This document shows positions 1-64,000 of a stretch of DNA of 64,000 bases, in pieces. The stretch covers positions 1,883,501 through 1,947,500 of the forward strand of contig NZ_CP020814.1 of the NCBI RefSeq assembly GCF_002109385.1. Direction: 5' to 3'. Numbering within the stretch: position 1 is the stretch's first letter; each line of letters starts with the position of its first letter. The notes below the pieces were generated by a model. That model ran no database searches, had not been told where the DNA came from, and was given only the letters and a program-made list of their open reading frames with translations. This DNA comes from Halalkalibacter krulwichiae (GTDB lineage Bacteria > Bacillota > Bacilli > Bacillales > Bacillaceae_D). The position numbers were made by a program, and so were the translations under genes.

Positions 1-1223
1 TTAAGCTTCCGTTCACTTTAATTGTCTTCTCATTGCTCATTTTGTACGTCACTTCAGCAAGTCCGATTGTTTTATGGAATGGCCTAAGAGAAATGAGTGC
101 TGTCGTTCCACTCATTGTTCTTGTGAGCTTAGTGAGTTGGATGATTGGTCATCGCCCTTATGTGATAGCGCTGATGACTAAAATGAACCGGTACATAACT
201 AGCTCAACTCGCTTTTTTACATTGGTGGCTGGTACGAGTCATATAATCTCTTCTTTTATGGCGGTTGGAGGGGTACCATTTGTTTATCAAATGTTTCGTA
301 ATACGAAGAGAGATTCAGTATCGCAAAATGCTTGGGACTTTACGATTAGTACGGCAATTATGCGTGGATTTACCCTAACGGTTCTTTGGGCAACCGTCCA
401 TCCTGCATTTGTCTATGCTGTTGCGGGAACAGATGCCCCGCTAATGGCTACAGTATTAAAAGGAATCGGTCTGACGGGCTTAGGGTTTATGACAGGAATA
501 CTCTTATTTCGTTTGCAAATGAAGAAAAACGATATTCCAGATACGGTTATGCCAAACTTACATTTCAAAGAGCAAGAACCTGAAAAAGGGCTAGTGGGAA
601 AGTTTTTCTTTTGGATATTCGTTCTAATGGGAGGGATTTTCTTATCGATTCAGTGGTTAAAACTTGATATTCTGCTTGCCGTCCCTGTTGTGATTATGAT
701 GGTTACGACTCTTTATTTTTTTGTGAACAAAGAAATGTCCACGTATAAGCAACGATTTAGAAAATTAATCACAATCGACTTTGAGAATAAGAAAAAAGAA
801 ATGGTTTTGATCTTATCGGCGGGCTTATTAGTAGGTACGTTAAAAGAAACCGGTTATGGTCACGTTTTATTTGCCTATTTCTTATCGGCGATTGATTTTG
901 TGAATATTAATATTCTAATCGGACTTACGCTTGTTGTAATCGTCTTAGGATTTTGTGGTTTTCCTCCCATTCCGGCTATGATTCTACTTTCGGGCATTTT
1001 AGTAGATATTCCAGGAGGGTATTCTACTGATGTCATTGCATTGTCCTTGTTGCTCGGTGTTTCTGTTACTTTAGTTACCGCGCCCGTTACGGTCCCACTT
1101 CTATTAATTAGTAGTCAAAATGGACGGAGCTTAGCTGAAAATGGGATTGGCTGGAATTTAGGGTTTGGAGTTCTCTTTCTACTCATTGGATTGGCTTACA
1201 TTCAATTGCTAACAATCTTTTAA
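1..1223 (+). CDS. Polytopic membrane protein, transporter-like (5' end outside window)
   Basis: The reading frame is open from base 3, so the gene starts upstream of the window and about 406 residues are seen. The protein is a chain of hydrophobic segments, roughly 10, separated by short basic or acidic loops, including a charged cytoplasmic-type loop at about residues 170-190 and another near 245-260. A Gly/Pro-rich stretch near residue 320 (GFCGFPPIPAMILLSG) and a Pro/Thr-rich one near 350 resemble the substrate-site hairpins of anion or organic-acid transporters, but I do not recognise the family with certainty. The next intact gene is 500 bp away, so it is probably the last gene of its unit. 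Transport is inferred from topology only. Confidence 0.6.
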   Translation, partial: KLPFTLIVFSLLILYVTSASPIVLWNGLREMSAVVPLIVLVSLVSWMIGHRPYVIALMTKMNRYITSSTRFFTLVAGTSHIISSFMAVGGVPFVYQMFRNTKRDSVSQNAWDFTISTAIMRGFTLTVLWATVHPAFVYAVAGTDAPLMATVLKGIGLTGLGFMTGILLFRLQMKKNDIPDTVMPNLHFKEQEPEKGLVGKFFFWIFVLMGGIFLSIQWLKLDILLAVPVVIMMVTTLYFFVNKEMSTYKQRFRKLITIDFENKKKEMVLILSAGLLVGTLKETGYGHVLFAYFLSAIDFVNINILIGLTLVVIVLGFCGFPPIPAMILLSGILVDIPGGYSTDVIALSLLLGVSVTLVTAPVTVPLLLISSQNGRSLAENGIGWNLGFGVLFLLIGLAYIQLLTIF

Positions 1224-1269
1224 AAGAGAGAGCGCTTTGATGTTTTTTCTATGATGGAAAGGAGAAAAA

Positions 1270-1512
1270 ACAAGAATAATTCGTTGTGAGGATTTAGTCA
1301 CTCGTAAAGTCTTTGACGCGATTCTGTAATTGGCAAACAAAGTGGTGGGTCTGGGAGAAGTCGTGTCATTATGATCGACCGGCCTAATTGAAGGTCTTTC
1401 TTTCGTATCTGTACATAAAGGTCATCCAGAAGAGCTCGCTCGTCCGCGGAGGTTCGAAATGGCTGCAGCGTTAAATCGATTATGGACCCTTGATTGTCGG
1501 TAGGGGTGAAGA
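1270..1512 (+). pseudogene. Decayed coding remnant with in-frame stops
   Basis: One frame reads as protein over about 80 codons (for example RCEDLVTRKVFDAIL, then VHKGHPEELARPRRFEMAAA) but is cut by TAA and TGA codons. An AAGGAG-type ribosome binding site lies just before ACA at 1270, where a start codon would be expected, so the original start may have been lost too. The residue pattern is not random (HKGHPEELARP, AAALNRL), which is why I call it a remnant rather than intergenic DNA. I could not identify the parent family. A terminator follows at 1531. Confidence 0.45.
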
Positions 1513-1530
1513 ATTTAAAATGTTTAGATC

Positions 1531-1557
1531 AAGCACCCGTTAAATGGGTGCTTTTTT
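1531..1557 (+). terminator. Rho-independent terminator
   Basis: The 8-bp stem AAGCACCC/GGGTGCTT has a 7-nt loop and is followed by a T run. It closes the transcript of the left-edge membrane gene and the decayed stretch. Confidence 0.85.
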
Positions 1558-1732
1558 ATTTTTATCTCTGTTGTTTATATTTTCTGCTAGTTCTATCGGT
1601 CATTAGCCCAAGAACAAGCAAACATAATTGAATACAATATCGTAATAGAAAGTTTAACATACTAAAAAAAGACAATGGCAACGATAAAAATTTATTCATT
1701 TAGGACATGTTTTCTAAAGGTTGGTGAGAGGG

Positions 1733-2062
1733 ATGGAAATTAATAATAAGAAGACATTAAGAGTTGGAGATTGGATCAAAGGAAAATCTAGAACTGGTGA
1801 ATTAATTCATGGCTACATTGATGGGATCGAGCTCTATAATACTCTTATTAGAGTATTAATCTTGAAAAGTGACAATAAGAATCTAGTTGGAAGGTATATG
1901 AAGTTAGACGAAAGAGAAGTGGAGGTACAATCCCCGATAACGAACTTCAATGAAGGGGAATTATTGAACTTAATTGACATGGCTCTTTCTACGAAGGACG
2001 AACGATGGTTTTATGAATTAGCTTCAAAACTCAATAAAATTAAAAGACTTTCTTCTATATGA
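1733..2062 (+). CDS. IDEAL-domain protein, function unknown
   Basis: This is a small protein of 109 residues. The N-terminal half (residues 1-65) is a beta-rich module beginning with LRVGDWIKG. The C-terminal part (about 70-105) has the pattern LLNLIDMALSTKDERWFYEL, which matches the short helical IDEAL domain common in Bacillaceae proteins of unknown function. The start is uncertain: ATG at 1733 is preceded by GAGAGG at very short spacing and AAAGG 13 nt upstream, while TTG 1721 or GTG 1724 would add four or three residues. It is monocistronic, with a long hairpin downstream at 2118. A regulatory or protein-interaction role is possible but cannot be shown from the sequence. Confidence 0.75.
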   Translation: MEINNKKTLRVGDWIKGKSRTGELIHGYIDGIELYNTLIRVLILKSDNKNLVGRYMKLDEREVEVQSPITNFNEGELLNLIDMALSTKDERWFYELASKLNKIKRLSSI

Positions 2063-2117
2063 ATAGAAGAGTGATTGAAGGGTCGGGAAAGGCTTGAGTT
2101 GTATAGTTGAACAGAAA

Positions 2118-2160
2118 GGGGATGATGTTTCCGTCAAGATAAACAATCTCAATCATCCCC
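2118..2160 (+). terminator. Hairpin downstream of IDEAL-domain gene
   Basis: GGGGATGAT pairs with ATCATCCCC around a 25-nt loop. The following T tract is weak, so termination is likely but not certain. Confidence 0.45.
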
Positions 2161-2288
2161 TAATCCAGCAAGTAAGGATTTGATTTCTTGCTTCAATGAA
2201 GTGTCTGAAAAATTAGTTTTCAAATGGGGAATATGTTGGTACGATTATCTATACAGCAACCAAAATAAATGCAATAGGAGGGTTAGTA

Positions 2289-3173
2289 TTGAGAACAGTT
2301 GCCTTTTATAAAGAGGACAAGCCGGTACTAGGTGTGAAAACAAGTGAAGGAATATTAGACGTTGAAATGGCAGCATGTAAGTACTCTGAGATTAAAGGAG
2401 TACCATTGTCTGTAACGGAATTGATTGCTTTTGGTGAGAAGGGCATAAAGGCGCTTGAAACATTAGTACAAAAAGCGTTAGCAAGTAAAGATGAATTAAT
2501 AAAAGAAAAGGATTTATCTTTTGCGCCATGTGTTCCTGATCCTGAGAAGATTATTTGTGTTGGATTAAATTATAAGAAACACGCCGATGAATGCAAGATG
2601 GACTATCCGCCTACTCCCATTTTGTTCAGTAAGTTTTCAAATGCTCTAAGTGGACACAATGCTTTTGTAACACTCCCGAGTAACGGAAGTGAATTTGATT
2701 ATGAAGCGGAGTTAGTGCTTGTGATCGGAAAGGAAGCAAAGGATGTAACAAAACAAGACGCACTTTCCTACTTATATGGGTATTGTAATGGTAATGATTT
2801 GTCCGTTCGTGATTTGCAATTTACAAGTTCCCAATGGTTGTTAGGCAAAACGACGGATGAGTTTTGTCCAATCGGACCGTATCTTGTAAGTAAGGATGAA
2901 GTAAGTGATCCAGATCAATTATCAATTAAACTTACTTTAAATGGCGAGCTTCGTCAGAATTCTAATACATCCGATATGATATTTAATTGCTCGGAAATTA
3001 TTAGTTACATATCGCAACATATGACACTTAAACCTGGTGATATCATCTTAACAGGTACTCCAGAAGGGGTTATCATGGGTGAACCGATTGATAGACGCGT
3101 TTGGTTGAAATCGGGTGATGAAGTAAAAGTTGAGATTGAAGGTTTAGGAGAACTGACGACAACTTTCAAATAA
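2289..3173 (+). CDS. Fumarylacetoacetate hydrolase family protein
   Basis: A 294-residue member of the FAH superfamily, whose members hydrolyse or isomerise beta-keto acids or decarboxylate oxaloacetate-like compounds with a divalent metal. The N-terminal domain spans residues 1-75. The catalytic FAH fold follows with the usual signatures: CVGLNYKKHADE (about 93), SKFSNALSGHN (about 112), the metal-binding acidic strand DYEAELVLVIGKEA (about 137), GNDLSVRDLQ (about 172) and ILTGTPEGV near 255. The start is TTG at 2289, chosen because AGGAGGG lies 6 nt upstream and no ATG fits. It stands alone, with a terminator just downstream and the tRNA array beyond. The exact substrate cannot be assigned; 2-hydroxyhepta-2,4-diene-1,7-dioate isomerase is a frequent label for this type. 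Confidence 0.9.
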   Translation: MRTVAFYKEDKPVLGVKTSEGILDVEMAACKYSEIKGVPLSVTELIAFGEKGIKALETLVQKALASKDELIKEKDLSFAPCVPDPEKIICVGLNYKKHADECKMDYPPTPILFSKFSNALSGHNAFVTLPSNGSEFDYEAELVLVIGKEAKDVTKQDALSYLYGYCNGNDLSVRDLQFTSSQWLLGKTTDEFCPIGPYLVSKDEVSDPDQLSIKLTLNGELRQNSNTSDMIFNCSEIISYISQHMTLKPGDIILTGTPEGVIMGEPIDRRVWLKSGDEVKVEIEGLGELTTTFK

Positions 3174-3182
3174 ATATTGTAC

Positions 3183-3213
3183 GAGATGTTAAGCTAAGCT
3201 TAATGTCTCTTTT
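3183..3213 (+). terminator. Terminator after FAH gene
   Basis: GAGATGTTAAGC pairs with GCTTAATGTCTC (two G-U pairs) around a 3-nt loop, followed by TTTT. Confidence 0.7.
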
Positions 3214-3369
3214 ATATGTAGATTTTATAGTGGAATGATTACAATCAGCTATATTTAGTAAAAAAGTTATGAGAAGATATTGATATGAAAAGCAGATTAT
3301 GATAGATTATTAATTCCGACGGGATAATTTCAGCTTAGATTTTTTTTGAAAAAAAACAAGAAAAAAATG

Positions 3370-3398
3370 TTGCGCAGAATTAAATCGTGTGATATAGT
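3370..3398 (+). promoter_or_regulatory. Sigma-A promoter of the tRNA-5S array
   Basis: TTGCGC and TATAGT are separated by exactly 17 nt and lie 24 bp before the first tRNA. A long A-rich tract sits immediately upstream of the -35 box, like the UP elements of stable-RNA promoters. Confidence 0.75.
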
Positions 3399-3421
3399 AT
3401 TAATTGTTGGTGAGGCGATAC

Positions 3422-3497
3422 GGGGCCTTAGCTCAGCTGGGAGAGCGCCTGCCTTGCACGCAGGAGGTCAGCGGTTCGATCCCGCTAGGCTCCACCA
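3422..3497 (+). tRNA. tRNA-Ala (TGC)
   Basis: This is the first gene of the array: 76 nt, complete cloverleaf, anticodon TGC, encoded CCA. Confidence 0.97.
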
Positions 3498-3503
3498 AAA
3501 TTT

Positions 3504-3580
3504 GGACCTTTAGCTCAGTTGGTTAGAGCAGTCGGCTCATAACCGATCGGTCGTAGGTTCGAGTCCTACAGGGTCCACCA
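3504..3580 (+). tRNA. tRNA with CAT anticodon, probably tRNA-Ile2 (or elongator Met)
   Basis: 77 nt with encoded CCA. The acceptor and T arms resemble the Bacillus tRNA-Ile whose CAT anticodon is modified to lysidine, and its place after Ala and before Ser/fMet matches B. subtilis trnB. The Ile2 identity is therefore by resemblance; elongator Met is the alternative. Confidence 0.9.
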
Positions 3581-3594
3581 ACGAAACGAAACGC

Positions 3595-3687
3595 GGAGGA
3601 ATACCCAAGTCCGGCTGAAGGGATCGGTCTTGAAAACCGACAGGCGGGTTAAACCGCGCGGGGGTTCGAATCCCTCTTCCTCCGCCA
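3595..3687 (+). tRNA. tRNA-Ser (TGA)
   Basis: 93 nt with the long variable arm of class II tRNAs, anticodon TGA, encoded CCA. Confidence 0.96.
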
Positions 3688-3815
3688 TTATTATTCTTAG
3701 GTTTATTTAAATCGTGAATAAGCAGCGAGTAACATCAACTCATGCGTTTGAAAGAAACACGAGAAGAGGAAGATGTCCACTTCAGTGAAAAACATCATCC
3801 ATTACTATATAACGA
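3688..3815 (+). other. Structured spacer A within tRNA array
   Basis: This 128-nt gap separates two tRNA clusters. It holds two hairpins: 3739-3763 (CTC..GTTT paired with AAAC..GAG) and 3772-3796 (GATGT/ACATC enclosing CACT/AGTG). It could be an RNase processing site or the trace of a deleted tRNA; no gene is visible. Confidence 0.4.
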
Positions 3816-3889
<74 letters not shown>

Positions 3890-3898
3890 TACCAAAAT

Positions 3899-3975
3899 GG
3901 TCCGGTAGTTCAGTTGGTTAGAATGCCTGCCTGTCACGCAGGAGGTCGCGGGTTCGAGTCCCGTCCGGACCGCCA
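3899..3975 (+). tRNA. tRNA-Asp (GTC)
   Basis: 77 nt, anticodon GTC, encoded CCA, 9 nt after tRNA-fMet. Confidence 0.97.
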
Positions 3976-3997
3976 TTATAACATGTATTAAATATGT

Positions 3998-4082
3998 GGA
4001 GGGGTAGCGAAGTGGCTAAACGCGGCGGACTGTAAATCCGCTCCCTCCGGGTTCGGCGGTTCGAATCCGTCCCCCTCCACCA
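3998..4082 (+). tRNA. tRNA-Tyr (GTA)
   Basis: 85 nt with an extended variable arm, anticodon GTA, encoded CCA. Confidence 0.96.
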
Positions 4083-4089
4083 TTTATAT

Positions 4090-4163
4090 AGGGGCATAGT
4101 TTAACGGTAGAACAGAGGTCTCCAAAACCTCCGGTGTGGGTTCGATTCCTACTGCCCCTGCCA
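4090..4163 (+). tRNA. tRNA-Trp (CCA)
   Basis: 74 nt, anticodon CCA in the loop CTCCAAA, encoded 3' CCA. Confidence 0.97.
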
Positions 4164-4186
4164 ATAATTTCATAAAAGTATACTAT

Positions 4187-4263
4187 GGCGGTTGTGGCGA
4201 AGTGGTTAACGCACCGGATTGTGGTTCCGGCATTCGTGGGTTCGATTCCCATCAGCCGCCCCA
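4187..4263 (+). tRNA. tRNA-His (GTG)
   Basis: 77 nt including the extra G-1 pairing with C73 that is typical of tRNA-His; anticodon GTG, encoded CCA. Confidence 0.96.
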
Positions 4264-4271
4264 TTAAGTAT

Positions 4272-4346
4272 TGGGCTATCGCCAAGCGGTAAGGCAACGG
4301 ATTTTGATTCCGTCATGCGGAGGTTCGAATCCTCCTAGCCCAGCCA
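4272..4346 (+). tRNA. tRNA-Gln (TTG)
   Basis: 75 nt starting with the weak U1-A72 pair usual for tRNA-Gln; anticodon TTG, encoded CCA. Confidence 0.97.
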
Positions 4347-4348
4347 AT

Positions 4349-4420
4349 GCGGAAGTAGTTCAGTGGTAGAACACCACCTTGCCAAGGTGGGGGTCGCGAG
4401 TTCGAATCTCGTCTTCCGCT
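4349..4420 (+). tRNA. tRNA-Gly (GCC), CCA not encoded
   Basis: Anticodon GCC. The discriminator T is followed by CTT, so CCA is not encoded. Only 2 nt separate it from tRNA-Gln. Confidence 0.95.
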
Positions 4421-4430
4421 CTTAAATAAT

Positions 4431-4504
4431 GGCGGTATAGCCAAGTGGTAAGGCACGGGTCTGCAAAACCTTTATCCCCGGTTCAAATCCGGGTACCGCC
4501 TCCA
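4431..4504 (+). tRNA. tRNA-Cys (GCA)
   Basis: 74 nt, anticodon GCA, encoded CCA. Confidence 0.96.
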
Positions 4505-4523
4505 TATTATTCGTTTCTACCAT

Positions 4524-4612
4524 GCCGGGGTGGTGGAATTGGCAGACACACAGGACTTAAAATCCTGCGGTAGGTGACTACCGTGCCGGTTCAAGTCCGG
4601 CCCTCGGCACCA
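4524..4612 (+). tRNA. tRNA-Leu (TAA)
   Basis: 89 nt class II tRNA with a long variable arm, anticodon TAA, encoded CCA. Confidence 0.96.
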
Positions 4613-4621
4613 TATTTATAA

Positions 4622-4695
4622 GCGCCCTTAGCTCAGCTGGATAGAGTGTTTGACTACGAATCAAAAGGTCGGGAGTTCGAATCTCTCAGGGCGCG
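4622..4695 (+). tRNA. tRNA-Arg (ACG), CCA changed to CCT
   Basis: Anticodon ACG, to be edited to ICG. The discriminator G is followed by CCT, one base away from an encoded CCA. Confidence 0.95.
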
Positions 4696-4701
4696 CCTTT
4701 A

Positions 4702-4778
4702 CGGGAAGTGGCTCAGCTTGGTAGAGCACCTGGTTTGGGACCAGGGGGTCGCAGGTTCAAATCCTGTCTTCCCGACCA
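4702..4778 (+). tRNA. tRNA-Pro (TGG)
   Basis: 77 nt, anticodon TGG, encoded CCA. Confidence 0.97.
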
Positions 4779-4792
4779 TGACATTTTAATAT

Positions 4793-4866
4793 GCGGGTGT
4801 AGTTTAGTGGTAAAACCTCAGCCTTCCAAGCTGATGTCGTGAGTTCGATTCTCATCACCCGCTCCA
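4793..4866 (+). tRNA. tRNA-Gly (TCC)
   Basis: 74 nt, anticodon TCC, encoded CCA. This is the second Gly isoacceptor of the array. Confidence 0.97.
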
Positions 4867-4877
4867 ATATTGAATAT

Positions 4878-4954
<77 letters not shown>

Positions 4955-4980
4955 TATTCACATTAGAATTGTGATTACTA

Positions 4981-5071
4981 GGAGAAGTACTCAAGTGGCT
5001 GAAGAGGCGCCCCTGCTAAGGGTGTAGGTCGTTTACGCGGCGCGAGGGTTCAAATCCCTCCTTCTCCGCCA
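4981..5071 (+). tRNA. tRNA-Ser (GCT)
   Basis: 91 nt with a long variable arm, anticodon GCT, encoded CCA. Confidence 0.96.
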
Positions 5072-5091
5072 TAGACAAGACAAGCTACTAT

Positions 5092-5166
5092 GGCCCGTTG
5101 GTCAAGCGGTTAAGACACCGCCCTTTCACGGCGGTAACACGGGTTCGAATCCCGTACGGGTCACCA
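5092..5166 (+). tRNA. tRNA-Glu (TTC)
   Basis: 75 nt, anticodon TTC, encoded CCA. Confidence 0.97.
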
Positions 5167-5175
5167 TAAAATGTT

Positions 5176-5251
5176 GGAGGATTAGCTCAGCTGGGAGAGC
5201 ACCTGCCTTACAAGCAGGGGGTCGGCGGTTCGATCCCGTCATCCTCCACCA
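5176..5251 (+). tRNA. tRNA-Val (TAC)
   Basis: 76 nt, anticodon TAC, encoded CCA. Confidence 0.97.
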
Positions 5252-5255
5252 TTAT

Positions 5256-5331
<76 letters not shown>

Positions 5332-5463
5332 CTTATTTAAGACCTTTGAGTTGTTCCGACACAGCAGTCTACGAAGCTTAGACTAGAAGAGGAAGGAACA
5401 GGGGAGACGACAGAGCGCAACATCGTCCGTAAGCTACATGAAATACTTCATTGTATATTCTAC
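5332..5463 (+). other. Structured spacer B within tRNA array
   Basis: This 132-nt gap lies between tRNA-Thr and tRNA-Lys. TGTTCC/GGAACA (5352-5400) encloses AGTCTA/TAGACT (5366-5384), and a GACGAC/CGTC pairing and an ATGAA/TTCAT hairpin follow. No gene is visible; a processing signal or small RNA is possible. Confidence 0.4.
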
Positions 5464-5539
5464 GAGCCATTAGCTCAGTTGGTAGAGCATCTGACTTTTA
5501 ATCAGAGGGTCGAAGGTTCGAGTCCTTCATGGCTCACCA
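5464..5539 (+). tRNA. tRNA-Lys (TTT)
   Basis: 76 nt, anticodon TTT, encoded CCA. Confidence 0.97.
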
Positions 5540-5555
5540 TTTTAATATTATATTT

Positions 5556-5640
5556 GCGGGTGTGGCGGAATTGGCAGACGCGCTAGACTTAGGATCTAGT
5601 GTCTTATGACGTGGGGGTTCGACTCCCTTCACCCGCACCA
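5556..5640 (+). tRNA. tRNA-Leu (TAG)
   Basis: 85 nt class II tRNA, anticodon TAG, encoded CCA. It is the last tRNA of the array. Confidence 0.97.
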
Positions 5641-5673
5641 TTAATATTTAATGAGTGATAATAAATTTGATAG

Positions 5674-5790
5674 GTCTGGTGGCAATAGCAAAGAGGTCAC
5701 ACCCGTTCCCATGCCGAACACGGTCGTTAAGCTCTTTTGCGCCGATGGTAGTTGGGGGCTTCCCCCTGTGAGAGTAGGACGTTGCCAGGC
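5674..5790 (+). rRNA. rrf: 5S ribosomal RNA
   Basis: The 117-nt sequence carries the Bacillus 5S core, with GAGGTCACACCCGTTCCCAT and ATGCCGAACACGG, the loop-E region TAAGCTC and CGATGGTAGT, and the GGGGG/CCCCC helix IV. The ends TCTGGTGGC and GTTGCCAGG pair as helix I. It follows 22 tRNAs instead of a 23S gene and is closed by a strong terminator, so it is an orphan 5S or the end of a rearranged rrn operon. Confidence 0.95.
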
Positions 5791-5792
5791 AG

Positions 5793-5823
5793 AAAAAAGA
5801 CAATCCAATGGATTGTCTTTTTT
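5793..5823 (+). terminator. Bidirectional terminator, 5S / lysR
   Basis: AAAAAAGACAATCC pairs with GGATTGTCTTTTTT around AAT. A T tract lies on both strands, and the stop codon of the minus-strand lysR gene lies in the tract. Confidence 0.92.
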
Positions 5824-6757
5824 AATATGTAGAATCTTTTAAATTCGTCTGATCTATCGGAAAATATTCCATGAATCTTCTTGATGCCTGGGAGAGATAA
5901 CGGTCTTTTAACCAGATAAGTGCGGAGGGCCTAGCCATAATCGTTGGATTTATAATTTCCTTAAAAAAAAGTTCGGTGTTTGGAATTAGATTGATTGCTG
6001 ATTTTGGGACAATTGTAATTCCAATATCATGATTTGCCCAAATTAATAATGTCATTATATCACTGCTTTCGCAGATGATTTTAGGTTCAAATCCGTTTTT
6101 TAAGCAAGCATCTTTAAGAATATCAACTGTATAAATATCTTGGTTATACATAGAAGTTCCTTTTTGCCTACGTAATAGCATTAACGGTTTTTCTTTTAGT
6201 TCCGATAATTCAATTGTATTTGGATTATTTCCGATAATTCTATTAGGATTCATTGCTACAACTAACGGTTCATCGGGTAAATGAATCATATTAAAAATAC
6301 TCGAATCAATAGGGAACCGAACGATTCCTAATTCAATAATTCGATTTTCTAACAGCTCCATGATCCTAATAGGATCTCCTTCCCAAACTTGAAATTGAAC
6401 TTCTGCATATTGTTGTTGAAAGTTACGAATTCTCTCTGGTAGTAATTTGGCTCCAAGTGAAGCAATAGTGCCAATTGAGAGTGTACCTTTCGTCCCTTCT
6501 GACAATTCTTTCATTTCCTCTAAAGTACCAGACATTAACTCTAATATTTGCTTGGCACGATTATAAAGTAGTTTTCCTTCGTCTGTAATAATTAATTTTC
6601 TTGTATGTCTTTCAAACAACGTTACACCTAATTCACTCTCTAATAATTTTAATTGTTGACTGAGTGGAGGTTGAGCCATATGCAATCGCTTAGCTGCTCG
6701 TGAAATTTTTCCTTCCTCTACTATCGTAGTGAAATATCGTAGGTGTCGAATATTCAT
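5822..6757 (-). CDS. LysR-family transcriptional regulator, probable regulator of the tct operon
   Basis: This is a 311-residue LysR-type protein. The N-terminal winged helix-turn-helix (residues 1-60) contains the typical MNIRHLRYF start, AAKRLHMAQPPLSQQLKLLE and LFERHTRKL. Residues 90-305 form the effector-binding domain. The start at 6757 was chosen over the ATG three codons upstream because AGGAAAGG then lies 9 nt away. It is divergent from the tctC-tctA-tctB operon, the classical arrangement in which a LysR protein senses the transported acid and activates the divergent genes. The effector is unknown. It ends in the terminator shared with the 5S gene. Confidence 0.92.
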   Translation of the reverse strand: MNIRHLRYFTTIVEEGKISRAAKRLHMAQPPLSQQLKLLESELGVTLFERHTRKLIITDEGKLLYNRAKQILELMSGTLEEMKELSEGTKGTLSIGTIASLGAKLLPERIRNFQQQYAEVQFQVWEGDPIRIMELLENRIIELGIVRFPIDSSIFNMIHLPDEPLVVAMNPNRIIGNNPNTIELSELKEKPLMLLRRQKGTSMYNQDIYTVDILKDACLKNGFEPKIICESSDIMTLLIWANHDIGITIVPKSAINLIPNTELFFKEIINPTIMARPSALIWLKDRYLSQASRRFMEYFPIDQTNLKDSTY

Positions 6758-7087
6758 ATAGAACATCCTTTCCTATGTCGGTTTAAGAGATTTCATGTTG
6801 AAGTCCGACGATTCTTATTCTTTACACAATACCTAACTATTAATTCATATCATAAATATATAAATATGGAATGTAAAGTGTATTTTTCAGAAAATTATAA
6901 ATGTGGTATCTTAGTAACATATTCATAGTGGTAATCTTTTGAAAGGAGTGTAGTGAATCGTTTTTGATAGTTTAGATGAGACTTTTGTAAACGTTTTCTA
7001 AGATCTATTGTTAGATATTTTGTCCAATTCATGAGGAGTGCAATGATTTTTATGTATCTTAACCTAAGTAGAAAAGGTGGAATGAAG
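6758..7087. promoter_or_regulatory. lysR / tctC divergent intergenic region
   Basis: About 330 bp without a gene, very AT-rich around 6840-6870, holding the divergent promoters of lysR and tctC. Only the cre site at 6985 is recognisable; I could not define a LysR T-N11-A box with confidence. Confidence 0.5.
6985..6999 (+). promoter_or_regulatory. CcpA cre site upstream of tctC
   Basis: The 15-mer TTGTAAACGTTTTCT fits the Bacillus cre consensus WTGNAANCGNWNNCW at every position. It lies about 90-100 bp before the tctC start, so catabolite control of the transporter operon is likely. Confidence 0.7.
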
Positions 7088-8101
7088 ATGAAACAAATAT
7101 CATTAAGTGTGAAGCTAACCCTCTTATTATTTTTATTCGTATTAGTAGGGTGTAATCAAAGTACTCAAGAGACGACTGGTGCAGAAGCAAAAGCCGAGAC
7201 AACAAGTGAGCAATCTGATTTCCCGAAAAAACCGATAAATTGGGTCGTTCCTTTTGGACCAGGTTCAGTGACCGATCTAAGTACGCGATTAATAGCTGAA
7301 GAAATGTCGAAAAAATTAGGTGTACCGATCGTAGTAGACAATTTACCAGGTGGAGCAACTGTGCTTGGTCATGTGAAAGTTGCTCAGTCAAAAGCAGATG
7401 GGTATACAGTTGGTACAGGAGCATTGGCAGTAGAAATCACATTAGCTCAAACGGAAGCAGCTATTTCAGGGTTGGAAGATCTAGATGTACTAGCACAAAT
7501 GGGAGAATATATTAATGCAATTAGTGTAAGTGCTGATAGTGAATGGAAAACATTAGAGGAATTAGGTAATTGGGCGGCTGAAAATCAAGGTGAGCTTGTT
7601 GTTACACCATCTGGAACAGGGGGAATTACTCATCTTTGGTGGGATTTAGTAGCTGAACATTTTGGAGCAGAAGACTATGGTTTATTAAGTGCTACAGGTG
7701 GAAATGATGCAATGTTACGCCTGTTATCTGGTGATTCAGATGTCGTTGTTACACCATTAAATGATGCAAAGGAACATGTTGAGGCTGGAAATGTACGTAT
7801 CCTCGCTCTCACAACATCAGATAGAGTGGAACAGGTTGAAGACATACCGACAATCAGTGAATTTGGTGTAGAGAATTCATTAATCCATAACTATTTATTC
7901 ATTGCACCAAATGGTCTACCAGAAGATGTAAGGGAAATCTTGTTATCAACTCTTGAAGGAGTTCTAGCAGATACAGAAGTGAAAAGCAAGCTTGAACAGT
8001 TAATGATGAACAATGTCTTTTTGAAAGAAGAAGAGTTAAAGAAGCAAAATGAAAAAGGGAAAGAAACTATTGAAACGATTATGGAAGATAGAACAGAGTA
8101 A
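7088..8101 (+). CDS. tctC: Tripartite tricarboxylate transporter substrate-binding lipoprotein (TctC family)
   Basis: An extracytoplasmic binding protein anchored by lipid. Residues 1-20 are a signal peptide ending in the lipobox LVGC, followed by a Thr/Glu-rich linker. The mature part begins with the Bug/TctC signature FPKKPINWVVPFGPGS and goes on with VVDNLPGGATVLGHVKVA, the usual ligand-binding loops. It should capture a carboxylate and deliver it to TctAB. ATG 7088 has GGTGG 7 nt upstream and gives a compact signal peptide; ATG 7082 or 7043 are possible alternatives. It is the first gene of tctC-tctA-tctB. The ligand cannot be told from sequence. Confidence 0.92.
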   Translation: MKQISLSVKLTLLLFLFVLVGCNQSTQETTGAEAKAETTSEQSDFPKKPINWVVPFGPGSVTDLSTRLIAEEMSKKLGVPIVVDNLPGGATVLGHVKVAQSKADGYTVGTGALAVEITLAQTEAAISGLEDLDVLAQMGEYINAISVSADSEWKTLEELGNWAAENQGELVVTPSGTGGITHLWWDLVAEHFGAEDYGLLSATGGNDAMLRLLSGDSDVVVTPLNDAKEHVEAGNVRILALTTSDRVEQVEDIPTISEFGVENSLIHNYLFIAPNGLPEDVREILLSTLEGVLADTEVKSKLEQLMMNNVFLKEEELKKQNEKGKETIETIMEDRTE

Positions 8102-8242
8102 GGATACTAAGTTGAGCCATTTTCTAGCAGTGTTTAGGCAAGCGATAAATAATGAAACGTTAAATATGTGAGTAGAAGTTGACTGGATTTTCTTGTTGAT
8201 TAGAGATTCAGTCTTCTGATTTTCTAGAGAGGAGTAGCTCCT

Positions 8243-9787
8243 ATGTTTGATTTAATGGTCAATTCATTATTGGCTCTGTTCGATTGGGCTCATTTACTGG
8301 CCTTGGTGGCAGGAGTAACCATCGGCATGTTCCTAGGATCAATTCCCGGACTTTCAGGAACTCTGGGTCTAGCCTTAATGGTTCCATTTACTTATAATAT
8401 GCCACTCACGGTTGCAGTAGTATTGCTAACAGCTACTTATAAAGCTAGTTCGTTTTCTGGGAGTCTATCCTCGATTATGCTAGGAACTCCTGGTACTCCA
8501 GCAGCAGCTGCGACCATGTTTGATGGATATAAATTGTTTAAAAAGGGAAAAGGCTGGAAGGCTATTCAAATGTCAATTTACTCAAGTGCAACAGCTGATT
8601 TATTGACAGATATATTGCTTCTACTAGCTGTTGCTCCAATGGCGTTATTGGCGCTTATGTTTGGACCTCCTGAATTTTTAATTCTTGTTGCACTAGCATT
8701 GCTCTCAGTAGCTAGTATTTCTGAGACGAAAAAAGGCAGTTTGATAAAAAATATAATAAGTGGGTTAATTGGGCTATTTATTGCCATGATTGGGATGGAG
8801 GCGTTGGCAGGTTCACCTCGTTATACATTTGGTAGCACAAGTCTATTAAATGGGATTGATATTATGATTGCCGTTTTAGGTCTATTATGTCTACCGGAAG
8901 TTTTCATGCAAATTAGTCAAAAAGTAAAGAAGGGTAAGCTAGTTAAAGTGAAGGACGTAGGGAAAGAGGAAGAAGGTTTGACCTTCCTTGAATACATGAA
9001 AGCTTTGCCCTCTATTTTGAGAGGAACTATTGTGGGAGCTATTATTGGTATACTCCCAGGTGCTGGACCTTCAATGGGCGCTTTTATGAATTACCAAATG
9101 GAACATTCTCGTTCGAAAAGTAGAAAGGATAAAGTTCGGGTTGGGGAAGGTTCATTACGTGGTGTGGCAGCTGCAGAATCTGGGAATTCAGCTGTAGGAG
9201 GAGCCAACTTAATTCCAATGTTTTCTTTTGGAATACCTGGAGATGCTGCAGCAGCGATCTTAATAGGGGCTTTTGTTATTCATGGTGTTACCCCTGGCCC
9301 AATGATCATGGAAAGGTCACCAGATATTGTCTACACAGCTATACTTGGATTAATTATAGCGAATTTAATATTAATACCGATCGCCTTACTTTATAGCAAG
9401 ATGTTTAAGCGGATTATTAATAAGATTGACGCATCGATCATTTATCCTATTGTATTAGTTATTTGTTTAGCGGCTGCTTATACAGTACGTCAATCAATGC
9501 TAGATCTCGCTATCATTGTGATTTTAGGATTACTAGGGATTCTTATTATTAAAGCAGGCTTTTCGCGAGTAGCAATCATCATTGGTTTAATATTAGGAGG
9601 TCTTACTGAACAATCATTTGGTCAAACTCTAATGATAGGAAAAGGGTCATTATTCGTTGTCTTTGATCGACCAATATCATTAGTTTTATTAACACTAGTT
9701 ATCATTTTTCTACTGTGGTCATTACTTTCTAAAGCGGTTAAAGCGCGAAGTGAAAGTGCTAAGAAGGCGGGTGGAATTGAACAGTGA
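8243..9787 (+). CDS. tctA: Tripartite tricarboxylate transporter large permease (TctA family)
   Basis: A 514-residue integral membrane subunit, normal length for TctA, with about 12 membrane segments. Both halves carry the family's glycine-rich motifs: MFLGSIPGLSGTLGLALMVP near residue 28 and IIGILPGAGPSMGAFMNYQ near 265, plus AAAESGNSAVGGANLIPM near 310, which form the substrate pathway. The start ATG 8243 has AGAGAGGAG upstream. The stop overlaps the tctB start by 4 bp, indicating translational coupling. Confidence 0.95.
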   Translation: MFDLMVNSLLALFDWAHLLALVAGVTIGMFLGSIPGLSGTLGLALMVPFTYNMPLTVAVVLLTATYKASSFSGSLSSIMLGTPGTPAAAATMFDGYKLFKKGKGWKAIQMSIYSSATADLLTDILLLLAVAPMALLALMFGPPEFLILVALALLSVASISETKKGSLIKNIISGLIGLFIAMIGMEALAGSPRYTFGSTSLLNGIDIMIAVLGLLCLPEVFMQISQKVKKGKLVKVKDVGKEEEGLTFLEYMKALPSILRGTIVGAIIGILPGAGPSMGAFMNYQMEHSRSKSRKDKVRVGEGSLRGVAAAESGNSAVGGANLIPMFSFGIPGDAAAAILIGAFVIHGVTPGPMIMERSPDIVYTAILGLIIANLILIPIALLYSKMFKRIINKIDASIIYPIVLVICLAAAYTVRQSMLDLAIIVILGLLGILIIKAGFSRVAIIIGLILGGLTEQSFGQTLMIGKGSLFVVFDRPISLVLLTLVIIFLLWSLLSKAVKARSESAKKAGGIEQ

Positions 9788-10272
9788 AGGATATAGTAGC
9801 TTTTTTCATTATGGGTTTAATAGCTATCGTAATGATCGTCATTACCCCGCATCAAACATTAGAGATGCAAGCACAGTTCGGCATAACGCCACGTACATTC
9901 CCTTACCTAATCTTATGGTCGATATTTGGATTATCAGTTATAGGAATCGTAACAGCAATTTACAAAATAGTAATCATTAGAAATAGAAATGAAAATGATA
10001 TAGAACAAGGAGACGAGGAAAAAGGACAGGAAAATCAGATCAATATCGGAAAGCTGTTAACATTATTTATAATCTCACTAGTAACGCTTTATTTAATCAC
10101 TTTGGTTGGTTTTTATTTGTCTGTCGGACTGTTGTTAGTGGTCGTATTTTATCTGTCAGGGAGGTCACACTGGGGGAAAAACATACTATATTCGATTGTT
10201 ACGATGGCAATAATTTGGGTGTTTTTTGAAAAGGTAATGAACATTTTTCTTCCAACAGGGACGTTATTTTAA
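9784..10272 (+). CDS. tctB: Tripartite tricarboxylate transporter small permease (TctB family)
   Basis: A 162-residue protein with four hydrophobic segments in two pairs split by a charged linker (ENDIEQGDEEKGQ), as in TctB. It begins at GTG 9784, overlapping tctA by 4 bp, and is the small membrane subunit of the system. A terminator-like hairpin follows at 10344, so tctCAB is a closed transcription unit. Confidence 0.9.
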   Translation: MKDIVAFFIMGLIAIVMIVITPHQTLEMQAQFGITPRTFPYLILWSIFGLSVIGIVTAIYKIVIIRNRNENDIEQGDEEKGQENQINIGKLLTLFIISLVTLYLITLVGFYLSVGLLLVVVFYLSGRSHWGKNILYSIVTMAIIWVFFEKVMNIFLPTGTLF

Positions 10273-10343
10273 TAGGCTCTTTTTGAGTTGTCTTCGTCTA
10301 GATAAGAAATAGTGATATTATTGATAGAGCAGGAAACATAGGA

Positions 10344-10387
10344 GGACGTCTAAAGGGTATGAACAGGCCTTTTTAGACGTTCTTTTT
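10344..10387 (+). terminator. Terminator of the tct operon
   Basis: GACGTCTAAA...TTTTTAGACGT is followed by TCTTTTT. The element resembles the hairpin after ribH at 45230. Confidence 0.75.
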
Positions 10388-10526
10388 GTGTTTCTAGTAA
10401 GGAGCCTCTTATTTACTATTTATATTAATAACATATAAATAATGAATGAAACAGATATTTTTATAATAGTTTGAAATTTGCTACTATTTATATATAAGAT
10501 CTTTACAAAAAAGGAGCGATTCTATT

Positions 10527-12055
10527 ATGGATCAGAAATTAAAAGGGACTCTACCTGGAAAACCAAATTTTACTACTCCACCATTAATTAACAAACAAAA
10601 GCCTCGCTGTCCTCCTATGATTGATATTAAAAGTGCAGATGAGTTAGTTCCTTATTTAGATGCAGTGGCAAAGCGACCTTATAATCATGGCTTACATGCT
10701 GGATGGGATTTGAAACCAGGAGAGCGTGTGTTACTTCGGGTTGATAACTGGCATGATCCTATGGTTATCGAAGCTTGTAAGCGCATTCTCGAGAAGTATG
10801 GTACAAAATATGAAGTAAAGCACGTTGATAAAGGCCCTATTGTAAAGTGGAAGGGTCATAACGAAGTTGAGTATTATTTAGCGCGTACGAAAGAACTCGC
10901 AGAATGGATGGATGAATGGGAGGAAATCGAAAAGGAAAATAAATATGATAAACTCCTTTGGGGTTATGGAGGGCCGGTCTTAAGGGCTAATCGTGTTAAG
11001 ATTCAAAGAATGCCTTTTATTACACCAGAATTAACAGCATCCCCTGCCCATACAATTCCTTATGAAATTATCGAGGCGATTGATCAGTGGACGTGGGATA
11101 AAATTAGAAAAGCAAAAAGAATTCGTATTACAGATCCAGAAGGTACAGATATTAGTTATACGAATCACGATGAGTATTATGATGAGAATCGCGAATTCTT
11201 CCATCCCGATTTAGTTAGTAAATTTTGGGGAGGAAATGAAGAGTTTGGAAAAACGTATTTGCCTGGACATGTATTAGGCAGACCATGGATGTACCTTCCT
11301 AAGGAGGATGCGACTGGTGTTATTGCCGGGACTAGTAACCATATCGGACCTGTACCTTGGATTCAGATGAAGGTTGATGGTGGTATAATTACTGAAATTA
11401 ATGAAGGTGGGGAATATGGGGATAAGCTTCGCAAATTAAAAGCTGAAACGGATCATTTACAATATCCTGGTTCTCCAAATAAAGGGTTATTTCGTTGGTG
11501 GGAAGCATCAATTGGGACAAATCCTCATATTCATCGCCCAAGAAGAGGTTTTTTGCAAGGTTGGTTAAATTGCCTATATGAACGTATGCGCAGTGGTGTT
11601 ATCCATTTAGGGTTTGGAACCATTATTTCTAGTGCAGTCGAGCGAGAGGCAGCAAAAATGGGTCTCCCTGTAGGACATTGGCATGTACATCTTTACTTTC
11701 CAACGATGACTTGTGAAATGGTTGGAGGAGGAACAGAAACGGTTATTCAAGATGGACATTTGTTGGCTTTGGATGATCCTGAAATCCGTAAACTCGCTTC
11801 GAAATTTGGCGACCCGGATCTATTGTTATCAGAATCTTGGATTCCAGCTGTTCCTGGATTAAATATGGGGGAGATTACTGGGAGCATTATGCAAAAGACC
11901 CTGAAGACTGGGTACTTACCGAACTAAATATTTGTGAGAACTACCATCCATTATTCATGAGTATGGTCGGGGCAGATCCGAAATATTGTAATAATCCGCT
12001 TTGGAAAAAAACAAACGTTCACGATGCATGCTCTTGTGGTGGGCATCATGGATAG
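10527..12055 (+). pseudogene. Unidentified conserved protein, frameshifted near its C terminus
   Basis: The first 466 codons (10527-11927) read as a soluble protein. ERVLLRVDNWHDPMVIEA near residue 67 and a later SGVIHLGFG motif recall the M29 (AmpT-type) aminopeptidases, but the similarity is weak and I do not assign an activity. At the G5 run 11867-11871 the natural continuation moves to another frame: GGDYWEHYAKDPEDW, then MVGADPKYCNNPLWKK and a Cys/His-rich end DACSCGGHHG, stopping at 12055. One missing G explains this; repaired length is about 509 residues. The tail could bind metal. Located after the tct operon with its own ribosome binding site (AAGGAG), so it may act on the imported compound. 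Confidence 0.7.
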
Positions 12056-12080
12056 GCATCATAGAAGCAAGTAAATTTTT

Positions 12081-12113
12081 ATCGGGTAGCTTTTATCAAG
12101 CTACCCGATTTAT
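12081..12113 (+). terminator. Terminator after the 10.5-kb gene
   Basis: ATCGGGTAGCTT pairs with AAGCTACCCGAT and is followed by TTAT. It lies directly after the repaired stop at 12055, which supports that longer reading frame. Confidence 0.75.
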
Positions 12114-12190
12114 AAATATAAGCCTTCTGCAAATGAATAAAGGAGAGTTTGTCTTTATTCTCCTAAAGCGAACAAGACGAGGTGAAAGAG

Positions 12191-12775
12191 ATGAATGTGT
12201 TCATACAGATTTCTGTAATTGCTATTATCAGCTTATTTATATTACAGACATTTCGGCTTATATACCCAATCCGTAAAAAGGTTACATGTGCGACTGGTAT
12301 GATGGCTACGATGATTATATCATCAATGGCTGGGTTGATAGTCGGGACAATTCTACCTCTCAGTCAAAATTATACGATGAGTTCCATTCTTGCGATGATT
12401 ATTGGAATTGGGGCAGGAGTCATTATAGGAATCCTTTTTAATACGATGACCATTCTTGAAGGAATCATGGGTGGTATTATGGGTGGATTAATGGGTGCCA
12501 TGATGGGGGAAATGCTCCCTGTTCAATCTATTTATATTGTAACGATTGTTTTACTTGTCGTTTTATTGATAACTCTATTATTATTAAAGAAAACAATAAA
12601 AGAAGAAGCAGGGATCGTCCATATAACAGAACCAACTGGTGTACAAATTAAGAGTTTATCAATTATTATCTCTTGTGTAACAGTCGCTATGTTCATGATG
12701 ATCATGTTTGGTTTTTCTTTTAACACAGACAAATCACTGAAAACAGATCATATGCACCATCACAAAGCAGAGTAA
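12191..12775 (+). CDS. Met/Gly-rich membrane protein with His-rich tail
   Basis: A 194-residue protein with about five or six membrane segments. The middle (about residues 85-110) has a repeated glycine/methionine pattern, IMGGIMGGLMGAMMGEML, and the C terminus ends DHMHHHKAE. Dense Met and His at or near membranes often bind copper or another metal, so a metal-related role is a reasonable guess and no more. The start is ATG 12191 because AGGTGA lies at good spacing; GTG 12182 is the alternative. Monocistronic with a terminator at 12814. Family not recognised. Confidence 0.75.
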   Translation: MNVFIQISVIAIISLFILQTFRLIYPIRKKVTCATGMMATMIISSMAGLIVGTILPLSQNYTMSSILAMIIGIGAGVIIGILFNTMTILEGIMGGIMGGLMGAMMGEMLPVQSIYIVTIVLLVVLLITLLLLKKTIKEEAGIVHITEPTGVQIKSLSIIISCVTVAMFMMIMFGFSFNTDKSLKTDHMHHHKAE

Positions 12776-12813
12776 TTCGTTAACGACTTTTATATAAAAT
12801 TGTAAGAGCGAGG

Positions 12814-12863
12814 TAAACCACCGGCTTCTAGAAAGTAGTGGTTTATTTTTTTTTTTTTTTTTT
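12814..12863 (+). terminator. Terminator with 18-T tract
   Basis: TAAACCAC pairs with GTGGTTTA across a 16-nt loop, followed by an uninterrupted run of 18 T. Confidence 0.85.
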
Positions 12864-13000
12864 GATGTGTTTGTCTGTACTAGATATGATCTCTTTGTGA
12901 GCAAAATCACTTCTTCAAAGTTTGAAAACATTATAATTAAGGAATAGTAAAAGAATGGAATGAAAGACTATTTTATTGACTAATTGTTGGAGGACAAAAA

Positions 13001-14599
13001 GTGGAAGTGATTGCTTCTTATTTAGAAGAGCCTTTGTTATTATTATTTGTTATTCTGTTTCTTGGATCGATACTTGGACAAACGAAAATAAAGGGACTTA
13101 GTTTAGGGACTTCGGGAGTCCTGCTTGTAGCGATGGTATTCGGTCACTTTGGTTATCAGATCTCTGCTACCGTACAAAACTTAGGATTGAGTTTGTTCAT
13201 CGTTGCTGTTGGTTTGCAAGCAGGCCCCCGCTTTTTTCGGATGATGCGTTCAAGTGGCGTGGTATTTGGCATCATAGGCTTGTTAATAGTCCTTGTTGCT
13301 GCCGTAACTACCGTTATTGTGTCTAAGCTATTTCATCTATCGCCAGCTTTAAGTATTGGATTAATGACTGGTGCTTTAACAAGTACACCTGGTTTAGCAG
13401 CAGCTTTGCAGGCAACGAACGACCCACTAGCTTCAGTGGGCTATGGAATTGCGTATCCTTTTGGTGTCATTGCTGTAGTGTTATTTGTTCAACTCTTGCC
13501 TAAAGTACGAAAGATTGATCTTATGAAAGACTTACACGAAAAAGTCGATCCAGTTCGAAATGAAGGTTCACCTGAAGTGATAACGATTGAAGTAACAAAT
13601 ACTGCGATCAACAAGCGAACATTAAAAGAGTTAGGTTTTCATCGATATAAATCGGTCGTTATTAGTCGAGTAATCAGAGGCAATCGTAATATAATTGCTT
13701 TAAACGACACTGTTATTTTAACTGGAGACCGGTTGGTTGCCGTTGGTTTACGAGTTGATTTGGATGAACTATGTAGCGACATTGGTGAAGAAGTGGAAGT
13801 CAATTTACGTAACTCTGATCATGTCCAATTACGAAAAGTTACGGTTGATTCAGAAGAACTAATCGGAAAAAGCTTGCGTGAACTTGATTTAAGAAGAATG
13901 TATGGGGTAACGGTCACAAGAATGGAACGCGGAGGATTTGAGTTTAACCAAAATTCAAAATGGAGGATGGAAAGAGGAGATGTTTTGACATTAGTAAGTA
14001 GTGAAGACCGCCTTAATGAAGTAGAGAAAATCTTTTCTAAAAGAACACTCACTGTAACGAATGTACATATTTTCTCCTTAAGTTTAATTTTGTTAATAGG
14101 GATCATTGTTGGTATGGTACCAATTCAACTTGCCAATTTTGGAACAATTACGCTAGGGGTAGCAGGGGGACCATTATTTGTGGCTTTAATCATTGGTCAT
14201 TTCGGGAAAATAGGTCCAATTCGTGCCCGCTATTTTCAACCGTCCAACCAGGTTATTCGCGATATTGGGCTAGTCTTATTCTTAGCAGGGGCAGGTACAA
14301 CTGCTGGACAAGGATTGGTAGAAGTGGTAAAAGCAGAAGGACTTACACTCGTCTTAGGTGGTGCTTTCATTACGATTATTCCGATTGTCGCAGGATTTCT
14401 TATTGCTAGGGTGTTTTTCCAATTAAGTGTTATTCACTCGTTAGGTGCATTATGTGGGGGATTGACAAGCACACCTGGTTTAGGTGCGGTACAACAACTT
14501 ATTGATGTAGAAGATCCAGCAGTTGCCTATGCGGCAGCTTATCCGTTTGCTTTAATATTTGTAGCGATTGCTTCACAATTATTAGTGTTGTTTCTATAG
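13001..14599 (+). CDS. AspT/YidE/YbjL-type putative transporter with two TrkA-C domains
   Basis: A 532-residue protein with the classic duplicated layout: a membrane half (residues 1-170), two RCK_C/TrkA-C regulatory domains (about 180-350) and a second membrane half (350-532). The signature is repeated, LTSTPGLAAALQ in the first half and LTSTPGLGAVQQ in the second, showing the internal duplication of this antiporter family. AspT itself exchanges aspartate for alanine; most relatives have unknown substrates. The start is GTG 13001, supported by GGAGG 7 nt upstream. Probably co-transcribed with the VOC gene 72 bp downstream. Confidence 0.9.
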   Translation: MEVIASYLEEPLLLLFVILFLGSILGQTKIKGLSLGTSGVLLVAMVFGHFGYQISATVQNLGLSLFIVAVGLQAGPRFFRMMRSSGVVFGIIGLLIVLVAAVTTVIVSKLFHLSPALSIGLMTGALTSTPGLAAALQATNDPLASVGYGIAYPFGVIAVVLFVQLLPKVRKIDLMKDLHEKVDPVRNEGSPEVITIEVTNTAINKRTLKELGFHRYKSVVISRVIRGNRNIIALNDTVILTGDRLVAVGLRVDLDELCSDIGEEVEVNLRNSDHVQLRKVTVDSEELIGKSLRELDLRRMYGVTVTRMERGGFEFNQNSKWRMERGDVLTLVSSEDRLNEVEKIFSKRTLTVTNVHIFSLSLILLIGIIVGMVPIQLANFGTITLGVAGGPLFVALIIGHFGKIGPIRARYFQPSNQVIRDIGLVLFLAGAGTTAGQGLVEVVKAEGLTLVLGGAFITIIPIVAGFLIARVFFQLSVIHSLGALCGGLTSTPGLGAVQQLIDVEDPAVAYAAAYPFALIFVAIASQLLVLFL

Positions 14600-14671
14600 G
14601 TTAATGTTTAGTAAGTCAACAAGTGTCTGAGATTTCAAAGAACAAAATAGCTATTAAATGGAGGTTAAACA

Positions 14672-15055
14672 ATGTTTGAAATAGAGAACATTCATCATGT
14701 CAGTCTTTCTGTAACTGACTTGGAAAAAGCAAAACATTTCTATGGTACACAACTAGGATTCAATGAAATAGAGCGTCCAAATTTTGATTTTCCTGGTGCT
14801 TGGTATCAAATTGGTAACCAGCAACTACACTTAATCGTACATCAACAATCCAATACGATTCGTGGGGACCTACCAATTGAATCAAAAGACGGTCATTTTG
14901 CCATACGTGTAAAAGATTATGATGAAACTTTAGTTTATTTAAAGAAAAAAGGAATTCTAGTTGTTGAAAAACCACATAGCAAAAGTGGTTTTGCTCAAAT
15001 TTTCTGTGCTGATCCAGATGGAAACTTGATTGAATTTAATGTGGATCAAGAATGA
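14672..15055 (+). CDS. VOC-family (glyoxalase/dioxygenase-fold) protein
   Basis: 127 residues forming one vicinal-oxygen-chelate module: IHHVSLSVTDLEKAKHFY at the N terminus supplies the first metal-ligand His, H(L)IVH sits mid-protein, and DPDGNLIEFN supplies the C-terminal Glu. Such proteins bind a divalent metal and act as lyases, dioxygenases or resistance proteins, usually as dimers. The substrate is unknown. It follows the AspT-like gene closely and ends in a terminator at 15062. Confidence 0.88.
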   Translation: MFEIENIHHVSLSVTDLEKAKHFYGTQLGFNEIERPNFDFPGAWYQIGNQQLHLIVHQQSNTIRGDLPIESKDGHFAIRVKDYDETLVYLKKKGILVVEKPHSKSGFAQIFCADPDGNLIEFNVDQE

Positions 15056-15061
15056 AAGGGC

Positions 15062-15092
15062 AATCAGGCTATATACTAGCCTGATTTTCTTT
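15062..15092 (+). terminator. Terminator after VOC gene
   Basis: ATCAGGCTA pairs with TAGCCTGAT and is followed by TTTCTTT. Confidence 0.8.
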
Positions 15093-15185
15093 AATGTGTA
15101 AGTAATGAGAATTTAAAAGCGTTAATTTTATTCATTAAATGATGTTAGTATTCTTTGGAAAAATATAAAATTGTTTCGATAAAAA

Positions 15186-15213
15186 ATGGCCAAGGTAATC
15201 TACCTTGGCCATA
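15186..15213 (-). terminator. Terminator of the 72-residue minus-strand gene
   Basis: ATGGCCAAGGTA and TACCTTGGCCAT form a 12-bp perfect stem with a 3-nt loop. The T tract lies on the minus strand, directly after the small gene's stop. Confidence 0.85.
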
Positions 15214-15216
15214 TAC

Positions 15217-15435
15217 TTAATTATTTTGAGATTGGTTATGAGTATGATTTACGGAGCGTTGAATACCGGAACTAGAATATGATTGAACCATTTTATGTAG
15301 ATCTTTATGTGCTTCTCGTAAGCGAATGGTTTCATCAAGAATTCTTTGAAAACCTTCTAGTTCTTTATCAGATGCATTTAAAACCGATTTAGTTAGTCCT
15401 TCAGCGATTTGTTGCAATGTGAAATCTCGATTCAT
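15217..15435 (-). CDS. Small helical protein, function unknown
   Basis: 72 residues, no signal or membrane segment. The first 50 residues are strongly predicted-helical by composition (LQQIAEGLTKSVLNASDKEL), followed by a Ser/Asn/His-rich tail. AAAGGA lies 9 nt before the ATG on the minus strand, and a strong dedicated terminator follows, so I take it as a real gene. The family is not recognised. Confidence 0.65.
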   Translation of the reverse strand: MNRDFTLQQIAEGLTKSVLNASDKELEGFQRILDETIRLREAHKDLHKMVQSYSSSGIQRSVNHTHNQSQNN

Positions 15436-15767
15436 CTTATATAATCCTTTCTTTTTTAGAAATCCTTATTATTTTTTGAAAACGATATTACGTACCTTAT
15501 ATAGTAGTAATGGTAAGGCTTTTAAGCAAAGAAGTATAGTTATCTAGCCTTATTTAGAGAATACTGAGACAATCTTACATATGAAAATAAAGTTATTTAA
15601 GTTTTTTCATTATTTGTTAGGAACTTGTAAACTTTGTTACAAAAATAAAAGAAGGAAATAAAAATTATAGCAAAATACGATATTTTTCGACAAAAGACAT
15701 TTAAAACGTTATCGATATGAGTTATAATCTCCTTTGTGTCTTAATTTTCTATAAAGAGGTTGGTAAG
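15436..15767. other. AT-rich intergenic region upstream of the NSS symporter
   Basis: About 330 bp with divergent genes on either side. It should contain both promoters. AAAACGTTATC near 15703 resembles a cre site but has two mismatches to consensus. No RNA gene or small ORF is evident. Confidence 0.4.
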
Positions 15768-17126
15768 ATGTCTGTACATGAACAGTGGAAATCGAAATTA
15801 GGGTTTATTTTAGCGGCGGCCGGTTCAGCAATTGGCCTTGGAGCAATATGGAAGCTACCTTATGTAGCAGGTACATCTGGTGGAGGGGCATTTTTCTTAA
15901 TGTTTATTCTCTTTACCATTTTGCTTGGTTTTCCGTTATTATTAGGGGAGTTTATTATAGGGCGGAGAGCACAAAGTGATGCAATTTCGACTTATAAAAA
16001 ACTTGCTCCAAAAACAAAATGGCATTGGACTGGGAGGTTAGGTGTTTTTACGAGCTTCCTCGTTCTAACTTTCTATAGTGTTGTTGGTGGATGGATCATT
16101 CTTTATTTATTTCAAGCATTAACGGGTGGCTTGAATGGTTTGTCACAAGAGGAGTATGGACAGTTATTTGGAAATATTATTTCAAATCCAATTGAAGCAT
16201 TAATTGGCCAAATTGCCTTTTTACTTATTACTGTTCTTGTTGTTTCAAAAGGGATACAACAAGGAATCGAGAAAGCTACTTCGTTTATGATGCCGGCATT
16301 ATTTGTATTATTTTTACTTTTAGTAGCTCGTTCTCTTACACTAGAAGGGGCGATGGATGGAATTCGCTTTTTGTTAGTACCGGACTTCAGCCAATTGAAT
16401 TCTGAGGTTGTTTTATTTGCGTTAGGTCAAGCATTCTTTGCTCTTTCTTTAGGGGTTTCGGTAATGGTGACATATAGTTCCTATTTGCCTAAAGATCAAA
16501 ACTTGCCTAAATCAGCTTTATCCATTGTTGGGATGAATTTATTTATTGCATTACTAGCTGGCCTTGCAATTTTCCCTGGTGTATTTACATTTGGGTTAGA
16601 AGTAAGCGAAGGGCCAACTCTAGTGTTTGCTGTGTTACCAGCTGTATTTAATGAAATGCCATTCGGTATTTTATTTTTTATCGCATTTCTTATTCTTTTC
16701 TTGTTTGCAGCATTAACGTCTGCTTTCTCAATGGTTGAATCACTTGTAGCTTGTATAGCTAAAGATGATCAAACTAAAAGAAAGAAGTACACGTGGATTT
16801 CAGGTGCTATCATTTTCATCGTTGGAATTCCTTCGTGTTTATCATATGGTTTAATGGCAGACTTCGAACTATTTGGAAGAACTTTCTTTGATTTTGTTGA
16901 TATGACAGTAAGTAATATTATGATGCCATTGGGTGCTCTAGCCGTATCTCTTTTTGTTACATTTAAAGTCTCAAGGGCGGATTTGATAGACGAACTTCAA
17001 CATGGGTCAAAAGTGGGCAAAATATTCTTCAACGTATGGTTTTATTTGTTGAGGTATGTAACGCCACTAGCAATTATTATTGTGTTTTTAGATGTTTTAG
17101 GGGTAGGGGTATTTGACTGGTTTTAA
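15768..17126 (+). CDS. Sodium:neurotransmitter symporter (NSS/SNF) family transporter
   Basis: A 452-residue LeuT-fold transporter. TM1 has the unwound sodium/substrate segment AAAGSAIGLGAIWKLPY (a variant of the usual GNIWRFPY), followed by GTSGGGAFF. Further markers are the long TM2-3, FSLGV-type TM6 (ALGQAFFALSLGVSVMVTY) and about 11 membrane segments in total. Bacterial NSS proteins take up amino acids with sodium. ATG 15768 was chosen because AGAGG precedes it and the NSS N terminus (HEQWKSKLGFILAA) starts there; the upstream 17 codons have no ribosome binding site. Monocistronic, terminator at 17164. Confidence 0.93.
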   Translation: MSVHEQWKSKLGFILAAAGSAIGLGAIWKLPYVAGTSGGGAFFLMFILFTILLGFPLLLGEFIIGRRAQSDAISTYKKLAPKTKWHWTGRLGVFTSFLVLTFYSVVGGWIILYLFQALTGGLNGLSQEEYGQLFGNIISNPIEALIGQIAFLLITVLVVSKGIQQGIEKATSFMMPALFVLFLLLVARSLTLEGAMDGIRFLLVPDFSQLNSEVVLFALGQAFFALSLGVSVMVTYSSYLPKDQNLPKSALSIVGMNLFIALLAGLAIFPGVFTFGLEVSEGPTLVFAVLPAVFNEMPFGILFFIAFLILFLFAALTSAFSMVESLVACIAKDDQTKRKKYTWISGAIIFIVGIPSCLSYGLMADFELFGRTFFDFVDMTVSNIMMPLGALAVSLFVTFKVSRADLIDELQHGSKVGKIFFNVWFYLLRYVTPLAIIIVFLDVLGVGVFDWF

Positions 17127-17163
17127 GACTTTAAATAAATTTGTTTTTCATTAATTTCTTTTT

Positions 17164-17196
17164 AAGCCTAATGGATAAGTCCATTAGGCTTTTTTC
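17164..17196 (+). terminator. Terminator after NSS symporter
   Basis: AAGCCTAATGGA pairs with TCCATTAGGCTT and is followed by TTTTT. Confidence 0.92.
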
Positions 17197-17333
17197 CTGT
17201 TATTACATAACTTTAGCATCAACTGTTAAATCGTAAGGATGTTTTGAAGGAAGTGATCCATACTAAGAACAGAATGAGCCATTCAATAGAAACCGACCAT
17301 TAGTTTCTAATTAGGAAAGAGAGGTTATGTACA

Positions 17334-18548
17334 ATGAACTTTATTTGGGGGATATTCGGGATCTTAACGGTTTTTGCGATTGCTTTCTTATTTTCAAGCA
17401 ATAAAAAAGCGATTAATTTAAAGACCATTCTTGGAGGTTTAGCCATTCAAGTTGGATTTGCAATTATTGTTTTGAAATGGGAAGCTGGGTTTGCTTTTTT
17501 ACAATGGTTAACATTGGGGATTTCTGCTATTATTGACTACGCCAATGAGGGAATTGAATTTTTGTTTGGTGGGTTATTTCAAGCTGAAGGAATCGGGTTT
17601 GTTTTTGCCTTTCAAGTGTTAACCGTCGTTATCTTCTTTTCTTCATTAATTTCCATATTATATTACATAGGGCTTATGCAAAAAGTAATTCAGTTTTTAG
17701 GAGGGTTTCTGTCCAAAATATTAGGAACAAGTCGGACAGAATCAATGTCTGCAGCGGCTAATATTTTTGTTGGTCAAACGGAAGCACCATTAGTTGTCCG
17801 TCCTTTTATTGAGAAGATGACAAAATCAGAATTATTTGCTGTTATGACTGGGGGGCTTGCTTCAGTAGCAGGTTCAGTTCTTATCGGTTATTCATTACTA
17901 GGAGTTCCATTAGAATATCTGCTTGCAGCAAGCTTTATGGCGGCACCGGCAGGTTTAATTATGGCAAAAATGATTATGCCAGAAACAGAAACCTCACAGA
18001 CATCTGACAAGGTCATGATTGATCGTGATATGGAATCAGCGAACGTTATTGATGCTGCGGCAAAAGGAGCAAGTGTAGGTTTGAATTTAGCTTTAAATAT
18101 TGGGGCAATGTTATTAGCTTTTATTGCTTTAATTGCCTTAATTAATGGCCTTCTTGGAGTAATTGGAGGATGGTTTAACTTTGAAGGTCTAACATTAGAG
18201 CTTATACTTGGCTATCTATTTTCACCGCTTGCTTTTGCTATTGGTGTACCGTGGTCAGAAGCGATTATGGCAGGAGGTTTTATTGGTCAAAAGCTCGTGT
18301 TAAATGAATTTGTTGCTTATGCATCTTTCGCTCCACAAATGGATTCGCTTTCTGGTAAAACAGTTGCAGTGATCAGTTTTGCTTTATGTGGATTTGCTAA
18401 TATATCCTCAGTGGGAATTTTGCTCGGCGGCCTTGGTAACTTAGCTCCAAACAGAAGGGCAGACATAGCAAGATTAGGGATGAAATCTGTACTTGCGGGA
18501 ATGCTTGCTTCGTTATTAAGTGCAGCGATTGCGGGGATGTTGTACTAA
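17334..18548 (+). CDS. nupC: Concentrative nucleoside transporter (NupC/CNT family)
   Basis: 404 residues, normal for NupC. It has the three CNT parts: an N-terminal pair of segments, the core beginning at FQVLTVVIFFSSLISILYYI (about 88), the conserved SAAANIFVGQTEAPLVVRP (about 138) that binds the nucleoside and sodium, and the C-terminal FALCGFANISSVGILLGGLG (about 345). It imports nucleosides with a proton or sodium ion. GAGAGG precedes ATG 17334. A terminator at 18571 follows and no purine riboswitch is visible upstream. Confidence 0.95.
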   Translation: MNFIWGIFGILTVFAIAFLFSSNKKAINLKTILGGLAIQVGFAIIVLKWEAGFAFLQWLTLGISAIIDYANEGIEFLFGGLFQAEGIGFVFAFQVLTVVIFFSSLISILYYIGLMQKVIQFLGGFLSKILGTSRTESMSAAANIFVGQTEAPLVVRPFIEKMTKSELFAVMTGGLASVAGSVLIGYSLLGVPLEYLLAASFMAAPAGLIMAKMIMPETETSQTSDKVMIDRDMESANVIDAAAKGASVGLNLALNIGAMLLAFIALIALINGLLGVIGGWFNFEGLTLELILGYLFSPLAFAIGVPWSEAIMAGGFIGQKLVLNEFVAYASFAPQMDSLSGKTVAVISFALCGFANISSVGILLGGLGNLAPNRRADIARLGMKSVLAGMLASLLSAAIAGMLY

Positions 18549-18570
18549 ATAGCAAAAGGGATGTGAAAAG

Positions 18571-18604
18571 AACAGGCCTAAATAATTAAGTGGCCTGTTT
18601 TTTT
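18571..18604 (+). terminator. Terminator of nupC, overlapping the HMA gene end
   Basis: AACAGGCC pairs with GGCCTGTT around a 13-nt loop, followed by TTTTTT. The stop codon of the convergent gene lies in the loop. Confidence 0.85.
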
Positions 18605-18783
18605 ACTGTTGCTTCAATCATAGAGTAATTTGTTTGCTGCTCGTCATATTCAATCGTTACAATATCTGTATTTTCATTACCATTTGTTGAGACAACACCA
18701 TGTAATGCATTTAGAGCTTCTAAAACATCTGGAATACAGTGGCCACAACTCATTTTCTCAATTTGTACTGAAATAGTCTTCAT
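18586..18783 (-). CDS. Heavy-metal-associated (CopZ-like) domain protein
   Basis: 65 residues forming a single HMA ferredoxin-like domain. The metal site is MSCGHC at residues 11-16, and the strand/helix pattern (ISVQIEKM, VLEALNAL, VVSTNG, DIVTIEYDE) matches copper chaperones. It would bind Cu(I) or a similar soft metal through the CxxC cysteines. No copper ATPase or CsoR gene is adjacent, so the partner is elsewhere. GGAG precedes the ATG on the minus strand. Confidence 0.85.
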   Translation of the reverse strand: MKTISVQIEKMSCGHCIPDVLEALNALHGVVSTNGNENTDIVTIEYDEQQTNYSMIEATVKKQAT

Positions 18784-19021
18784 TATCTAGTCTCCTTTTT
18801 CCGTTAGCATTTGAAAAACAACTTGATGCTATACGGGAAGGTGCATATTCAGGAAAAGCAAAAAATATGAATAGAAATCAAGGTGTAAATTTGACAAAAT
18901 GTCGAACGAATTATGTAAGATTTTCTAACTATTATATTGTCATAATTAAGATCACGAATTATAATTCGAATTAGGTAGAATTTTCTTAAAAATAAAAAGA
19001 GTAGCATAAGGGGGAATTTTT

Positions 19022-20487
19022 TTGGAGCAGATGATTAACTGGTTAAATGGTGTCCTGTGGAGTACACCAATGATTATTTTTTGTCTAGGTGTAGGTTTGC
19101 TCTTTTCTATTTTAACTAAGTTCCTACAGGTTAGGCACCTAAAAGACATGGTTTCATTAACGTTCAAAGGCAAGAGCTCAAGTGCTGGTATTTCTTCCTT
19201 TCAAGCTTTATCAATTGCCTTATCCGGTCGGGTTGGAACCGGTAATATTGCGGGTACAGCAACTGCGATCGCATTTGGTGGACCAGGTGCTGTATTCTGG
19301 ATGTGGACAATTGCCTTTATTGGAGCTGCAAGTGCCTTTATTGAGTCTACGCTTGCGCAGATGTATAAGGTAAAACAAGATGGCCAGTATCGAGGTGGAC
19401 CAGCATACTATATTGAAAAAGGGATTGGGTGGAAGTGGTATGCAGTTCTGTTTGCGGTTGCTACTTTGTTAGCAATGAGCTTGCTCATGCCAGGAATTCA
19501 ATCTAATTCAATTGCTGTTGCTGTTGAGAATGCATTTTCGGTGAATACGTATGTAACTGCGACAATTCTTATTGCTATTATTGGTGTTATTATTTTTGGT
19601 GGGGTTAGACGTATCGCGAATGTAGCTCAATATGTTGTTCCATTTATGGCTGTTGCTTATATTCTTTTATCTCTCATTATTGTGTTTGTGAATATTACTG
19701 AACTACCCGCTGTCATAAGCCTGATCATTAGCAGCGCATTTGGTGCCGATGCAGCATTTGGAGGAATCATTGGTTTAGCCATTTCTTGGGGGTTAAGCGA
19801 GGAATTTATTCAAATGAAGCAGGGCAAGGTACAGGTCCACATGCGGCGGCAGCTGCTGAAGTATCGCATCCAGCTAAACAAGGTTTGGTGCAGTCATTCT
19901 CTGTTTATATTGATACCCTACTTGTTTGTTCGGCAACTGCTTTTATGATTTTGTTTACAGGTATGTATAATACGGAAAGTCCTGAAGGTGGATTTATTGT
20001 CAATAATTTAGGTACTGAAATACCTGCTGGGGCCGGTTACACACAAGCTGCAATTGAATCTGTCCTTCCTGGTTTCGGAGCTGCTTTTGTAGCGGTAGCA
20101 CTATTCTTCTTTGCTTTTACTACAATTATGGCTTATTACTATATGGCCGAAACGAATATTGCTTATTTAATACGTGGGAAGTTTAACAAAGTAGGAATGT
20201 TTGTATTAAAAGTCGTTCTCCTATTAGCGGTCTTTTTTGGAGCGGTACGTGAGGCTGAACTTGCGTGGGCGTTTGGAGACGTAGGACTTGGATTAATGGT
20301 ATGGTTAAATCTAATTGCCATTTTAATTTTAGCTAAGCCAGCGTTACGCACGCTAAAAGACTATGAAGAGCAAAAAAAGCAAGGGAAAGACCCTGTGTTT
20401 GATCCAAAGAAGTTAGGCATTAAAAATGCTGATTATTGGGAAGAAGAGTACAAGAAAGATCAAGAAAAAGATAAACTATCTAGTTAA
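19022..20487 (+). pseudogene. Alanine/glycine:cation symporter (AGCS family), frameshifted
   Basis: Codons from TTG 19022 give the AGCS N-terminal half: SIALSGRVGTGNIAGTATAI near residue 65, then GGPAYYIEKGIG and about six membrane segments. At the G5 run 19788-19792 the reading continues in another frame as VKRGIYSNEAGQGTGPHAAA, the most conserved AGCS signature, and runs to 20487. One missing G accounts for the break; repaired length is about 488 residues, usual for the family. These proteins import alanine or glycine with sodium. TTG is chosen because AAGGGGGAA precedes it. A terminator follows at 20493. Probably intact in the living organism. Confidence 0.88.
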
Positions 20488-20492
20488 AATGA

Positions 20493-20527
20493 GGGAGAGT
20501 CTTCTCTAATGAGGAGGCTCTTTTTGT
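20493..20527 (+). terminator. Terminator of the AGCS symporter gene
   Basis: AGAGTCTTCTC pairs with GAGGAGGCTCT and is followed by TTTTTG. Confidence 0.8.
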
Positions 20528-20573
20528 ATTAGTTAAGCAATGTTTTATCTGTAGAAAGGAAAGAAAGCAGGGG

Positions 20574-20620
20574 ACATCGAAAAGGCGTATGGTCACTTTT
20601 ACAATGTCTCCTGCTTTTTA
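20574..20620. terminator. Hairpin between AGCS gene and minus-strand small gene
   Basis: AAGCAGGGGACAT pairs with ATGTCTCCTGCTT around a 21-nt loop. T-rich flanks lie on both sides, so it could end the minus-strand small gene at 20631. Confidence 0.6.
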
Positions 20621-20630
20621 ATTAAAGTCG

Positions 20631-20762
20631 TTACTTGTCAATCAGGCCTTTTCTTTTGGCAAGCTCTAACTTTGCTTCGTTATACGTTAAACCAGATTGC
20701 TGATTAAGACGTTTCACTTCAGCAATATTTGTATTCGCAATTGTTTTCTCTTTGTTCTTCAT
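20631..20762 (-). CDS. Small protein, 43 residues, weakly resembling gamma-type SASP
   Basis: The minus-strand ORF runs from ATG 20762 to TAA 20631 with AAGTGGTG upstream. The sequence is charged and helical, with TNIAEVKRLNQQS followed by AKLELAKRKG. The NIAEVK..NQQS part recalls the repeat of gamma-type small acid-soluble spore proteins, but the length is short and the assignment is a suggestion only. It ends just before a hairpin that suits a minus-strand terminator. Confidence 0.55.
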   Translation of the reverse strand: MKNKEKTIANTNIAEVKRLNQQSGLTYNEAKLELAKRKGLIDK

Positions 20763-20867
20763 TTAGGTCACACCACTTTTCATTGTACTTTATTCTATTA
20801 TTTCTCTTCTTCCAATTTAATTAACCATCAAATTGCCTTAAGAGAGTATCCATTATTTGTATTGTGT

Positions 20868-21023
20868 TTATTGGAAGAGCGGAAAAATGTAATTGACTAG
20901 GAACCAGAGAAACCCAAAGAACATGATCAAATAGGATGCGTATTTGATAAAGGTGGCAAAGACCTTGCTTTTATCATTTTTTGTTTCAACATGTTTACGT
21001 TCAACATCTACATTTCGATTCAT
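20868..21023 (-). CDS. Small single-pass membrane protein, 51 residues
   Basis: ATG at 21023 has AGGAGGA 8 nt upstream on the minus strand, an almost ideal ribosome binding site. The first 22 residues are charged (DVERKHVETKNDKSK), followed by one hydrophobic segment (LIMFFGFLWFLVNYIFPLF) at the C terminus, so the N terminus is probably cytoplasmic. The family is not recognised. It lies between fumC and the 43-residue gene, on the same strand. Confidence 0.7.
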   Translation of the reverse strand: MNRNVDVERKHVETKNDKSKVFATFIKYASYLIMFFGFLWFLVNYIFPLFQ

Positions 21024-21080
21024 CATTCATTCCTCCTCTTTTTTGACGCTCTATGTTTCTATACCCAGTCCATTTAGTAT

Positions 21081-21108
21081 GAAACCTTCCTCTATAGAGA
21101 AAGGTTTT
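21081..21108 (-). terminator. Hairpin after fumC
   Basis: AAACCTT.CTCTATAGAG.AAGGTTT is nearly palindromic. It lies just beyond the fumC stop on the minus strand; the T tract is poor. Confidence 0.4.
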
Positions 21109-21117
21109 GTTGTTACG

Positions 21118-22506
21118 CTATTCCTTTGGCGAGATCATGTCTTCAGGTTTTACAATTCGTTCAAATTCTTCATTAGACAAGAGTCCTGATTTTATTGCAG
21201 CTTCTTTAAGTGTTAAACCTTCCTTGTGAGCCAGTTTTGCTATTGTTGCGGCATTTTCGTAACCAATATGAGGATTAAGGGCTGTTACAAGCATTAATGA
21301 TTGCTCTAGATTTTTTTGGATAACCTCATGATTTGGCTCAATCCCAACGGCACAATGATCATTAAAAGAAATCATTGAGTCACTGAGAAGTTGAACACTT
21401 TGTAATAAGTTAAAAATGATTACGGGTTTAAAAACATTTAATTCGAAATTACCTTGACTAGCGGCAAAGCCGATTGTGGCATCGTTGCCCATTACTTGAC
21501 AGGCAACCATTGTTAAAGCCTCACTCTGTGTAGGATTTACTTTTCCAGGCATAATGGAGCTACCAGGCTCATTCGCTGGTATGGTAATTTCACCGATTCC
21601 TGACCTAGGACCACTTGCAAGCCATCTGACATCATTGGCGATCTTCATTAAGTCAGCTGCTAAAGCTTTGCAAGCACCATGTATGTAGACAATTTCATCG
21701 TGACTTGTAAGAGCATGAAACTTATTCTCCGCTGATGTGAACGTTTGATTCGTTGCCTTGCTAATATTTTCGGCTACTAGCTCACCAAACTTGGGGTGAG
21801 CATTAATACCAGTTCCGACAGCGGTACCGCCTATGGCTAATTCTCTTAATGGTTCTACGCTTTGGCGAATCATCAATTCTGTTTTCTCAAGCATCCGATG
21901 CCAACCGCTCATTTCTTGTCCGAGGGTGAGAGGGGTTGCATCTTGCAAGTGAGTACGACCTATTTTAATTAAATTATTGTATTGATAGGACTTTTGCTTT
22001 AATGTCTCTTTTAGTTTTCTTAATGCTGGTACTAGCTCATCTTCAATTTTCATAATAGCGGCAACATGCATCGCAGTTGGAAAGGTGTCGTTGGAACTTT
22101 GTGACTGATTAACGTCATCATTTGGGTGAACTTTTTCACTGCTATTTTGAGATGTTAGTATTTGATTAGCTCGATATGCGATTACTTCATTCACGTTCAT
22201 ATTTGATTGAGTACCGCTACCGGTTTGCCAAACTTTTAATGGAAAATGATCATTTAAATTTCCAGCAATGATTTCATCAGCAGCAGCAGTAATGGCATTC
22301 ATCTTACTCTCGCTTAATTTCCCTAATTCATGATTGACGATCGCAGCGCTTTTTTTTAATTGAGCAAAGGCATAAATAACCTCTAAAGGCATCGTTTCTT
22401 TTCCAATATTGAAATTTTGACTACTACGTTGGGTCTGAGCACCCCACATTTTATCCGCTGGTACGTTGATTTCTCCAATTGTGTCTCGTTCAATCCGTTC
22501 GTTCAT
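21118..22506 (-). CDS. fumC: Class II fumarate hydratase
   Basis: 462 residues, normal for the iron-independent fumarase that interconverts fumarate and malate in the TCA cycle as a homotetramer. Visible are [16 protein letters not shown] (about 97), the B-site/active region [19 protein letters not shown] (about 127), the catalytic His in [16 protein letters not shown] (about 183) and the superfamily signature [15 protein letters not shown] (about 313). The start at 22506 gives GGAG 9 nt upstream; ATG 22515 and GTG 22521 lie too close to it. Monocistronic. Confidence 0.95.
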
Positions 22507-22655
22507 TGGTATCATCTCCACTTTAACATTTGAATTAGTGTAAATTTCGACGGTCTAACAACAGTTTATACATAGTCTGTAGAAGTTACACTATTTAAAA
22601 AGGAAGAATTTTACGAATTCATGCTGAAAAATCTCTCATTCAAATAAAAAGGTTA

Positions 22656-22693
22656 GGATGAAGCAATTAGCTTTTTAGCTTCTTTGTTCATCC
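22656..22693 (-). terminator. Terminator of the lipase gene
   Basis: On the minus strand GGATGAA pairs with TTCATCC, followed by TAACCTTTTT. It lies 14 bp after the lipase stop. Confidence 0.55.
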
Positions 22694-22706
22694 TTGTCTA
22701 TGCAAG

Positions 22707-23432
22707 TCATTCACACAATGTTTTGACCCCTTTTAAATACGTATAAATGCTATGATTTCCATCCAAACTCTCAGTTTGCAACCCAAATGAACGTTCTTGT
22801 TGAACATGTTTGTAACGCCAAGTGTGATCTGTAATAGGGCAATAAATTTCCTCGGGTGGCAAGAGAGGAACAATATCAAATATATTCACATATCTCTCGC
22901 TTTGTTTGAGTCGTATGTTGCATAAAGTTGAAAATAAATCGTTACCTACACGTGGGCTGGCAAAAGTAAACAGTGACGTATTGAATCGACTACACGCTAA
23001 ATCTAGCGCACATATGGTAGCGAGTGCTGCTCCTAGGCTGTGACCTGTCACGTATATAGGTTTTGAACGAGAAACGTTCTTTAAGCTGTGAGTGATGGCT
23101 TCTCTACATGAGGAGTAGGTCGTTAGAAATCCGGCATGAACAAGGGGAAGGTCGTTCATGTTAGTATAGGGAAAGGTTTGTTGGGAAACCTCCGCATCAA
23201 TTATCCAGTCGGAGTTAGATTCTGTACCACGAAAAGCAATAATGATGTTTTTTTTTGATTCTAGAATAAAGCCAAACCATTCTTCTTTCCCCATTGCCAA
23301 AGCTTTGAAGCTAAGAATATTCTTATATCCAATAGGTTTCGTAAAAGCACCATCCATTTCATATTGCTTGTATGTTTGTAAACAACAATTTGCTAAAAAT
23401 AAAGGAAGTAGCTTAGCCTCTTGTCGATCCAT
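22707..23432 (-). CDS. Class 3 lipase family protein
   Basis: 241 residues of the alpha/beta-hydrolase fold typical of fungal-type class 3 lipases. The nucleophile elbow is GHSLGAALA near residue 129. IIAFRGTES near 66 supplies the oxyanion-region motif, FASPRVGN near 156 precedes the acid (Asp) and a late His in DGNHSIYTYL completes the triad. There is no signal peptide, so it is probably cytosolic or released without one. GGAGGGG precedes the ATG on the minus strand. The natural substrate is unknown. Confidence 0.88.
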   Translation of the reverse strand: MDRQEAKLLPLFLANCCLQTYKQYEMDGAFTKPIGYKNILSFKALAMGKEEWFGFILESKKNIIIAFRGTESNSDWIIDAEVSQQTFPYTNMNDLPLVHAGFLTTYSSCREAITHSLKNVSRSKPIYVTGHSLGAALATICALDLACSRFNTSLFTFASPRVGNDLFSTLCNIRLKQSERYVNIFDIVPLLPPEEIYCPITDHTWRYKHVQQERSFGLQTESLDGNHSIYTYLKGVKTLCE

Positions 23433-23614
23433 ATAAGTGCCCCTCCTTACGGTTTTTAATTTAATATATGTATAGGTGTTAGTCTAGGTTTCTAGCTTTT
23501 TCAATTTTCTAACTGGATTTAATGATTAAATATGTGTATGAAGTTTTGAAAAGGGAATTTGAAAGCATGCATAGAAGTATTAAAAGATATTTCATTTATG
23601 AAAGGGAGGATTTG

Positions 23615-24394
23615 ATGACGGAACAAAATGAAAAAAGCAACGTTCAAAAGCAGTTTGGTCAAAACGCGGAAAACTATGTAACAAGTCAAACTCACGCTAA
23701 AGGGGTAGATTTAAAAAAGTTAGTTGGGATCCAAAGCTTTTTGGGAGATGAATTTGTATTAGATATTGCTACAGGAGGTGGACATGTAGCCAATGCAGTC
23801 GCCTCTAGAGTAAAAAAGGTAGTTGCCTTTGATTTAACCGATGAAATCTTGGAGGCTGCTAGAGGATTTATTGAAATGAATGGTCATCGTAATGTTGAAT
23901 TTGTAAAAGGGGATGCAGAACAACTCCCTTTTAGTGATGAAGAATTTGATGTAATCACTTGTCGTATTGCCGCACACCATTTTCCTAATCCAAAAGCTTT
24001 TGTTCAGGAGGTTTTCCGTACATTGAAAAAGGGAGGGACGTTTTTATTTATTGATAATGTTGCCCCTGAACTTGATTCCTTTGACCAATTTTATAATAAG
24101 GTAGAAAAAGATAGGGATTATAGTCATCAACGAGCTTGGAAAAAGACCGAATGGATCGAAATGCTAGAGAAGGCGGATTTTGATGTAGAAGAGATGTATA
24201 CATTTAAGAAAACCTTTATTTACGAAAATTGGACTAACATGATGAAGCTTTCAAAGGAGAATAAAGAAAAGCTTTCAACCTTTATGCTTGATGCGCCTGA
24301 TAATCACCATAAGAAATTCAATATTAAAATAGAAGATAGTAAAATAGTATCTTTCCAAGGTGAATCGATCCTTATAAAAGCAAGGAAAGGCTAA
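23615..24394 (+). CDS. Class I SAM-dependent methyltransferase (UbiE/MenG type)
   Basis: 259 residues. The SAM-binding Rossmann motifs are VLDIATGGGHVANAVA (motif I, about 46), VVAFDLTDEIL (end of strand 2), VKGDAEQLPFSDEEFDVIT (about 90) and FRTLKKGGTFLFID (about 132). HHFPNP and HQRAWKKTEW fit methyltransferases that act on small or lipid-like substrates. ATG 23615 was chosen because AAAGGGAGG lies 5 nt upstream; the longer upstream reading frame has no such signal. The substrate cannot be told. Confidence 0.9.
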   Translation: MTEQNEKSNVQKQFGQNAENYVTSQTHAKGVDLKKLVGIQSFLGDEFVLDIATGGGHVANAVASRVKKVVAFDLTDEILEAARGFIEMNGHRNVEFVKGDAEQLPFSDEEFDVITCRIAAHHFPNPKAFVQEVFRTLKKGGTFLFIDNVAPELDSFDQFYNKVEKDRDYSHQRAWKKTEWIEMLEKADFDVEEMYTFKKTFIYENWTNMMKLSKENKEKLSTFMLDAPDNHHKKFNIKIEDSKIVSFQGESILIKARKG

Positions 24395-24824
24395 TGTAAT
24401 AAGATAAGAAAGAGATAAAATAAATCCCAAAATGTTAACGGTCAGCGTTAGTATTTTTATTATTGAACAATAATGGTTTTTCATTGCATATACGTTTGAT
24501 TGTCATTTATCCGCCAAAGAGCAATAGACAGATGTTCGTAAGTTAAAACTTGAAAAGTAGCCGAGAAGGTAACATTTATTGAGTTTGTTATATCGATCTA
24601 AAATTTGAAAAAACAGAAAAATGAAAGCGGTTCAAATTACAAAATAGTCAGAAAAATATTTGAGCAATCTTATATCTTATGGTACTATAATAAGTACTTA
24701 CAGGCAGTACATAAATCTACTGTGTAGGGACAAAAAGTGTCCAGGTATTGGGGATAATGATTAATAAGTTGCTTTGTAAGAGTGTAGAGAGAGAAAAATG
24801 TTTTTGGATTAGGAGGCTGCTTAA
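24395..24824. other. Intergenic region before ppc
   Basis: 430 bp without a gene. It holds a small hairpin plus T tract for the methyltransferase transcript near 24435-24460 (TAACG/CGTTA), a candidate ppc promoter at 24660 and a short GGACA/TGTCC hairpin at 24729-24742 in the ppc leader. No known riboswitch was recognised. Confidence 0.45.
24660..24688 (+). promoter_or_regulatory. Candidate sigma-A promoter of ppc
   Basis: TTGAGC and TACTAT are 17 nt apart; an overlapping TATAAT lies 3 nt further on. It lies about 140 bp before the ppc start codon. Confidence 0.4.
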
Positions 24825-27578
24825 ATGATCGATGTAGCAGATAAAAATGTACTACTACGTAACGATGTTAAGAAACTAGGCAATATTTTAGGGGAGATTT
24901 TGGTCCATCATGGTGGAATCTCACTTTTAGAAAAAGTTGAGAAGATACGTGAACTGACAAAGAATCTTCGGAAAAATTACAATGAGGAATCCTATCTTTT
25001 ATTAAAACAAGAAATTTCTTCACTTGAACCACCAACACGTTCACAAGTGATTCGTGCTTTCTCGATTTACTTTCATTTAGTAAATATAGCTGAGCAAAAT
25101 CACCGTATTCGTCGTAGACGCCAATATCAGTTACAGCAAGATGGAGTGATTCAACCGGTTTCGATAGAAAGCGCTGTTGTAGCTATCAAAGAAGGTCAGT
25201 ATTCACAAGAAGTGATCCAACAAGTATTAAATGATTTGTCAATTGAATTAATTATTACCGCACATCCAACAGAAGCAACGAAGAGAACGGTACTGGAAAT
25301 TCAAAAGAGGATTTCTACGATTCTTCAAGAGTTGGATAACCCGATGTTAACGAAGAAAGAAAAAAAGAATTTAGAGGAAAGTTTGTTCAATGATGTAACA
25401 GCTTTATGGCAAACAGATGAGTTACGTCATCGCAAACCAACCGTTATAGACGAAGTGAAAAATGGCTTATATTATTTTAAAGAAACACTTTTTGATGTTT
25501 TACCAGATATTCATCAAGAGTTAGAAGATCAGCTTGAAGAACATCTTCCAGAGACGAAATGGAATGTTCCTAATTTCTTACATTTTGGCTCTTGGATTGG
25601 TGGAGATCGAGATGGCAATCCGAATGTAACACCTGAAATTACATGGGAGACGTTAAAGTTACAACGTAAAGTAGTATTAAAAAAGTATGATGAAGCAATT
25701 GTTGATTTAATGAAGCGCTTCAGCCAATCTACTGCTCGTGTTTCGTTAGATGAAGAGTTGGTTAAGTCTGTAGAACATGAAGAAGAGATTTATCTAACTG
25801 AAGACGATTGTTGGCCGGTGAAATCGGAAGTATATCGTCGAAAGTTTGCTGTCATGCTTAAACGAATTCGCGAGGTAGGTAAGTCTGATGTAGGTTATCA
25901 AACATCAGAAGAACTTGAGAAAGATTTAATAATCGTTAAGGAAAGTGTTGAACAGCATCAGCCATCTCAACATAAGTTGAAGACGATTCGCAAAGTTATT
26001 CGTCAAGTTCAATTATTTGGTTTCCACTTGGCTACCCTTGACATTCGTAATCATAGTGGGGAGCATGAAGCGGCCATTACTGAGATCTTAAAAGTCGTCA
26101 ATATTACTGATCGTTATGCTGATTTATCAGAGGAAGAGAAAATTAAGCTCCTAGAAAGTGTATTGAAGGATCCAAGACCCCTTTTATTACTTGAGGAGGA
26201 TTATTCAAAAGAAACACAAGAAGTGTTAAAAGTATTCCAAATGATTAAAAAAGCTCATAATGAGTTTGGCAGTCGTTCCATTGAAGTCTATTTAGTTAGT
26301 ATGACTCAGTCGGCAAGTGATTTGTTAGAAGTCCTTGTGTTAGCTAAAGAAGCTGGTATCTATCGTTTACATGCTGATGGGAAAATTGAAAGTGGATTGA
26401 ATGTTGCGCCTTTACTAGAAACGATTGATGACCTTGTTGCAGGACCAAAGATTATGAAGACGCTTTTTGAAATGGGTGTGTATCGTAAGCATATTCAAGA
26501 GCGTGGTGATCATCAAGAAATTATGCTTGGGTACTCAGATGGTAGTAAAGACGGTGGTACTTTGACAGCGAATTGGAAGCTCTTTAAAGCACAACAAGAA
26601 ATTCATAATATGGCTAGGGAATTTAATATTGGATTAAAGTTTTTCCATGGTCGTGGAGGTTCTTTAGGTCGTGGAGGCGGTCCGCTTAATCGCAGTATTC
26701 TGTCACAGCCTGCTGAAACGTTAGGTGACGGTGTGAAGATTACAGAACAGGGTGAAGTTTTGTCTTCGCGTTACCTACTTGAAGACATTGCTTATCGTAA
26801 TCTTGAGCAAGCAGCTTCTGCCTTATTAGAGGCATCAGCTAAAGTTGCTAAGAAATCTGAGCAAGGAAAAATTCGTGAGGAAGCATGGGAAGTTGCGATG
26901 GAAGAGGTTTCGGCACACTCTTTGAAAAAGTATCAATCGCTAGTGTTTGGTGATCAAGATTTCCTTACTTACTTCAAACAAGCGACACCGTTGCGTGAAC
27001 TAGGCGCATTGAATATAGGGTCTAGACCGATGAGTCGTAAGGGGAGCGAGCGATTTGAAGACCTCCGTGCTATCCCTTGGGTATTTGCGTGGACACAGTC
27101 TAGACAAATGATTCCAGCTTGGTACGCAGCAGGTACTGGTCTACAAACTTTTGCTTCTAAAGGGTCTGAAAACTTGAAACTGTTACAGGATATGTATCAA
27201 CAATGGCCATTCTTTAGATCTACTATTAATAATTTACAAATGGCTTTGATGAAAGCAGATCTTTCAACGGCTAAAGAATATATTAAATTAATAGAGGATC
27301 AAACAATTGCTGATCGAATCTTTAACGATATTTCAGAAGAGTATAAGAGAACGAGAGAAATTCTTCTGCAAATTTCGGGTAACCTAGAACTACTTGATCA
27401 TACACCTAATATTCAAGAATCTGTCCATCGTAGAAATCCGTATGTTGATCCACTTAACTTTTTACAAGTAGATCTCATTCAGAAAATGCGTCAATCGGAA
27501 GAAAGATCAGATGAGTTATTAACGGAAGTATTACTAACGATAAGTGGAATTGCGGCAGGGTTAGTGAATACTGGCTGA
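24825..27578 (+). CDS. ppc: Phosphoenolpyruvate carboxylase
   Basis: 917 residues, full length. It carboxylates PEP to oxaloacetate, replenishing the TCA cycle. All catalytic signatures are present: the active His in TAHPTEATKRTV (about 144), the loop GSWIGGDRDGNPNVTPE (about 257), GYSDGSKDGGTLTANW (about 570), the flexible glycine loop FFHGRGGSLGRGGGP (about 608) and SRKGSERFEDLRAIPW (about 734), ending in the C-terminal NTG that enters the active site. AGGAGG precedes ATG 24825. A strong terminator follows at 27602. Confidence 0.97.
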   Translation: MIDVADKNVLLRNDVKKLGNILGEILVHHGGISLLEKVEKIRELTKNLRKNYNEESYLLLKQEISSLEPPTRSQVIRAFSIYFHLVNIAEQNHRIRRRRQYQLQQDGVIQPVSIESAVVAIKEGQYSQEVIQQVLNDLSIELIITAHPTEATKRTVLEIQKRISTILQELDNPMLTKKEKKNLEESLFNDVTALWQTDELRHRKPTVIDEVKNGLYYFKETLFDVLPDIHQELEDQLEEHLPETKWNVPNFLHFGSWIGGDRDGNPNVTPEITWETLKLQRKVVLKKYDEAIVDLMKRFSQSTARVSLDEELVKSVEHEEEIYLTEDDCWPVKSEVYRRKFAVMLKRIREVGKSDVGYQTSEELEKDLIIVKESVEQHQPSQHKLKTIRKVIRQVQLFGFHLATLDIRNHSGEHEAAITEILKVVNITDRYADLSEEEKIKLLESVLKDPRPLLLLEEDYSKETQEVLKVFQMIKKAHNEFGSRSIEVYLVSMTQSASDLLEVLVLAKEAGIYRLHADGKIESGLNVAPLLETIDDLVAGPKIMKTLFEMGVYRKHIQERGDHQEIMLGYSDGSKDGGTLTANWKLFKAQQEIHNMAREFNIGLKFFHGRGGSLGRGGGPLNRSILSQPAETLGDGVKITEQGEVLSSRYLLEDIAYRNLEQAASALLEASAKVAKKSEQGKIREEAWEVAMEEVSAHSLKKYQSLVFGDQDFLTYFKQATPLRELGALNIGSRPMSRKGSERFEDLRAIPWVFAWTQSRQMIPAWYAAGTGLQTFASKGSENLKLLQDMYQQWPFFRSTINNLQMALMKADLSTAKEYIKLIEDQTIADRIFNDISEEYKRTREILLQISGNLELLDHTPNIQESVHRRNPYVDPLNFLQVDLIQKMRQSEERSDELLTEVLLTISGIAAGLVNTG

Positions 27579-27601
27579 TCATAAATGAAATAAAATGACT
27601 G

Positions 27602-27649
27602 AAACACATTCCTTTTTGGTTGAATGACGAAAAGGGATGTGTTTTTTTT
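27602..27649 (+). terminator. Terminator of ppc
   Basis: AACACATTCCTTTTT pairs with AAAAGGGATGTGTT and is followed by a T8 tract. Confidence 0.9.
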
Positions 27650-27697
27650 GTGTTAAAATTCCGTTGAAATGTGTAATTTACGCAAGGGGGAGTAATA

Positions 27698-28633
27698 ATG
27701 AAGTTTCGTGTCTCTGCTGTTCAATATCATCTTCATACGATTTCAAGTTTTGAGGAATTTGCAAATCAAGTAACTCATTATATAAAAACAGCTGCTGAAT
27801 TTAAGTCAGATTTTGTCTTGTTTCCTGAGTTTTTCACGACTCAGTTATTATCAATTCCGCAAGAAAATGGAAGCCAAACCATTAATGATCTTCCTAAATA
27901 TACGAAAAGCTATTATGATCTCTTTCAAAATCTTGCGAAAGAGTATGATATGCATATCATTGGTGGTACGCATGTTATCCAGAAAGAGGGACGCTTGTAC
28001 AATGTAGCTCATCTCTTTTATCCAGATGGACGAATTGGCGAACAAGCAAAGCTTCACATGACACCAACTGAAGTAGAGGAGTGGGAATTAACCCCTGGAG
28101 ATTCTCTTCGGATATTTGAAACGGAGAAAGGAAGAATTGCTTTATTAACATGTTATGACATTGAATTTCCTGAAGTTGTTCGAATGGTGAGAGGGATGGG
28201 AGCGGATGTTGTTTTTTGTCCTTCATGTACAGATGATCGTCATGGGTTTCATCGTGTTCGTTATACATGCCATGCTAGAACAATTGAAAATCAAGTATAT
28301 GTAGTGACAACAGGAACGGTTGGCTCATTGCCTACAGTTGATTTTATGAGAGGGAACTTTGGCCAAGCGGCAGTAATTACACCGAATGATGTACCTTTTC
28401 CACAGCATGGAATCATGGCTGAAGGTGAAATGAATAATGATATGATTATTACTGCTGATCTTGACTTATCCCTTTTATACGACGTGCGTTTAAATGGTTC
28501 TGTTACAACATGGAGAGACCGTCGCTTTGACTTGTATCCGAATGTTTGTGTGAATACAATGGAGGAGGAAGACAATCTAACAGAAAAGGATCTGGTAAGG
28601 GATGTACAAAAAACAACTTTATCTTTTTCATGA
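27698..28633 (+). CDS. Carbon-nitrogen hydrolase (nitrilase superfamily)
   Basis: 311 residues with the Glu-Lys-Cys triad of the superfamily: Glu in VLFPEFFTTQ (about 45), Lys in EQAKLHMTPTE (about 115) and Cys in LLTCYDIEFPEV (about 150). DDRHGFHRVRYTCHARTIEN matches the group called YhcX-like in Bacillus. It should hydrolyse an amide or nitrile in the cytosol. In B. subtilis YhcX the hydrolase is, as I recall, joined to an N-terminal GNAT domain; here the GNAT gene is separate, downstream, and overlaps by 32 bp. AAGGGGGAG precedes ATG 27698. Confidence 0.92.
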   Translation: MKFRVSAVQYHLHTISSFEEFANQVTHYIKTAAEFKSDFVLFPEFFTTQLLSIPQENGSQTINDLPKYTKSYYDLFQNLAKEYDMHIIGGTHVIQKEGRLYNVAHLFYPDGRIGEQAKLHMTPTEVEEWELTPGDSLRIFETEKGRIALLTCYDIEFPEVVRMVRGMGADVVFCPSCTDDRHGFHRVRYTCHARTIENQVYVVTTGTVGSLPTVDFMRGNFGQAAVITPNDVPFPQHGIMAEGEMNNDMIITADLDLSLLYDVRLNGSVTTWRDRRFDLYPNVCVNTMEEEDNLTEKDLVRDVQKTTLSFS

Positions 28634-29264
28634 AAAGCAAAACGTGAAAGTCATCATTCGAAATTATCAAGAAAATGATTTCGAACAGTTGATTCAGATC
28701 CAAAAAGCAAGCTTTCCTCCACCATTTCCTTCTGACCTATGGTGGAATAAAGAACAATTAAAAAATCATATCACCTTATTCCAAGAAGGGGCACTATGTG
28801 TGGAAGTCGAAGGACGACTTGTTGGTTCTATGACTGGTTTAATCGTTTCATTTGATCCTGCAAATCCTGAGCATACATGGGAAGACATCACCGATAATGG
28901 CTATATTCGAAATCATGATCCGAATGGAAATACGTTATACGTCGTTGATATTTGTGTTCATCCTGACTATAGAAAGCTTGATTTAGGGAAATGGTTAATG
29001 CAGTCGATGTATGAAGTGGTTGTTCATAAGGGACTTGACCGCTTGTTAGGTGGGGGAAGATTACCTGGTTATCATAAAGTAGCAGAAACAATGTCTGTTG
29101 AGCAATATTTACATGCAGTGATAAAAGGTGATTTAAAGGATCCTGTGACTACCTTTTTGTTACGTTGTGGTCGAACTCCGTTAGGAATTGTTACTAACTA
29201 TTTAGAAGATAAAGAGTCAAGAAATTATGCTGCATTAATGGAATGGAGAAATCCTTTTAAATGA
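28602..29264 (+). CDS. GNAT-family N-acetyltransferase
   Basis: 220 residues with one GNAT fold. The strand/loop LYVVDICVHPDYRKLDLGKWLM (around 108-129) contains the acetyl-CoA-binding region, though the usual R/Q-x-x-G-x-G/A is degenerate here (RKLDLG). LLGGGRLPGYHKVAE is characteristic of the acetyltransferase half of YhcX-like bifunctional proteins. The first ATG, 28602, overlaps the hydrolase gene by 32 bp; a GTG at 28644 that begins the conserved part is an alternative. Likely acts with the hydrolase on one small-molecule substrate. Confidence 0.85.
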   Translation: MYKKQLYLFHEKQNVKVIIRNYQENDFEQLIQIQKASFPPPFPSDLWWNKEQLKNHITLFQEGALCVEVEGRLVGSMTGLIVSFDPANPEHTWEDITDNGYIRNHDPNGNTLYVVDICVHPDYRKLDLGKWLMQSMYEVVVHKGLDRLLGGGRLPGYHKVAETMSVEQYLHAVIKGDLKDPVTTFLLRCGRTPLGIVTNYLEDKESRNYAALMEWRNPFK

Positions 29265-29327
29265 CCTTGAATGCAGGTGACATTCGAGGATTATGCTACA
29301 GAGTAGATTCTTTTTCTCAATTTATGC

Positions 29328-29372
29328 AGACTACGGTGAGGAGAACGTTTTCCCCTCTCGTAGTCTTCTTGA
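29328..29372 (+). terminator. Terminator after the hydrolase/GNAT pair
   Basis: GACTACGGTGAGG pairs with CCCTCTCGTAGTC (one mismatch) and is followed by TTCTTGAATTT. Confidence 0.6.
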
Positions 29373-29427
29373 ATTTCTAATAAGTATTCTGTATAGTGAA
29401 AATTACTATATAGAAGTAGGGATGAAA

Positions 29428-30294
29428 ATGAAATCTCAAAAGTTTTTAGATGTAATGGAACGAATCAAAAAAGCAAAAACGAAGCAATCGAATTTAATTG
29501 AATATAAACAAGACCTGGCAGGAGAAGAGCGGACGTTTTTCAGTGAAGAGCCGGGTATTTTATTTGTCTTATCAGGAGAATTGGAATACCAGATCGGGGA
29601 AACGAATTTTATCTTACTTAAACAAGGTGAGTATTTATTCTATCCAAAAGGGGTAACAGTGCAGCTCGAAATTGAAAATGGTTGCAGTAGTTTGCTTTTA
29701 CCTTTAACGAAATCGATTACAGAATCTTTCATTCAATTGCTAGAAGAGTATAGAGGTTTTTCTCCACGACTACTAGAAGTACCAAAGCGTGTGTGCATTA
29801 TGCAGGAAACTTGGTCAAACGAAATAGATAAATTACTGATCGACATGTTAGAAAAGTACTTAGAGAATAATGATTTTTTCATTCATCTATATGCGTGTGA
29901 AGTGATGTATCATATTTTTCCAAATGAGTATATGTTATCAAAGATATCGTATATTTTAGATATGTTTTATTATCCTGAATCGATTCGAATGGTCGAAGCT
30001 TTTCTGTTGCAGAATTATCAGCGGCCGCTTCGAGTCAGAAATATAGTTGAGAAGGTCAATGTGAGTGAATCACAATTGAATCGGTTATACAAAAGATATT
30101 TTCAACAGTCACCTATGGAACGTTTAACAGAAATTCGAATGGAACAGGCAGCCCTCTTACTTAAAAATCAATCGATAACAGTTACAGAAGCAGCAGGACA
30201 GGTAGGGTACCAAAGTATGTCTGCTTTTGTACAGCAATTTAAAAAGAAGTTTGGTGTTTCGCCAAAAGACTATCAATTATCTGGTAACAGGTAA
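29428..30294 (+). CDS. AraC-family transcriptional regulator
   Basis: 288 residues. The N-terminal part (about 25-95) is a cupin-like sensing domain (EEPGILFVLSGELEYQI, GEYLFYPKG). The C-terminal 100 residues form the double helix-turn-helix of AraC/XylS: VRNIVEKVNVSESQLNRLYK, then TVTEAAGQVGYQSMSAFVQQ and FKKKFGVSPKDY. ATG 29428 has GTAGGG 6 nt upstream; ATG 29422 is too close to it. No obvious target is adjacent. The terminator at 30311 follows. Confidence 0.9.
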   Translation: MKSQKFLDVMERIKKAKTKQSNLIEYKQDLAGEERTFFSEEPGILFVLSGELEYQIGETNFILLKQGEYLFYPKGVTVQLEIENGCSSLLLPLTKSITESFIQLLEEYRGFSPRLLEVPKRVCIMQETWSNEIDKLLIDMLEKYLENNDFFIHLYACEVMYHIFPNEYMLSKISYILDMFYYPESIRMVEAFLLQNYQRPLRVRNIVEKVNVSESQLNRLYKRYFQQSPMERLTEIRMEQAALLLKNQSITVTEAAGQVGYQSMSAFVQQFKKKFGVSPKDYQLSGNR

Positions 30295-30310
30295 CTGCTG
30301 TTTATAGTGA

Positions 30311-30348
30311 AGAGGCGCCTAAAGCAAAATAGGCGCCTCTCCTTTTTT
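30311..30348. terminator. Bidirectional terminator, araC-type / hxlR-type genes
   Basis: AGAGGCGCCTA pairs with TAGGCGCCTCT and is followed by CCTTTTTT. It is shared with the convergent HxlR gene ending at 30347. Confidence 0.88.
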
Positions 30349-30688
30349 ATTTAACTTCCTTCTTAGCATTTTTGAAGGATTGTAAATGGGCAGCGTGCAT
30401 CGCACCCCATTGGCTCATTTGCTCCAAAATAGGAATTAAGCTCTTCCCATGCTCAGAAAGAGAATATTCGACTTTTGGTGGGATTTGTGCGTAAACCTTT
30501 CTTGTAATGAGATCATGTTCTTCTAATTCTCTCAGTTGAGATGTTAACATTTTTTGCGTAATCCCCGGTATAGACCGCTTTAACTCATTAAACCTCATCG
30601 TTTGATTTTGAACGAGAGGAAATAAGATTTTATGCTTCCACTTTCCTACCAATGCTTCTAAAGCAGAGTTTACTTGGCATTCACTCAT
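30347..30688 (-). CDS. HxlR/DUF24-family regulator, CatR/YodB-like
   Basis: 113 residues, a winged-helix HxlR protein. CQVNSALEALVGKWKHKILF opens the domain with a Cys at residue 4, RFNELKRSIPGITQKMLTSQ is the recognition region, and PPKVEYSLSEHG is the wing. In B. subtilis YodB and CatR an N-terminal Cys senses quinones and diamide and releases catDE; the present gene is divergent from a catE-catD pair and keeps such a Cys, so it probably is the local quinone-responsive repressor. GGAGGG precedes the ATG on the minus strand. Confidence 0.88.
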   Translation of the reverse strand: MSECQVNSALEALVGKWKHKILFPLVQNQTMRFNELKRSIPGITQKMLTSQLRELEEHDLITRKVYAQIPPKVEYSLSEHGKSLIPILEQMSQWGAMHAAHLQSFKNAKKEVK

Positions 30689-30715
30689 TTTTCACCCTCC
30701 TTACAGTTTCCTTTT

Positions 30716-30738
30716 GTATACTATACCACTTTTAAGTG
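30716..30738. promoter_or_regulatory. Candidate operator between hxlR-type gene and catE
   Basis: Two adjoining inverted repeats, GTATACTATAC (30716-30726) and CACTTTTAAGTG (30727-30738), lie in the 121-bp divergent intergenic region. Their position suits binding sites of the adjacent HxlR protein; no binding data support this. Confidence 0.45.
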
Positions 30739-30809
30739 CGTACTTTTGAAAAGATAATATATAGTCCATAATAACAATGGAAAGGAAAAAAATAAAGGAG
30801 GTAGTTGAT

Positions 30810-31682
30810 GTGAGTTTTCGCATACATCCCGAATTAGAATTAGGTCCAGTTAAATTAAAAGTTAGTAATCTTGAGAGATCCATTCAATTCTATAAAGAAA
30901 TAATTGGCTTTAAAGTCTTAAATAAAGGAGAGAAAGTGGTGGAACTAACAGCAAATGATAAAGATGCTTTGCTAATTCTAGAAGAAGTATCAAATGCGCT
31001 TGTTTATCCGCCAGGTACTTCATTAGGACTTTATCATGTTGCAATATTATTACCCGAACGAAGTGATTTAGGATTATTTTTAAAGCATGTCGCGAACAAA
31101 GGAGTAAAAGTGGGTTCAGCCGATCATTTTGTTAGTGAGGCCCTTTATTTATCTGATCCTGATCACAACGGTCTTGAAATTTATAGAGACCGTCCAAGAG
31201 AAGGATGGACAAAATACGGCGATGATTACAAAATGGTCACTGAACCAATTGATGCACAGGGCTTGTTGCAGGCAGCTGGAGAACACGATTGGCAAGGGTT
31301 ACCTGAAAAAACAACAATTGGACATATTCATTTACATGTTCGTGATTTATATGAGAGTAAAAATTTCTATCGAGATCTACTTGGGATGGACGTAACAGTA
31401 GGGAATATGACAAAATATGGAATGCTATTTATGGCTGCAGGTGGTTATCATCACCATATTGGCTTAAATATTTGGGCTGGTTCTGATGCCAAAATTAGAC
31501 CTAAAAATGCAGTTGGGATTGAGTATTACACAATTCTATTGCCCGACGAAGAAGCATTGTCAAAAGTGGTTCATCACTTAACTGATAATCAGGTAACGAT
31601 AATAGAAGTAGATGAAGGATGGCTAATAGAAGGTCCTTCAGGTGTTGGCATTCGTCTTCAAATAAAAAAAGGGGGGAACTAA
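30810..31682 (+). CDS. catE: Catechol-2,3-dioxygenase-like VOC protein (CatE)
   Basis: 290 residues made of two VOC modules. Module 1 starts at LGPVKLKVSNLERSIQFYKE; module 2 starts at TIGHIHLHVRDLYESKNFYR near residue 167. Metal ligands in the second module are visible as His in GHIHLHV, His in YHHHIGLNIW and Glu in GIEYYT. It should cleave catechols extradiol-fashion with Fe(II) or Mn(II). The start is GTG 30810, with AAAGGAGG 8 nt upstream. It precedes catD by 1 bp, matching B. subtilis catDE in content but with reversed order. Confidence 0.88.
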   Translation: MSFRIHPELELGPVKLKVSNLERSIQFYKEIIGFKVLNKGEKVVELTANDKDALLILEEVSNALVYPPGTSLGLYHVAILLPERSDLGLFLKHVANKGVKVGSADHFVSEALYLSDPDHNGLEIYRDRPREGWTKYGDDYKMVTEPIDAQGLLQAAGEHDWQGLPEKTTIGHIHLHVRDLYESKNFYRDLLGMDVTVGNMTKYGMLFMAAGGYHHHIGLNIWAGSDAKIRPKNAVGIEYYTILLPDEEALSKVVHHLTDNQVTIIEVDEGWLIEGPSGVGIRLQIKKGGN

Positions 31683-31683
31683 A

Positions 31684-32088
31684 TTGAATAAGAATGAGTT
31701 AGGTTTATTCATAGTTCGAGTTGTTGTTGGTCTTACGTTCTTTTTCCATGGACTTGATAAATTCCAAAGTGGGATAGCGAATATTGCAGGTTGGTTTGAG
31801 AGTATTGGGTTACCGGGATTCTTGGCTTATATTGTTGCTATTATTGAATTAGTTGGTGGACTAGCAATGGTCTTAGGAATTGGAACGAAAGTGATAGGAG
31901 CCTTATTTGCAATAATCATGGTAGGAGCCATATTGACAACAAAATGGCCAGAAGGCTTTCTTGGTGGATTTGAGTTAGATGTTATTCTACTTGCGGCATC
32001 TATACAACTGATTATTAGCAGCAGTCAAAGCTTTTCAATCGGAGCGTATTTTAACAAGCCTAAACATGAAACTGTTCAACATAATTAA
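31684..32088 (+). CDS. catD: DoxX-family membrane protein (CatD-like)
   Basis: 134 residues with four membrane segments and the DoxX pattern LFIVRVVVGLTFFFHGLDKF at the start, then GLPGFLAYIVAIIELVGGLA. In B. subtilis CatD is the partner of CatE in resistance to catechol, quinones and thiol stress; its biochemical role is unsettled. The TTG start at 31684 lies 1 bp after the catE stop, with GGGGGGA upstream. A terminator follows. Confidence 0.85.
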   Translation: MNKNELGLFIVRVVVGLTFFFHGLDKFQSGIANIAGWFESIGLPGFLAYIVAIIELVGGLAMVLGIGTKVIGALFAIIMVGAILTTKWPEGFLGGFELDVILLAASIQLIISSSQSFSIGAYFNKPKHETVQHN

Positions 32089-32096
32089 CAGGAAGA

Positions 32097-32126
32097 AGAG
32101 GTTGTCACGGAGCTGTGACAACCTCT
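32097..32126. terminator. Hairpin between catD and ldh
   Basis: AGAGGTTGTCAC pairs with GTGACAACCTCT with a 6-nt loop. It separates two convergent genes; the T tract is short on both strands. Confidence 0.65.
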
Positions 32127-32129
32127 ATA

Positions 32130-33089
<960 letters not shown>

Positions 33090-33125
33090 CTAAACACATT
33101 CTTATATGCTTTTGTTTACATCCTA

Positions 33126-33131
33126 AGTATA
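33126..33131 (-). promoter_or_regulatory. -10 box of ldh
   Basis: TATACT on the minus strand lies 49 bp before the ldh start, and the proximal Rex site covers the -35 to spacer region just upstream. Confidence 0.5.
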
Positions 33132-33139
33132 ACAAATAA

Positions 33140-33157
33140 TTGTGAAGTTTTTCACAT
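33140..33157 (-). promoter_or_regulatory. Rex operator, proximal
   Basis: TTGTGAA-GTTT-TTCACAT matches the Rex consensus TTGTGAA-N4-TTCACAA at 13 of 14 conserved positions and overlaps the ldh promoter. Confidence 0.8.
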
Positions 33158-33172
33158 TTTTATTTGGATAAA

Positions 33173-33190
33173 TTGTGAACATCTTCACAA
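33173..33190 (-). promoter_or_regulatory. Rex operator, distal
   Basis: TTGTGAA-CATC-TTCACAA is a perfect Rex site. Its centre lies 33 bp from that of the proximal site, about three helical turns, so the two would face the same side of the DNA. Confidence 0.85.
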
Positions 33191-33327
33191 AGTTGGGTTG
33201 GTTTACTAGATGCCCATTTATAAAATACAGGACGATAAAATGAGAATTTATGGTACTCGTTGAATATAGTATAGAAAAAACAAAAGTGAGCATATTGAAT
33301 GGGTAAATAGATTTGAAAGGGAAAGGA

Positions 33328-34491
33328 GTGAGAACAATTAAAAACATAGACGAATGGATTGAAAAGTACAAAGACCAAATAACTGCAACGTACCAACATC
33401 TTCACTCGATCGCAGAAGTTAGTTGGGAGGAACAAGAGACGACAAACTATTTGGCAAAAAGAGTCGGTCAATTGGGAATTGAATATTCTCTTTTTGATGA
33501 TCATACGGGACTTGTTGCAGAATGGAAGGGAGATAGCCATGGTCCTACGGTTGCACTGAGAGCTGATATAGATGCCTTATGGCAAAATGTTAATGGTGTA
33601 TGGAAGGCAAATCATTCATGTGGTCATGATGGACATGCAACAATGGTATTATATACGCTCAAAATGTTAATGGACATCGGCTATAAGCCTAAAGGGACAT
33701 TGAAAATCATTTTTCAACCAGCTGAAGAGACGGGGACTGGCGCAAAAAAGTTCATAGACAAAGGAGTTGTTAATGACGTTTCTTATCTACTTGGCATTCA
33801 TGTTAGACCAAGTGAAGAACTATCATTAAAAGAAGCTTCACCCGCCATTTATCATGGAGCTACGAAAATACTGCAAGGAAAGGTAAAGGGTGTTCAAGCA
33901 CATGCTGCGAGGCCACATCAGGGAATAAATGTAATAGATTCAATCGGTGCAATCATAAATGCGGTTAATTCAATTAAGATCGATCCAAGAATATCCAGTT
34001 CTGCAAAAGTAACCATGGTACGTACGGAGGGAAGAAATTATAACATCATTCCGGATGAAGCGATTATTGGAATTGATCTTCGCGCACAAACGAATGAGGC
34101 AATGGAAACCCTTTTTGCTCAAGTTCAGAAAGCTGTAATGACAGCAGCTAGTTTTAATGGAGCTGAAATTGAACTAGAAACGCTCACATCAATGGTAGCC
34201 GCAGTTCCAAATAAAACGATGGAACAAATCATTCAAAAAGCGATAGAAGAGGTACTTGGTAAAGAAAGCGTATCACCGCCACTCGTAACGCCGGGTGGAG
34301 AGGATTTCCACTATTATGCTGCTCGGAATCCTAATTTAAAAGCAACGATGGTTGGTTTAGGAGCGGATCTTTCTCCTGGTTTACATCATCCCAATATGAG
34401 CTTCAATGTTACAGCTTTATTGGATGGAGTGAAGATATTGGCCGTTTCTATTATGAAACTATTTGAACAACCGAGAAGTGATAGTAAATAA
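33328..34491 (+). CDS. M20-family amidohydrolase / peptidase
   Basis: 387 residues of the M20D amidohydrolase type. Metal-binding motifs are present: ALRADIDAL (about 77), NHSCGHDGHATM (about 97), QPAEETGTGA (about 131), and a late HHP near residue 370. The dimerisation/lid domain lies in the middle (about 180-290), with GAQAHAARPHQGINVID-type sequence (GVQAHAARPHQG). Relatives hydrolyse N-acyl or aminobenzoyl amino acids. The start is uncertain: GTG 33328 has AAAGGG 6 nt upstream, TTG 33313 has none. It is divergent from ldh, 250 bp away, past the Rex sites. Confidence 0.88.
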   Translation: MRTIKNIDEWIEKYKDQITATYQHLHSIAEVSWEEQETTNYLAKRVGQLGIEYSLFDDHTGLVAEWKGDSHGPTVALRADIDALWQNVNGVWKANHSCGHDGHATMVLYTLKMLMDIGYKPKGTLKIIFQPAEETGTGAKKFIDKGVVNDVSYLLGIHVRPSEELSLKEASPAIYHGATKILQGKVKGVQAHAARPHQGINVIDSIGAIINAVNSIKIDPRISSSAKVTMVRTEGRNYNIIPDEAIIGIDLRAQTNEAMETLFAQVQKAVMTAASFNGAEIELETLTSMVAAVPNKTMEQIIQKAIEEVLGKESVSPPLVTPGGEDFHYYAARNPNLKATMVGLGADLSPGLHHPNMSFNVTALLDGVKILAVSIMKLFEQPRSDSK

Positions 34492-34504
34492 ACTGATAAA
34501 AGCT

Positions 34505-34550
34505 AAGGGTGCGTTTCAAAAGTTTCTTTTCTTTTTTGAGACGCACCCTA
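34505..34550 (+). terminator. Hairpin after the M20 gene
   Basis: AGGGTGCGTTTCAAAA pairs with TTTTTTGAGACGCACCCT. The stem is strong but there is no T tract behind it. Confidence 0.55.
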
Positions 34551-34655
34551 TCTATGAATCTATCCTATTAAGACTGCTCTACAGTCAGATCAATGATGAC
34601 ACATAGAGGTTGTCGCAGATTTGAGACAACCTCCTGTTTAGAAAGGAGAGGGAGA

Positions 34656-34784
34656 ATGAATCAAGCTATTTGTCTAGATACTGAGAATGTTACTATCACC
34701 TCCTTATATTGTTACTTTATGATTGAGCATAACAAAATGATCTGTAATAAGCGGAATCAGAATAAGAACAAACGAAAAGACTAG
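34656..34784 (+). CDS. Possible 42-residue protein
   Basis: The ATG has AAAGGAGAGGGAGA directly upstream, unusually good for Bacillus. The product is short, with a basic Asn/Lys-rich C terminus, and matches nothing I recognise. A hairpin arm just upstream (ACCTCCT) is complementary to the ribosome binding site and could mask it. It may equally be chance. Confidence 0.3.
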   Translation: MNQAICLDTENVTITSLYCYFMIEHNKMICNKRNQNKNKRKD

Positions 34785-35032
34785 CAAATTCGTTTAGAAA
34801 GGGGAATAGCTGGTATAGCTCGTAAGAACAACTTCGTAGCACTGAGATAACTAGGGTTGAAGTAAGTTTTCTATGTTAACCCAGTAGTTAGAAATTATTT
34901 TGATCATAAATGTATTTACATATGGGATCCATCAGTTAGCCCTGAATCCTTTTTTTATTCATGTAACGAGTGTTCTTTTGCGCAAAGATCGACAATATAA
35001 TTGGATAAATAGGGGTTAAAGGTGGGGGATAA

Positions 35033-35683
35033 ATGGACAAATCACAAAAGCATACTAGAGAGTCTGAAACAAATACGTTACGAGTTAGGGGAGAAGGGAT
35101 CGTTCAAGCTACACCTGATCAAGTTCAAATTACGATGGGAGTGACTACGTTAAATGAGAGCATTATTGATGCTCAACAGGAGAACGCTATGGCAATAAAT
35201 GCTGTAATTTCTAGTCTTATTGAATTAGGAATCCCGGAACAAGATATTCAGACGACTGTTTACCGAATCGATCCAGAGTATGATTATATTGAAGGTGTTC
35301 AAGTCTTCCATGGTTACCGAGTTGCTCATCTCCTCCGAGTAACCCTTGATCAAATTGGAATAGCTGGAGTGGTGATTGATTCGGCTGTGAAAAATGGTGT
35401 GAATTCTATTGCTTCCATTCATTACACCGTGAAAGATCCTTCTCCTTTTTATCAACAAGCCTTAACAAATGCAGTTGAAAATGCTCTAGGAAAGGCCATT
35501 GTTTTAGCAGATGCTCTCAACGTTACGCTAAATCCAACCCCGATAGATGTGAAAGAAATCGATCGATCGCAAATTCAAGAGCGTTATCCAACCGTATTGG
35601 CAGCACAAACAGCAACTACAGCCATTCAACCTGGTCAATTAACGTTTGAAGCATCTATTGAAGCATTATTTAGCTACTTTTAA
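35033..35683 (+). CDS. SIMPL-domain protein (DUF541)
   Basis: 216 residues with the SIMPL/DUF541 pattern: LRVRGEGIVQATPDQVQITM at the start, then a periodic helix containing NAVISSLIELGIPEQDIQTT, GYRVAHLLRVTLD and a final FEASIEALFSYF. There is no signal peptide, unlike many periplasmic relatives, so it is probably cytoplasmic or surface-loose. Related proteins form ring assemblies of uncertain function. AAAGGTGG precedes the ATG. Confidence 0.85.
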   Translation: MDKSQKHTRESETNTLRVRGEGIVQATPDQVQITMGVTTLNESIIDAQQENAMAINAVISSLIELGIPEQDIQTTVYRIDPEYDYIEGVQVFHGYRVAHLLRVTLDQIGIAGVVIDSAVKNGVNSIASIHYTVKDPSPFYQQALTNAVENALGKAIVLADALNVTLNPTPIDVKEIDRSQIQERYPTVLAAQTATTAIQPGQLTFEASIEALFSYF

Positions 35684-35822
35684 AATTTTAGTTAATATTG
35701 TAAAATAAATACAAAACGATATTGTGAAGTTTCCTCTTAGTTTCCTTCCTTCAGGGGTCTAATGAGGTCTTTTTTTATTTATAAACGAGAATATCGGGAT
35801 TTTAAAAAGGAGTTTTAGAGAA

Positions 35823-36485
35823 ATGAAGAAACCTAGCTTAATAACAGCAATTACATTATTCCTATTTGGAATCGTCTTACACTTTCCATTTCCAGACCGT
35901 ACTCCTTTTGGTACACGAATCTTTTCAGTAGTCGGGATACCAGCTTATTCGAATACCGAGACTGAAACAGGTTTGCATTACGTAGGGCTTACGGCGCTTT
36001 TTTGTTTAGTCATCAGCCTTATGATTTTCTATTATTTATTACCTAAGTGGCGAGGTAGAGTAATTTTTTCATTAATATTAATCTTTCTTTTTGTTCCAAC
36101 AGCTTTAATTAGTTCGTATCAATCTATGTTTGCAACAGGGATAAATGGGATCGTCTATCATAAAGAGTGGAGCAATTGTCTTTATGAGTTAAACGAAATA
36201 GAAATGGTTGCCGAGATTGAATGTGTGATCCCGTTGGAAAATAAGGGGCGTACTGATGTAACGTTTGAACTTGAAATGGTTGAGCGCTTTTTTTCAAAAG
36301 ATGATTTGAAAACCTACTCGTTATTACAATCTCAAACAATTAAACTGTATAGACAGCAGAAAAAGGTGATTCGCATTGAAGGAACTTTCAATATGTCTGG
36401 TGAAGAGGCCTATTACTATTACAGTGAATCGAGTGGAATAGACATTATTTTGAAAGAGGAGAGTGGGAAAGAGAGAATGCTCTAA
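35823..36485 (+). CDS. Membrane protein of unknown function
   Basis: 220 residues. Three hydrophobic segments lie at about 5-22, 53-75 and 83-103, followed by a soluble C-terminal domain of about 115 residues with beta-rich, charged sequence (IECVIPLENKGRTDVTFELE). The domain presumably lies outside the membrane and looks like an immunoglobulin-type or adhesion fold, but this is only by pattern. AAGGAG precedes ATG 35823. The family is not recognised. Confidence 0.7.
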   Translation: MKKPSLITAITLFLFGIVLHFPFPDRTPFGTRIFSVVGIPAYSNTETETGLHYVGLTALFCLVISLMIFYYLLPKWRGRVIFSLILIFLFVPTALISSYQSMFATGINGIVYHKEWSNCLYELNEIEMVAEIECVIPLENKGRTDVTFELEMVERFFSKDDLKTYSLLQSQTIKLYRQQKKVIRIEGTFNMSGEEAYYYYSESSGIDIILKEESGKERML

Positions 36486-36635
36486 CAACGTCAATATTCT
36501 ACGAATTAGCTCGAATAATTACCTGTCTGTCTGACAATTACTACCGAATTTGTTCTACTTTTGTCAGGGGCTTGAATAGCTAGTTATGTTCATAGTAGGA
36601 TTTTAATAGAATGATAAGTTAAGGAGTTGCTAATA

Positions 36636-37247
36636 ATGAATAAAATCCTACTTGTTGTCTTAGGAATTATCGTTGTAGGGATAAGTGTTTACTTTATTAC
36701 AAACAGCGATTCATCGAAAGAAGAGATGGTCCTTGCAGACGTAGAAGATGACATCGCTGAAGATGTAACAGAAAGAGAGGAAGCAGTAGAGACCGTTCCT
36801 ACTGAAGAAAATGAAGAGCCATCTTATGAACAAAACATAGCATACCAAGAGGGAATGGAAAGCTCGGTTAAAGAAATAATAAAAATCCAACATCATTACC
36901 TCAATGATTTAGCAGGCTGGGGAAACGCGGAATCAATCGGCCCTGAACAATTAGGAACAGATGAAGATTGGAAAAAACTTCAAGAAGATATTGTTTGGTT
37001 AAAAGATGAAGGTTTTGCTCAGTCTACTGTACTAAAAGATATGGAAAGTGCTTATCAATTTTATTTAGTAGCTAGCAATACAGGTGATTCAATGTCAGTA
37101 AGATATCTTCATAGAATTTTCCATGATTTAGATGCTCATATTAATGATCGGAAAGTAGATCGGATTTGGGATGTTACTTTTGCCTTTGGTACTGAGGGAA
37201 TGCAGGATCAGTTATATACATATTTGTCAGGGGTGGACAGTGAATAA
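36636..37247 (+). CDS. Membrane-anchored protein, function unknown
   Basis: 203 residues. The N terminus is a single hydrophobic helix (ILLVVLGIIVVGISVYFI) without lipobox, followed by an acidic linker of about 45 residues rich in Glu and Thr, and a helical C-terminal domain with LNDLAGWGNAESIGPEQLG and YLHRIFHDLDAHIND. It is probably anchored with the domain outside. ATG 36636 has AAGGAG 9 nt upstream; TTG 36627 is too close to it. Family not recognised. Confidence 0.75.
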   Translation: MNKILLVVLGIIVVGISVYFITNSDSSKEEMVLADVEDDIAEDVTEREEAVETVPTEENEEPSYEQNIAYQEGMESSVKEIIKIQHHYLNDLAGWGNAESIGPEQLGTDEDWKKLQEDIVWLKDEGFAQSTVLKDMESAYQFYLVASNTGDSMSVRYLHRIFHDLDAHINDRKVDRIWDVTFAFGTEGMQDQLYTYLSGVDSE

Positions 37248-37334
37248 GCTACTCATAAGTTGAAAGTGCTTTTCTTTCATTTGTGCTAAGATACTTTATA
37301 GGTAAAAGTAACATTTAGAAAGAGGAGTTAAAAG

Positions 37335-37799
37335 ATGAGTTTACAGTTTTATGAAGGACAAGCCTTCTGGAAGTCACCGTCGGAATATCAACCAGGTACA
37401 ATGTTAACAGATGAAAAAATAAGTGAAGTCGAACGTCACTTGCATGTTCGGTTGCCTCGAGGTTATATCGAGTTAATGAAACAGCAAAATGGTGGAGAGT
37501 TAGCATTTCGGTATGTCTTATTTGAAGATGGTGATGCTGCGATTATTCCCTATTTATATGAAGTAGAAATTGATCATGGAATTGGATTGTCTTCCGTGTT
37601 TATAGATGAATGTCGGTTACCAGATAAGCTCGTACTTTTAACAGGAGATCTACATTCCTGGTTAGCACTAGACTACCGAGAGAAGAGTAATCCGTCAGTC
37701 GTTTATATTACCGAGAGTGAAACTGAAAGTGGGAAATGGGACGAACATCCATTAGCAGATTCATTTGATCAATTTACAACAAAGCTTTTCTGTAAATAA
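37335..37799 (+). CDS. SMI1/KNR4 (SUKH) family protein
   Basis: 154 residues forming one SUKH domain: EVERHLHVRLPRGYIELMKQ, QNGGEL, then WLALDYREKSNPSVVYITES and a closing FDQFTTKLF. SUKH proteins often serve as immunity proteins to nuclease toxins, but many are solitary and of unknown role. No toxin gene is adjacent here, so immunity is not supported. AGAGGAG precedes the ATG. Terminator at 37814. Confidence 0.88.
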   Translation: MSLQFYEGQAFWKSPSEYQPGTMLTDEKISEVERHLHVRLPRGYIELMKQQNGGELAFRYVLFEDGDAAIIPYLYEVEIDHGIGLSSVFIDECRLPDKLVLLTGDLHSWLALDYREKSNPSVVYITESETESGKWDEHPLADSFDQFTTKLFCK

Positions 37800-37813
37800 G
37801 AATAAGAGGAAGA

Positions 37814-37854
37814 AAAGCGCAATGGACCCCATAACTCCATTGCGCTTGTTTCTT
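37814..37854 (+). terminator. Terminator after SUKH gene
   Basis: AAGCGCAATGGA pairs with TCCATTGCGCTT and is followed by GTTTCTTT. Confidence 0.85.
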
Positions 37855-37917
37855 TGTATATAAGAAAAACGAAATTGGTAAAACTGACGGAAGAAATAAC
37901 TTATGGTCATGTTGACT

Positions 37918-40900
37918 TTAAGAAAAAGTTAATAATTGTTTTATATCTTCTGCGCTTAAGGCCTGTAACGATTCTTCTCCTGGTTGAATAATAGCATCAA
38001 CAAGTGCTTTTTTCCTGTCGTGTAAATCAAGTATTTTTTCTTCAATTGTCCCATTTGCTATCAATTTAATTACTTGCACTGTTTTAGTTTGGCCATAGCG
38101 ATAGACACGATCTGCTGCTTGTTCTTCAATCGCAGGATTCCACCAAGTATCATATAGAATTACTGTATCGCCACCGATTAAATTAAGACCGGTTCCTCCT
38201 GCTTTTAATGAAACGAGAAAAAGGGGTTTTTCCCCATTATTGAATTGCTCAGCCATCTCAACTCGCTGTTTTGCAGGGGTTTGTCCATCTAAATAATGAT
38301 ACGTCCATTCTTTATTTAAAAAAGCTTCTTTAATAAGCTGTAGCATGGAAGTGAATTGTGAAAAGATAACGATTCGTTGCCCAGCTTGGATTCCTTCCTC
38401 TACATATTCTAATAACCTATTTAGTTTCCCTGACTCGTATTTGTCCTCATGATTGATTAAATTTGGATGACAACAAATTTGTCTCAAGCGTGTTAAACCA
38501 GCGAGAATTTCAATTCGCTTTTGCTGGAATTGATTTGTGACGATAGCATCATTCACATCTTCGGTTAACTGTTTTACTTGGGCTAGATACATCTTCTTTT
38601 GATCTTTACTTAAGTCTGTATATTGAACAGTCTCAATTTTCTCTGGAAGCTCTGACAATACATCTTTTTTTAGTCTACGTAATATAAAGGGTCGTACACG
38701 TTTTTTGATAACAGTGTTTTCCAGGTCTTTGAATTGTTTCTTCGTACCTAACATACCAGGTAATAGACTATGGAAGATCGAAAATAACTCATCTTGATGA
38801 TTTTCAATGGGAGTCCCACTTAAAGCAAAGCAACTGCCGGCTTGAAGGGAACGGACAGATTTTGTTGTTTTCGTTGCATCATTTTTGATAGCTTGTGCTT
38901 CATCAAGAATAATGGTTTGAAATAAATGATTCTCATAGTTCTTATAATCACGCTGAAGTAATGGATAAGAAGTAATAAACACATCTGTTTCCTTTATATT
39001 GCCTTGGAATAACTGTTCACGTGTTTGTTTTGTTCCGGCTAGAACGATTGTTTTTAAAGCTGGGGCAAACTTCCTTATCTCCTTTTCCCAGTTGTAAATA
39101 AGGCTAGCGGGAGCAACAATCATTGCTTGAAAAGTAGGTCGCACCTCTATTTCGGCTTGTAAAAAAGCGATTGTTTGGACTGTTTTCCCAAGTCCCATAT
39201 CATCGGCTAAAATACCACTAAGGCCAACTAGATTTAATGTTCGCAACCATCGATAACCATTTACTTGATAATCTCGAAGTTCGGCATGGAAATCCTTTGG
39301 CATCGGCCAATCGCTAAATTCAGGTTGTTGTACATCAGATAGCAATTGATGCAGTCTTTTCGAAATACGAGTTGAAGACGTTGCTTTCTCAAGTTCAAAG
39401 GCTTTGTGTAAGGGAATAGCCATGTCTTTGTCGAGTGAACGTTTCGTAGTTGTAACGGTTTTGATAACCTTTTTCATTGAATCAAATCGTTCATGATTTA
39501 ATTGTAAATAAGCACCTGAAGATAGTTTGTAGTATTTCATACCTGATTGAAGTGCTTGTAATACATTCATAATATCTGCCTCAGGAATGCCTTCAATAGA
39601 AAAAGAGACATCTAGCCAGTTCGTTTCATTGTTAACATCTAATTGAACCGATGGTGTTGTTGGCGGTATGGCAATCACTTTTTTTACGGCTGAAGTTGTG
39701 TAGACATCTAGTTGCTTTTGTAACAGAGGGAGCTCTTCAAACATAAAGGGAATAATCGTTTCCCAGTCAGAAAGAGTCAACTGTCCTTCGTTTATTGTGA
39801 AATTTGTTCGTTTAAGAACGTGTAGGATTTGTTCTTCCTTACGTACATCTCTTGTAATGATTTTCGTTGTAGCTTTTTCTTCACTCTCATAAAATGGATT
39901 GCGTATATGTTCCCCATATTCAAATGAGAGCCGTGCGTATAAGGTCCCATTATCAATATCAAGAAACAGTTTTGCTTGTAATGGGCGCTTCTCGATAGAT
40001 TTATGTAAGGTATCCTGCAATGTAACTTGTCCAATGGAAGATAAAGTAGGTAATACATAAGAACAAAAGGCTTCAAGTTCTTCCTTAGGGATGAGATCTA
40101 ACGTTTCGTTTGAAGTCGTATGCTCACCGATCATTTCTAATTCTTTTGCCTGAGTGGTTGTTAATGAATAGATTGTATTTCCTTCGATAAGAATTTGAAA
40201 CGCTTCTTCGGCAAAGACAAATTGTTCTATATTGGAACTAGCTAACTGAATGAGACCGTGACGGTTTCGTGATTCTTCTAGCGAAAAATGTAGAAGGCGA
40301 TCAGAACCTAAAGGTTTAATGGTTACATGGTTAATTTGATGATCATTTGATAGCAAATAAGATAAGTTTGCGCCATTTAATAAATCTAACAAAGAATGGA
40401 AAGTAATAGCTGGAATTTCAAGCGTCCTTGTTTGGTTTTGTCGATAATAAAAAGATTGATGTTGTTTGGTTGCTTGGATTTCTAGATGGGTATAAAGAAG
40501 CTCGAATACAGCTGAATCCTGTTCATTAAAATGATGATCTTTAGGGTCAAATGTAAAGTTTGGAGTAAACGTATATGCTTTTTTATCTATCCATGAATGA
40601 ATAAATTCATCAATCTCTCTCACAACATACATTCGCTTATTACCTACTTTTAATTTTAATTCAACTTTATCAATCATCGAATGGTGATAGTTTGTTGAGA
40701 AGACTAGTTCATAATGAACGGCAAGTTCTTTTGTTTCTGAAAAAGGGAGTGGGTTTTCTTCAGCTGAAGACTGCTTAAATGCATAGAGCATAGAGCTCCT
40801 GGATTTTATAGGTGAAGTTTGAATCGTTTCAATCTCTTTTTGTTGCTCTTTAATGGCAAATAACATCGCAACAATATGCTTACATGCCCCAGAATATGTT

Positions 40901-41130
40901 AGCGCTGCTTCGCAATCGCATTGAAAGTCAATCTCTTCTTCGCCGTTTATGGTAACCTCGCAATCATATAAAAAAGATCCATCAACTGTAGCAGTATATT
41001 TTTGAGTAAGCGAATCATAGGATAAATCTGTTATTTTACCTAATCGGAAATAGTTAATTCCTCTATTAAAAGTAGCTTGACTGGAAGCTACAGACACAAT
41101 AAAGGCCGCTTGAAGCCATGAATGTTTCAT
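37918..41130 (-). CDS. SWIM-domain SNF2-family helicase
   Basis: 1070 residues. Near the N terminus (about 53-95) a SWIM zinc finger is visible (CDC...CKHIVAMLF). A long middle part (100-600) corresponds to the bacterial SNF2-associated region. The ATPase follows: Walker A DDMGLGKTVQT (about 653), motif II ILDEAQAIKN (about 752), LSGTPIENHQDELFSIF, and the C-terminal helicase lobe with SLKAGGTGLNLIGGDTVI and ADRVYRYGQTKTVQV. It should be a DNA-translocating ATPase. In B. subtilis ywqA (helicase) and ywqB (SWIM) are, as I recall, separate; here they are one protein. GGAGG precedes the ATG. Confidence 0.92.
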   Translation of the reverse strand: MKHSWLQAAFIVSVASSQATFNRGINYFRLGKITDLSYDSLTQKYTATVDGSFLYDCEVTINGEEEIDFQCDCEAALTYSGACKHIVAMLFAIKEQQKEIETIQTSPIKSRSSMLYAFKQSSAEENPLPFSETKELAVHYELVFSTNYHHSMIDKVELKLKVGNKRMYVVREIDEFIHSWIDKKAYTFTPNFTFDPKDHHFNEQDSAVFELLYTHLEIQATKQHQSFYYRQNQTRTLEIPAITFHSLLDLLNGANLSYLLSNDHQINHVTIKPLGSDRLLHFSLEESRNRHGLIQLASSNIEQFVFAEEAFQILIEGNTIYSLTTTQAKELEMIGEHTTSNETLDLIPKEELEAFCSYVLPTLSSIGQVTLQDTLHKSIEKRPLQAKLFLDIDNGTLYARLSFEYGEHIRNPFYESEEKATTKIITRDVRKEEQILHVLKRTNFTINEGQLTLSDWETIIPFMFEELPLLQKQLDVYTTSAVKKVIAIPPTTPSVQLDVNNETNWLDVSFSIEGIPEADIMNVLQALQSGMKYYKLSSGAYLQLNHERFDSMKKVIKTVTTTKRSLDKDMAIPLHKAFELEKATSSTRISKRLHQLLSDVQQPEFSDWPMPKDFHAELRDYQVNGYRWLRTLNLVGLSGILADDMGLGKTVQTIAFLQAEIEVRPTFQAMIVAPASLIYNWEKEIRKFAPALKTIVLAGTKQTREQLFQGNIKETDVFITSYPLLQRDYKNYENHLFQTIILDEAQAIKNDATKTTKSVRSLQAGSCFALSGTPIENHQDELFSIFHSLLPGMLGTKKQFKDLENTVIKKRVRPFILRRLKKDVLSELPEKIETVQYTDLSKDQKKMYLAQVKQLTEDVNDAIVTNQFQQKRIEILAGLTRLRQICCHPNLINHEDKYESGKLNRLLEYVEEGIQAGQRIVIFSQFTSMLQLIKEAFLNKEWTYHYLDGQTPAKQRVEMAEQFNNGEKPLFLVSLKAGGTGLNLIGGDTVILYDTWWNPAIEEQAADRVYRYGQTKTVQVIKLIANGTIEEKILDLHDRKKALVDAIIQPGEESLQALSAEDIKQLLTFS

Positions 41131-41249
41131 TAGGGGTCCTCCTTGTACAGTACTTCGCTCTAATCATAACATGGTGAATGGAAATCTAGCTCTTTTTCTG
41201 ATTTTTCAAATGTGAGAAATTTCATTTACCGAACTTTAGATCTTTTTAG

Positions 41250-41279
41250 TTGACGAATGAACATGAATAGAGATACAAT
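41250..41279 (+). promoter_or_regulatory. Sigma-A promoter of the rib operon
   Basis: TTGACG and TACAAT are 18 nt apart. Transcription would begin just before the FMN aptamer. Confidence 0.7.
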
Positions 41280-41315
41280 TTAGACACAATCTAATAGTAG
41301 ACCATTTAATGGTTG

Positions 41316-41460
41316 ATTCCTTCGGGGCTGGGTGAAAATCCCGACCGGCGGTGATGAAGCGAATGCTTCTTAGTCCGTGACCCGTTTCTAATGTATTAGA
41401 AGCGGTGGACCTGGTGCAAATCCGGGACCGACAGTGAAAGTCTGGATGGGAGAAGGAACG
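41316..41460 (+). ncRNA. FMN riboswitch (RFN element)
   Basis: The six-helix RFN core is present: TTCGGGGCTGGGTGAAAATC, CCGACCGGCGGTGA, AGTCCGTGACCC, GGTGGACCTGGTGCAAATCC, GGGACCGACAGTGAAAGTC and GGATGGGAGAAGG, in that order. FMN binding should favour the terminator at 41607 and shut down ribD-ribE-ribBA-ribH. Confidence 0.97.
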
Positions 41461-41606
41461 AATCGGCTGTGTGGTGTTTAGTTTTTTTAAAAAGCACCTT
41501 TTAATCAAAGGGGGTAGTCTATCCTTTTTGAAACATTGCTGAATGCGTTAATATATCAAAAAAGTATATATTGGACGCTTATTTCGTGATCTCTTTTTTA
41601 AATACT

Positions 41607-41640
41607 AGCCCTGAGTGTATGTAAGCTCAGGGCTTTTTGT
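41607..41640 (+). terminator. Riboswitch-controlled terminator in the rib leader
   Basis: AGCCCTGAG pairs with CTCAGGGCT and is followed by TTTTGT, 31 bp before ribD. It is the likely expression platform of the FMN riboswitch; the alternative antiterminator pairing was not resolved. Confidence 0.85.
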
Positions 41641-41670
41641 GTTGAAATATATGGATGAAGGGGGCTTAAA

Positions 41671-42756
41671 ATGATTGATTCTGATTATATGAAATTAGCA
41701 TTAGATTTAGCTAGAAACACTCGTGGACAAACTTCCCCAAATCCGATGGTTGGTTCAGTAGTAGTAAAAGATGGTGCTATCGTAGGAATGGGAGCGCATT
41801 TAAAAGCTGGTGAAGGACATGCAGAAGTGCAAGCTCTAAAGATGGCAGGTGATGATGCACGTGGAGGGACGATCTATGTGACTCTTGAGCCGTGTAGTCA
41901 TTTTGGAAAAACGCCACCGTGTGCTGACTTAATTATTGAAAAAGGATTAAGTAGGGTTGTAGTCGCAACGACCGATCCGAATCCGGCTGTAGCAGGAAGT
42001 GGGATTGAAAAATTGAAAAATGCGGGTATTGAAGTCGTAGTTGGTGTAGGTCGTGAAGATGCTGACAAGTTGAATGAAATTTTTTTTCACTATATTCAGA
42101 CGGCCCAACCATTTGTAACGTTAAAATCGGCTACAACACTCGATGGAAAAACAGCAACGGTCACAGGACAAAGCAAGTGGATTACAGGAGACGAAGCTCG
42201 TGAAGATGTTCATCGTTATCGTCATACTCACGATGCGATACTCGTTGGGATCGGTACGGTACTAGCTGATGATCCTTCCTTAACTACTCGTTTACCGAAT
42301 GGAGGGAAAAATCCAATTCGTGTTGTACTTGATCGCCGTTTACGTACACCAATTAATTGTAAGCTTGTTCAAGATCGAAAAGCACAAACGTGGATTTTAA
42401 CAACAGATCAAGCATCTAATGAAAAACGAGAGGAATTAATGAGACTCGGTATAGAAGTGATTTTGTTGCCTGATGATTCGATTGAAACGATTCTACATAT
42501 TCTTGGTTCAAAAGGGATAACGTCATTGTTTGTTGAAGGTGGTGCAGAAGTTAACGGCAGCTTTCTAAAAGCAAAAGCTGTCAACCAAGTGATCACCTAT
42601 CTTGCGCCTAAGTTGTTTGGAGGTCATTCTGCTCCTACGGCAATAGGCGGACAAGGTTTTACTGAAGTAGAAGATGCGGTTGAATTAGAAATTGAAGAAA
42701 TTGTTAAAATAGGTAATGATATAAAAGTTGTTTCGCGGGTGAAAGGAAGTGACTAA
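41671..42756 (+). CDS. ribD: Bifunctional pyrimidine deaminase / uracil reductase
   Basis: 361 residues. The deaminase domain (1-145) has the zinc site HAEVQALKMA and PCSHFGKTPPCADL. The reductase domain (146-361) starts at FVTLKSATTLDGKTAT and has an NADPH-binding FVEGGAEVNGSFL. It performs steps 2 and 3 of riboflavin synthesis after GTP cyclohydrolase II. GAAGGGGG lies upstream of ATG 41671. It abuts ribE with no gap. Confidence 0.97.
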   Translation: MIDSDYMKLALDLARNTRGQTSPNPMVGSVVVKDGAIVGMGAHLKAGEGHAEVQALKMAGDDARGGTIYVTLEPCSHFGKTPPCADLIIEKGLSRVVVATTDPNPAVAGSGIEKLKNAGIEVVVGVGREDADKLNEIFFHYIQTAQPFVTLKSATTLDGKTATVTGQSKWITGDEAREDVHRYRHTHDAILVGIGTVLADDPSLTTRLPNGGKNPIRVVLDRRLRTPINCKLVQDRKAQTWILTTDQASNEKREELMRLGIEVILLPDDSIETILHILGSKGITSLFVEGGAEVNGSFLKAKAVNQVITYLAPKLFGGHSAPTAIGGQGFTEVEDAVELEIEEIVKIGNDIKVVSRVKGSD

Positions 42757-43410
42757 ATGTTTACAGGTATTATTGAAGAATTAGGGACAGTTCAGGAAAT
42801 GCGTTCAAGTGGAGAGTCAATGGTAATGTCGATTGGAGCAAGTCGAATTTTATCTGATGTTCAACTTGGTGATAGCATTGCAGTAAATGGTGTTTGTTTA
42901 ACCGTAACTTCCTTTTCATCGTCTCACTTTACGGTTGATGTCATGCCTGAAACAGTAAGGGCAACAAGTTTACAGAAGCTTGGACGTGGCAGTAAGGTAA
43001 ACTTAGAAAGAGCGATGAGCGCGAAAGGTCGGTTTGGAGGTCATTTTGTCTCTGGGCATGTTGACGGGATTGGAACCATTCTCTCAAAACAAACGGAACA
43101 AAATGCTGTATATTACCGAATTGGGATTAACTCGGAACTGCGTCACTATATGATTGAAAAAGGCTCTGTAGCAGTCGATGGTACGAGTTTAACGATCTTT
43201 GCAGTGGATGAGGAAAGTTTCACCCTTTCGATTATTCCACACACAATGGAAGAATCGATTATTGGCCTTAAAGGAATAGGGGATATTGTCAATATAGAAT
43301 GCGACATGGTTGGAAAATATATTGAGCAATTTGTTTCGAGAAGTTTTAAGCCTAGCCACAACAAAGGAACATTAACAGAAGGTTTTTTGTCAGAGCACGG
43401 ATTTAAATAA
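42757..43410 (+). CDS. ribE: Riboflavin synthase alpha subunit
   Basis: 217 residues with the internal duplication of lumazine-binding domains: [12 protein letters not shown] opens the first repeat with [13 protein letters not shown], and the second repeat begins around residue 97 ([16 protein letters not shown]) with [12 protein letters not shown]. It dismutates two 6,7-dimethyl-8-ribityllumazine molecules into riboflavin. It starts on the base after the ribD stop, with GGAAGTGA as ribosome binding site inside ribD, so the two are translationally coupled. Confidence 0.96.
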
Positions 43411-43430
43411 AAAAGAGGAGGGTGAAGGAT

Positions 43431-44651
43431 ATGGCGGACAAAAAGGAAGAAACAAAGTTGTTTGATCCGATTGAAGAGGCAATTTATGAGCTTATGCAAG
43501 GTCACTGTGTCATTGTTTGTGATGATGAGGATCGAGAAAATGAAGGGGATTTCGTTGCGATTGCTGAAAAAACGACGCCAGAAGTTATTAACTTTATGAT
43601 TACTCATGGTCGTGGGCTTGTTTGTGCACCTATTACAGAAGATCGAGCGAAAGAACTTGATCTCATGCCAATGGTTGATCACAATACTGATCCTCACGGA
43701 ACGGCATTCACAGTAAGCGTTGATCACTTTACGAATACAACTGGGATTTCAGCTAAGGAGCGCTCTGACACTGTTCAGGCATTAGTTGCGGACGATTCTA
43801 AGAAACATCATTTTAAACGCCCAGGTCATATTTTCCCGCTAATTGCGAAAAATGGTGGGGTCTTAAGACGAGCTGGTCATACTGAAGCGGCAGTTGATTT
43901 AGCGAGATTGGCTGGTTCTAAGCCTGCAGGTGTTATTTGTGAAATAATGAATGAAGACGGGACGATGGCAAGAGTTCCGGAGCTACGTAAAATTGCAGAT
44001 GAACATCAGTTGAAAATGATAACGATTAAAGATTTAATCAAATATCGTCATCGTAAAGATCAACTAGTTAAACGAGAAGTTGATATTCAATTACCGACAG
44101 CGTTTGGTGATTTTCGTGCAGTTGGTTTCTCTGATATTATTGATGGCAAGGAAAGCGTCGCTCTTATAAAAGGTGAAGTCATTGAGGGAGAACCGACTTT
44201 AGTTCGAGTTCATTCTGAATGTTTAACCGGAGATGTTTTTGGCTCTCACCGCTGTGATTGTGGACCGCAATTACATGCAGCGTTAACACAAATTGAGCAA
44301 GAGGGTCGTGGGATTTTGCTTTATATGCGTCAAGAGGGTCGTGGGATTGGCTTAATGAACAAACTGAAAGCTTACAAACTTCAAGAAGAAGGCTATGATA
44401 CAGTTGAAGCAAATGAGAAATTAGGATTTCCTGCTGATTTAAGAGATTATGGAATTGGAGCACAAATTCTCCGTGAACTGGGAGTTAGACAAATGCGTCT
44501 ATTAACAAATAATCCACGAAAAATCACCGGATTAAAAGGGTATGAGCTTGAAGTAGTTGAACGTGTTCCGTTGCAGTTGCCACACAATAAAGATAACGAA
44601 AATTACTTAAAAACAAAATCTGAAAAATTAGGACATATGTTGCACTTCTAG
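43431..44651 (+). CDS. ribBA: DHBP synthase / GTP cyclohydrolase II
   Basis: 406 residues with two domains. RibB (1-205) has [12 protein letters not shown], the acidic loop of 3,4-dihydroxy-2-butanone 4-phosphate synthase, and [20 protein letters not shown]. RibA (206-406) has the zinc cysteines in [20 protein letters not shown] and [13 protein letters not shown] for GTP. Together they supply both precursors of riboflavin. ATG 43431 fits GAGGAGGGTGAAGGAT better than GTG 43422, which lies on the ribosome binding site. Confidence 0.97.
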
Positions 44652-44709
44652 GTGATGAAACAGTACTAATTATAAAATAAGATAAGTTAACTGAGGAGGA
44701 AGTTTTATT

Positions 44710-45177
44710 ATGGGACAAACATTTGAAGGACATTTAGTAGGTACAGGTTTAAAAGTTGGGATTGTTGTAGGACGTTTTAATGAATTTATTACAAGTAAAT
44801 TATTAGGTGGAGCCCAAGATGCGCTAAAGCGTCACGGCTTGAATGAAGAAGATGTTGATATCGCTTGGGTACCTGGTGCGTTTGAAATCCCTTTTGCAGC
44901 GAAAAAAATGGTTGATACAGGTAAATATGATGCGGTTATTACTCTAGGAACTGTAATAAGAGGAGCAACGCCTCACTTTGATTTTGTTTGTAATGAAGTA
45001 GCGAAAGGCGTCTCGCAATTATCATTAACTTCAGGAAAGCCTGTTATCTTTGGTGTACTGACAACAGATACAATTGAACAAGCGGTTGAAAGAGCAGGGA
45101 CAAAAGCTGGAAATAAAGGTTGGGATGCGGCAACAGTTGCGATCGAAATGGCTAACCTAGGCAAAACATTTGAATAA
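44710..45177 (+). CDS. ribH: 6,7-dimethyl-8-ribityllumazine synthase
   Basis: 155 residues. Characteristic strands are [52 protein letters not shown] with the catalytic His, and [20 protein letters not shown]. It builds 60-mer capsids in Bacillus that enclose riboflavin synthase. GAGGAGG precedes the ATG. It is the last riboflavin gene before the insertion sequence; a terminator follows at 45230. Confidence 0.97.
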
Positions 45178-45229
45178 ATCTTTATCTTAAGAGAGGGACG
45201 GAATTTCAAAAGTCCGAACCTAACGAGGA

Positions 45230-45270
45230 CGTCTTCAAAGGTCAGAAAAGGCTTTTAGGCGTCTTTTTTT
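45230..45270 (+). terminator. Terminator after ribH
   Basis: GACGTCTTCAAAGG pairs imperfectly with AAGGCTTTTAGGCGTC and is followed by T7. The IS target repeat begins inside this T tract. Confidence 0.65.
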
Positions 45271-45275
45271 AAATA
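45267..45275 (+). repeat. Target-site duplication, left copy
   Basis: TTTTAAATA is repeated exactly at 46971-46979, immediately outside both ends of the IS element. Confidence 0.85.
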
Positions 45276-45302
45276 GGCTATGTTAATTAACTCTGTTGAT
45301 AT

Positions 45303-45331
45303 TTGATAAAAGCGAACGAATGTTCTATAAT
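45303..45331 (+). promoter_or_regulatory. Sigma-A promoter of the transposase
   Basis: TTGATA and TATAAT are separated by 17 nt, a near-consensus promoter just inside the left end of the IS. Confidence 0.8.
45313..45326 (+). promoter_or_regulatory. Candidate LexA (SOS) box in the transposase promoter
   Basis: CGAACGAATGTTCT agrees with the Bacillus LexA consensus CGAACRNRYGTTYG at 13 of 14 positions and lies in the spacer and first base of the -10 box. Binding there would block RNA polymerase. Confidence 0.55.
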
Positions 45332-45363
45332 ATAAAAAAGAATGTTCGTTTGGAGGGTTTGGA

Positions 45364-46413
45364 ATGACGTTAAGAGAGTTAATAGCAGAAATTAAAAAAT
45401 TGAATTCCGCAGGACAGCATCGTTTAAAAGAATTCTTTATTAATTCTATTGCGTCATTTTCAGCCAGTGAACCAGTATTTCAAGAAGTGACTGAACGTAA
45501 AAATAAAAATGGATATACTTGCGTACATTGCAGTTCTAAACAGGTGGTTCGTTTCGGTAAATATAAGGTGAAAATTGGTCTTAAAGAAGTTGAACGCCAA
45601 CGATACCGTTGTAAAGATTGCAGAAAAACATTTACAGATGTAACCCCAACGCCTCTGTACCGAAATCATAAGCCTGATAAATGGTTAGATTTCATTAAAT
45701 GTATGTTGGAAGGCTATTCTCTTCGCAAATCGGCAGACCTTATTGGTGATGTTCATTTCGTTACACTTTTTTATTGGAGACATAAGGTGTTGTCTGCATT
45801 AAAGCAAATGGACTTTAATGAATTTTCAGGGATTGTAGAGATGGATGAAACCTATTTTTTGTATTCTGAAAAAGGTAAAAGAAACATTGAAGGGCGTAAG
45901 TCTCGCAAGCGTGGTGGCTCCTCAAGATTTCGTGGGATTAGTCACGAACAGGTTTGTGTCCTAATCGCACGAGACCGACAAAAAGCAACTTTTTCAGGGG
46001 TTCTTGGTACTGGTCGTATTATCAAAACTCAATTGGATAAAGCAATCGGCTCAAAATTGTCTTCGGACAATACACTTTGTACCGATGCTTGGAGAGCATT
46101 TTCTACCTATGCAAAAAGCAAAGGGTTGGAACATTATCGCTTTAAATCAGATGGTACAGAGCGTGTTAAAGGTCTTTATCATATACAAAATGTCAATAAC
46201 TATCACAGTCGATTAAAAGGTTGGATACAAAGATTTAATGGCGTGGCTACAAAATACCTCGATAATTATTTGAGCTGGTTTCACTTCTTAGATGTAGTTA
46301 AACATCGTAGCGATAACGAAACAGTGAGTAAAATGATTGTAGAAAGCTCATTATTTTCATCCAATGAAACGTATAAAAGTCTAAGAATGATGAAATTTAA
46401 ACAAACTGCTTAG
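45364..46413 (+). CDS. IS1595-family (ISXO2-like) transposase
   Basis: 349 residues. The N-terminal part has a zinc ribbon (CVHCSSKQ...CKDCRKTF, residues 52-80) that replaces the leading zinc finger of IS1595 transposases. The ISXO2-like catalytic domain follows: first Asp in VEMDETYF (about 160), second Asp in CTDAWRAF (about 240), and NYHSRLKGWIQRFNGVATKY with the family's GV.TKYL motif near 280-300. The third catalytic residue is not assigned with certainty. TTTGGAGG lies upstream of ATG 45364. The frame is complete and undamaged, so it may be active. Confidence 0.92.
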   Translation: MTLRELIAEIKKLNSAGQHRLKEFFINSIASFSASEPVFQEVTERKNKNGYTCVHCSSKQVVRFGKYKVKIGLKEVERQRYRCKDCRKTFTDVTPTPLYRNHKPDKWLDFIKCMLEGYSLRKSADLIGDVHFVTLFYWRHKVLSALKQMDFNEFSGIVEMDETYFLYSEKGKRNIEGRKSRKRGGSSRFRGISHEQVCVLIARDRQKATFSGVLGTGRIIKTQLDKAIGSKLSSDNTLCTDAWRAFSTYAKSKGLEHYRFKSDGTERVKGLYHIQNVNNYHSRLKGWIQRFNGVATKYLDNYLSWFHFLDVVKHRSDNETVSKMIVESSLFSSNETYKSLRMMKFKQTA

Positions 46414-46444
46414 TTTTACAATAGTCTGGGGGGAGTTGTTTTTT

Positions 46445-46909
46445 ATGAAGAGAGGAATTAGCTTTGAAATTCCAAATGAATATGGAACCTTTCTTGGAGA
46501 AGTGCTAAAGCCAATTGACACAACTGTTTTCAGTTGGCGAATTGGTAACGGTGAGTCATATATAGTAGTTGATGATGAATTAGATGAAGAGCTTTTCTCA
46601 GAAGATAAAAAAGCAATTGAAGGTGCAGAACTCAAAAAACTATTAGAAAACAATAAGTATTATATTATTTTCGCTGACTTACAAGCATATCCAAAAGATG
46701 AATTTTCTGATATTGAGACCTATGAAGATTTTATTAAGAGCCAATGTGAGCTTGTTTTATTAGTGGTCGATAGCTGTTATGTCACTATCTATTGCAAAAA
46801 TAAGGAAACAATCGAATTACTATACAAGAATGCAACACAATGTGGATTTGAAGATGTTGAATATATTACCGATGAAAACGATACAAGAACAAGGCTATCT
46901 GCGTGGTAA
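46445..46909 (+). CDS. DUF2691 family protein, passenger gene inside the IS
   Basis: 154 residues. It starts with MKRGISFEIPNEYGTFLGE and contains FSWRIGNGESYI, which I recognise as the Bacillus DUF2691 pattern of unknown function. It lies entirely within the terminal inverted repeats, 31 bp after the transposase stop, with GGGGGAG 9 nt before ATG 46445 (TTG 46436 would sit on the ribosome binding site). It ends at an internal terminator. The strongly acidic composition and the position suggest an accessory or host-interaction role, but no activity is known. Confidence 0.8.
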   Translation: MKRGISFEIPNEYGTFLGEVLKPIDTTVFSWRIGNGESYIVVDDELDEELFSEDKKAIEGAELKKLLENNKYYIIFADLQAYPKDEFSDIETYEDFIKSQCELVLLVVDSCYVTIYCKNKETIELLYKNATQCGFEDVEYITDENDTRTRLSAW

Positions 46910-46913
46910 TGAC

Positions 46914-46946
46914 AAAAAAGACCTTTACGCATAAAGGTCTTTAAAA
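46914..46946 (+). terminator. Internal terminator of the IS
   Basis: AAAGACCTTTA pairs with TAAAGGTCTTT and ends in the right inverted repeat, limiting read-through into ribT. Confidence 0.85.
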
Positions 46947-46970
46947 TCAACATTATTATTTAACATAGCC

Positions 46971-46979
46971 TTTTAAATA
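46971..46979 (+). repeat. Target-site duplication, right copy
   Basis: TTTTAAATA directly follows the right end of the IS and equals the left copy at 45267-45275. Confidence 0.85.
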
Positions 46980-47154
46980 AAAAGAGAAGTGAATTCAAAG
47001 AACAAAAAGAAAAATAATGCATATTGTAAATAAAGAACTTAATATATATGAAAAAAAGTCAACGAATTCTAATGAAATATGATAGAATAAATAGTGGTGA
47101 AAGCGCATACGAAATCAGCCTGTTGAGGCAAAGAAAACGTAGAGAGGTATTGTT

Positions 47155-47523
47155 ATGCTTGTACCTTATAAAACAATTCATCAAAAGATCGCTATGGGAC
47201 TTCTCTCATTTATGCCAGGAGAGAAAGAAATTAAGAAGCTTCAGAAAACAATCGACAGATATGAAAATGATCCAGACTGGAAGCTTTATTTATGGAAAGC
47301 AGAAGATTTTGTTGGTGTAGCGGGAATTACACTTAAAGATGATGGCGCTTATTTGCAACACATATGTGTGAATCCATCCTTTAGGCAAGAAGGAATAGGG
47401 AAGGCTATGTTGCAACAGTTAAAAAGTACGCTGCCGTGCCAACTAAATCCAACAAAGGAAACGAAAAAATTCCTAGAAGCATGTTTAGTAGAAGAAGAAA
47501 ATGGAAGCTCTCATCAAGTATAG
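47155..47523 (+). CDS. ribT: RibT, GNAT-family protein of the riboflavin locus
   Basis: 122 residues with KIAMGLLSFMPGEKEIKKLQ near the start, closely matching Bacillus RibT, and the acetyl-CoA loop VNPSFRQEGIGKAML (about 81-95). RibT is a predicted acetyltransferase of unsettled role at the end of the rib operon. Here it is cut off from ribH by the IS and a terminator and needs its own promoter, possibly around 47070-47090. GAGAGG precedes the ATG. Confidence 0.92.
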   Translation: MLVPYKTIHQKIAMGLLSFMPGEKEIKKLQKTIDRYENDPDWKLYLWKAEDFVGVAGITLKDDGAYLQHICVNPSFRQEGIGKAMLQQLKSTLPCQLNPTKETKKFLEACLVEEENGSSHQV

Positions 47524-47536
47524 CGAGGATAGGTTA

Positions 47537-47590
47537 AAGGAAAGAAAGAAGACAGTTCACTATTGTGTTTACTGTCTTCTTTCTTTCCTT
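47537..47590. terminator. Bidirectional terminator, ribT / DUF309 gene
   Basis: A perfect 20-bp inverted repeat, AAGGAAAGAAAGAAGACAGT and its complement, has a 14-nt loop. It overlaps the 3' end of the DUF309 gene. Confidence 0.88.
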
Positions 47591-48099
47591 TTTTGTAACT
47601 GTTTATCACGTTCTTTAATCACTTCAGTACGGTCTCTCCTGCTATGTTTATGGATAATAGAGTCTTTAATAGATTGGGAATCAGCAAATATCCATTGTAA
47701 CCCAAGTTTCTCACATCTAGCCTGACAGGCATTCAGTAATTTGTCGTCTGTAATAGGTAAATCAAGATCAGTAAATGGTAGTTGTCGGAGATTGATTGAA
47801 TCTATTTGTTCTAGTAATAACTGTTCTAACTTTGCAACATCTAGACTTAGTTGAGATATTGCAGATGAATGGTTCGAGAGGGCCTCTAATGCTTTTTGAT
47901 ACATCCTAAGTGCTCCGTTGTCATTTTGTCTTCGGTGATGGTAGAGTCCAACTGCAATCTGAATTAACCCAACCCAGTAATCATCGCGTTCATTAGTTGG
48001 CTTTTTCTTCCAATACTCTTCTAACACTTCATGACATTCAAAATAGTCCCGTTCAACATGAAAGTAAATAATATAGTCAAGGTAGGCGGTTGGATACAT
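47569..48099 (-). CDS. DUF309-domain protein (YpuF-like)
   Basis: 176 residues. The DUF309 core (about residues 3-65) shows YFHVERDYFECHEVLEEYWK and DYWVGLIQIAVGLYHHRRQN. The C-terminal half is helical and ends in a basic Lys/Arg-rich tail partly coded by the terminator repeat. In B. subtilis the same place between ribT and scpA is held by ypuF of this family. ATG 48099 has AAAGGAG 8 nt upstream; the longer frame lacks such a site. Function unknown. Confidence 0.87.
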   Translation of the reverse strand: MYPTAYLDYIIYFHVERDYFECHEVLEEYWKKKPTNERDDYWVGLIQIAVGLYHHRRQNDNGALRMYQKALEALSNHSSAISQLSLDVAKLEQLLLEQIDSINLRQLPFTDLDLPITDDKLLNACQARCEKLGLQWIFADSQSIKDSIIHKHSRRDRTEVIKERDKQLQKRKERRQ

Positions 48100-48187
48100 G
48101 ACACTAGCTCCTTTAACATTGAATTGTTTTAAGTCTATCACATTTATTTCTCAATTGGTTGATTCATATGTCACCTTAAAAAAATTG

Positions 48188-48196
48188 TGGTATAAT
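48188..48196 (+). promoter_or_regulatory. Extended -10 promoter of scpA
   Basis: TGGTATAAT, an extended -10 (TGNTATAAT), lies 39 bp before the scpA start; no clear -35 is needed for this class. Confidence 0.5.
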
Positions 48197-48234
48197 TTCA
48201 TCTAGTGTATATTAAGAAAGCTAGTGGTGGTATG

Positions 48235-49022
48235 ATGAATCCGTATAATGTGAAACTTGACTTGTTTGAAGGCCCCTAGATCTTCTCTTGCATTTAATTA
48301 ATGAAGCTGAAGTTGATATATATGATATTCCAGTTGCGGTAATTACAGATCAATATATGACGTATGTCCATGCTATGCAAGAGTTAGAGCTTGATGTAGC
48401 AAGTGAATATTTAGTAATGGCAGCTACATTACTTGCAATTAAAAGCAAAATGCTCCTTCCTAAACAGGAAGAAGAACTATTTGATGAAGATTGGGACATG
48501 GAAGAAGAAGACCCGCGTGAGGAACTTATTATTCGATTGGTTGAATACAAAAAATATAAAGAAGCAGCAATTGAGCTAAAAGAAAAGGAACAAAAAAGAA
48601 GTCTCGTTCATACCCGTCCTCCTGAAGACCTTGAACCATTCATTTCTGATGAAGAAAAAAGAGATGTGGCGATTCAAGGTGTTTCTTTGTTTGATATGCT
48701 AGGCGCGTATCAAAAATTATTAAAGCGTAAAGAATTAAAAGCGCCAAAGAAGACGACTGTAAGAAGTCAAGAGTATTCAATTGAGGATCGAATTCAAGAA
48801 ATTTTACGAGAGTTAAAGAGGTTTAAGGGTGTTTGTCGCTTTGATGATTTATTTCCTATTAGAGAACGCGGACATATGGTTGTTAGTTTTTTAGCAATTT
48901 TAGAATTAATGAAAACGAAAGCAGTTAGGTGTGAGCAGTTGATGAACTTTTCAGACATCATGATTTACAGTATAGAGGAGGGTATCCACATTGACAATTC
49001 AAGAACTCCAAGCAACCATTGA
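48235..49022 (+). pseudogene. scpA: Segregation and condensation protein A, frameshifted at codon 14
   Basis: ATG 48235 gives MNPYNVKLDLFEGP, the normal ScpA N terminus, then a TAG appears at once. At the C4 run 48273-48276 one extra C would restore LDLLLHLINEAEVDIYDIPV and the rest to 49022, a 262-residue ScpA. ScpA is the kleisin of the SMC-ScpAB condensin. Later parts are intact: SEYLVMAATLLAIKSKMLLP and the C-terminal winged helix (FDDLFPIRERGHMVVSFLAI). Bacillus scpA mutants grow poorly, so a real loss is unlikely and a sequence error is favoured. It overlaps scpB by 32 bp. Confidence 0.9.
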
Positions 49023-49581
49023 GGGATTGTTATTTGTGGTTGGTGATGAAGGAATGACGATTCCAGCTATGGCCGATGTGATTGAGGTGGAAACTGATAC
49101 AATTTCTGAGGCGATCTATTCCCTGCAATTGTTATTTAAAGAACAACAGCGTGGATTGCAAATTGTTGAAGTTGCTGGTGCATATCGATTAACAACATTA
49201 CCAGAACACGCACCATACTTTAAGAAATTAGCGACATCACCATTGCATTCGGGTTTATCCCAAGCAGCTCTAGAAACATTGGCGATTGTAGCATACAGAC
49301 AACCTATTACACGGATGGAAATTGAAGATATTAGAGGTGTTAAATCAGACCGCTCTATTCAAACATTGACGTCTAAGTTATTAATAAAAGAAGTTGGTCG
49401 AGCGACTGGACCAGGAAGACCGATTTTGTATGGAACAACAACCTTCTTCTTAGACCATTTTGGTTTAAAAAGTTTAGATGAATTGCCACCATTACCTGAT
49501 AATATTGATGAAAGTTCTTTTGAAGAGGAAACAGACTTGTTTTTTCAAAAGTTTGAAGAGGACTTAGAAAAAGATTACTAG
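48991..49581 (+). CDS. scpB: Segregation and condensation protein B
   Basis: 196 residues with two winged-helix domains: IQELQATIEGLLFVVGDEGM at the N terminus, LATSPLHSGLSQAALETLAI near residue 85 and ITRMEIEDIRGVKSDRSIQT near 105, followed by ATGPGRPILYGTT. It dimerises and holds ScpA at the SMC heads. The TTG start at 48991 has GAGGAGGG 8 nt upstream and overlaps scpA by 32 bp. A terminator follows at 49584. Confidence 0.95.
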   Translation: MTIQELQATIEGLLFVVGDEGMTIPAMADVIEVETDTISEAIYSLQLLFKEQQRGLQIVEVAGAYRLTTLPEHAPYFKKLATSPLHSGLSQAALETLAIVAYRQPITRMEIEDIRGVKSDRSIQTLTSKLLIKEVGRATGPGRPILYGTTTFFLDHFGLKSLDELPPLPDNIDESSFEEETDLFFQKFEEDLEKDY

Positions 49582-49583
49582 TT

Positions 49584-49612
49584 AGCTGATGAGATTGCTC
49601 ATCGGCTTTTTT
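49584..49612 (+). terminator. Terminator of scpAB
   Basis: AGCTGATGAG pairs with CTCATCGGCT and is followed by T6. Confidence 0.85.
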
Positions 49613-49750
49613 ATTTGAACACAGGCGAGGGAAATCCTACTTCATATAACCCCTAGGGATGGTAGGTGGTAAGTAGCTTAAAGCAATATGACACACATAG
49701 ACAATGATTTCGTGCATAGAATAAAACGTTAGTGATAAGGAGGGTTGATG

Positions 49751-50653
49751 ATGAACGATCAAGAAAAGGAAATTTATCAATGGGTGCAAGATGTAAAAAG
49801 AATTTGGAATGAGCAAGGTTCACTTATTGAGGCACAAGTTGGTTATGGAAAGATAAAACCATTTATGAATTCGTTAATCACTTTATCGAATGAATTGCAA
49901 TTCCCTCAATCACGGAGTAGTGATCAAGATCGACAAGTATATTTAAGTGAACTAGCTCATGAAGTATATGATAATTGGATTGATTTAGAACAAGTACGTG
50001 CTGAGGTAGGAGCGTCATTAGACCCAGTGCCAATTGGAGGTCATAAGCTTCCCCCGTTGCCTTATGCTTATAATGACTTGGAACCTTATATATCTGAAGA
50101 GATTATGAGGCTGCATCATAGTAAGCATCATCAAAGTTATGTTGATGGATTAAATAAAGCGGAAGAAGAAATGCAAAAAGCACGTAAAAAAAGAGATTAT
50201 GATTTAATTAAGCATTGGGAAAGAGAAGCTGCTTTTCATGGAGCTGGACATTATTTACACACAATTTTCTGGAATATTATGAGTCCGCGTGGGGGAGGTC
50301 AGCCAAGTGGGGAGTTAGCCGCGCAAATTAACAAAGATTTTGGTAGTTTTAATAAAATGAAGGAGCACTTCTCAAAAGCGGCTGAAAAAGTGGAAGCGGT
50401 TGGATGGGCGTTGTTAGTTTGGTCGCCTCGAACACACCGTTTAGAAATATTACAAGCGGAAAAACATCAAAACTTAAGCCAACAAGACGTTATTCCATTA
50501 TTAGTTTTGGATGTTTGGGAACACGCGTATTACTTACAATATAAGAACGAACGTGAACCTTATATTAATAATTGGTGGAACTTGGTTCATTGGCCGGAGG
50601 TGGAAAAAAGGTATTTGCAAGCAAGAAATGTAAGATGGGAAACATTTAAATAA
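49751..50653 (+). CDS. Mn/Fe superoxide dismutase-like protein with N-terminal extension (SodF-like)
   Basis: 300 residues. The first about 95 are an extra helical domain (IYQWVQDVKRIWNEQG...). The SOD part begins at HKLPPLPYAYNDLEPYIS and keeps the metal ligands: His in RLHHSKHHQSYVDGLNK, His in GHYLHTIFWNI, and Asp and His in VLDVWEHAYYLQYKN. The usual NHSLFW is altered to YLHTIFW, so dismutase activity is plausible but not certain. B. subtilis SodF has a similar build. ATG 49751 has GGAGGG 6 nt upstream. It is not near scpAB in B. subtilis. Confidence 0.87.
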   Translation: MNDQEKEIYQWVQDVKRIWNEQGSLIEAQVGYGKIKPFMNSLITLSNELQFPQSRSSDQDRQVYLSELAHEVYDNWIDLEQVRAEVGASLDPVPIGGHKLPPLPYAYNDLEPYISEEIMRLHHSKHHQSYVDGLNKAEEEMQKARKKRDYDLIKHWEREAAFHGAGHYLHTIFWNIMSPRGGGQPSGELAAQINKDFGSFNKMKEHFSKAAEKVEAVGWALLVWSPRTHRLEILQAEKHQNLSQQDVIPLLVLDVWEHAYYLQYKNEREPYINNWWNLVHWPEVEKRYLQARNVRWETFK

Positions 50654-50676
50654 ACCGAAAAAGCTTTCTATATATA

Positions 50677-50717
50677 ACTAGCCTTGAGAGCAGAAATCAG
50701 CTGCCTCAAGGCTAGTT
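50677..50717. terminator. Terminator between SodF-like gene and phosphodiesterase
   Basis: ACTAGCCTTGAG pairs with CTCAAGGCTAGT around a 17-nt loop. It lies between convergent genes. Confidence 0.7.
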
Positions 50718-50749
50718 GTGCTAATTTTTCAGCTCATGCCTACAACTTT

Positions 50750-52317
50750 TCATTCTTCTAGTAAATCAATAAAATAATTCTTTAAATCTTCCATCCTGCG
50801 TTTTTCGAGTGGCTTGTCAGTTCCGGCAATGATAATGGACGCTAACGTATCATTTTTATGGAATCCCCATGTTCTCCACCAGCTTCATGAACAGGTGCTC
50901 CTTCTGATTTAATGGTATGTCCTGGGCGGGCAGTTACGACCATTGTTGGACCATGGCTGTTAAGTGCACCGTCTAGTTGGTGAAAAATATCAGGATACTC
51001 TCCATATTTAATGGTACCTTGCTTCGTTAATTCAATATCTGCTATTTCTTCGTTACCTGAAATCTCCCAAGTTTGATTGTATTCGTCCTTCCAGCTCCCA
51101 TTTTCTTTCACACGTAATTGTCCTGTTTTACCGACTTGATGGATGACCATTTCATCGCCATCTAGATATGAAATATGATCGATTCGTGGATCTTGTCTTA
51201 ACTTTTCAGTTATTGCTTCGTAATGTACATTATTTGATGTAGGGTAAAGATAAGCTGAACGGTGATTATTTGCTATGACAATATCTCCGCTATTTGGTTC
51301 GTCAAGAAGAGACGCAATCGTGTATGGTGCTAGGATTGGTTCAAGATCGATCGCCGCTTCTGCTTTTTTAGGGTGTAATAAGTCTTGTCCATGGTCTCCC
51401 ATAATGACAAAGATGTTTCTTTCTAGTGCTTCATCCCAGTTATCGTAAGCATTTAGAATGGTTTGTAGATGCTGATCTGTATTGGCAAAATGTTCAGGAC
51501 TAACAGGACCATGTTTATGGGCATCTTTATCATAATTTGGAAAGAAGACCATAAGAAAATCAGGTTGTTCCTTTTCTTTTATAAGAGTTTCGGTAACTTG
51601 AGCCGAAAATTCGTCATTTAATCCAAAACGCTGAAAGATACTATCGCTTAACTTTTTATTTTGTACGGCTTTTGGAAGTACAGCTTGGCCAAAAGCTAGT
51701 AGATCCGGTCCTTTTGTTTCGAGTTGGTCTGGTAAATGCAGCAAAGCTTTAATATAACCAGGTACAATCACTTTGTGAGATGAATCTCCTCGATAAACAA
51801 TTGTATTTATTGCACCTGTTGAATAACCTTTTTGATGTAAATCTTCATAAATCGTTTCAACTTCTGGTGATATATGATTTGAATTCAAATGGACAAGTGC
51901 ATTTAACAACGTATCATTCATTCCTAGTTTCCAATATTTTGATAAGGTTGAACCATAATCAACGATCGTATCAGCCTGTGCATCATACCATACTAGACCT
52001 GGTAGTAAATGCTCTTTTGGGGAAGTGCCAGTTATTAATGTTGTCTCAATTGGGACAGACATTGATGGAAAGGGAGCAACAAGATCATGGTGAGTCATTC
52101 CTTTTTCCATTAAAAATGAAAGTGCTGGGAGAAACCCGCGATTTAAGCTCTCATCTAAAACGTCTTTTGTCATCGAATCAATGATAATAACAATTACGTT
52201 TTTCTCATGATCAGCAGCTGTTTTTGTTGATTGAGCTAAAGTCGCTCCATCAGATCGATCATTGTTACAGCCGATTAAAAGACACCCCATTAAAATGAAT
52301 AAGAAAAGCTTCCTCAT
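50750..52317 (-). pseudogene. Lipoprotein of the alkaline phosphatase / type I phosphodiesterase superfamily, frameshifted near the end
   Basis: About 520 residues when repaired. The start carries a lipobox, MGCLLIGCNN, so the protein is exported and lipid-anchored. The metal site is visible: Asp in VIVIIIDSMTKDVLDE (about 47), Asp/His in FFPNYDKDAHKHGP (about 240) and DHGQD (about 290), and the final GGEHG near 485. At the C4 run 50865-50868 one base is missing; the other frame continues FHKNDTLASIIIAGTDKPLE to a stop at 50752. ATG 52317 has AAGG 8 nt upstream. Substrate unknown. A sequence error is favoured over true loss. Confidence 0.85.
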
Positions 52318-52333
52318 TATCATCACCTTCCTA

Positions 52334-53014
52334 CTAATATGTTTGAATCTCCAACCCTTCGCCTTCTAACCATTCAGCATACAAGATCTTTTTAGCTCCT
52401 GGTAACCCTTGTCTATACAGTTCATCTATAAGCCAGCTTTCGTCTTTGTTTAGTTTTGTTAGACCTTCTGTAATAATTTCACCATCTAGTATTAAAAGAA
52501 CCGGGAATGCAACCGTTTTTGTTGGGATGTTTAACTCACTATTAATAGGTGTTTCGTATGGATGCTTTCGTAAAACATTAACAGCTCCGTTTGTCTCAAG
52601 AACACCAAATTCAACTTCACGTACTGAGAATACCCCGCGGTCTCGTAAAAGGTGAAGCAATTGATCTAGATCCAGCTTATTACGTTTGAGTGCTTCATAT
52701 TGGATCTTTCCATTTGAAATGATTAGTGTAGGCGTACCTTCTAACAATGGTCTTGAAGGACGAAATTTTTGAGTGATCATTTCAATCCCATAAATTAAAA
52801 ATCCCCAAAAAACAACAGCGTATAAAACATAATGTAGCCCGATATCTTTATCGTAAATCGCATTACCGACAAGTTCCCCTAATACAAGAGCTGAAATAAA
52901 ATCAAACGGTGTGAGTTGAGTTATTTGGTTTTTACCAAGTACTTTTGTCATCGCTAGAAGAGCAAAGAATCCAAAGCATAATTCAATCGTTAATGAGAGG
53001 AAATTTGTATTCAC
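52334..53014 (-). CDS. DUF421 (YetF-like) membrane protein
   Basis: 226 residues. Three membrane segments lie in the first 85 residues (LCFGFFALLAMTKVLGKNQI, TPFDFISALVLGELVGNAI), followed by two small soluble YetF subdomains: ALKRNKLDLDQLLHLLRDRG and REVEFGVLETNGAVNVL. YetF and YdfS homologues sit in the spore inner membrane and contribute to its properties. It has no DUF1657 tail. It is divergent from the spoVA2mob-type operon, 290 bp away, and convergent with nothing; the phosphodiesterase lies 17 bp downstream on the same strand, so the two may be co-transcribed. Confidence 0.9.
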   Translation of the reverse strand: MNTNFLSLTIELCFGFFALLAMTKVLGKNQITQLTPFDFISALVLGELVGNAIYDKDIGLHYVLYAVVFWGFLIYGIEMITQKFRPSRPLLEGTPTLIISNGKIQYEALKRNKLDLDQLLHLLRDRGVFSVREVEFGVLETNGAVNVLRKHPYETPINSELNIPTKTVAFPVLLILDGEIITEGLTKLNKDESWLIDELYRQGLPGAKKILYAEWLEGEGLEIQTY

Positions 53015-53204
53015 ACTATATACCCCGCTTTTCTTTACGTTACAGCTTAGTTTGAGCGAAAGTTGAGGGAATTATGAGAGAAGAAATAATTAGCCGTCCG
53101 ATTATGTGGATGAGGATAGTTTCCCTAAATTTCCAATGAGAATTTCCTATACAGTGATGCATATTAAGTGAAGAGGTATGTCGATTCATTTACAAAAATT
53201 GTAA

Positions 53205-53235
53205 CTAATAGATCGACTCATTTCTTGTCATCCTA
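53205..53235 (+). promoter_or_regulatory. Candidate sigma-G promoter of the spoVA2mob-type operon
   Basis: CTAATA and CATCCTA are separated by 18 nt, near the forespore sigma-G consensus (-35 TGAATA, -10 CATACTA; 4 of 6 and 6 of 7 matches). It lies 72 bp before the first DUF1657 gene. Confidence 0.45.
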
Positions 53236-53306
53236 TTATCATAAGCTTGAAACCAATTTGGTCTGAGCTTAAAAAAATTGTTGTAATCATAGGGGGATTT
53301 CGCAAG

Positions 53307-53510
53307 ATGACAGTTGCTGCCAAAATGAAACAAACATTAGCTGGATTAAAAAGTGCTCAAGCAAGTTTAGAAACATTCGCTTTAGAAACGGAAAACCAGC
53401 AAGCAAAACAGCTTTTTCAGCAAATGGCTCAACAAACTCAGGGAGTTGTAGACGGCTTATCGCCACGCTTACAACAAATCGAGCAAGAAGAGCCTCAGTA
53501 TAAGCAGTAA
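53307..53510 (+). CDS. DUF1657 protein, first gene of the spoVA2mob-type operon
   Basis: 67 residues, a helical hairpin: KMKQTLAGLKSAQASLETFA, then ETENQQAKQLFQQMAQQTQG and the family ending EEPQYKQ. Such proteins are encoded first and sixth in the spoVA2mob operon known from heat-resistant spores of Bacillus. Their role is unknown. ATG 53307 was chosen because AGGGGG precedes it and DUF1657 begins there. A hairpin at 53521 separates it from the next gene and may reduce read-through. Confidence 0.88.
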   Translation: MTVAAKMKQTLAGLKSAQASLETFALETENQQAKQLFQQMAQQTQGVVDGLSPRLQQIEQEEPQYKQ

Positions 53511-53520
53511 ATACTTATAT

Positions 53521-53551
53521 ACGGCACGAGCCTTAAAGGGCTCGTGTCCGT
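53521..53551 (+). terminator. Hairpin between DUF1657 gene and yhcN/ylaJ-like gene
   Basis: ACGGCACGAGCC pairs with GGGCTCGTGTCCGT. The T tract is weak (TTTAC), so it may attenuate rather than stop the operon transcript. Confidence 0.5.
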
Positions 53552-53578
53552 TTACATATTAATCAAAGGAGAGATTTT

Positions 53579-54010
53579 ATGAAGTGGCTCGTTCAACTAT
53601 TATTCATATTATGCTTTTTGACAGCTTGCCAAATGGCAGAACCGCAGCAAGACATAAAGCCTTTGCAGTTAACAAATAAAGCAGTAGTGAATCAACAACA
53701 AGCTGATGATGCGAAAAAGATTGTCCTTTCCATGGAGGAAGTTATCGATGTAAAAGGGATCACAGATGAAAACAATATATATATTGCACCGAGAGTAAAG
53801 CATTTTGACCGTTTTCGTCTTAAAGAAATTCGTAAAAATGGACATGATTCAATAAAGAAGAGATATCCAGATGCAACGATTCATGTGTCAACCGATCAAA
53901 AGATTTTTATGGAGCTTGAAAAATTAGAAAAGGAACTCCAACAAAGAACAATAAGTGAAGAGAGATTCAAGCAAAGGTTAGCAAAGCTTGACGAAATGAT
54001 TAAAGGATAA
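53579..54010 (+). CDS. YhcN/YlaJ-family sporulation lipoprotein
   Basis: 143 residues. The signal peptide ends in the lipobox LTAC (Cys at residue 17). The YhcN/YlaJ domain follows: NQQQADDAKKIVLSMEEVID, the metal- or nucleation-type loop ENNIYIAPRV, and a helical C terminus. Family members are spore inner-membrane or cortex lipoproteins. In spoVA2mob this is the second gene. AAAGGAG precedes the ATG. Confidence 0.88.
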   Translation: MKWLVQLLFILCFLTACQMAEPQQDIKPLQLTNKAVVNQQQADDAKKIVLSMEEVIDVKGITDENNIYIAPRVKHFDRFRLKEIRKNGHDSIKKRYPDATIHVSTDQKIFMELEKLEKELQQRTISEERFKQRLAKLDEMIKG

Positions 54011-54026
54011 AGGGGAGGGTTGGAAG

Positions 54027-54506
54027 ATGTCATCAAGTAAAAAGAAAAACGTTACGCCTGCACAAGAAAAATATCAAACATTAGCTAGTAAATATGAAAA
54101 GAAAAGACCTGTCGTAAAAAATTGTTTTCGTGCTTTTTTGGTTGGAGGATTTATTTGTTTGATTGGGCAAGGTTTAAATGTCTTTTATTATACTTTCTTC
54201 GATTTTACCCAAAGGACGGCTGGTGATCCAACAGTCGCAACATTAATCTTAGTATCCGTTTTACTCACGGGTTTTGGTGTTTACGATCGTTTTGCTCAAT
54301 TTGCTGGAGCTGGAACTGCTGTGCCAGTAACGGGATTTGCTAATTCAGTTGCATCTGCAGCGATTGAACATCGAACCGAGGGTTATGTACTAGGGGTAGG
54401 TGGTCAAATGTTTAAGCTTGCAGGATCAGTTATTGTCTTTGGTACCGTAGCAGCATTTATTATCGCGATTATAAAAACAATCCTGATACAGTGGGGAGGG
54501 CTATAA
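54027..54506 (+). CDS. spoVAC: Stage V sporulation protein AC
   Basis: 159 residues with about four membrane segments. The N-terminal KKRPVVKNCFRAFLVGGFIC and the motif FAGAGTAVPVTGFANSVASA are characteristic of SpoVAC, a channel subunit for dipicolinic acid in the spore inner membrane. GGGGAGGG precedes ATG 54027. The spoVAD gene starts 1 bp after the stop, so the products are made together. Confidence 0.95.
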   Translation: MSSSKKKNVTPAQEKYQTLASKYEKKRPVVKNCFRAFLVGGFICLIGQGLNVFYYTFFDFTQRTAGDPTVATLILVSVLLTGFGVYDRFAQFAGAGTAVPVTGFANSVASAAIEHRTEGYVLGVGGQMFKLAGSVIVFGTVAAFIIAIIKTILIQWGGL

Positions 54507-54507
54507 G

Positions 54508-55524
54508 ATGTTAAAGGGGCATCAGACTTGGGAATTTGAGAATCGACCTGTTATTCTTTCGACCGGTACAGTTGGGGGTCCATTTGAAGCGAATGGAAAA
54601 TTGGCTGATGACTTTGATTTGCTACATGATGATTTGTGGATTGGGCAAGATTCATACGAGAAAGCCCAAAAAGTATTATTAGAGGAATCCATTACAAGAG
54701 CACTCGAGAAGGCAGAGCTAACAAATGAAGACGTCCATTTCATGTTTACAGGTGATTTAATTAATCAATTGACCCCTTCTAGTTTTGCTGGCCGTACTCT
54801 TTCTATTCCGTATTTAGGACTATTTGGCGCATGTTCTACATCTATGGAAGGATTAGCGCTTGCCTCGTTCATTATTAATGCGAATGGAGCTAAACGAATT
54901 GTCACTGCGGCTTCTAGTCATAATTCAGCTACGGAAAAGCAGTTCCGTTATCCGACTGAATATGGAGGTCAAAAGCCTCCTACCGCGCAATGGACAGTTA
55001 CGGCATCAGGAGCAGCTGTCGTTTCTAGTGAAGGAGATGGACCTGTTGTTACATCAGCAACAATAGGAAAAGTTATTGATATGGGATTATCTGATCCTTT
55101 TAATATGGGAGGGGCGATGGCACCAGCTGCAGCTGACACGATCGTATCACATTTTAGAGATCGCAATTTATCACCTGACCATTATGATTTAATTGCTACA
55201 GGAGACCTAGGGGAGATCGGGTTACCAATCGCAAAGGAATTATTACGAGAAAAAGGGCTAACTCTTCATGAAGATACACTTCAGGATTGCGGGTTAATGA
55301 TTTACAAAGAAGATCAACCTGTATTTGCAGGAGCTAGTGGACCTGGTTGTTCAGCCACAGTTACATATGGGCATCTTCTTAATCGGATGAAAAGAGGGGA
55401 ATTAAAGAGAATGTTAATAGTTGCAACCGGTGCCTTGCTTTCTCCACTTTCCTTTCAGCAGAAAGAAACAATCCCTTGCATTGCACATGCCGTTTCAATT
55501 GAAATGGGAGGGACAGCTCAATGA
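54508..55524 (+). CDS. spoVAD: Stage V sporulation protein AD
   Basis: 338 residues with the thiolase-like fold of SpoVAD, which binds dipicolinic acid on the inner membrane surface of the spore. Markers are VILSTGTVGGPFEANGKLAD, YLGLFGACSTSMEGLALASF with the Cys-Ser near residue 109, and AGASGPGCSATVTYGHLLNR near residue 275. GGGAGGG precedes the ATG. The stop overlaps the spoVAEb start by 4 bp. Confidence 0.96.
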   Translation: MLKGHQTWEFENRPVILSTGTVGGPFEANGKLADDFDLLHDDLWIGQDSYEKAQKVLLEESITRALEKAELTNEDVHFMFTGDLINQLTPSSFAGRTLSIPYLGLFGACSTSMEGLALASFIINANGAKRIVTAASSHNSATEKQFRYPTEYGGQKPPTAQWTVTASGAAVVSSEGDGPVVTSATIGKVIDMGLSDPFNMGGAMAPAAADTIVSHFRDRNLSPDHYDLIATGDLGEIGLPIAKELLREKGLTLHEDTLQDCGLMIYKEDQPVFAGASGPGCSATVTYGHLLNRMKRGELKRMLIVATGALLSPLSFQQKETIPCIAHAVSIEMGGTAQ

Positions 55525-55871
55525 TTTTTATTACAGCTTTTGTTGTTGGAGGTATCATTTGTGTCATTGGACAAGTTTTAATGGATGTCGTTAAATTGAC
55601 ACCGGCACATACGATGAGCACGCTTGTTGTAACCGGTGCTGTCCTTGATGGGCTTGGACTGTATGAACCATTAATCGATTTTGCTGGCGCAGGAGCGACG
55701 GTGCCGATTACAAGTTTTGGGAATGCCTTAGTACATGGTGCAATGGCAGAAGCAGATCAGTATGGTTTAGTCGGTGTTCTAACAGGGATTTTCGAAGTGA
55801 CGAGTGCAGGGATTTCAGCAGCGATCATTTTTGGATTTCTTGCCTCGCTCGTTTTTAGGCCAAAAGGGTAA
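55521..55871 (+). CDS. spoVAEb: Stage V sporulation protein AEb
   Basis: 116 residues with three or four membrane segments and the signature FAGAGATVPITSFGNALVHG. Together with SpoVAC it should form the membrane part of the dipicolinic-acid channel. ATG 55521 overlaps the spoVAD stop (ATGA-type coupling). The DUF1657 gene follows after 14 bp. Confidence 0.95.
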   Translation: MIFITAFVVGGIICVIGQVLMDVVKLTPAHTMSTLVVTGAVLDGLGLYEPLIDFAGAGATVPITSFGNALVHGAMAEADQYGLVGVLTGIFEVTSAGISAAIIFGFLASLVFRPKG

Positions 55872-55885
55872 GGGGTGAATTTCTT

Positions 55886-56089
55886 ATGACTGTAGGTAGT
55901 CAAGTACAAGGTTTGTTAATTTCTTTAAAATCAATTGACGCAACTTTATCATCCCTAGCATTAAAGTCGGATGAGGGAGAAGCTCGTGAGGCATTTCATC
56001 AAGGGGCATTAAAAACAAGATCGGTTATAAAAGAAATTGAAAAAAGAAAAGGTGAAATTGAATTTGAAGAACCACAATACCAACAATAA
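55886..56089 (+). CDS. DUF1657 protein, sixth gene of the spoVA2mob-type operon
   Basis: 67 residues, related to the first DUF1657 protein: LLISLKSIDATLSSLALKSD, then EGEAREAFHQGALKTRSVIK and the same ending EEPQYQQ. AAGGGGTGA precedes the ATG. It lies directly before the DUF421-DUF1657 fusion gene. Confidence 0.88.
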   Translation: MTVGSQVQGLLISLKSIDATLSSLALKSDEGEAREAFHQGALKTRSVIKEIEKRKGEIEFEEPQYQQ

Positions 56090-56103
56090 AGGAAGTGAAA
56101 AAT

Positions 56104-56964
56104 ATGCAAGGGTGGGTTGAGGTTGCACTTCGGAGTTTTCTTGGCTTCATTTTGTTTGTTGCTATCGCGAGGATGTTTATCCGTAAGCCGATCGGTGAGA
56201 CATCGCAATTAGAATTTGGACTAATCGCCTCAGTCGCCGTTATTTTTGGAATTGGCTCTATTCAATTGGCCATTCCACTCTCTCATTTACTTATAGCCTT
56301 GTTCATTTGGGCTGGTGGGACTTTTGCCATTCTCATGCTAAGTATGAAAAATGCAACATTTAGAGCTGCTATATACGGTAAAGGAATTCCGATTATGAAG
56401 GACGGTAAGATATTAGAAGATAATATGAAAAAACAGCATTTAACAAGTGATGAACTATTGCGTAAACTTCGCGGAAAACAAGTTTTTCAAGTAGCAGATG
56501 TTGAATTTGCCGTTCTAGAAGGGAATGGAGAATTAAATGTTCTAGTAAAGAAAGAACAGCAACCAATTACTGCTAAAATGCTTGACCACTATGTTGCCCC
56601 TATTAAAGAACCAGAAACAGTTATTATGGATGGGAAGATTCTACATGAACCTTTAGCTACGCGAGGTCTCAGTGAAGAATGGTTAAAGACAGAACTAAAG
56701 AAAAGCAATGCAATTGTTGAAAATGTATTCTTAGCACAGGTTGATGAATACGGACAAGTAACTTTTGATTTATTTGATGATGTTCTCCAAGTTGCAAAAC
56801 CAACAGAATTGCCACTTCTTGAAGCGAGTATTAAGAAAGCACAGGCTGACTTAGAATTATTTGCTCTTGATACTGAGGATAAACAAGCAAAGAAAATGTA
56901 TAGTTGGTGTGCAGAGCAAATGAAGAATGTTCATTCACTCGTCTCACCATTTACAAAATCATAG
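56104..56964 (+). CDS. DUF421-DUF1657 fusion membrane protein (2Duf-like)
   Basis: 286 residues. The first 90 contain three membrane segments, the middle is the YetF-type two-domain soluble region (KKQHLTSDELLRKLRGKQVF, DVEFAVLEGNGELNVL, DGKILHEPLATRGLSEEW), and the last 55 are a DUF1657 module (LEASIKKAQADLELFALDTE, KQAKKMYSWCAEQM). This arrangement matches 2Duf, the spoVA2mob product reported to raise wet-heat resistance of B. subtilis spores. ATG 56104 has AAAGGA upstream; GTG 56095 would sit on it. Last gene of the operon. Confidence 0.9.
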   Translation: MQGWVEVALRSFLGFILFVAIARMFIRKPIGETSQLEFGLIASVAVIFGIGSIQLAIPLSHLLIALFIWAGGTFAILMLSMKNATFRAAIYGKGIPIMKDGKILEDNMKKQHLTSDELLRKLRGKQVFQVADVEFAVLEGNGELNVLVKKEQQPITAKMLDHYVAPIKEPETVIMDGKILHEPLATRGLSEEWLKTELKKSNAIVENVFLAQVDEYGQVTFDLFDDVLQVAKPTELPLLEASIKKAQADLELFALDTEDKQAKKMYSWCAEQMKNVHSLVSPFTKS

Positions 56965-56965
56965 A

Positions 56966-57679
56966 TCAGTGCTGAATTCGTTGATAGTGTTCGTCTTTTT
57001 TTGTGAAGGCAAGTTGTAGATCTCCTTCACCATTTATTGTACAAAGAAAGATCTTTTCCAATCTAATAATCCCTTCGTCTTCTAGACGCTTTCGAAGGGA
57101 TTCTTTGCTAATTTTCAACTCTTTTAAGATTTCCTCTTTCATTTCACCCTCAATAATAACAGGATAGGATATCCCACTTGATTTTTTCGTAATTCCTAAG
57201 TCCTCAATGCTAGGTGCTGCTTTTGCAGGTTTCTTTTGGACGCTTAATTCTCCATTTGCTTCAATAACACCTAGTTGTACTTCATAAATATCAAAGACAT
57301 TTTTTTGACGAAGCATTTGCAAAATATTATCTACTGTAAATTGAATACTTTGAAGATTATCAACTAATAATTGTCCATCTTTGATAACCACAATTGGTTC
57401 AAACGTAATCAATTTGCCGAACTTTCTTTTTTTAAAGGCTAGTTTTGCTACAGATTTCTGCAAAAAAGCGATAGCCACAATGGCGAAAGCAGTATGCACA
57501 TGTTCGACCGAAGGGTCTGCTAAATCCGCACCTGTAACATTGGCCAGTGTGACAAAAATTAAAAAGTCAAAAATAGGGAGTTGTCCGATCGAACGTTTAC
57601 CCATAAACAATGTCATAGCGAGTAAGAGTGGATAAATTGTGACGATGCGCGCAAGTACGTTTGTTAGTTCTAGAAGCAA
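56966..57679 (-). CDS. DUF421 (YetF-like) membrane protein
   Basis: 237 residues, three membrane segments (IVTIYPLLLAMTLFMGKRSI, LPIFDFLIFVTLANVTGADL) and two soluble YetF subdomains (NLQSIQFTVDNILQMLRQKN, EVQLGVIEANGELSVQK). Convergent with the 2Duf-like gene, the stop codons only 1 bp apart. It is the third YetF-type gene within 5.4 kb and differs from both others in sequence. GGAGAGGG precedes the ATG on the minus strand. A spore-membrane role is inferred from the family. Confidence 0.9.
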   Translation of the reverse strand: MLLELTNVLARIVTIYPLLLAMTLFMGKRSIGQLPIFDFLIFVTLANVTGADLADPSVEHVHTAFAIVAIAFLQKSVAKLAFKKRKFGKLITFEPIVVIKDGQLLVDNLQSIQFTVDNILQMLRQKNVFDIYEVQLGVIEANGELSVQKKPAKAAPSIEDLGITKKSSGISYPVIIEGEMKEEILKELKISKESLRKRLEDEGIIRLEKIFLCTINGEGDLQLAFTKKDEHYQRIQH

Positions 57680-57895
57680 TTGATCCCTCTCCTTAATAAG
57701 GATATAACATCCATTATTTCCGATTTAATGAAAAATTAGTCTTTTTAAAGGAAAAGAGAACACAGCTTGAGCTGTAAATTATAGTCATATCATTGGTTGT
57801 CCCGCATAGACTTTGCTAGTAGGAGAAGGAAAAGACAGGCACTGCTAGTGTCTCATCAAGATGCTACTTTACTAAGACAGGACGGGGATCTGAAT

Positions 57896-59044
57896 ATGGG
57901 GAAAAAACTGGCACTTATACTATTGGCATTCTTACTTATTGTGACGGCTGTACCATTGTATGCTGCTGCAGAGCAGCGTAATTTCTCTGTTTCTGCTCAA
58001 GCAGCTGTCTTAATTGAGCAGGAGTCAGGAAGAATCTTATATGGGAAAAATCAAGATACACCTTTAAGAATTGCAAGTATTACAAAAATCATGACAGCGG
58101 TTTTAGCAATTGAATCGGGTAAAATGGATGAGATGGTTAAAGTCTCTTCAAACGCAGAAGGAACTGAGGGTTCTTCGATTTACTTAAGAGCTGGAGAAAA
58201 AATAAAACTTGAAGATTTAGTGTATGGCTTAATGCTACGCAGTGGAAATGACTCGGCTGTTGCGATTGCGGAGCATGTTGGAGGCAGTTTAGAAGGCTTT
58301 GTTTATATGATGAATGAAAAAGCTCAAGAACTTGGGATGAGTAATACGATGTTTCAAAACCCTCATGGACTAGACGATCATGAAGATCACTTTTCAACAG
58401 CTTATGATATGGCTTTATTAACACAATACGCTATGGAACTAGAGCAGTATCAAACCATTTCAGCAACCAAAAGTCACCGAGTTGATGGGGAACAAATACG
58501 TGTTTGGAGAAACAAAAACCGTTTGTTAACAGAGTTATATAAGTATTCAACTGGCGGTAAGACAGGTTATACGAAACGTGCTAAACGAACTCTTGTTTCA
58601 ACAGCGGAAAAGAACGGTACCGAATTAATAGCGGTAACCTTAAATGCACCAAGTGACTGGCATGATCATATGAATTTATTTAATTGGGCTTTTCAATCAT
58701 ATTCTATGGAAACGCTAGTTGAAGAAGGAGTTATGAAAGAGATAGAAGATGCATTTTATAAGGATAATGTGTATGCACCCTATTCATTTGAATTTCCCTT
58801 AACGAATGTAGAACGAGAAGCGTTAACAAAAGAAATTACATTATATAAGCCACCTGCTGATAAACGATCAGCTGAATTCATTCCTCCACAGCCAGTCGGA
58901 AAAGTAGAAATAAAAATTAATAATGATGTAATTGGTCAAGTACCCCTTTTATTTGATCCTCCAGAAGTCGAAGAGAAAAGAAGTTTCTGGAAAAAGTTTC
59001 TAGACATTTTTTCCTTCACTATTGGGGTGAGAAGCAGTGATTAA
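57896..59044 (+). CDS. dacB: D-alanyl-D-alanine carboxypeptidase (PBP5*)
   Basis: 382 residues, the length of B. subtilis DacB. A signal peptide (1-25, ending near LYAAAEQ) precedes the penicillin-binding domain with the three motifs: ASITKIM (SxxK, about 63), SGNDSAVAIAEHVGG (SxN, about 118) and GGKTGYT (KTG, about 222). It trims peptide side chains during cortex synthesis in the mother cell. The C-terminal domain (about 285-382) is beta-rich, with an amphipathic anchor. ATG 57896 has GGGGAT upstream. It overlaps spmA by 8 bp. Confidence 0.95.
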   Translation: MGKKLALILLAFLLIVTAVPLYAAAEQRNFSVSAQAAVLIEQESGRILYGKNQDTPLRIASITKIMTAVLAIESGKMDEMVKVSSNAEGTEGSSIYLRAGEKIKLEDLVYGLMLRSGNDSAVAIAEHVGGSLEGFVYMMNEKAQELGMSNTMFQNPHGLDDHEDHFSTAYDMALLTQYAMELEQYQTISATKSHRVDGEQIRVWRNKNRLLTELYKYSTGGKTGYTKRAKRTLVSTAEKNGTELIAVTLNAPSDWHDHMNLFNWAFQSYSMETLVEEGVMKEIEDAFYKDNVYAPYSFEFPLTNVEREALTKEITLYKPPADKRSAEFIPPQPVGKVEIKINNDVIGQVPLLFDPPEVEEKRSFWKKFLDIFSFTIGVRSSD

Positions 59045-59630
59045 TAAAATTTGGGTTGCGATGCTCGTCATTGGAATCATTTTTGGAGCAGTAAACGGGA
59101 GGATGGAAGAAGTTAATGAGGCGATTTTTGCAGGCGCTAAGGATGCTGTAACAATTTGCCTCGGGTTGATTAGTATACTTGTATTTTGGCTTGGCTTGAT
59201 GAGGATTGCTCAAGAAGGAGGGCTTTTGGATTTACTAGCTAAATTAATGCGCCCAATTGCGACTAGAATATTTCCGGAGGTTCCACCCAATCACCCTGCA
59301 ATGGGTTATATTTTATCAAATATGACTGCAAATTTATTTGGCCTTGGTAACGCAGCAACTCCGATGGGGATCAAAGCCATGCAACAGCTTAAGGATTTAA
59401 ATGGAGGAAGTGATTCTGCTAGTAGGTCTATGATTACATTGCTAGCAATTAATACTGCTAGTATTACACTAATACCTACAACGGTCATTTCGATCAGAAT
59501 GAGTTACGGATCCGTTTCTCCGACAGAAATCGTCGGGACCACTCTTATCGCAACAACCTGCTCGACACTCGGAGCGTTACTGATCGACCGATATTTTTAT
59601 TACAGACGTATTAGAAAGGGGCGAGCCTAG
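59037..59630 (+). CDS. spmA: Spore maturation protein A
   Basis: 197 residues, nucleoside-recognition-like membrane protein. Characteristic are GRMEEVNEAIFAGAKDAVTI and ILSNMTANLFGLGNAATPMG, the conserved core. SpmA works with SpmB in spore core dehydration and thus heat resistance. The GTG start at 59037 overlaps dacB by 8 bp and lies 0 bp from spmB, so dacB-spmA-spmB is one transcription unit as in B. subtilis. Confidence 0.95.
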   Translation: MINKIWVAMLVIGIIFGAVNGRMEEVNEAIFAGAKDAVTICLGLISILVFWLGLMRIAQEGGLLDLLAKLMRPIATRIFPEVPPNHPAMGYILSNMTANLFGLGNAATPMGIKAMQQLKDLNGGSDSASRSMITLLAINTASITLIPTTVISIRMSYGSVSPTEIVGTTLIATTCSTLGALLIDRYFYYRRIRKGRA

Positions 59631-60164
59631 ATGGGATGGATCACCGTTATTTCGATTTGGTTCATACCAGTCTTGATTGCCTTTGTTCTTATGTATGGAA
59701 CGTATAAACAAGTGCCGACGTACGAGACGTTTGTGGAGGGAGCAAAAGAAGGTTTTGGAATGGCTGTATCTATCATTCCATATCTAGTTGGGATGCTTGT
59801 TGCGATTTCAGTTTTCCGAGCATCAGGTGCAATGGACTTCATAATTAATCTAATGAAACCTGTATTACAAGCTATTGGTATTCCCTCAGAAATTGTCCCT
59901 TTAGCGATGATACGCCCCATTTCAGGAACCGGTGCTCTTGGAATGACGTCAGATTTAATCGCAACTCACGGACCTGATTCATTTATAGGAAGGTTAGCTT
60001 CTACGATGCAAGGAAGTACGGACACTACCTTTTATGTTTTGACCGTCTATTTTGGCGCTGTTGGAATTAAAAAGATGGGAGATGCACTTAAAGTAGGATT
60101 ACTTGCAGACGTTGTTGGAATTATAGCTTCCATTTTAATTGTGACATATGTCTTTGGAATGTAA
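59631..60164 (+). CDS. spmB: Spore maturation protein B
   Basis: 177 residues with YETFVEGAKEGFGMAVSIIP, AMDFIINLMKPVLQAIGIPS and the core RPISGTGALGMTSDLIATHG, matching SpmB. It starts on the base after the spmA stop, with AAAGGGG upstream inside spmA. A terminator follows at 60206, closing the dacB-spmAB unit. Confidence 0.95.
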   Translation: MGWITVISIWFIPVLIAFVLMYGTYKQVPTYETFVEGAKEGFGMAVSIIPYLVGMLVAISVFRASGAMDFIINLMKPVLQAIGIPSEIVPLAMIRPISGTGALGMTSDLIATHGPDSFIGRLASTMQGSTDTTFYVLTVYFGAVGIKKMGDALKVGLLADVVGIIASILIVTYVFGM

Positions 60165-60205
60165 GAAACAACCTGCTTGGATCGATATTCTAGAATATAG
60201 AAACT

Positions 60206-60252
60206 AAAGACTGCTAAAAAAGATATCCTTTCTTTTTCAGCAGTCTTTATTC
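60206..60252 (+). terminator. Terminator of the dacB-spmAB operon
   Basis: AAAGACTGCTAAAAAAG pairs with TTTCTTTTTCAGCAGTCTTT and is followed by ATTCTT. Confidence 0.88.
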
Positions 60253-60355
60253 TTAGAATCGTTTTCTTATTTATGTTAAAATGATTAGAAAATGTAAGCT
60301 GTTACATTGGAAATACAGTTGAAAGGCTATCAAGGCTAGGGGGAGAGAATGAATC

Positions 60356-61770
60356 ATGAGGAATTTTAATCTGTTTATTGACGGGCAATGGGTTTCACTA
60401 GATGAAAAAATCGATGTTACTAATCCATCAACTAAAGAAGTAGTTGGCCAAGTTCCAAAAGCGGGAGCTATAGAAGCAAAGCAAGCAGTAGACGCAGCTC
60501 ACAAGGCTTTTCCTAGCTGGTCTCGTTTAACAGCAAACGAGCGTAGCGAAAGAATTATGAAGTGGTACCAATTAATAGAGAGAGAGTCTGAGGAAATTGC
60601 GAAGTTAATGACGCTAGAGCAAGGAAAGCCTTTTAAAGAAGCTTTAGGCGAGGTAGGGTATGCCAATAGTTTTCTATCATGGTATGCAGAAGAAGGAAAA
60701 CGAATATATGGTGAAACAATTCCAGCTTCATCTCCTAATAAACGAATCATTATTCAAAAACAGCCGGTAGGAGTAATTGCAGCAATTACCCCTTGGAATT
60801 TTCCAGCCGCAATGATAACGCGAAAGGTGGCTCCTGCATTAGCTGCGGGGTGTACGGCAGTCATTAAGCCAGCAGAACAGACGCCGCTTACTGCCTATTA
60901 CTTAGTAAGTCTTGCCGAAAAGGCTGGTATACCAAAAGGGGTACTTAACGTCATTACGGGCAACCCAAAAGAAATTGGCGAAACGTGGATGAAAGATGCT
61001 CGAGTGAAAAAAGTGACGTTCACTGGATCAACAGAAGTTGGGAAAATCTTAATGAAACAGGCAGCAGGTACCGTAAAGAAGCTTTCATTAGAATTAGGGG
61101 GGCATGCACCATTCATCGTAATGGCAGATGCAGACTTGGAGAAGGCGGCTGAAGGGGCAATTGCGTCTAAGTTTAGGAATGCCGGTCAAACATGCGTTTG
61201 CGCCAACCGTATTTATGTACATGAAGAGATCAAGGAACCCTTCCTTGCTAAGTTTACAGAAAAAGTTCGAGCACTATCTGTAGGAGATGGATTCAATGAA
61301 GAGAGTGATATCGGACCTTTAATAGATCAAGCAGCTGTTGAAAAGGTTAAAACGCAAATAGATGATGCAATTCAAAAAGGGGGGAAGTAGTAATTGGTGG
61401 GGAGCCAATTTCTGGTTTATTTTATCAGCCAACCGTTGTGACCGGCGCGACTGATGAAATGCTTTGTATGAATCAAGAAACTTTTGGACCTGTAGCACCG
61501 GTTTCAACGTTCTCATCTGTTGAAGAAGTGATAAAACGGGCGAACGATTCTGCTTTTGGCTTAGCTGCTTATGTATATACGGAAAGTTTGTCTGATGCGA
61601 TTCGAATGAGTGAAGCACTTGAATATGGCATTGTAGGAGTCAATGATGCACTTCCTTCTGTGGCTCAAGCTCCTTTTGGAGGGTACAAGGAAAGTGGCTT
61701 AGGAAGAGAAGGGGGCCATCACGGGATTGAAGAATTTCTTGAAACGAAGTATATTTCAATGGGAATATAG
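60356..61770 (+). pseudogene. gabD: NAD(P)-dependent succinate-semialdehyde dehydrogenase, frameshifted
   Basis: About 471 residues when repaired. The aldehyde dehydrogenase signatures are present: GVIAAITPWNFPAAMITRK (about 138), VTFTGSTEVGKILM (about 220), catalytic Glu in LELGGHAPFIV (about 245) and Cys in FRNAGQTCVCANRIY (about 278). After QIDDAIQKGGK a TAG appears; at the G6 run 61379-61384 one extra G restores EVVIGGEPISGLFYQPTVV and the end to 61770, including QETFGPVAPVSTFSS. It oxidises succinate semialdehyde to succinate. No GABA genes are nearby. GGGGGAGAG precedes the ATG. A sequence error is favoured. Confidence 0.88.
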
Positions 61771-61790
61771 AAATCTCTTATATTAGATAG

Positions 61791-61826
61791 AAGCTATTAG
61801 GATTTACAAATCCTGATAGCTTTTTT
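61791..61826 (+). terminator. Terminator after the aldehyde dehydrogenase
   Basis: AAGCTATTAGGATTT pairs with AAATCCTGATAGCTT and is followed by TTTT. Confidence 0.9.
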
Positions 61827-61904
61827 CGTCAATAGTGTGACGAGAATCACTGAAGCTTGAGAATTCATGATGGGAAGAGTATGATGGTACATGAGGTGAA
61901 AGAG

Positions 61905-62633
61905 ATGGAACGGTTACAAAAAGTAATTGCCCAAGCTGGGATTACATCTAGGCGAAAGGCAGAACAACTTATTATTGAAGGCAAAGTAAAGGTAAATGGA
62001 AAAGTAGTACGTGAACTTGGGGTGAAAGTAACGCCAAATAAAGACGAGATTGAAGTAGAAGGCGTTCCGATTGACCGTGAAGAGCCAGTTTATTATTTGC
62101 TCTATAAGCCAAGTGGAGTTATCTCTAGTGTGAGTGACGATAAGGGAAGGACCGTTGTAACAGATTTTCTGGAAATTGAACAAAGGGTATTTCCTGTAGG
62201 TCGTCTAGATTATGACACATCAGGAGCTATTCTACTGACAAATGATGGTGAATTTGCGAATGTGCTCATGCATCCAAAATACAAGGTTGAAAAAGTGTAT
62301 GTCGCAAAAGTGAAGGGAATTCCATCAAGAGAAAAGTTGAAGGAACTTCAAAATGGTATAAAGCTCGAAGATGGGATGACTGCTCCAGCAAAAGTCAAGA
62401 TGATGTCGCTAGATAAAAAGAAAAATACGGCGATTATTCGAATTGTTATTCATGAAGGAAGAAATCGTCAAGTAAGAAGAATGTTTGAAGCAATTGATCA
62501 CCCCGTTATTAAACTAAAGAGAGAACAATACAGCTTCCTTACTTTAAAAGGTTTAAATCCAGGTGATGCGAGGCAGTTAAAGCCGATTGAAGTTAAGCAT
62601 TTAAAAGAATTAGCTGTCACGAAACCGTCATAA
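61905..62633 (+). CDS. rluB: 23S rRNA pseudouridine synthase B
   Basis: 242 residues. An S4 RNA-binding domain (RLQKVIAQAGITSRRKAEQL) precedes the RsuA/RluB catalytic domain with the signature VGRLDYDTSGAILLTNDGEF, whose Asp is the nucleophile. It forms pseudouridine in helix 89 of 23S rRNA (position 2605 in E. coli numbering). ATG 61905 has AGGTGA upstream; the longer frame does not. In B. subtilis rluB precedes the res operon, as here. Confidence 0.95.
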   Translation: MERLQKVIAQAGITSRRKAEQLIIEGKVKVNGKVVRELGVKVTPNKDEIEVEGVPIDREEPVYYLLYKPSGVISSVSDDKGRTVVTDFLEIEQRVFPVGRLDYDTSGAILLTNDGEFANVLMHPKYKVEKVYVAKVKGIPSREKLKELQNGIKLEDGMTAPAKVKMMSLDKKKNTAIIRIVIHEGRNRQVRRMFEAIDHPVIKLKREQYSFLTLKGLNPGDARQLKPIEVKHLKELAVTKPS

Positions 62634-62712
62634 ACGGAATTAGTCTACTTACTTAACTAACGTTATAATAAAGGGAATTGATAATAGTTATTGATTAAAG
62701 GGGGAGAGTTTC

Positions 62713-63240
62713 TTGAAACAAAAACGTTTAATCATGCGTTCAAGTATTCTGGCTATTATCGCAATTGCACTTGCCTATACGTTTTATTCAAATTTCATAG
62801 CTGATCGAAGTGTTGCCAAAGCTGGTGAGTTATCGGTTAATTTTGTATTGAATGACTTAGAAGGTCAACGTATTGAGCTAGAGGATTTAAAAGGAAAAGG
62901 TGTCTTTTTGAACTTTTGGGGAACCTATTGTCCTCCATGTGTTAAAGAAATGCCAATAATGGAAGATCTATACAACGAGTATCAAGAGAAGGGTGTAGAA
63001 ATCATTGCGGTAAATGCAGCTGAGCCTTCACTGACAGTTGAGCGCTTTGTTGATCGACATGGGCTAACTTTTCCAATTGCGATTGATAAAGGAAGAGATG
63101 TTATTGACGCATATGGAATTTCGCCGTTACCGACTACAATTCTGATCGATGAACATGGTACGATCGTACGTGTTCATCAAGGTGGCATGACAGATCAAAT
63201 GGTTAGAGATTTCATGGAAGAGATTAAACCCGGAACATAA
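62713..63240 (+). CDS. resA: Thiol-disulfide oxidoreductase ResA
   Basis: 175 residues. An N-terminal uncleaved anchor (residues 5-27) holds a thioredoxin fold outside the membrane. The active site is GTYCPPCVKEMP (CPPC, about 75); B. subtilis ResA has CEPC, so the second residue differs. ISPLPTTILIDEHG carries the cis-Pro. ResA reduces apocytochrome c for haem attachment. The TTG start at 62713 has GGGGGAGAG upstream. resB follows after 14 bp. Confidence 0.95.
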   Translation: MKQKRLIMRSSILAIIAIALAYTFYSNFIADRSVAKAGELSVNFVLNDLEGQRIELEDLKGKGVFLNFWGTYCPPCVKEMPIMEDLYNEYQEKGVEIIAVNAAEPSLTVERFVDRHGLTFPIAIDKGRDVIDAYGISPLPTTILIDEHGTIVRVHQGGMTDQMVRDFMEEIKPGT

Positions 63241-63254
63241 TAGAGGTGTGGGGA

Positions 63255-64000
63255 ATGAAGAAAATTACTTGTGAATGCGGGCATGAAAATCCAATAGGAA
63301 CGATTGTCTGTGAGTCATGTGGGAAACCATTAGATGATAAAGAGAAACAAAAGGAACTTCTCGATATGAAATACGAGGGGGTTGCCCGACGTTCACAAAC
63401 TTATACAACAACGTTTATCGATAAAATTTGGATGTTCTTTTCTTCTGTTAAAGTGGGAATTTGGATTATTGTACTAACTTTATTAGCTTCAGCACTAGGG
63501 ACAATTTATCCACAGGAAATGTACATACCGCCTACCGTTAATGCAGCACAATATTATGCTGACGAATATGGAATCACAGGACAAATCTATTATCAATTAG
63601 GTTTCCATAATTTGTATGGGTCTTGGTGGTACATGCTCTTAATTGCAGCACTCGGTGTCTCTATTTTCATTGCTAGTTGGGATCGGGTATTCCCGTTATA
63701 TCGTGCATTAAAAACCCAAAGAGTAACTAGACATGCGAATTTCATGAAGCGTCAACGTGTGTATGGAACTTCTAAGGTTAATGATATTGATCAAACATTT
63801 GAACAAGTGAAAAGTAAATTACAAGAGAAGAAATATAAGATCTCTGAAGAAAACGGTAACCTTGTAGCTGAGAAAGGTCGCTTTGCCCGTTGGGGTCCAT
63901 ATGTAAATCATATTGGATTGATCATTTTTTTAATTGGCTGTATGCTCCGTTATTTTCCTGGTATGTATGTTGATGAAAGTGTTTGGATTCGTGAAGGGAG
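63255..64000 (+). CDS. resB: Cytochrome c biogenesis protein ResB (3' end outside window)
   Basis: 248 codons are visible, open to the right edge. The first 30 residues contain a zinc-ribbon-like pair (CECGHENP and CESCGKPL), absent from some shorter ResB. A first membrane segment VKVGIWIIVLTLLASALGTI, a second WWYMLLIAALGVSIFIASW and a third near GLIIFLIGCMLRYF follow, with FARWGPYVNHIG before the third. ResB works with ResC in haem delivery for cytochrome c. GAGGTGTGGGG precedes the ATG. Confidence 0.94.
   Translation, partial: MKKITCECGHENPIGTIVCESCGKPLDDKEKQKELLDMKYEGVARRSQTYTTTFIDKIWMFFSSVKVGIWIIVLTLLASALGTIYPQEMYIPPTVNAAQYYADEYGITGQIYYQLGFHNLYGSWWYMLLIAALGVSIFIASWDRVFPLYRALKTQRVTRHANFMKRQRVYGTSKVNDIDQTFEQVKSKLQEKKYKISEENGNLVAEKGRFARWGPYVNHIGLIIFLIGCMLRYFPGMYVDESVWIREG

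Follow-up and report, generated by a model that had tools for sequence, protein, structure and literature searches.

A single-slot IS1595-family transposon carrying a DUF2691 gene in Halalkalibacter krulwichiae, with a LexA-type box at its transposase promoter

The element between ribH and ribT

The window, a 64,000-nucleotide stretch of the Halalkalibacter krulwichiae genome, contains between ribH and ribT a 1,695-bp element of the IS1595 family (45276-46970) that encloses a transposase gene and a gene for a DUF2691 protein (Table 1). A preliminary description of this DNA had placed both genes within one pair of terminal inverted repeats (TIRs) flanked by a 9-bp direct repeat, and the window sequence confirms this arrangement; the limits given there, 45267 and 46979, include both direct repeats up to their outer edges. 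The TIRs sit in the longest inverted pair of positions 44900-47400, with 40-nt arms at 45264-45303 and 46943-46982 that are 80% complementary, and a TIR pattern scan of the whole window (threshold of at least 15 of 20 informative bases) found both element ends and no others.

The transposase has the ISXO2-like DDE domain of the IS1595 family, scoring 52.6 bits against PF12762 (cut-off 27) and 210 bits against NF033547, transpos_IS1595 (cut-off 75). Elements of this family have GGC ends and 8-bp target repeats; the 28-bp TIRs and 9-bp repeat of the window element fit a definition of the family by TIRs and a target repeat of about 8 bp. The DUF2691 gene starts 31 bp past the transposase stop codon on the same strand. 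Downstream of the hairpin that follows it, a T run is absent on the plus strand; by eye, the DUF2691 locus L006 ends in a similar stem.

Because the element is present as a single copy (one DNA match in its own genome), we infer its own mobility. The ribH gene is present in 13 of 13 genomes of the same genus, and no related transposase was found beyond it in the 12 other genomes (about 1.5 kb searched in 11 and about 0.25 kb in L203). In seven of these 12 genomes, ribT lies within about 140-320 bp of ribH on its downstream side, and in one (L199) at about 1.35 kb; in the other four, no ribT was found in the ribH flank examined.

Table 1. Features of the window element (coordinates within the window)
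Feature	Position	Strand	Basis
9-bp target direct repeat, left copy, TTTTAAATA	45267..45275		read from sequence
Left TIR, 28 bp, GGCTATGTTAATTAACTCTGTTGATATT / GGCTATGTTAAnTAAnnnTGTTGATnTT	45276..45303	+	similar core in relatives
Putative transposase promoter: -35 TTGATA (45303-45308), 17-bp spacer, -10 TATAAT (45326-45331); 11/12	45303..45331	+	consensus match only
LexA (SOS)-type box CGAACGAATGTTCT, inside promoter spacer	45313..45326		18.2 bits, matrix built solely on lexA promoters
Second, weaker LexA-box-like dyad AGAATGTTCGTTTG	45339..45352		by eye; like host lexA-promoter box CGAACAAACATTCT on opposite strand
IS1595-family (ISXO2-like) DDE transposase, 349 aa, intact frame	45364..46413	+	PF12762, NCBIfam transpos_IS1595
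Ribosome-binding-site-like GGGGGGAG ahead of cargo gene	46428..46435	+	by eye
Cargo gene, DUF2691 protein, 154 aa, intact frame	46445..46909	+	PF10903, 213.7 bits
Hairpin, 11-bp stem AAAGACCTTTA/TAAAGGTCTTT, between cargo and right end	46917..46942		terminator-like on minus strand only
Right TIR, 28 bp	46943..46970	-	complement matches left end
9-bp target direct repeat, right copy, TTTTAAATA	46971..46979		read from sequence

Related elements and the turnover of their cargo

Our census of related elements comprised 77 loci, 75 of them distinct, with both ends mapped in 47; from transposase matches without a returned locus, only 18 hand-chosen places entered it. Excluding the 28 of 75 distinct loci in which at least one end was not found by the TIR pattern, as well as two elements with transposases below 50% identity, a set of 45 elements was obtained, window element included, with both ends and a transposase at least 50% identical. 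An exact 8- or 9-bp target repeat flanks 34 of the 45; among the 44 other than the window element, this repeat is exactly 8 bp in 33, and no repeat of at least 7 bp was found in 11. The sister genome G510 holds four 1,844-bp copies at four targets (L149 = L171, L172, L173 and L174) with 100% identical cargo and the target repeats TTTTCTAA, TTAAAAAA, AAACGATT and TAGTAATA. Four copies with distinct target repeats speak, indirectly, for transposition of the whole unit.

A slot of 338-2379 bp (median 651) lies after the transposase gene in 43 of the 45 elements and nearly always holds one co-directional gene; two elements are without a slot. The longest open reading frame (at least 60 aa) is on the transposase strand in 41 of the 43 slots, one of the 41 (L182) being a second transposase, and the 40 cargo proteins fall into 31 groups. 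A Pfam family was matched by 15 of 20 cargo proteins submitted, the families being YrvL, GNAT, alpha/beta hydrolase, WapI immunity, NUDIX, methyltransferase, GrpB, beta-lactamase fold, S51 peptidase, HIT, Tubby_C_like and G3P acyltransferase. Where two transposase genes share at least 90% DNA identity (19 pairs), the cargo is unrelated in 11. These comparisons show the slot to be a standing feature of the lineage that holds ordinary accessory genes, with contents that change faster than the transposase.

DUF2691 was proposed in the preliminary description as an accessory factor of the element, acting in target choice, copy control or host immunity. The repeats do enclose it, as they would a true passenger, which it is, and its co-directional position shortly after the transposase gene is in keeping with such a role. 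The linkage is also seen again: a decayed element copy at L084 has both genes, and remnants of a transposase 3' end precede DUF2691 in L006 and L035 (by tblastn) and in L005 (by eye). Nevertheless, recurrence is rare. Using tblastn over 700 bp, a transposase trace was detected at three of 80 DUF2691 loci (L006, L035 and L084) and at none of 400 control stretches; counting L005, traces occur at four of the 80, and the remaining 76 have none in the examined stretch. We found 252 DUF2691 homologues. Among 398 Bacilli genomes, a DUF2691 match is present in 46 (43 above the family cut-off) and a related transposase in 43; four genomes have both (G000, G233, G309 and G423, read from the match tables), and the two genes share a contig only in that of the window. 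DUF2691 is thus mostly found elsewhere, an outcome that the preliminary description had itself named as speaking against its proposal; in place of IS copies ending before DUF2691, which it had also named, we found kin with other cargo in that position. The closest census relative, L115 (transposase 84-85% identical), has YrvL there. Since sister elements hold unrelated cargo at the same position, the element seems not to need DUF2691, and because the linkage recurs so rarely, the constant association of an IS accessory factor is lacking. The accessory role is therefore largely refuted and, in our judgement, extremely improbable; DUF2691 is one cargo among many.

The dN/dS ratio between the DUF2691 genes of the window and L005 is 0.73, which is near relaxed; four other comparisons gave 0.13-0.29. 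The predicted structure of the protein has a mean pLDDT of 85, its fold had no PDB match at E of 0.001 or less, and a search against PDB sequences returned a single match at E 0.73. Nothing points to an origin in phages or plasmids: DUF2691 was absent from phage records, 0 of 63 pattern stretches in viral contigs were confirmed, and one plasmid record was found.

A LexA-type box at the transposase promoter

The matrix used to score LexA boxes was built from 83 boxes of 30 lexA promoters, chosen with a consensus at up to two mismatches; 80 of these 83 training sites score at least 11.1 bits. With 18.2 bits and a position between -35 and -10, the box of the window element fits the host LexA motif and lies in a promoter, as do the operators of a LexA regulon. 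Boxes are also found in the promoter of the host lexA gene, one or two mismatches from the strict consensus CGAACRNRYGTTYG, which itself occurs at three sites in the host genome, none of them at a recognised SOS gene as judged by ORF lists only.

A box of at least 10 bits is present in 47 of 54 clade members, including the window element, and two of the seven misses are doubtful (L124, with 15.0 in another scan, and L190, whose record begins inside the gene); a separate scan gave 48 of 55, which becomes 46 of 53 distinct elements once the duplicate rows L171 and L180 are removed. As the elements share ancestry, these counts are not independent events; after clustering at 85% DNA identity, the box is in the majority within 22 of 25 groups. 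It occurs in one of 12 more distant relatives and in seven of 1,100 shuffles, and L129, a 42%-identical control, also has a strong box.

The box lies 38-51 bp from the element tip, close to the TIR, a location that would suit a GAAC-N4-GTTC dyad bound by the transposase or another regulator instead of LexA. We consider this unlikely: the dyad scores like true lexA-promoter operators, its half-sites are constant across elements while the spacer bases vary, and a second subclade has it near position 64, with both positions occupied in L164 and L168. The transposase promoter would then be repressed by LexA and open in the SOS response; as a consequence, both movement of the unit, consisting of the transposase gene and one co-directional cargo gene, and transcription of the cargo, via read-through and/or a cargo promoter, would rise after DNA damage.

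SOS control has been described for the transposases of IS10 and of ISCR1, ISCR2 and ISCR8, in ISCR via a LexA operator in the promoter (PMC13393415). As far as that account goes, ISCR elements resemble the present ones in SOS-driven transposase expression and adjacent accessory genes; they are of the HUH family with a beta/gamma-proteobacterial LexA motif, whereas here a DDE transposase of the IS1595 family in Bacillales is preceded by a Bacillus-type motif.

Cassette-type sites and the exchange of cargo

Two 27-bp palindromic sites, S and E, bracket the cargo in one subclade. Their patterns were drawn up by inspecting the same loci (half-site threshold 14), so the more independent checks are a reversed-control scan, co-occurrence with a recombinase and the breakpoints between elements. 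Of 54 slots, 27 have an S or E half-site, 15 of these having both, and the other 27 have neither. The window element is without them around its cargo (S half 11/21, E half 10/20, below the threshold); half-sites are likewise missing in six of its seven nearest kin tested (L115, L126, L132, L144, L145 and L184), L159 being just above the threshold. A class-wide scan gave 0 for the reversed control in the genomes listed, and the sites co-occur with the recombinase, seven genomes being common to the sets of 15 and 25 among 398 (P 7e-6).

S/E sites also bound one-gene cassette arrays in Bacillales chromosomes (L025, L028, L034, L075, L269, L272 and L308), some with DUF2691; three arrays (L269, L272 and L308) contain an Xer-type tyrosine recombinase in the opposite sense. 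The E-to-S spacing is 12-31 bp in 37 of 47 cases, and no S/E site was found near 13 of 30 recombinase loci. By eye, many array units seem to bear their own terminator. Rfam searches on eight loci (E up to 1) gave four matches, of which two, a T-box and a SAM riboswitch, exceeded the gathering score; none was a family for the S/E sites.

Single-gene cassettes in the same sense, related sites between genes and an opposite-sense tyrosine recombinase liken these arrays to integrons as outlined in PMC9024848 and PMC3108266. Unlike integrons in those accounts, the array recombinase scores 93-96 bits against the IntI-type model TIGR02249, below its cut-off of 265, and 224-225 bits against the Xer/integron recombinase model NF040815 (cut-off 220). 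An attC-like single-strand fold of E-gap-S, convincing by eye, was rejected by a covariation test, in which pairing was no better than independent columns for 115 S sites, 89 E sites and 38 E-gap-S stretches (for the last, 242 of 1000 permutations did as well); the array sites look instead like 27-bp double-arm sites. No LexA box was found at five of five array recombinase genes tested (best 5.7 bits). Double-arm sites are also known from Xer dif sites and the pdif modules of Acinetobacter plasmids, in which Xer-type recombinases recognise 27-28 bp sites, each with a pair of inverted arms, that bound gene modules. The present arrays differ in having the recombinase gene within the array, in their occurrence in Bacillales and in their tie to an IS cargo slot.

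In three of six aligned element pairs (L153/L189, L117/L154 and L151/L163), identity gives way to non-identity at or inside the S site on one side of the cargo and the E site on the other; in L153/L189, it stops at AACTAACG and restarts at GGGTGCGTTAG, with breakpoints at the site centres. In the sister subclade with these sites, the S-gene-E cassette may be exchanged by the array Xer-type recombinase or by homologous recombination across the sites. A possibility to be taken seriously, though short of probable, is that the transposase itself captures cargo, by using a right-end-like sequence past a neighbouring gene or through a two-copy composite losing its inner ends, and that S and E are passengers of some cargo. 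The absence of half-sites from half of the slots, the near kin of the window element, mostly with cargo and without S/E, the cargo-less 1,116-bp forms L164 and L168, and two pairs with no switch at S/E (L162/L187 and L153/L177) all favour capture; the three pairs switching at the sites, and a right-end segment with a terminator-like stem that is retained while the cargo differs, argue against it. RecA recombination between short shared slot-border sequences, with no dedicated recombinase, could also swap cargo, and the shared borders do reach past the sites, comprising the transposase gene and S half on one side and the E half, terminator-like stem and TIR on the other. We find this doubtful: such recombination would favour the longer identity on the flanks, yet the L153/L189 breakpoints fall at the site centres, and S/E sites also delimit arrays holding a tyrosine recombinase.

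Taken as a whole, an IS1595-family transposon that moves its transposase with one co-directional cargo gene, here DUF2691, under putative LexA control and with cassette exchange in part of the lineage, is in our view highly probable from the sequences compared. We lean, with less assurance, towards an undescribed integron-like system in Bacillales, in which one-gene cassettes between 27-bp S and E sites, arranged in same-sense chromosomal arrays that embed an Xer-family recombinase, would be served by SOS-controlled, single-slot IS1595 transposons as a mobile shuttle, DUF2691 being one cassette gene.

Passenger-carrying IS1595 elements are already known as 'transporter IS' (tIS) (Siguier, Gagnevin and Chandler 2009, as cited in PMC3129680, PMC5704250 and PMC8496243). 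As in the tIS of these passages, an IS1595-type transposase is found here with a passenger unrelated to transposition within the ends, DUF2691 in the window and unrelated cargo in its sisters; by comparison, a whole lineage here keeps one slot with a swapped gene, a LexA-type box lies at the promoter, and cassette-type sites surround the slot in part of the lineage. MTnSag1/tISSag10 and tISCpe8, the latter carrying lincomycin resistance, likewise combine an IS1595-type transposase with cargo (PMC5704250); in that description they are mobilizable elements, unlike the element of the window, and the ISSag10-type transposases that we found are about 34% identical to its transposase. Integrons in Firmicutes are regarded as very rare; the IntegronFinder 2.0 account mentions one complete integron, in Limnochorda, plus a handful of isolated site clusters. 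In the literature, we did not find the SOS box or the cassette system. If true, Bacillales cassette arrays together with a DNA-damage-controlled single-cassette transposon would constitute a parallel route for fast accessory-gene exchange, which would help explain the scatter of genes like DUF2691 among species and suggest a possible source of new accessory genes in Gram-positive bacteria.

The window element and its cargo slot

We identified an intact IS1595-family element in the 4.6-Mb genome of Halalkalibacter krulwichiae, flanked by genes that, from their protein sequences, we take to be ribH and ribT. As the preliminary description had it, the element encloses both a transposase and a DUF2691 gene; this is real at the sequence level, both genes lying inside the terminal inverted repeats and the 9-bp direct repeat. 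The element gives one DNA match in its own genome, and DUF2691 also gives one. All 13 genomes of the genus carry ribH, and among them the insertion is specific to the window's genome, since no related transposase was found past ribH in the other 12 (approximately 1.5 kb fetched in 11, 0.25 kb in L203). In these 12, the ribH-to-ribT distance is approximately 140-320 bp in seven and 1.35 kb in one (L199), and in four the short flank beyond ribH yielded no ribT.

Features of the window element and of related loci
Feature	Position	Length	Description
Intact element	45276-46970	1,695 bp	IS1595 family
Terminal inverted repeats		28 bp	ends of the element
Direct repeat		9 bp	flanks the element; TTTTAAATA
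Transposase		349 aa	IS1595 family
LexA-type box	45313-45326		in the transposase promoter spacer; CGAACGAATGTTCT
DUF2691 gene		154 aa	transposase strand; starts 31 bp past the transposase stop
Hairpin		11-bp stem	between the DUF2691 gene and the right end
S site			after the transposase stop in one subclade; ...CTTATTCAACTAACGGGGCAG(gttagtt)
E site			before a terminator-like stem, same subclade as S; (aactaac)GGGTGCGTTAGTTTAATAAG
Recombinase relative with adjoining unit, L305	C1:3047715-3049197 (L305 8716-10198)		window's genome
S-ORF-E-like unit, L305	L305 8716-9263		weak sites (19/23, 18/25)
Strict LexA-consensus match, L205	C1:659771		window's genome
Strict LexA-consensus match, L207	C1:3851199		window's genome
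MITE-like stretch, L006	L006 6501-6735	235 bp	IS1595-type repeats at both ends; ~1.3 kb upstream of DUF2691

Our census of related loci, drawn from transposase relatives in the genome search, 18 hand-picked places and two plasmid hits, comprised 77 entries, 75 of them distinct (L171 repeats L149, and L180 repeats L160). Both ends were mapped in 47 loci, of which 45, counting the window's own element, show transposase identity of 50% or more. The transposase is separated from the right end by a slot of 338-2379 bp (median 651) in 43 of the 45 elements; just two, L164 and L168 (1,116 bp), carry no cargo. In 41 of the 43, the longest slot ORF of at least 60 aa runs in the same direction as the transposase; it lies on the opposite strand in L116 and is absent in L157. 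With L182 left out, its slot ORF being a second transposase, the remaining 40 cargo proteins were sorted by single linkage (BLASTP E 1e-3) into 31 groups. Pfam searches with 20 hand-picked cargo proteins, 16 from the 45-element set and four (L137, L144, L159 and L184) from loci without a mapped left end, named 15: YrvL, three GNAT, two alpha/beta hydrolases, WapI-like immunity, NUDIX, methyltransferase, GrpB, beta-lactamase fold, S51 peptidase, HIT, Tubby_C_like and glycerol-3-phosphate acyltransferase. Exact target repeats of 8 or 9 bp flank 34 of the 45 elements, and 11 have none of at least 7 bp. Elements of the IS1595 and IS1 families that carry passenger genes have been termed 'transporter IS' (Siguier et al. 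2009, as cited in PMC3129680, PMC5704250 and PMC8496243).

Cargo turnover and the distribution of DUF2691

Among 19 transposase pairs with at least 90% DNA identity over at least 700 nt, the cargo is unrelated in 11, such as L153/L189 (transposase DNA 96.9% identical) and L151/L163 (95.4%), and shared in eight, namely six pairs of G510 copies, L150/L151 and L148/L176. Genome G510 holds four 1,844-bp copies with an identical GNAT gene at four targets, each with a different 8-bp repeat. These copies, along with the similar transposases that carry unrelated cargo, indicate that the unit moves together with its cargo and that cargo turnover is faster than transposase change, as judged from the compared copies. 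Additionally, L153 and L166, from different genera, have a two-gene cargo (156 and 72 aa) in common, the first protein being 92% identical and the transposase DNA just 81%.

A DUF2691 profile scan of one-genome-per-species contigs confirmed 102 stretches, and the top 80 were retained. Using tblastn with 102 transposases on 700-bp stretches, we detected a transposase trace upstream of DUF2691 in three of these 80 (best of 102) and in 0 of 400 controls: in L084 (Niallia) the group's transposase adjoins DUF2691, both genes being decayed, and L006 and L035 retain short transposase 3'-end remnants. This sparse linkage, and the unrelated cargo in the slots of kin elements, leave unsupported the earlier proposal that DUF2691 is an accessory factor of the element, acting in target choice, copy control or immunity. 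In L005 (Viridibacillus), DUF2691 is intact and a shorter transposase remnant was seen by eye; this locus reads N at 7300-7776 and in a second run after approximately 10.4 kb, and the array and IS remnant upstream of DUF2691 are partly visible. In L009, a TIR-like sequence lies 58 bp ahead of DUF2691. The DUF2691 gene downstream of the MITE-like stretch in L006 is the one also preceded by a transposase remnant.

Across 398 evenly sampled Bacilli genomes, DUF2691 matched in 46, with 43 exceeding the family cut-off, and the transposase (E <= 1e-30) in 43; both occur together in four (G000, the window's genome, G233, G309 and G423), on one contig only in G000. DUF2691 was found in one plasmid record, in no phage record and in none of 63 candidate viral contigs on confirmation. 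Because of this distribution and the sparse transposase linkage, we regard DUF2691 as a scattered accessory gene that elements of the window's kind have carried on several occasions; the origin of the window element's own DUF2691 cargo we rank among the inferred steps. No publication on DUF2691 was found in openly accessible literature.

A LexA-type box at the transposase promoter

The window transposase has a promoter, TTGATA-17-TATAAT, that matches the consensus at 11 of 12 positions. We built a LexA weight matrix from lexA promoters only, using 83 boxes with at most two mismatches to a LexA consensus, from the 30 of 30 lexA loci returned from 41 same-order genomes. The window box scores 18.2 bits, and 75 of the 83 training boxes reach at least 14. 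A box of at least 10 bits lies 29-90 nt from the left tip in 48 of the 55 elements whose left end was mapped (46 of 53 once two duplicate rows are removed), a score reached by 7 of 1,100 dinucleotide shuffles. By distance from the start codon, such a box is present in 47 of 54 members at 50% identity or more, and most members have it in 22 of the 25 groups formed at 85% identity. Of the 12 relatives at greater distance, a single one reaches this score: L129, which lies outside the clade at 42% identity and has a strong LexA-type box (16.4 bits) ahead of its IS1595 transposase.

Box placement differs between subclades: in one it sits directly against the -10 at position ~38, in another downstream of the -10 at ~64, and L164 and L168 have boxes at both positions. 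The box keeps its half-sites while its four central bases vary. It thus has the look of a putative LexA operator, to which LexA would bind, and the promoter would be induced in an SOS-type manner. SOS control has been reported for few IS transposases: IS10, Tn5 (where it is contested) and, in E. coli, ISCR (PMC13393415), and no relevant publication linking IS1595 to LexA was apparent in openly accessible literature. The strict LexA consensus matches the window's genome at three places, of which two (L205 and L207) lie near genes that look phage-like in the ORF list (integrase, repressor, metalloprotease) and are possibly prophage SOS boxes.

S and E sites, cassette arrays and an embedded recombinase

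In one subclade, the cargo is bounded by palindromic sites, S and E, which we take to resemble double-armed Xer-type sites. Scoring only the IS-side halves (at least 14 matches) in 54 slots with a mapped right end, we found S in 21, E in 21, at least one in 27 and both in 15, against a shuffle background of 3 and 9 of 1,080; the window element has neither half-site at this threshold. Six element pairs with different cargo were aligned for breakpoints. In L153/L189, identity through the transposase ends mid-S and restarts mid-E, continuing to the tip; L117/L154 and L151/L163 likewise change over at both S and E, at or near the edges that face the cargo, L150/L155 does so on the left only, and the alignments of L162/L187 and L153/L177 show no switch at S/E. 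An attC-type folding of the sites was rejected, pairing in S, E or E-gap-S being no better than in independent columns.

The same sites mark chromosomal arrays of one-gene units in L005, L025, L028, L032, L034 and L075, and in L268, L269, L271-L274 and L308. Of 47 E-to-S gaps shorter than 400 bp, 37 measure 12-31 bp. S (at least 17/23) or E (at least 18/25) flanks DUF2691 in nine of 80 loci (best of 102), and both do in four, with 0 of 400 in shuffles. Searching the 398 Bacilli genomes with a strict S pattern gave hits in 15, among them G317 with 68 and G140 with 24, and none in the window's genome; the reversed control pattern gave 0 in the genomes listed. DUF2691, NUDIX, a phosphotransferase-like protein, GrpB and a GNAT fragment are common to slots and array loci, the homology being distant save for DUF2691 and some array matches lacking one or both sites. 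Among the papers listed from openly accessible literature, none describes such arrays in Bacillales by its title or abstract start, and a prior description is possible.

Within the arrays of L269 and L272, a tyrosine recombinase of approximately 280 aa runs opposite to the cassettes; it matches Phage_integrase (E ~1e-39) and, slightly over that model's cut-off, NF040815, and scores far under the cut-off for integron integrases. In L308, two relatives are arranged likewise, one intact and the other interrupted, and a second copy in G317 (L300) also lies among S and E sites. At 13 of 30 recombinase loci there is no S/E site within approximately 1.5 kb, and the recombinase shares its sense with some of the sites at L289, L294, L303 and L304. 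Relatives at E <= 1e-80 occur in 25 of the 398 genomes and in seven of the 15 S-pattern genomes (P 7e-6). This recombinase would act on S and E. The window's genome has three relatives, of which one, 77% identical, adjoins a single S-ORF-E-like unit (L305); the two others (L306 and L307, 52% identical) lie, by eye, in apparently duplicated phage regions.

An Enterococcus faecalis plasmid record (L190; LR961983.1, 1-3975) begins within an IS1595 transposase with 93.6% DNA identity over 975 nt to the Bacillales copy L147, followed by an S half-site (17/21) and an annotated trimethoprim-resistance gene, dfrD; its right end was not found ahead of the next transposase-like ORF, and enclosure of dfrD is putative.

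As far as sequence can tell, enclosure, target repeats, slot, turnover, box, array layout and, in some pairs, site-centred breakpoints are established. They likely describe a transposon lineage whose one-gene cargo can be replaced and whose promoter is of the SOS type, with partial coupling to an integron-like cassette system in Bacillales.
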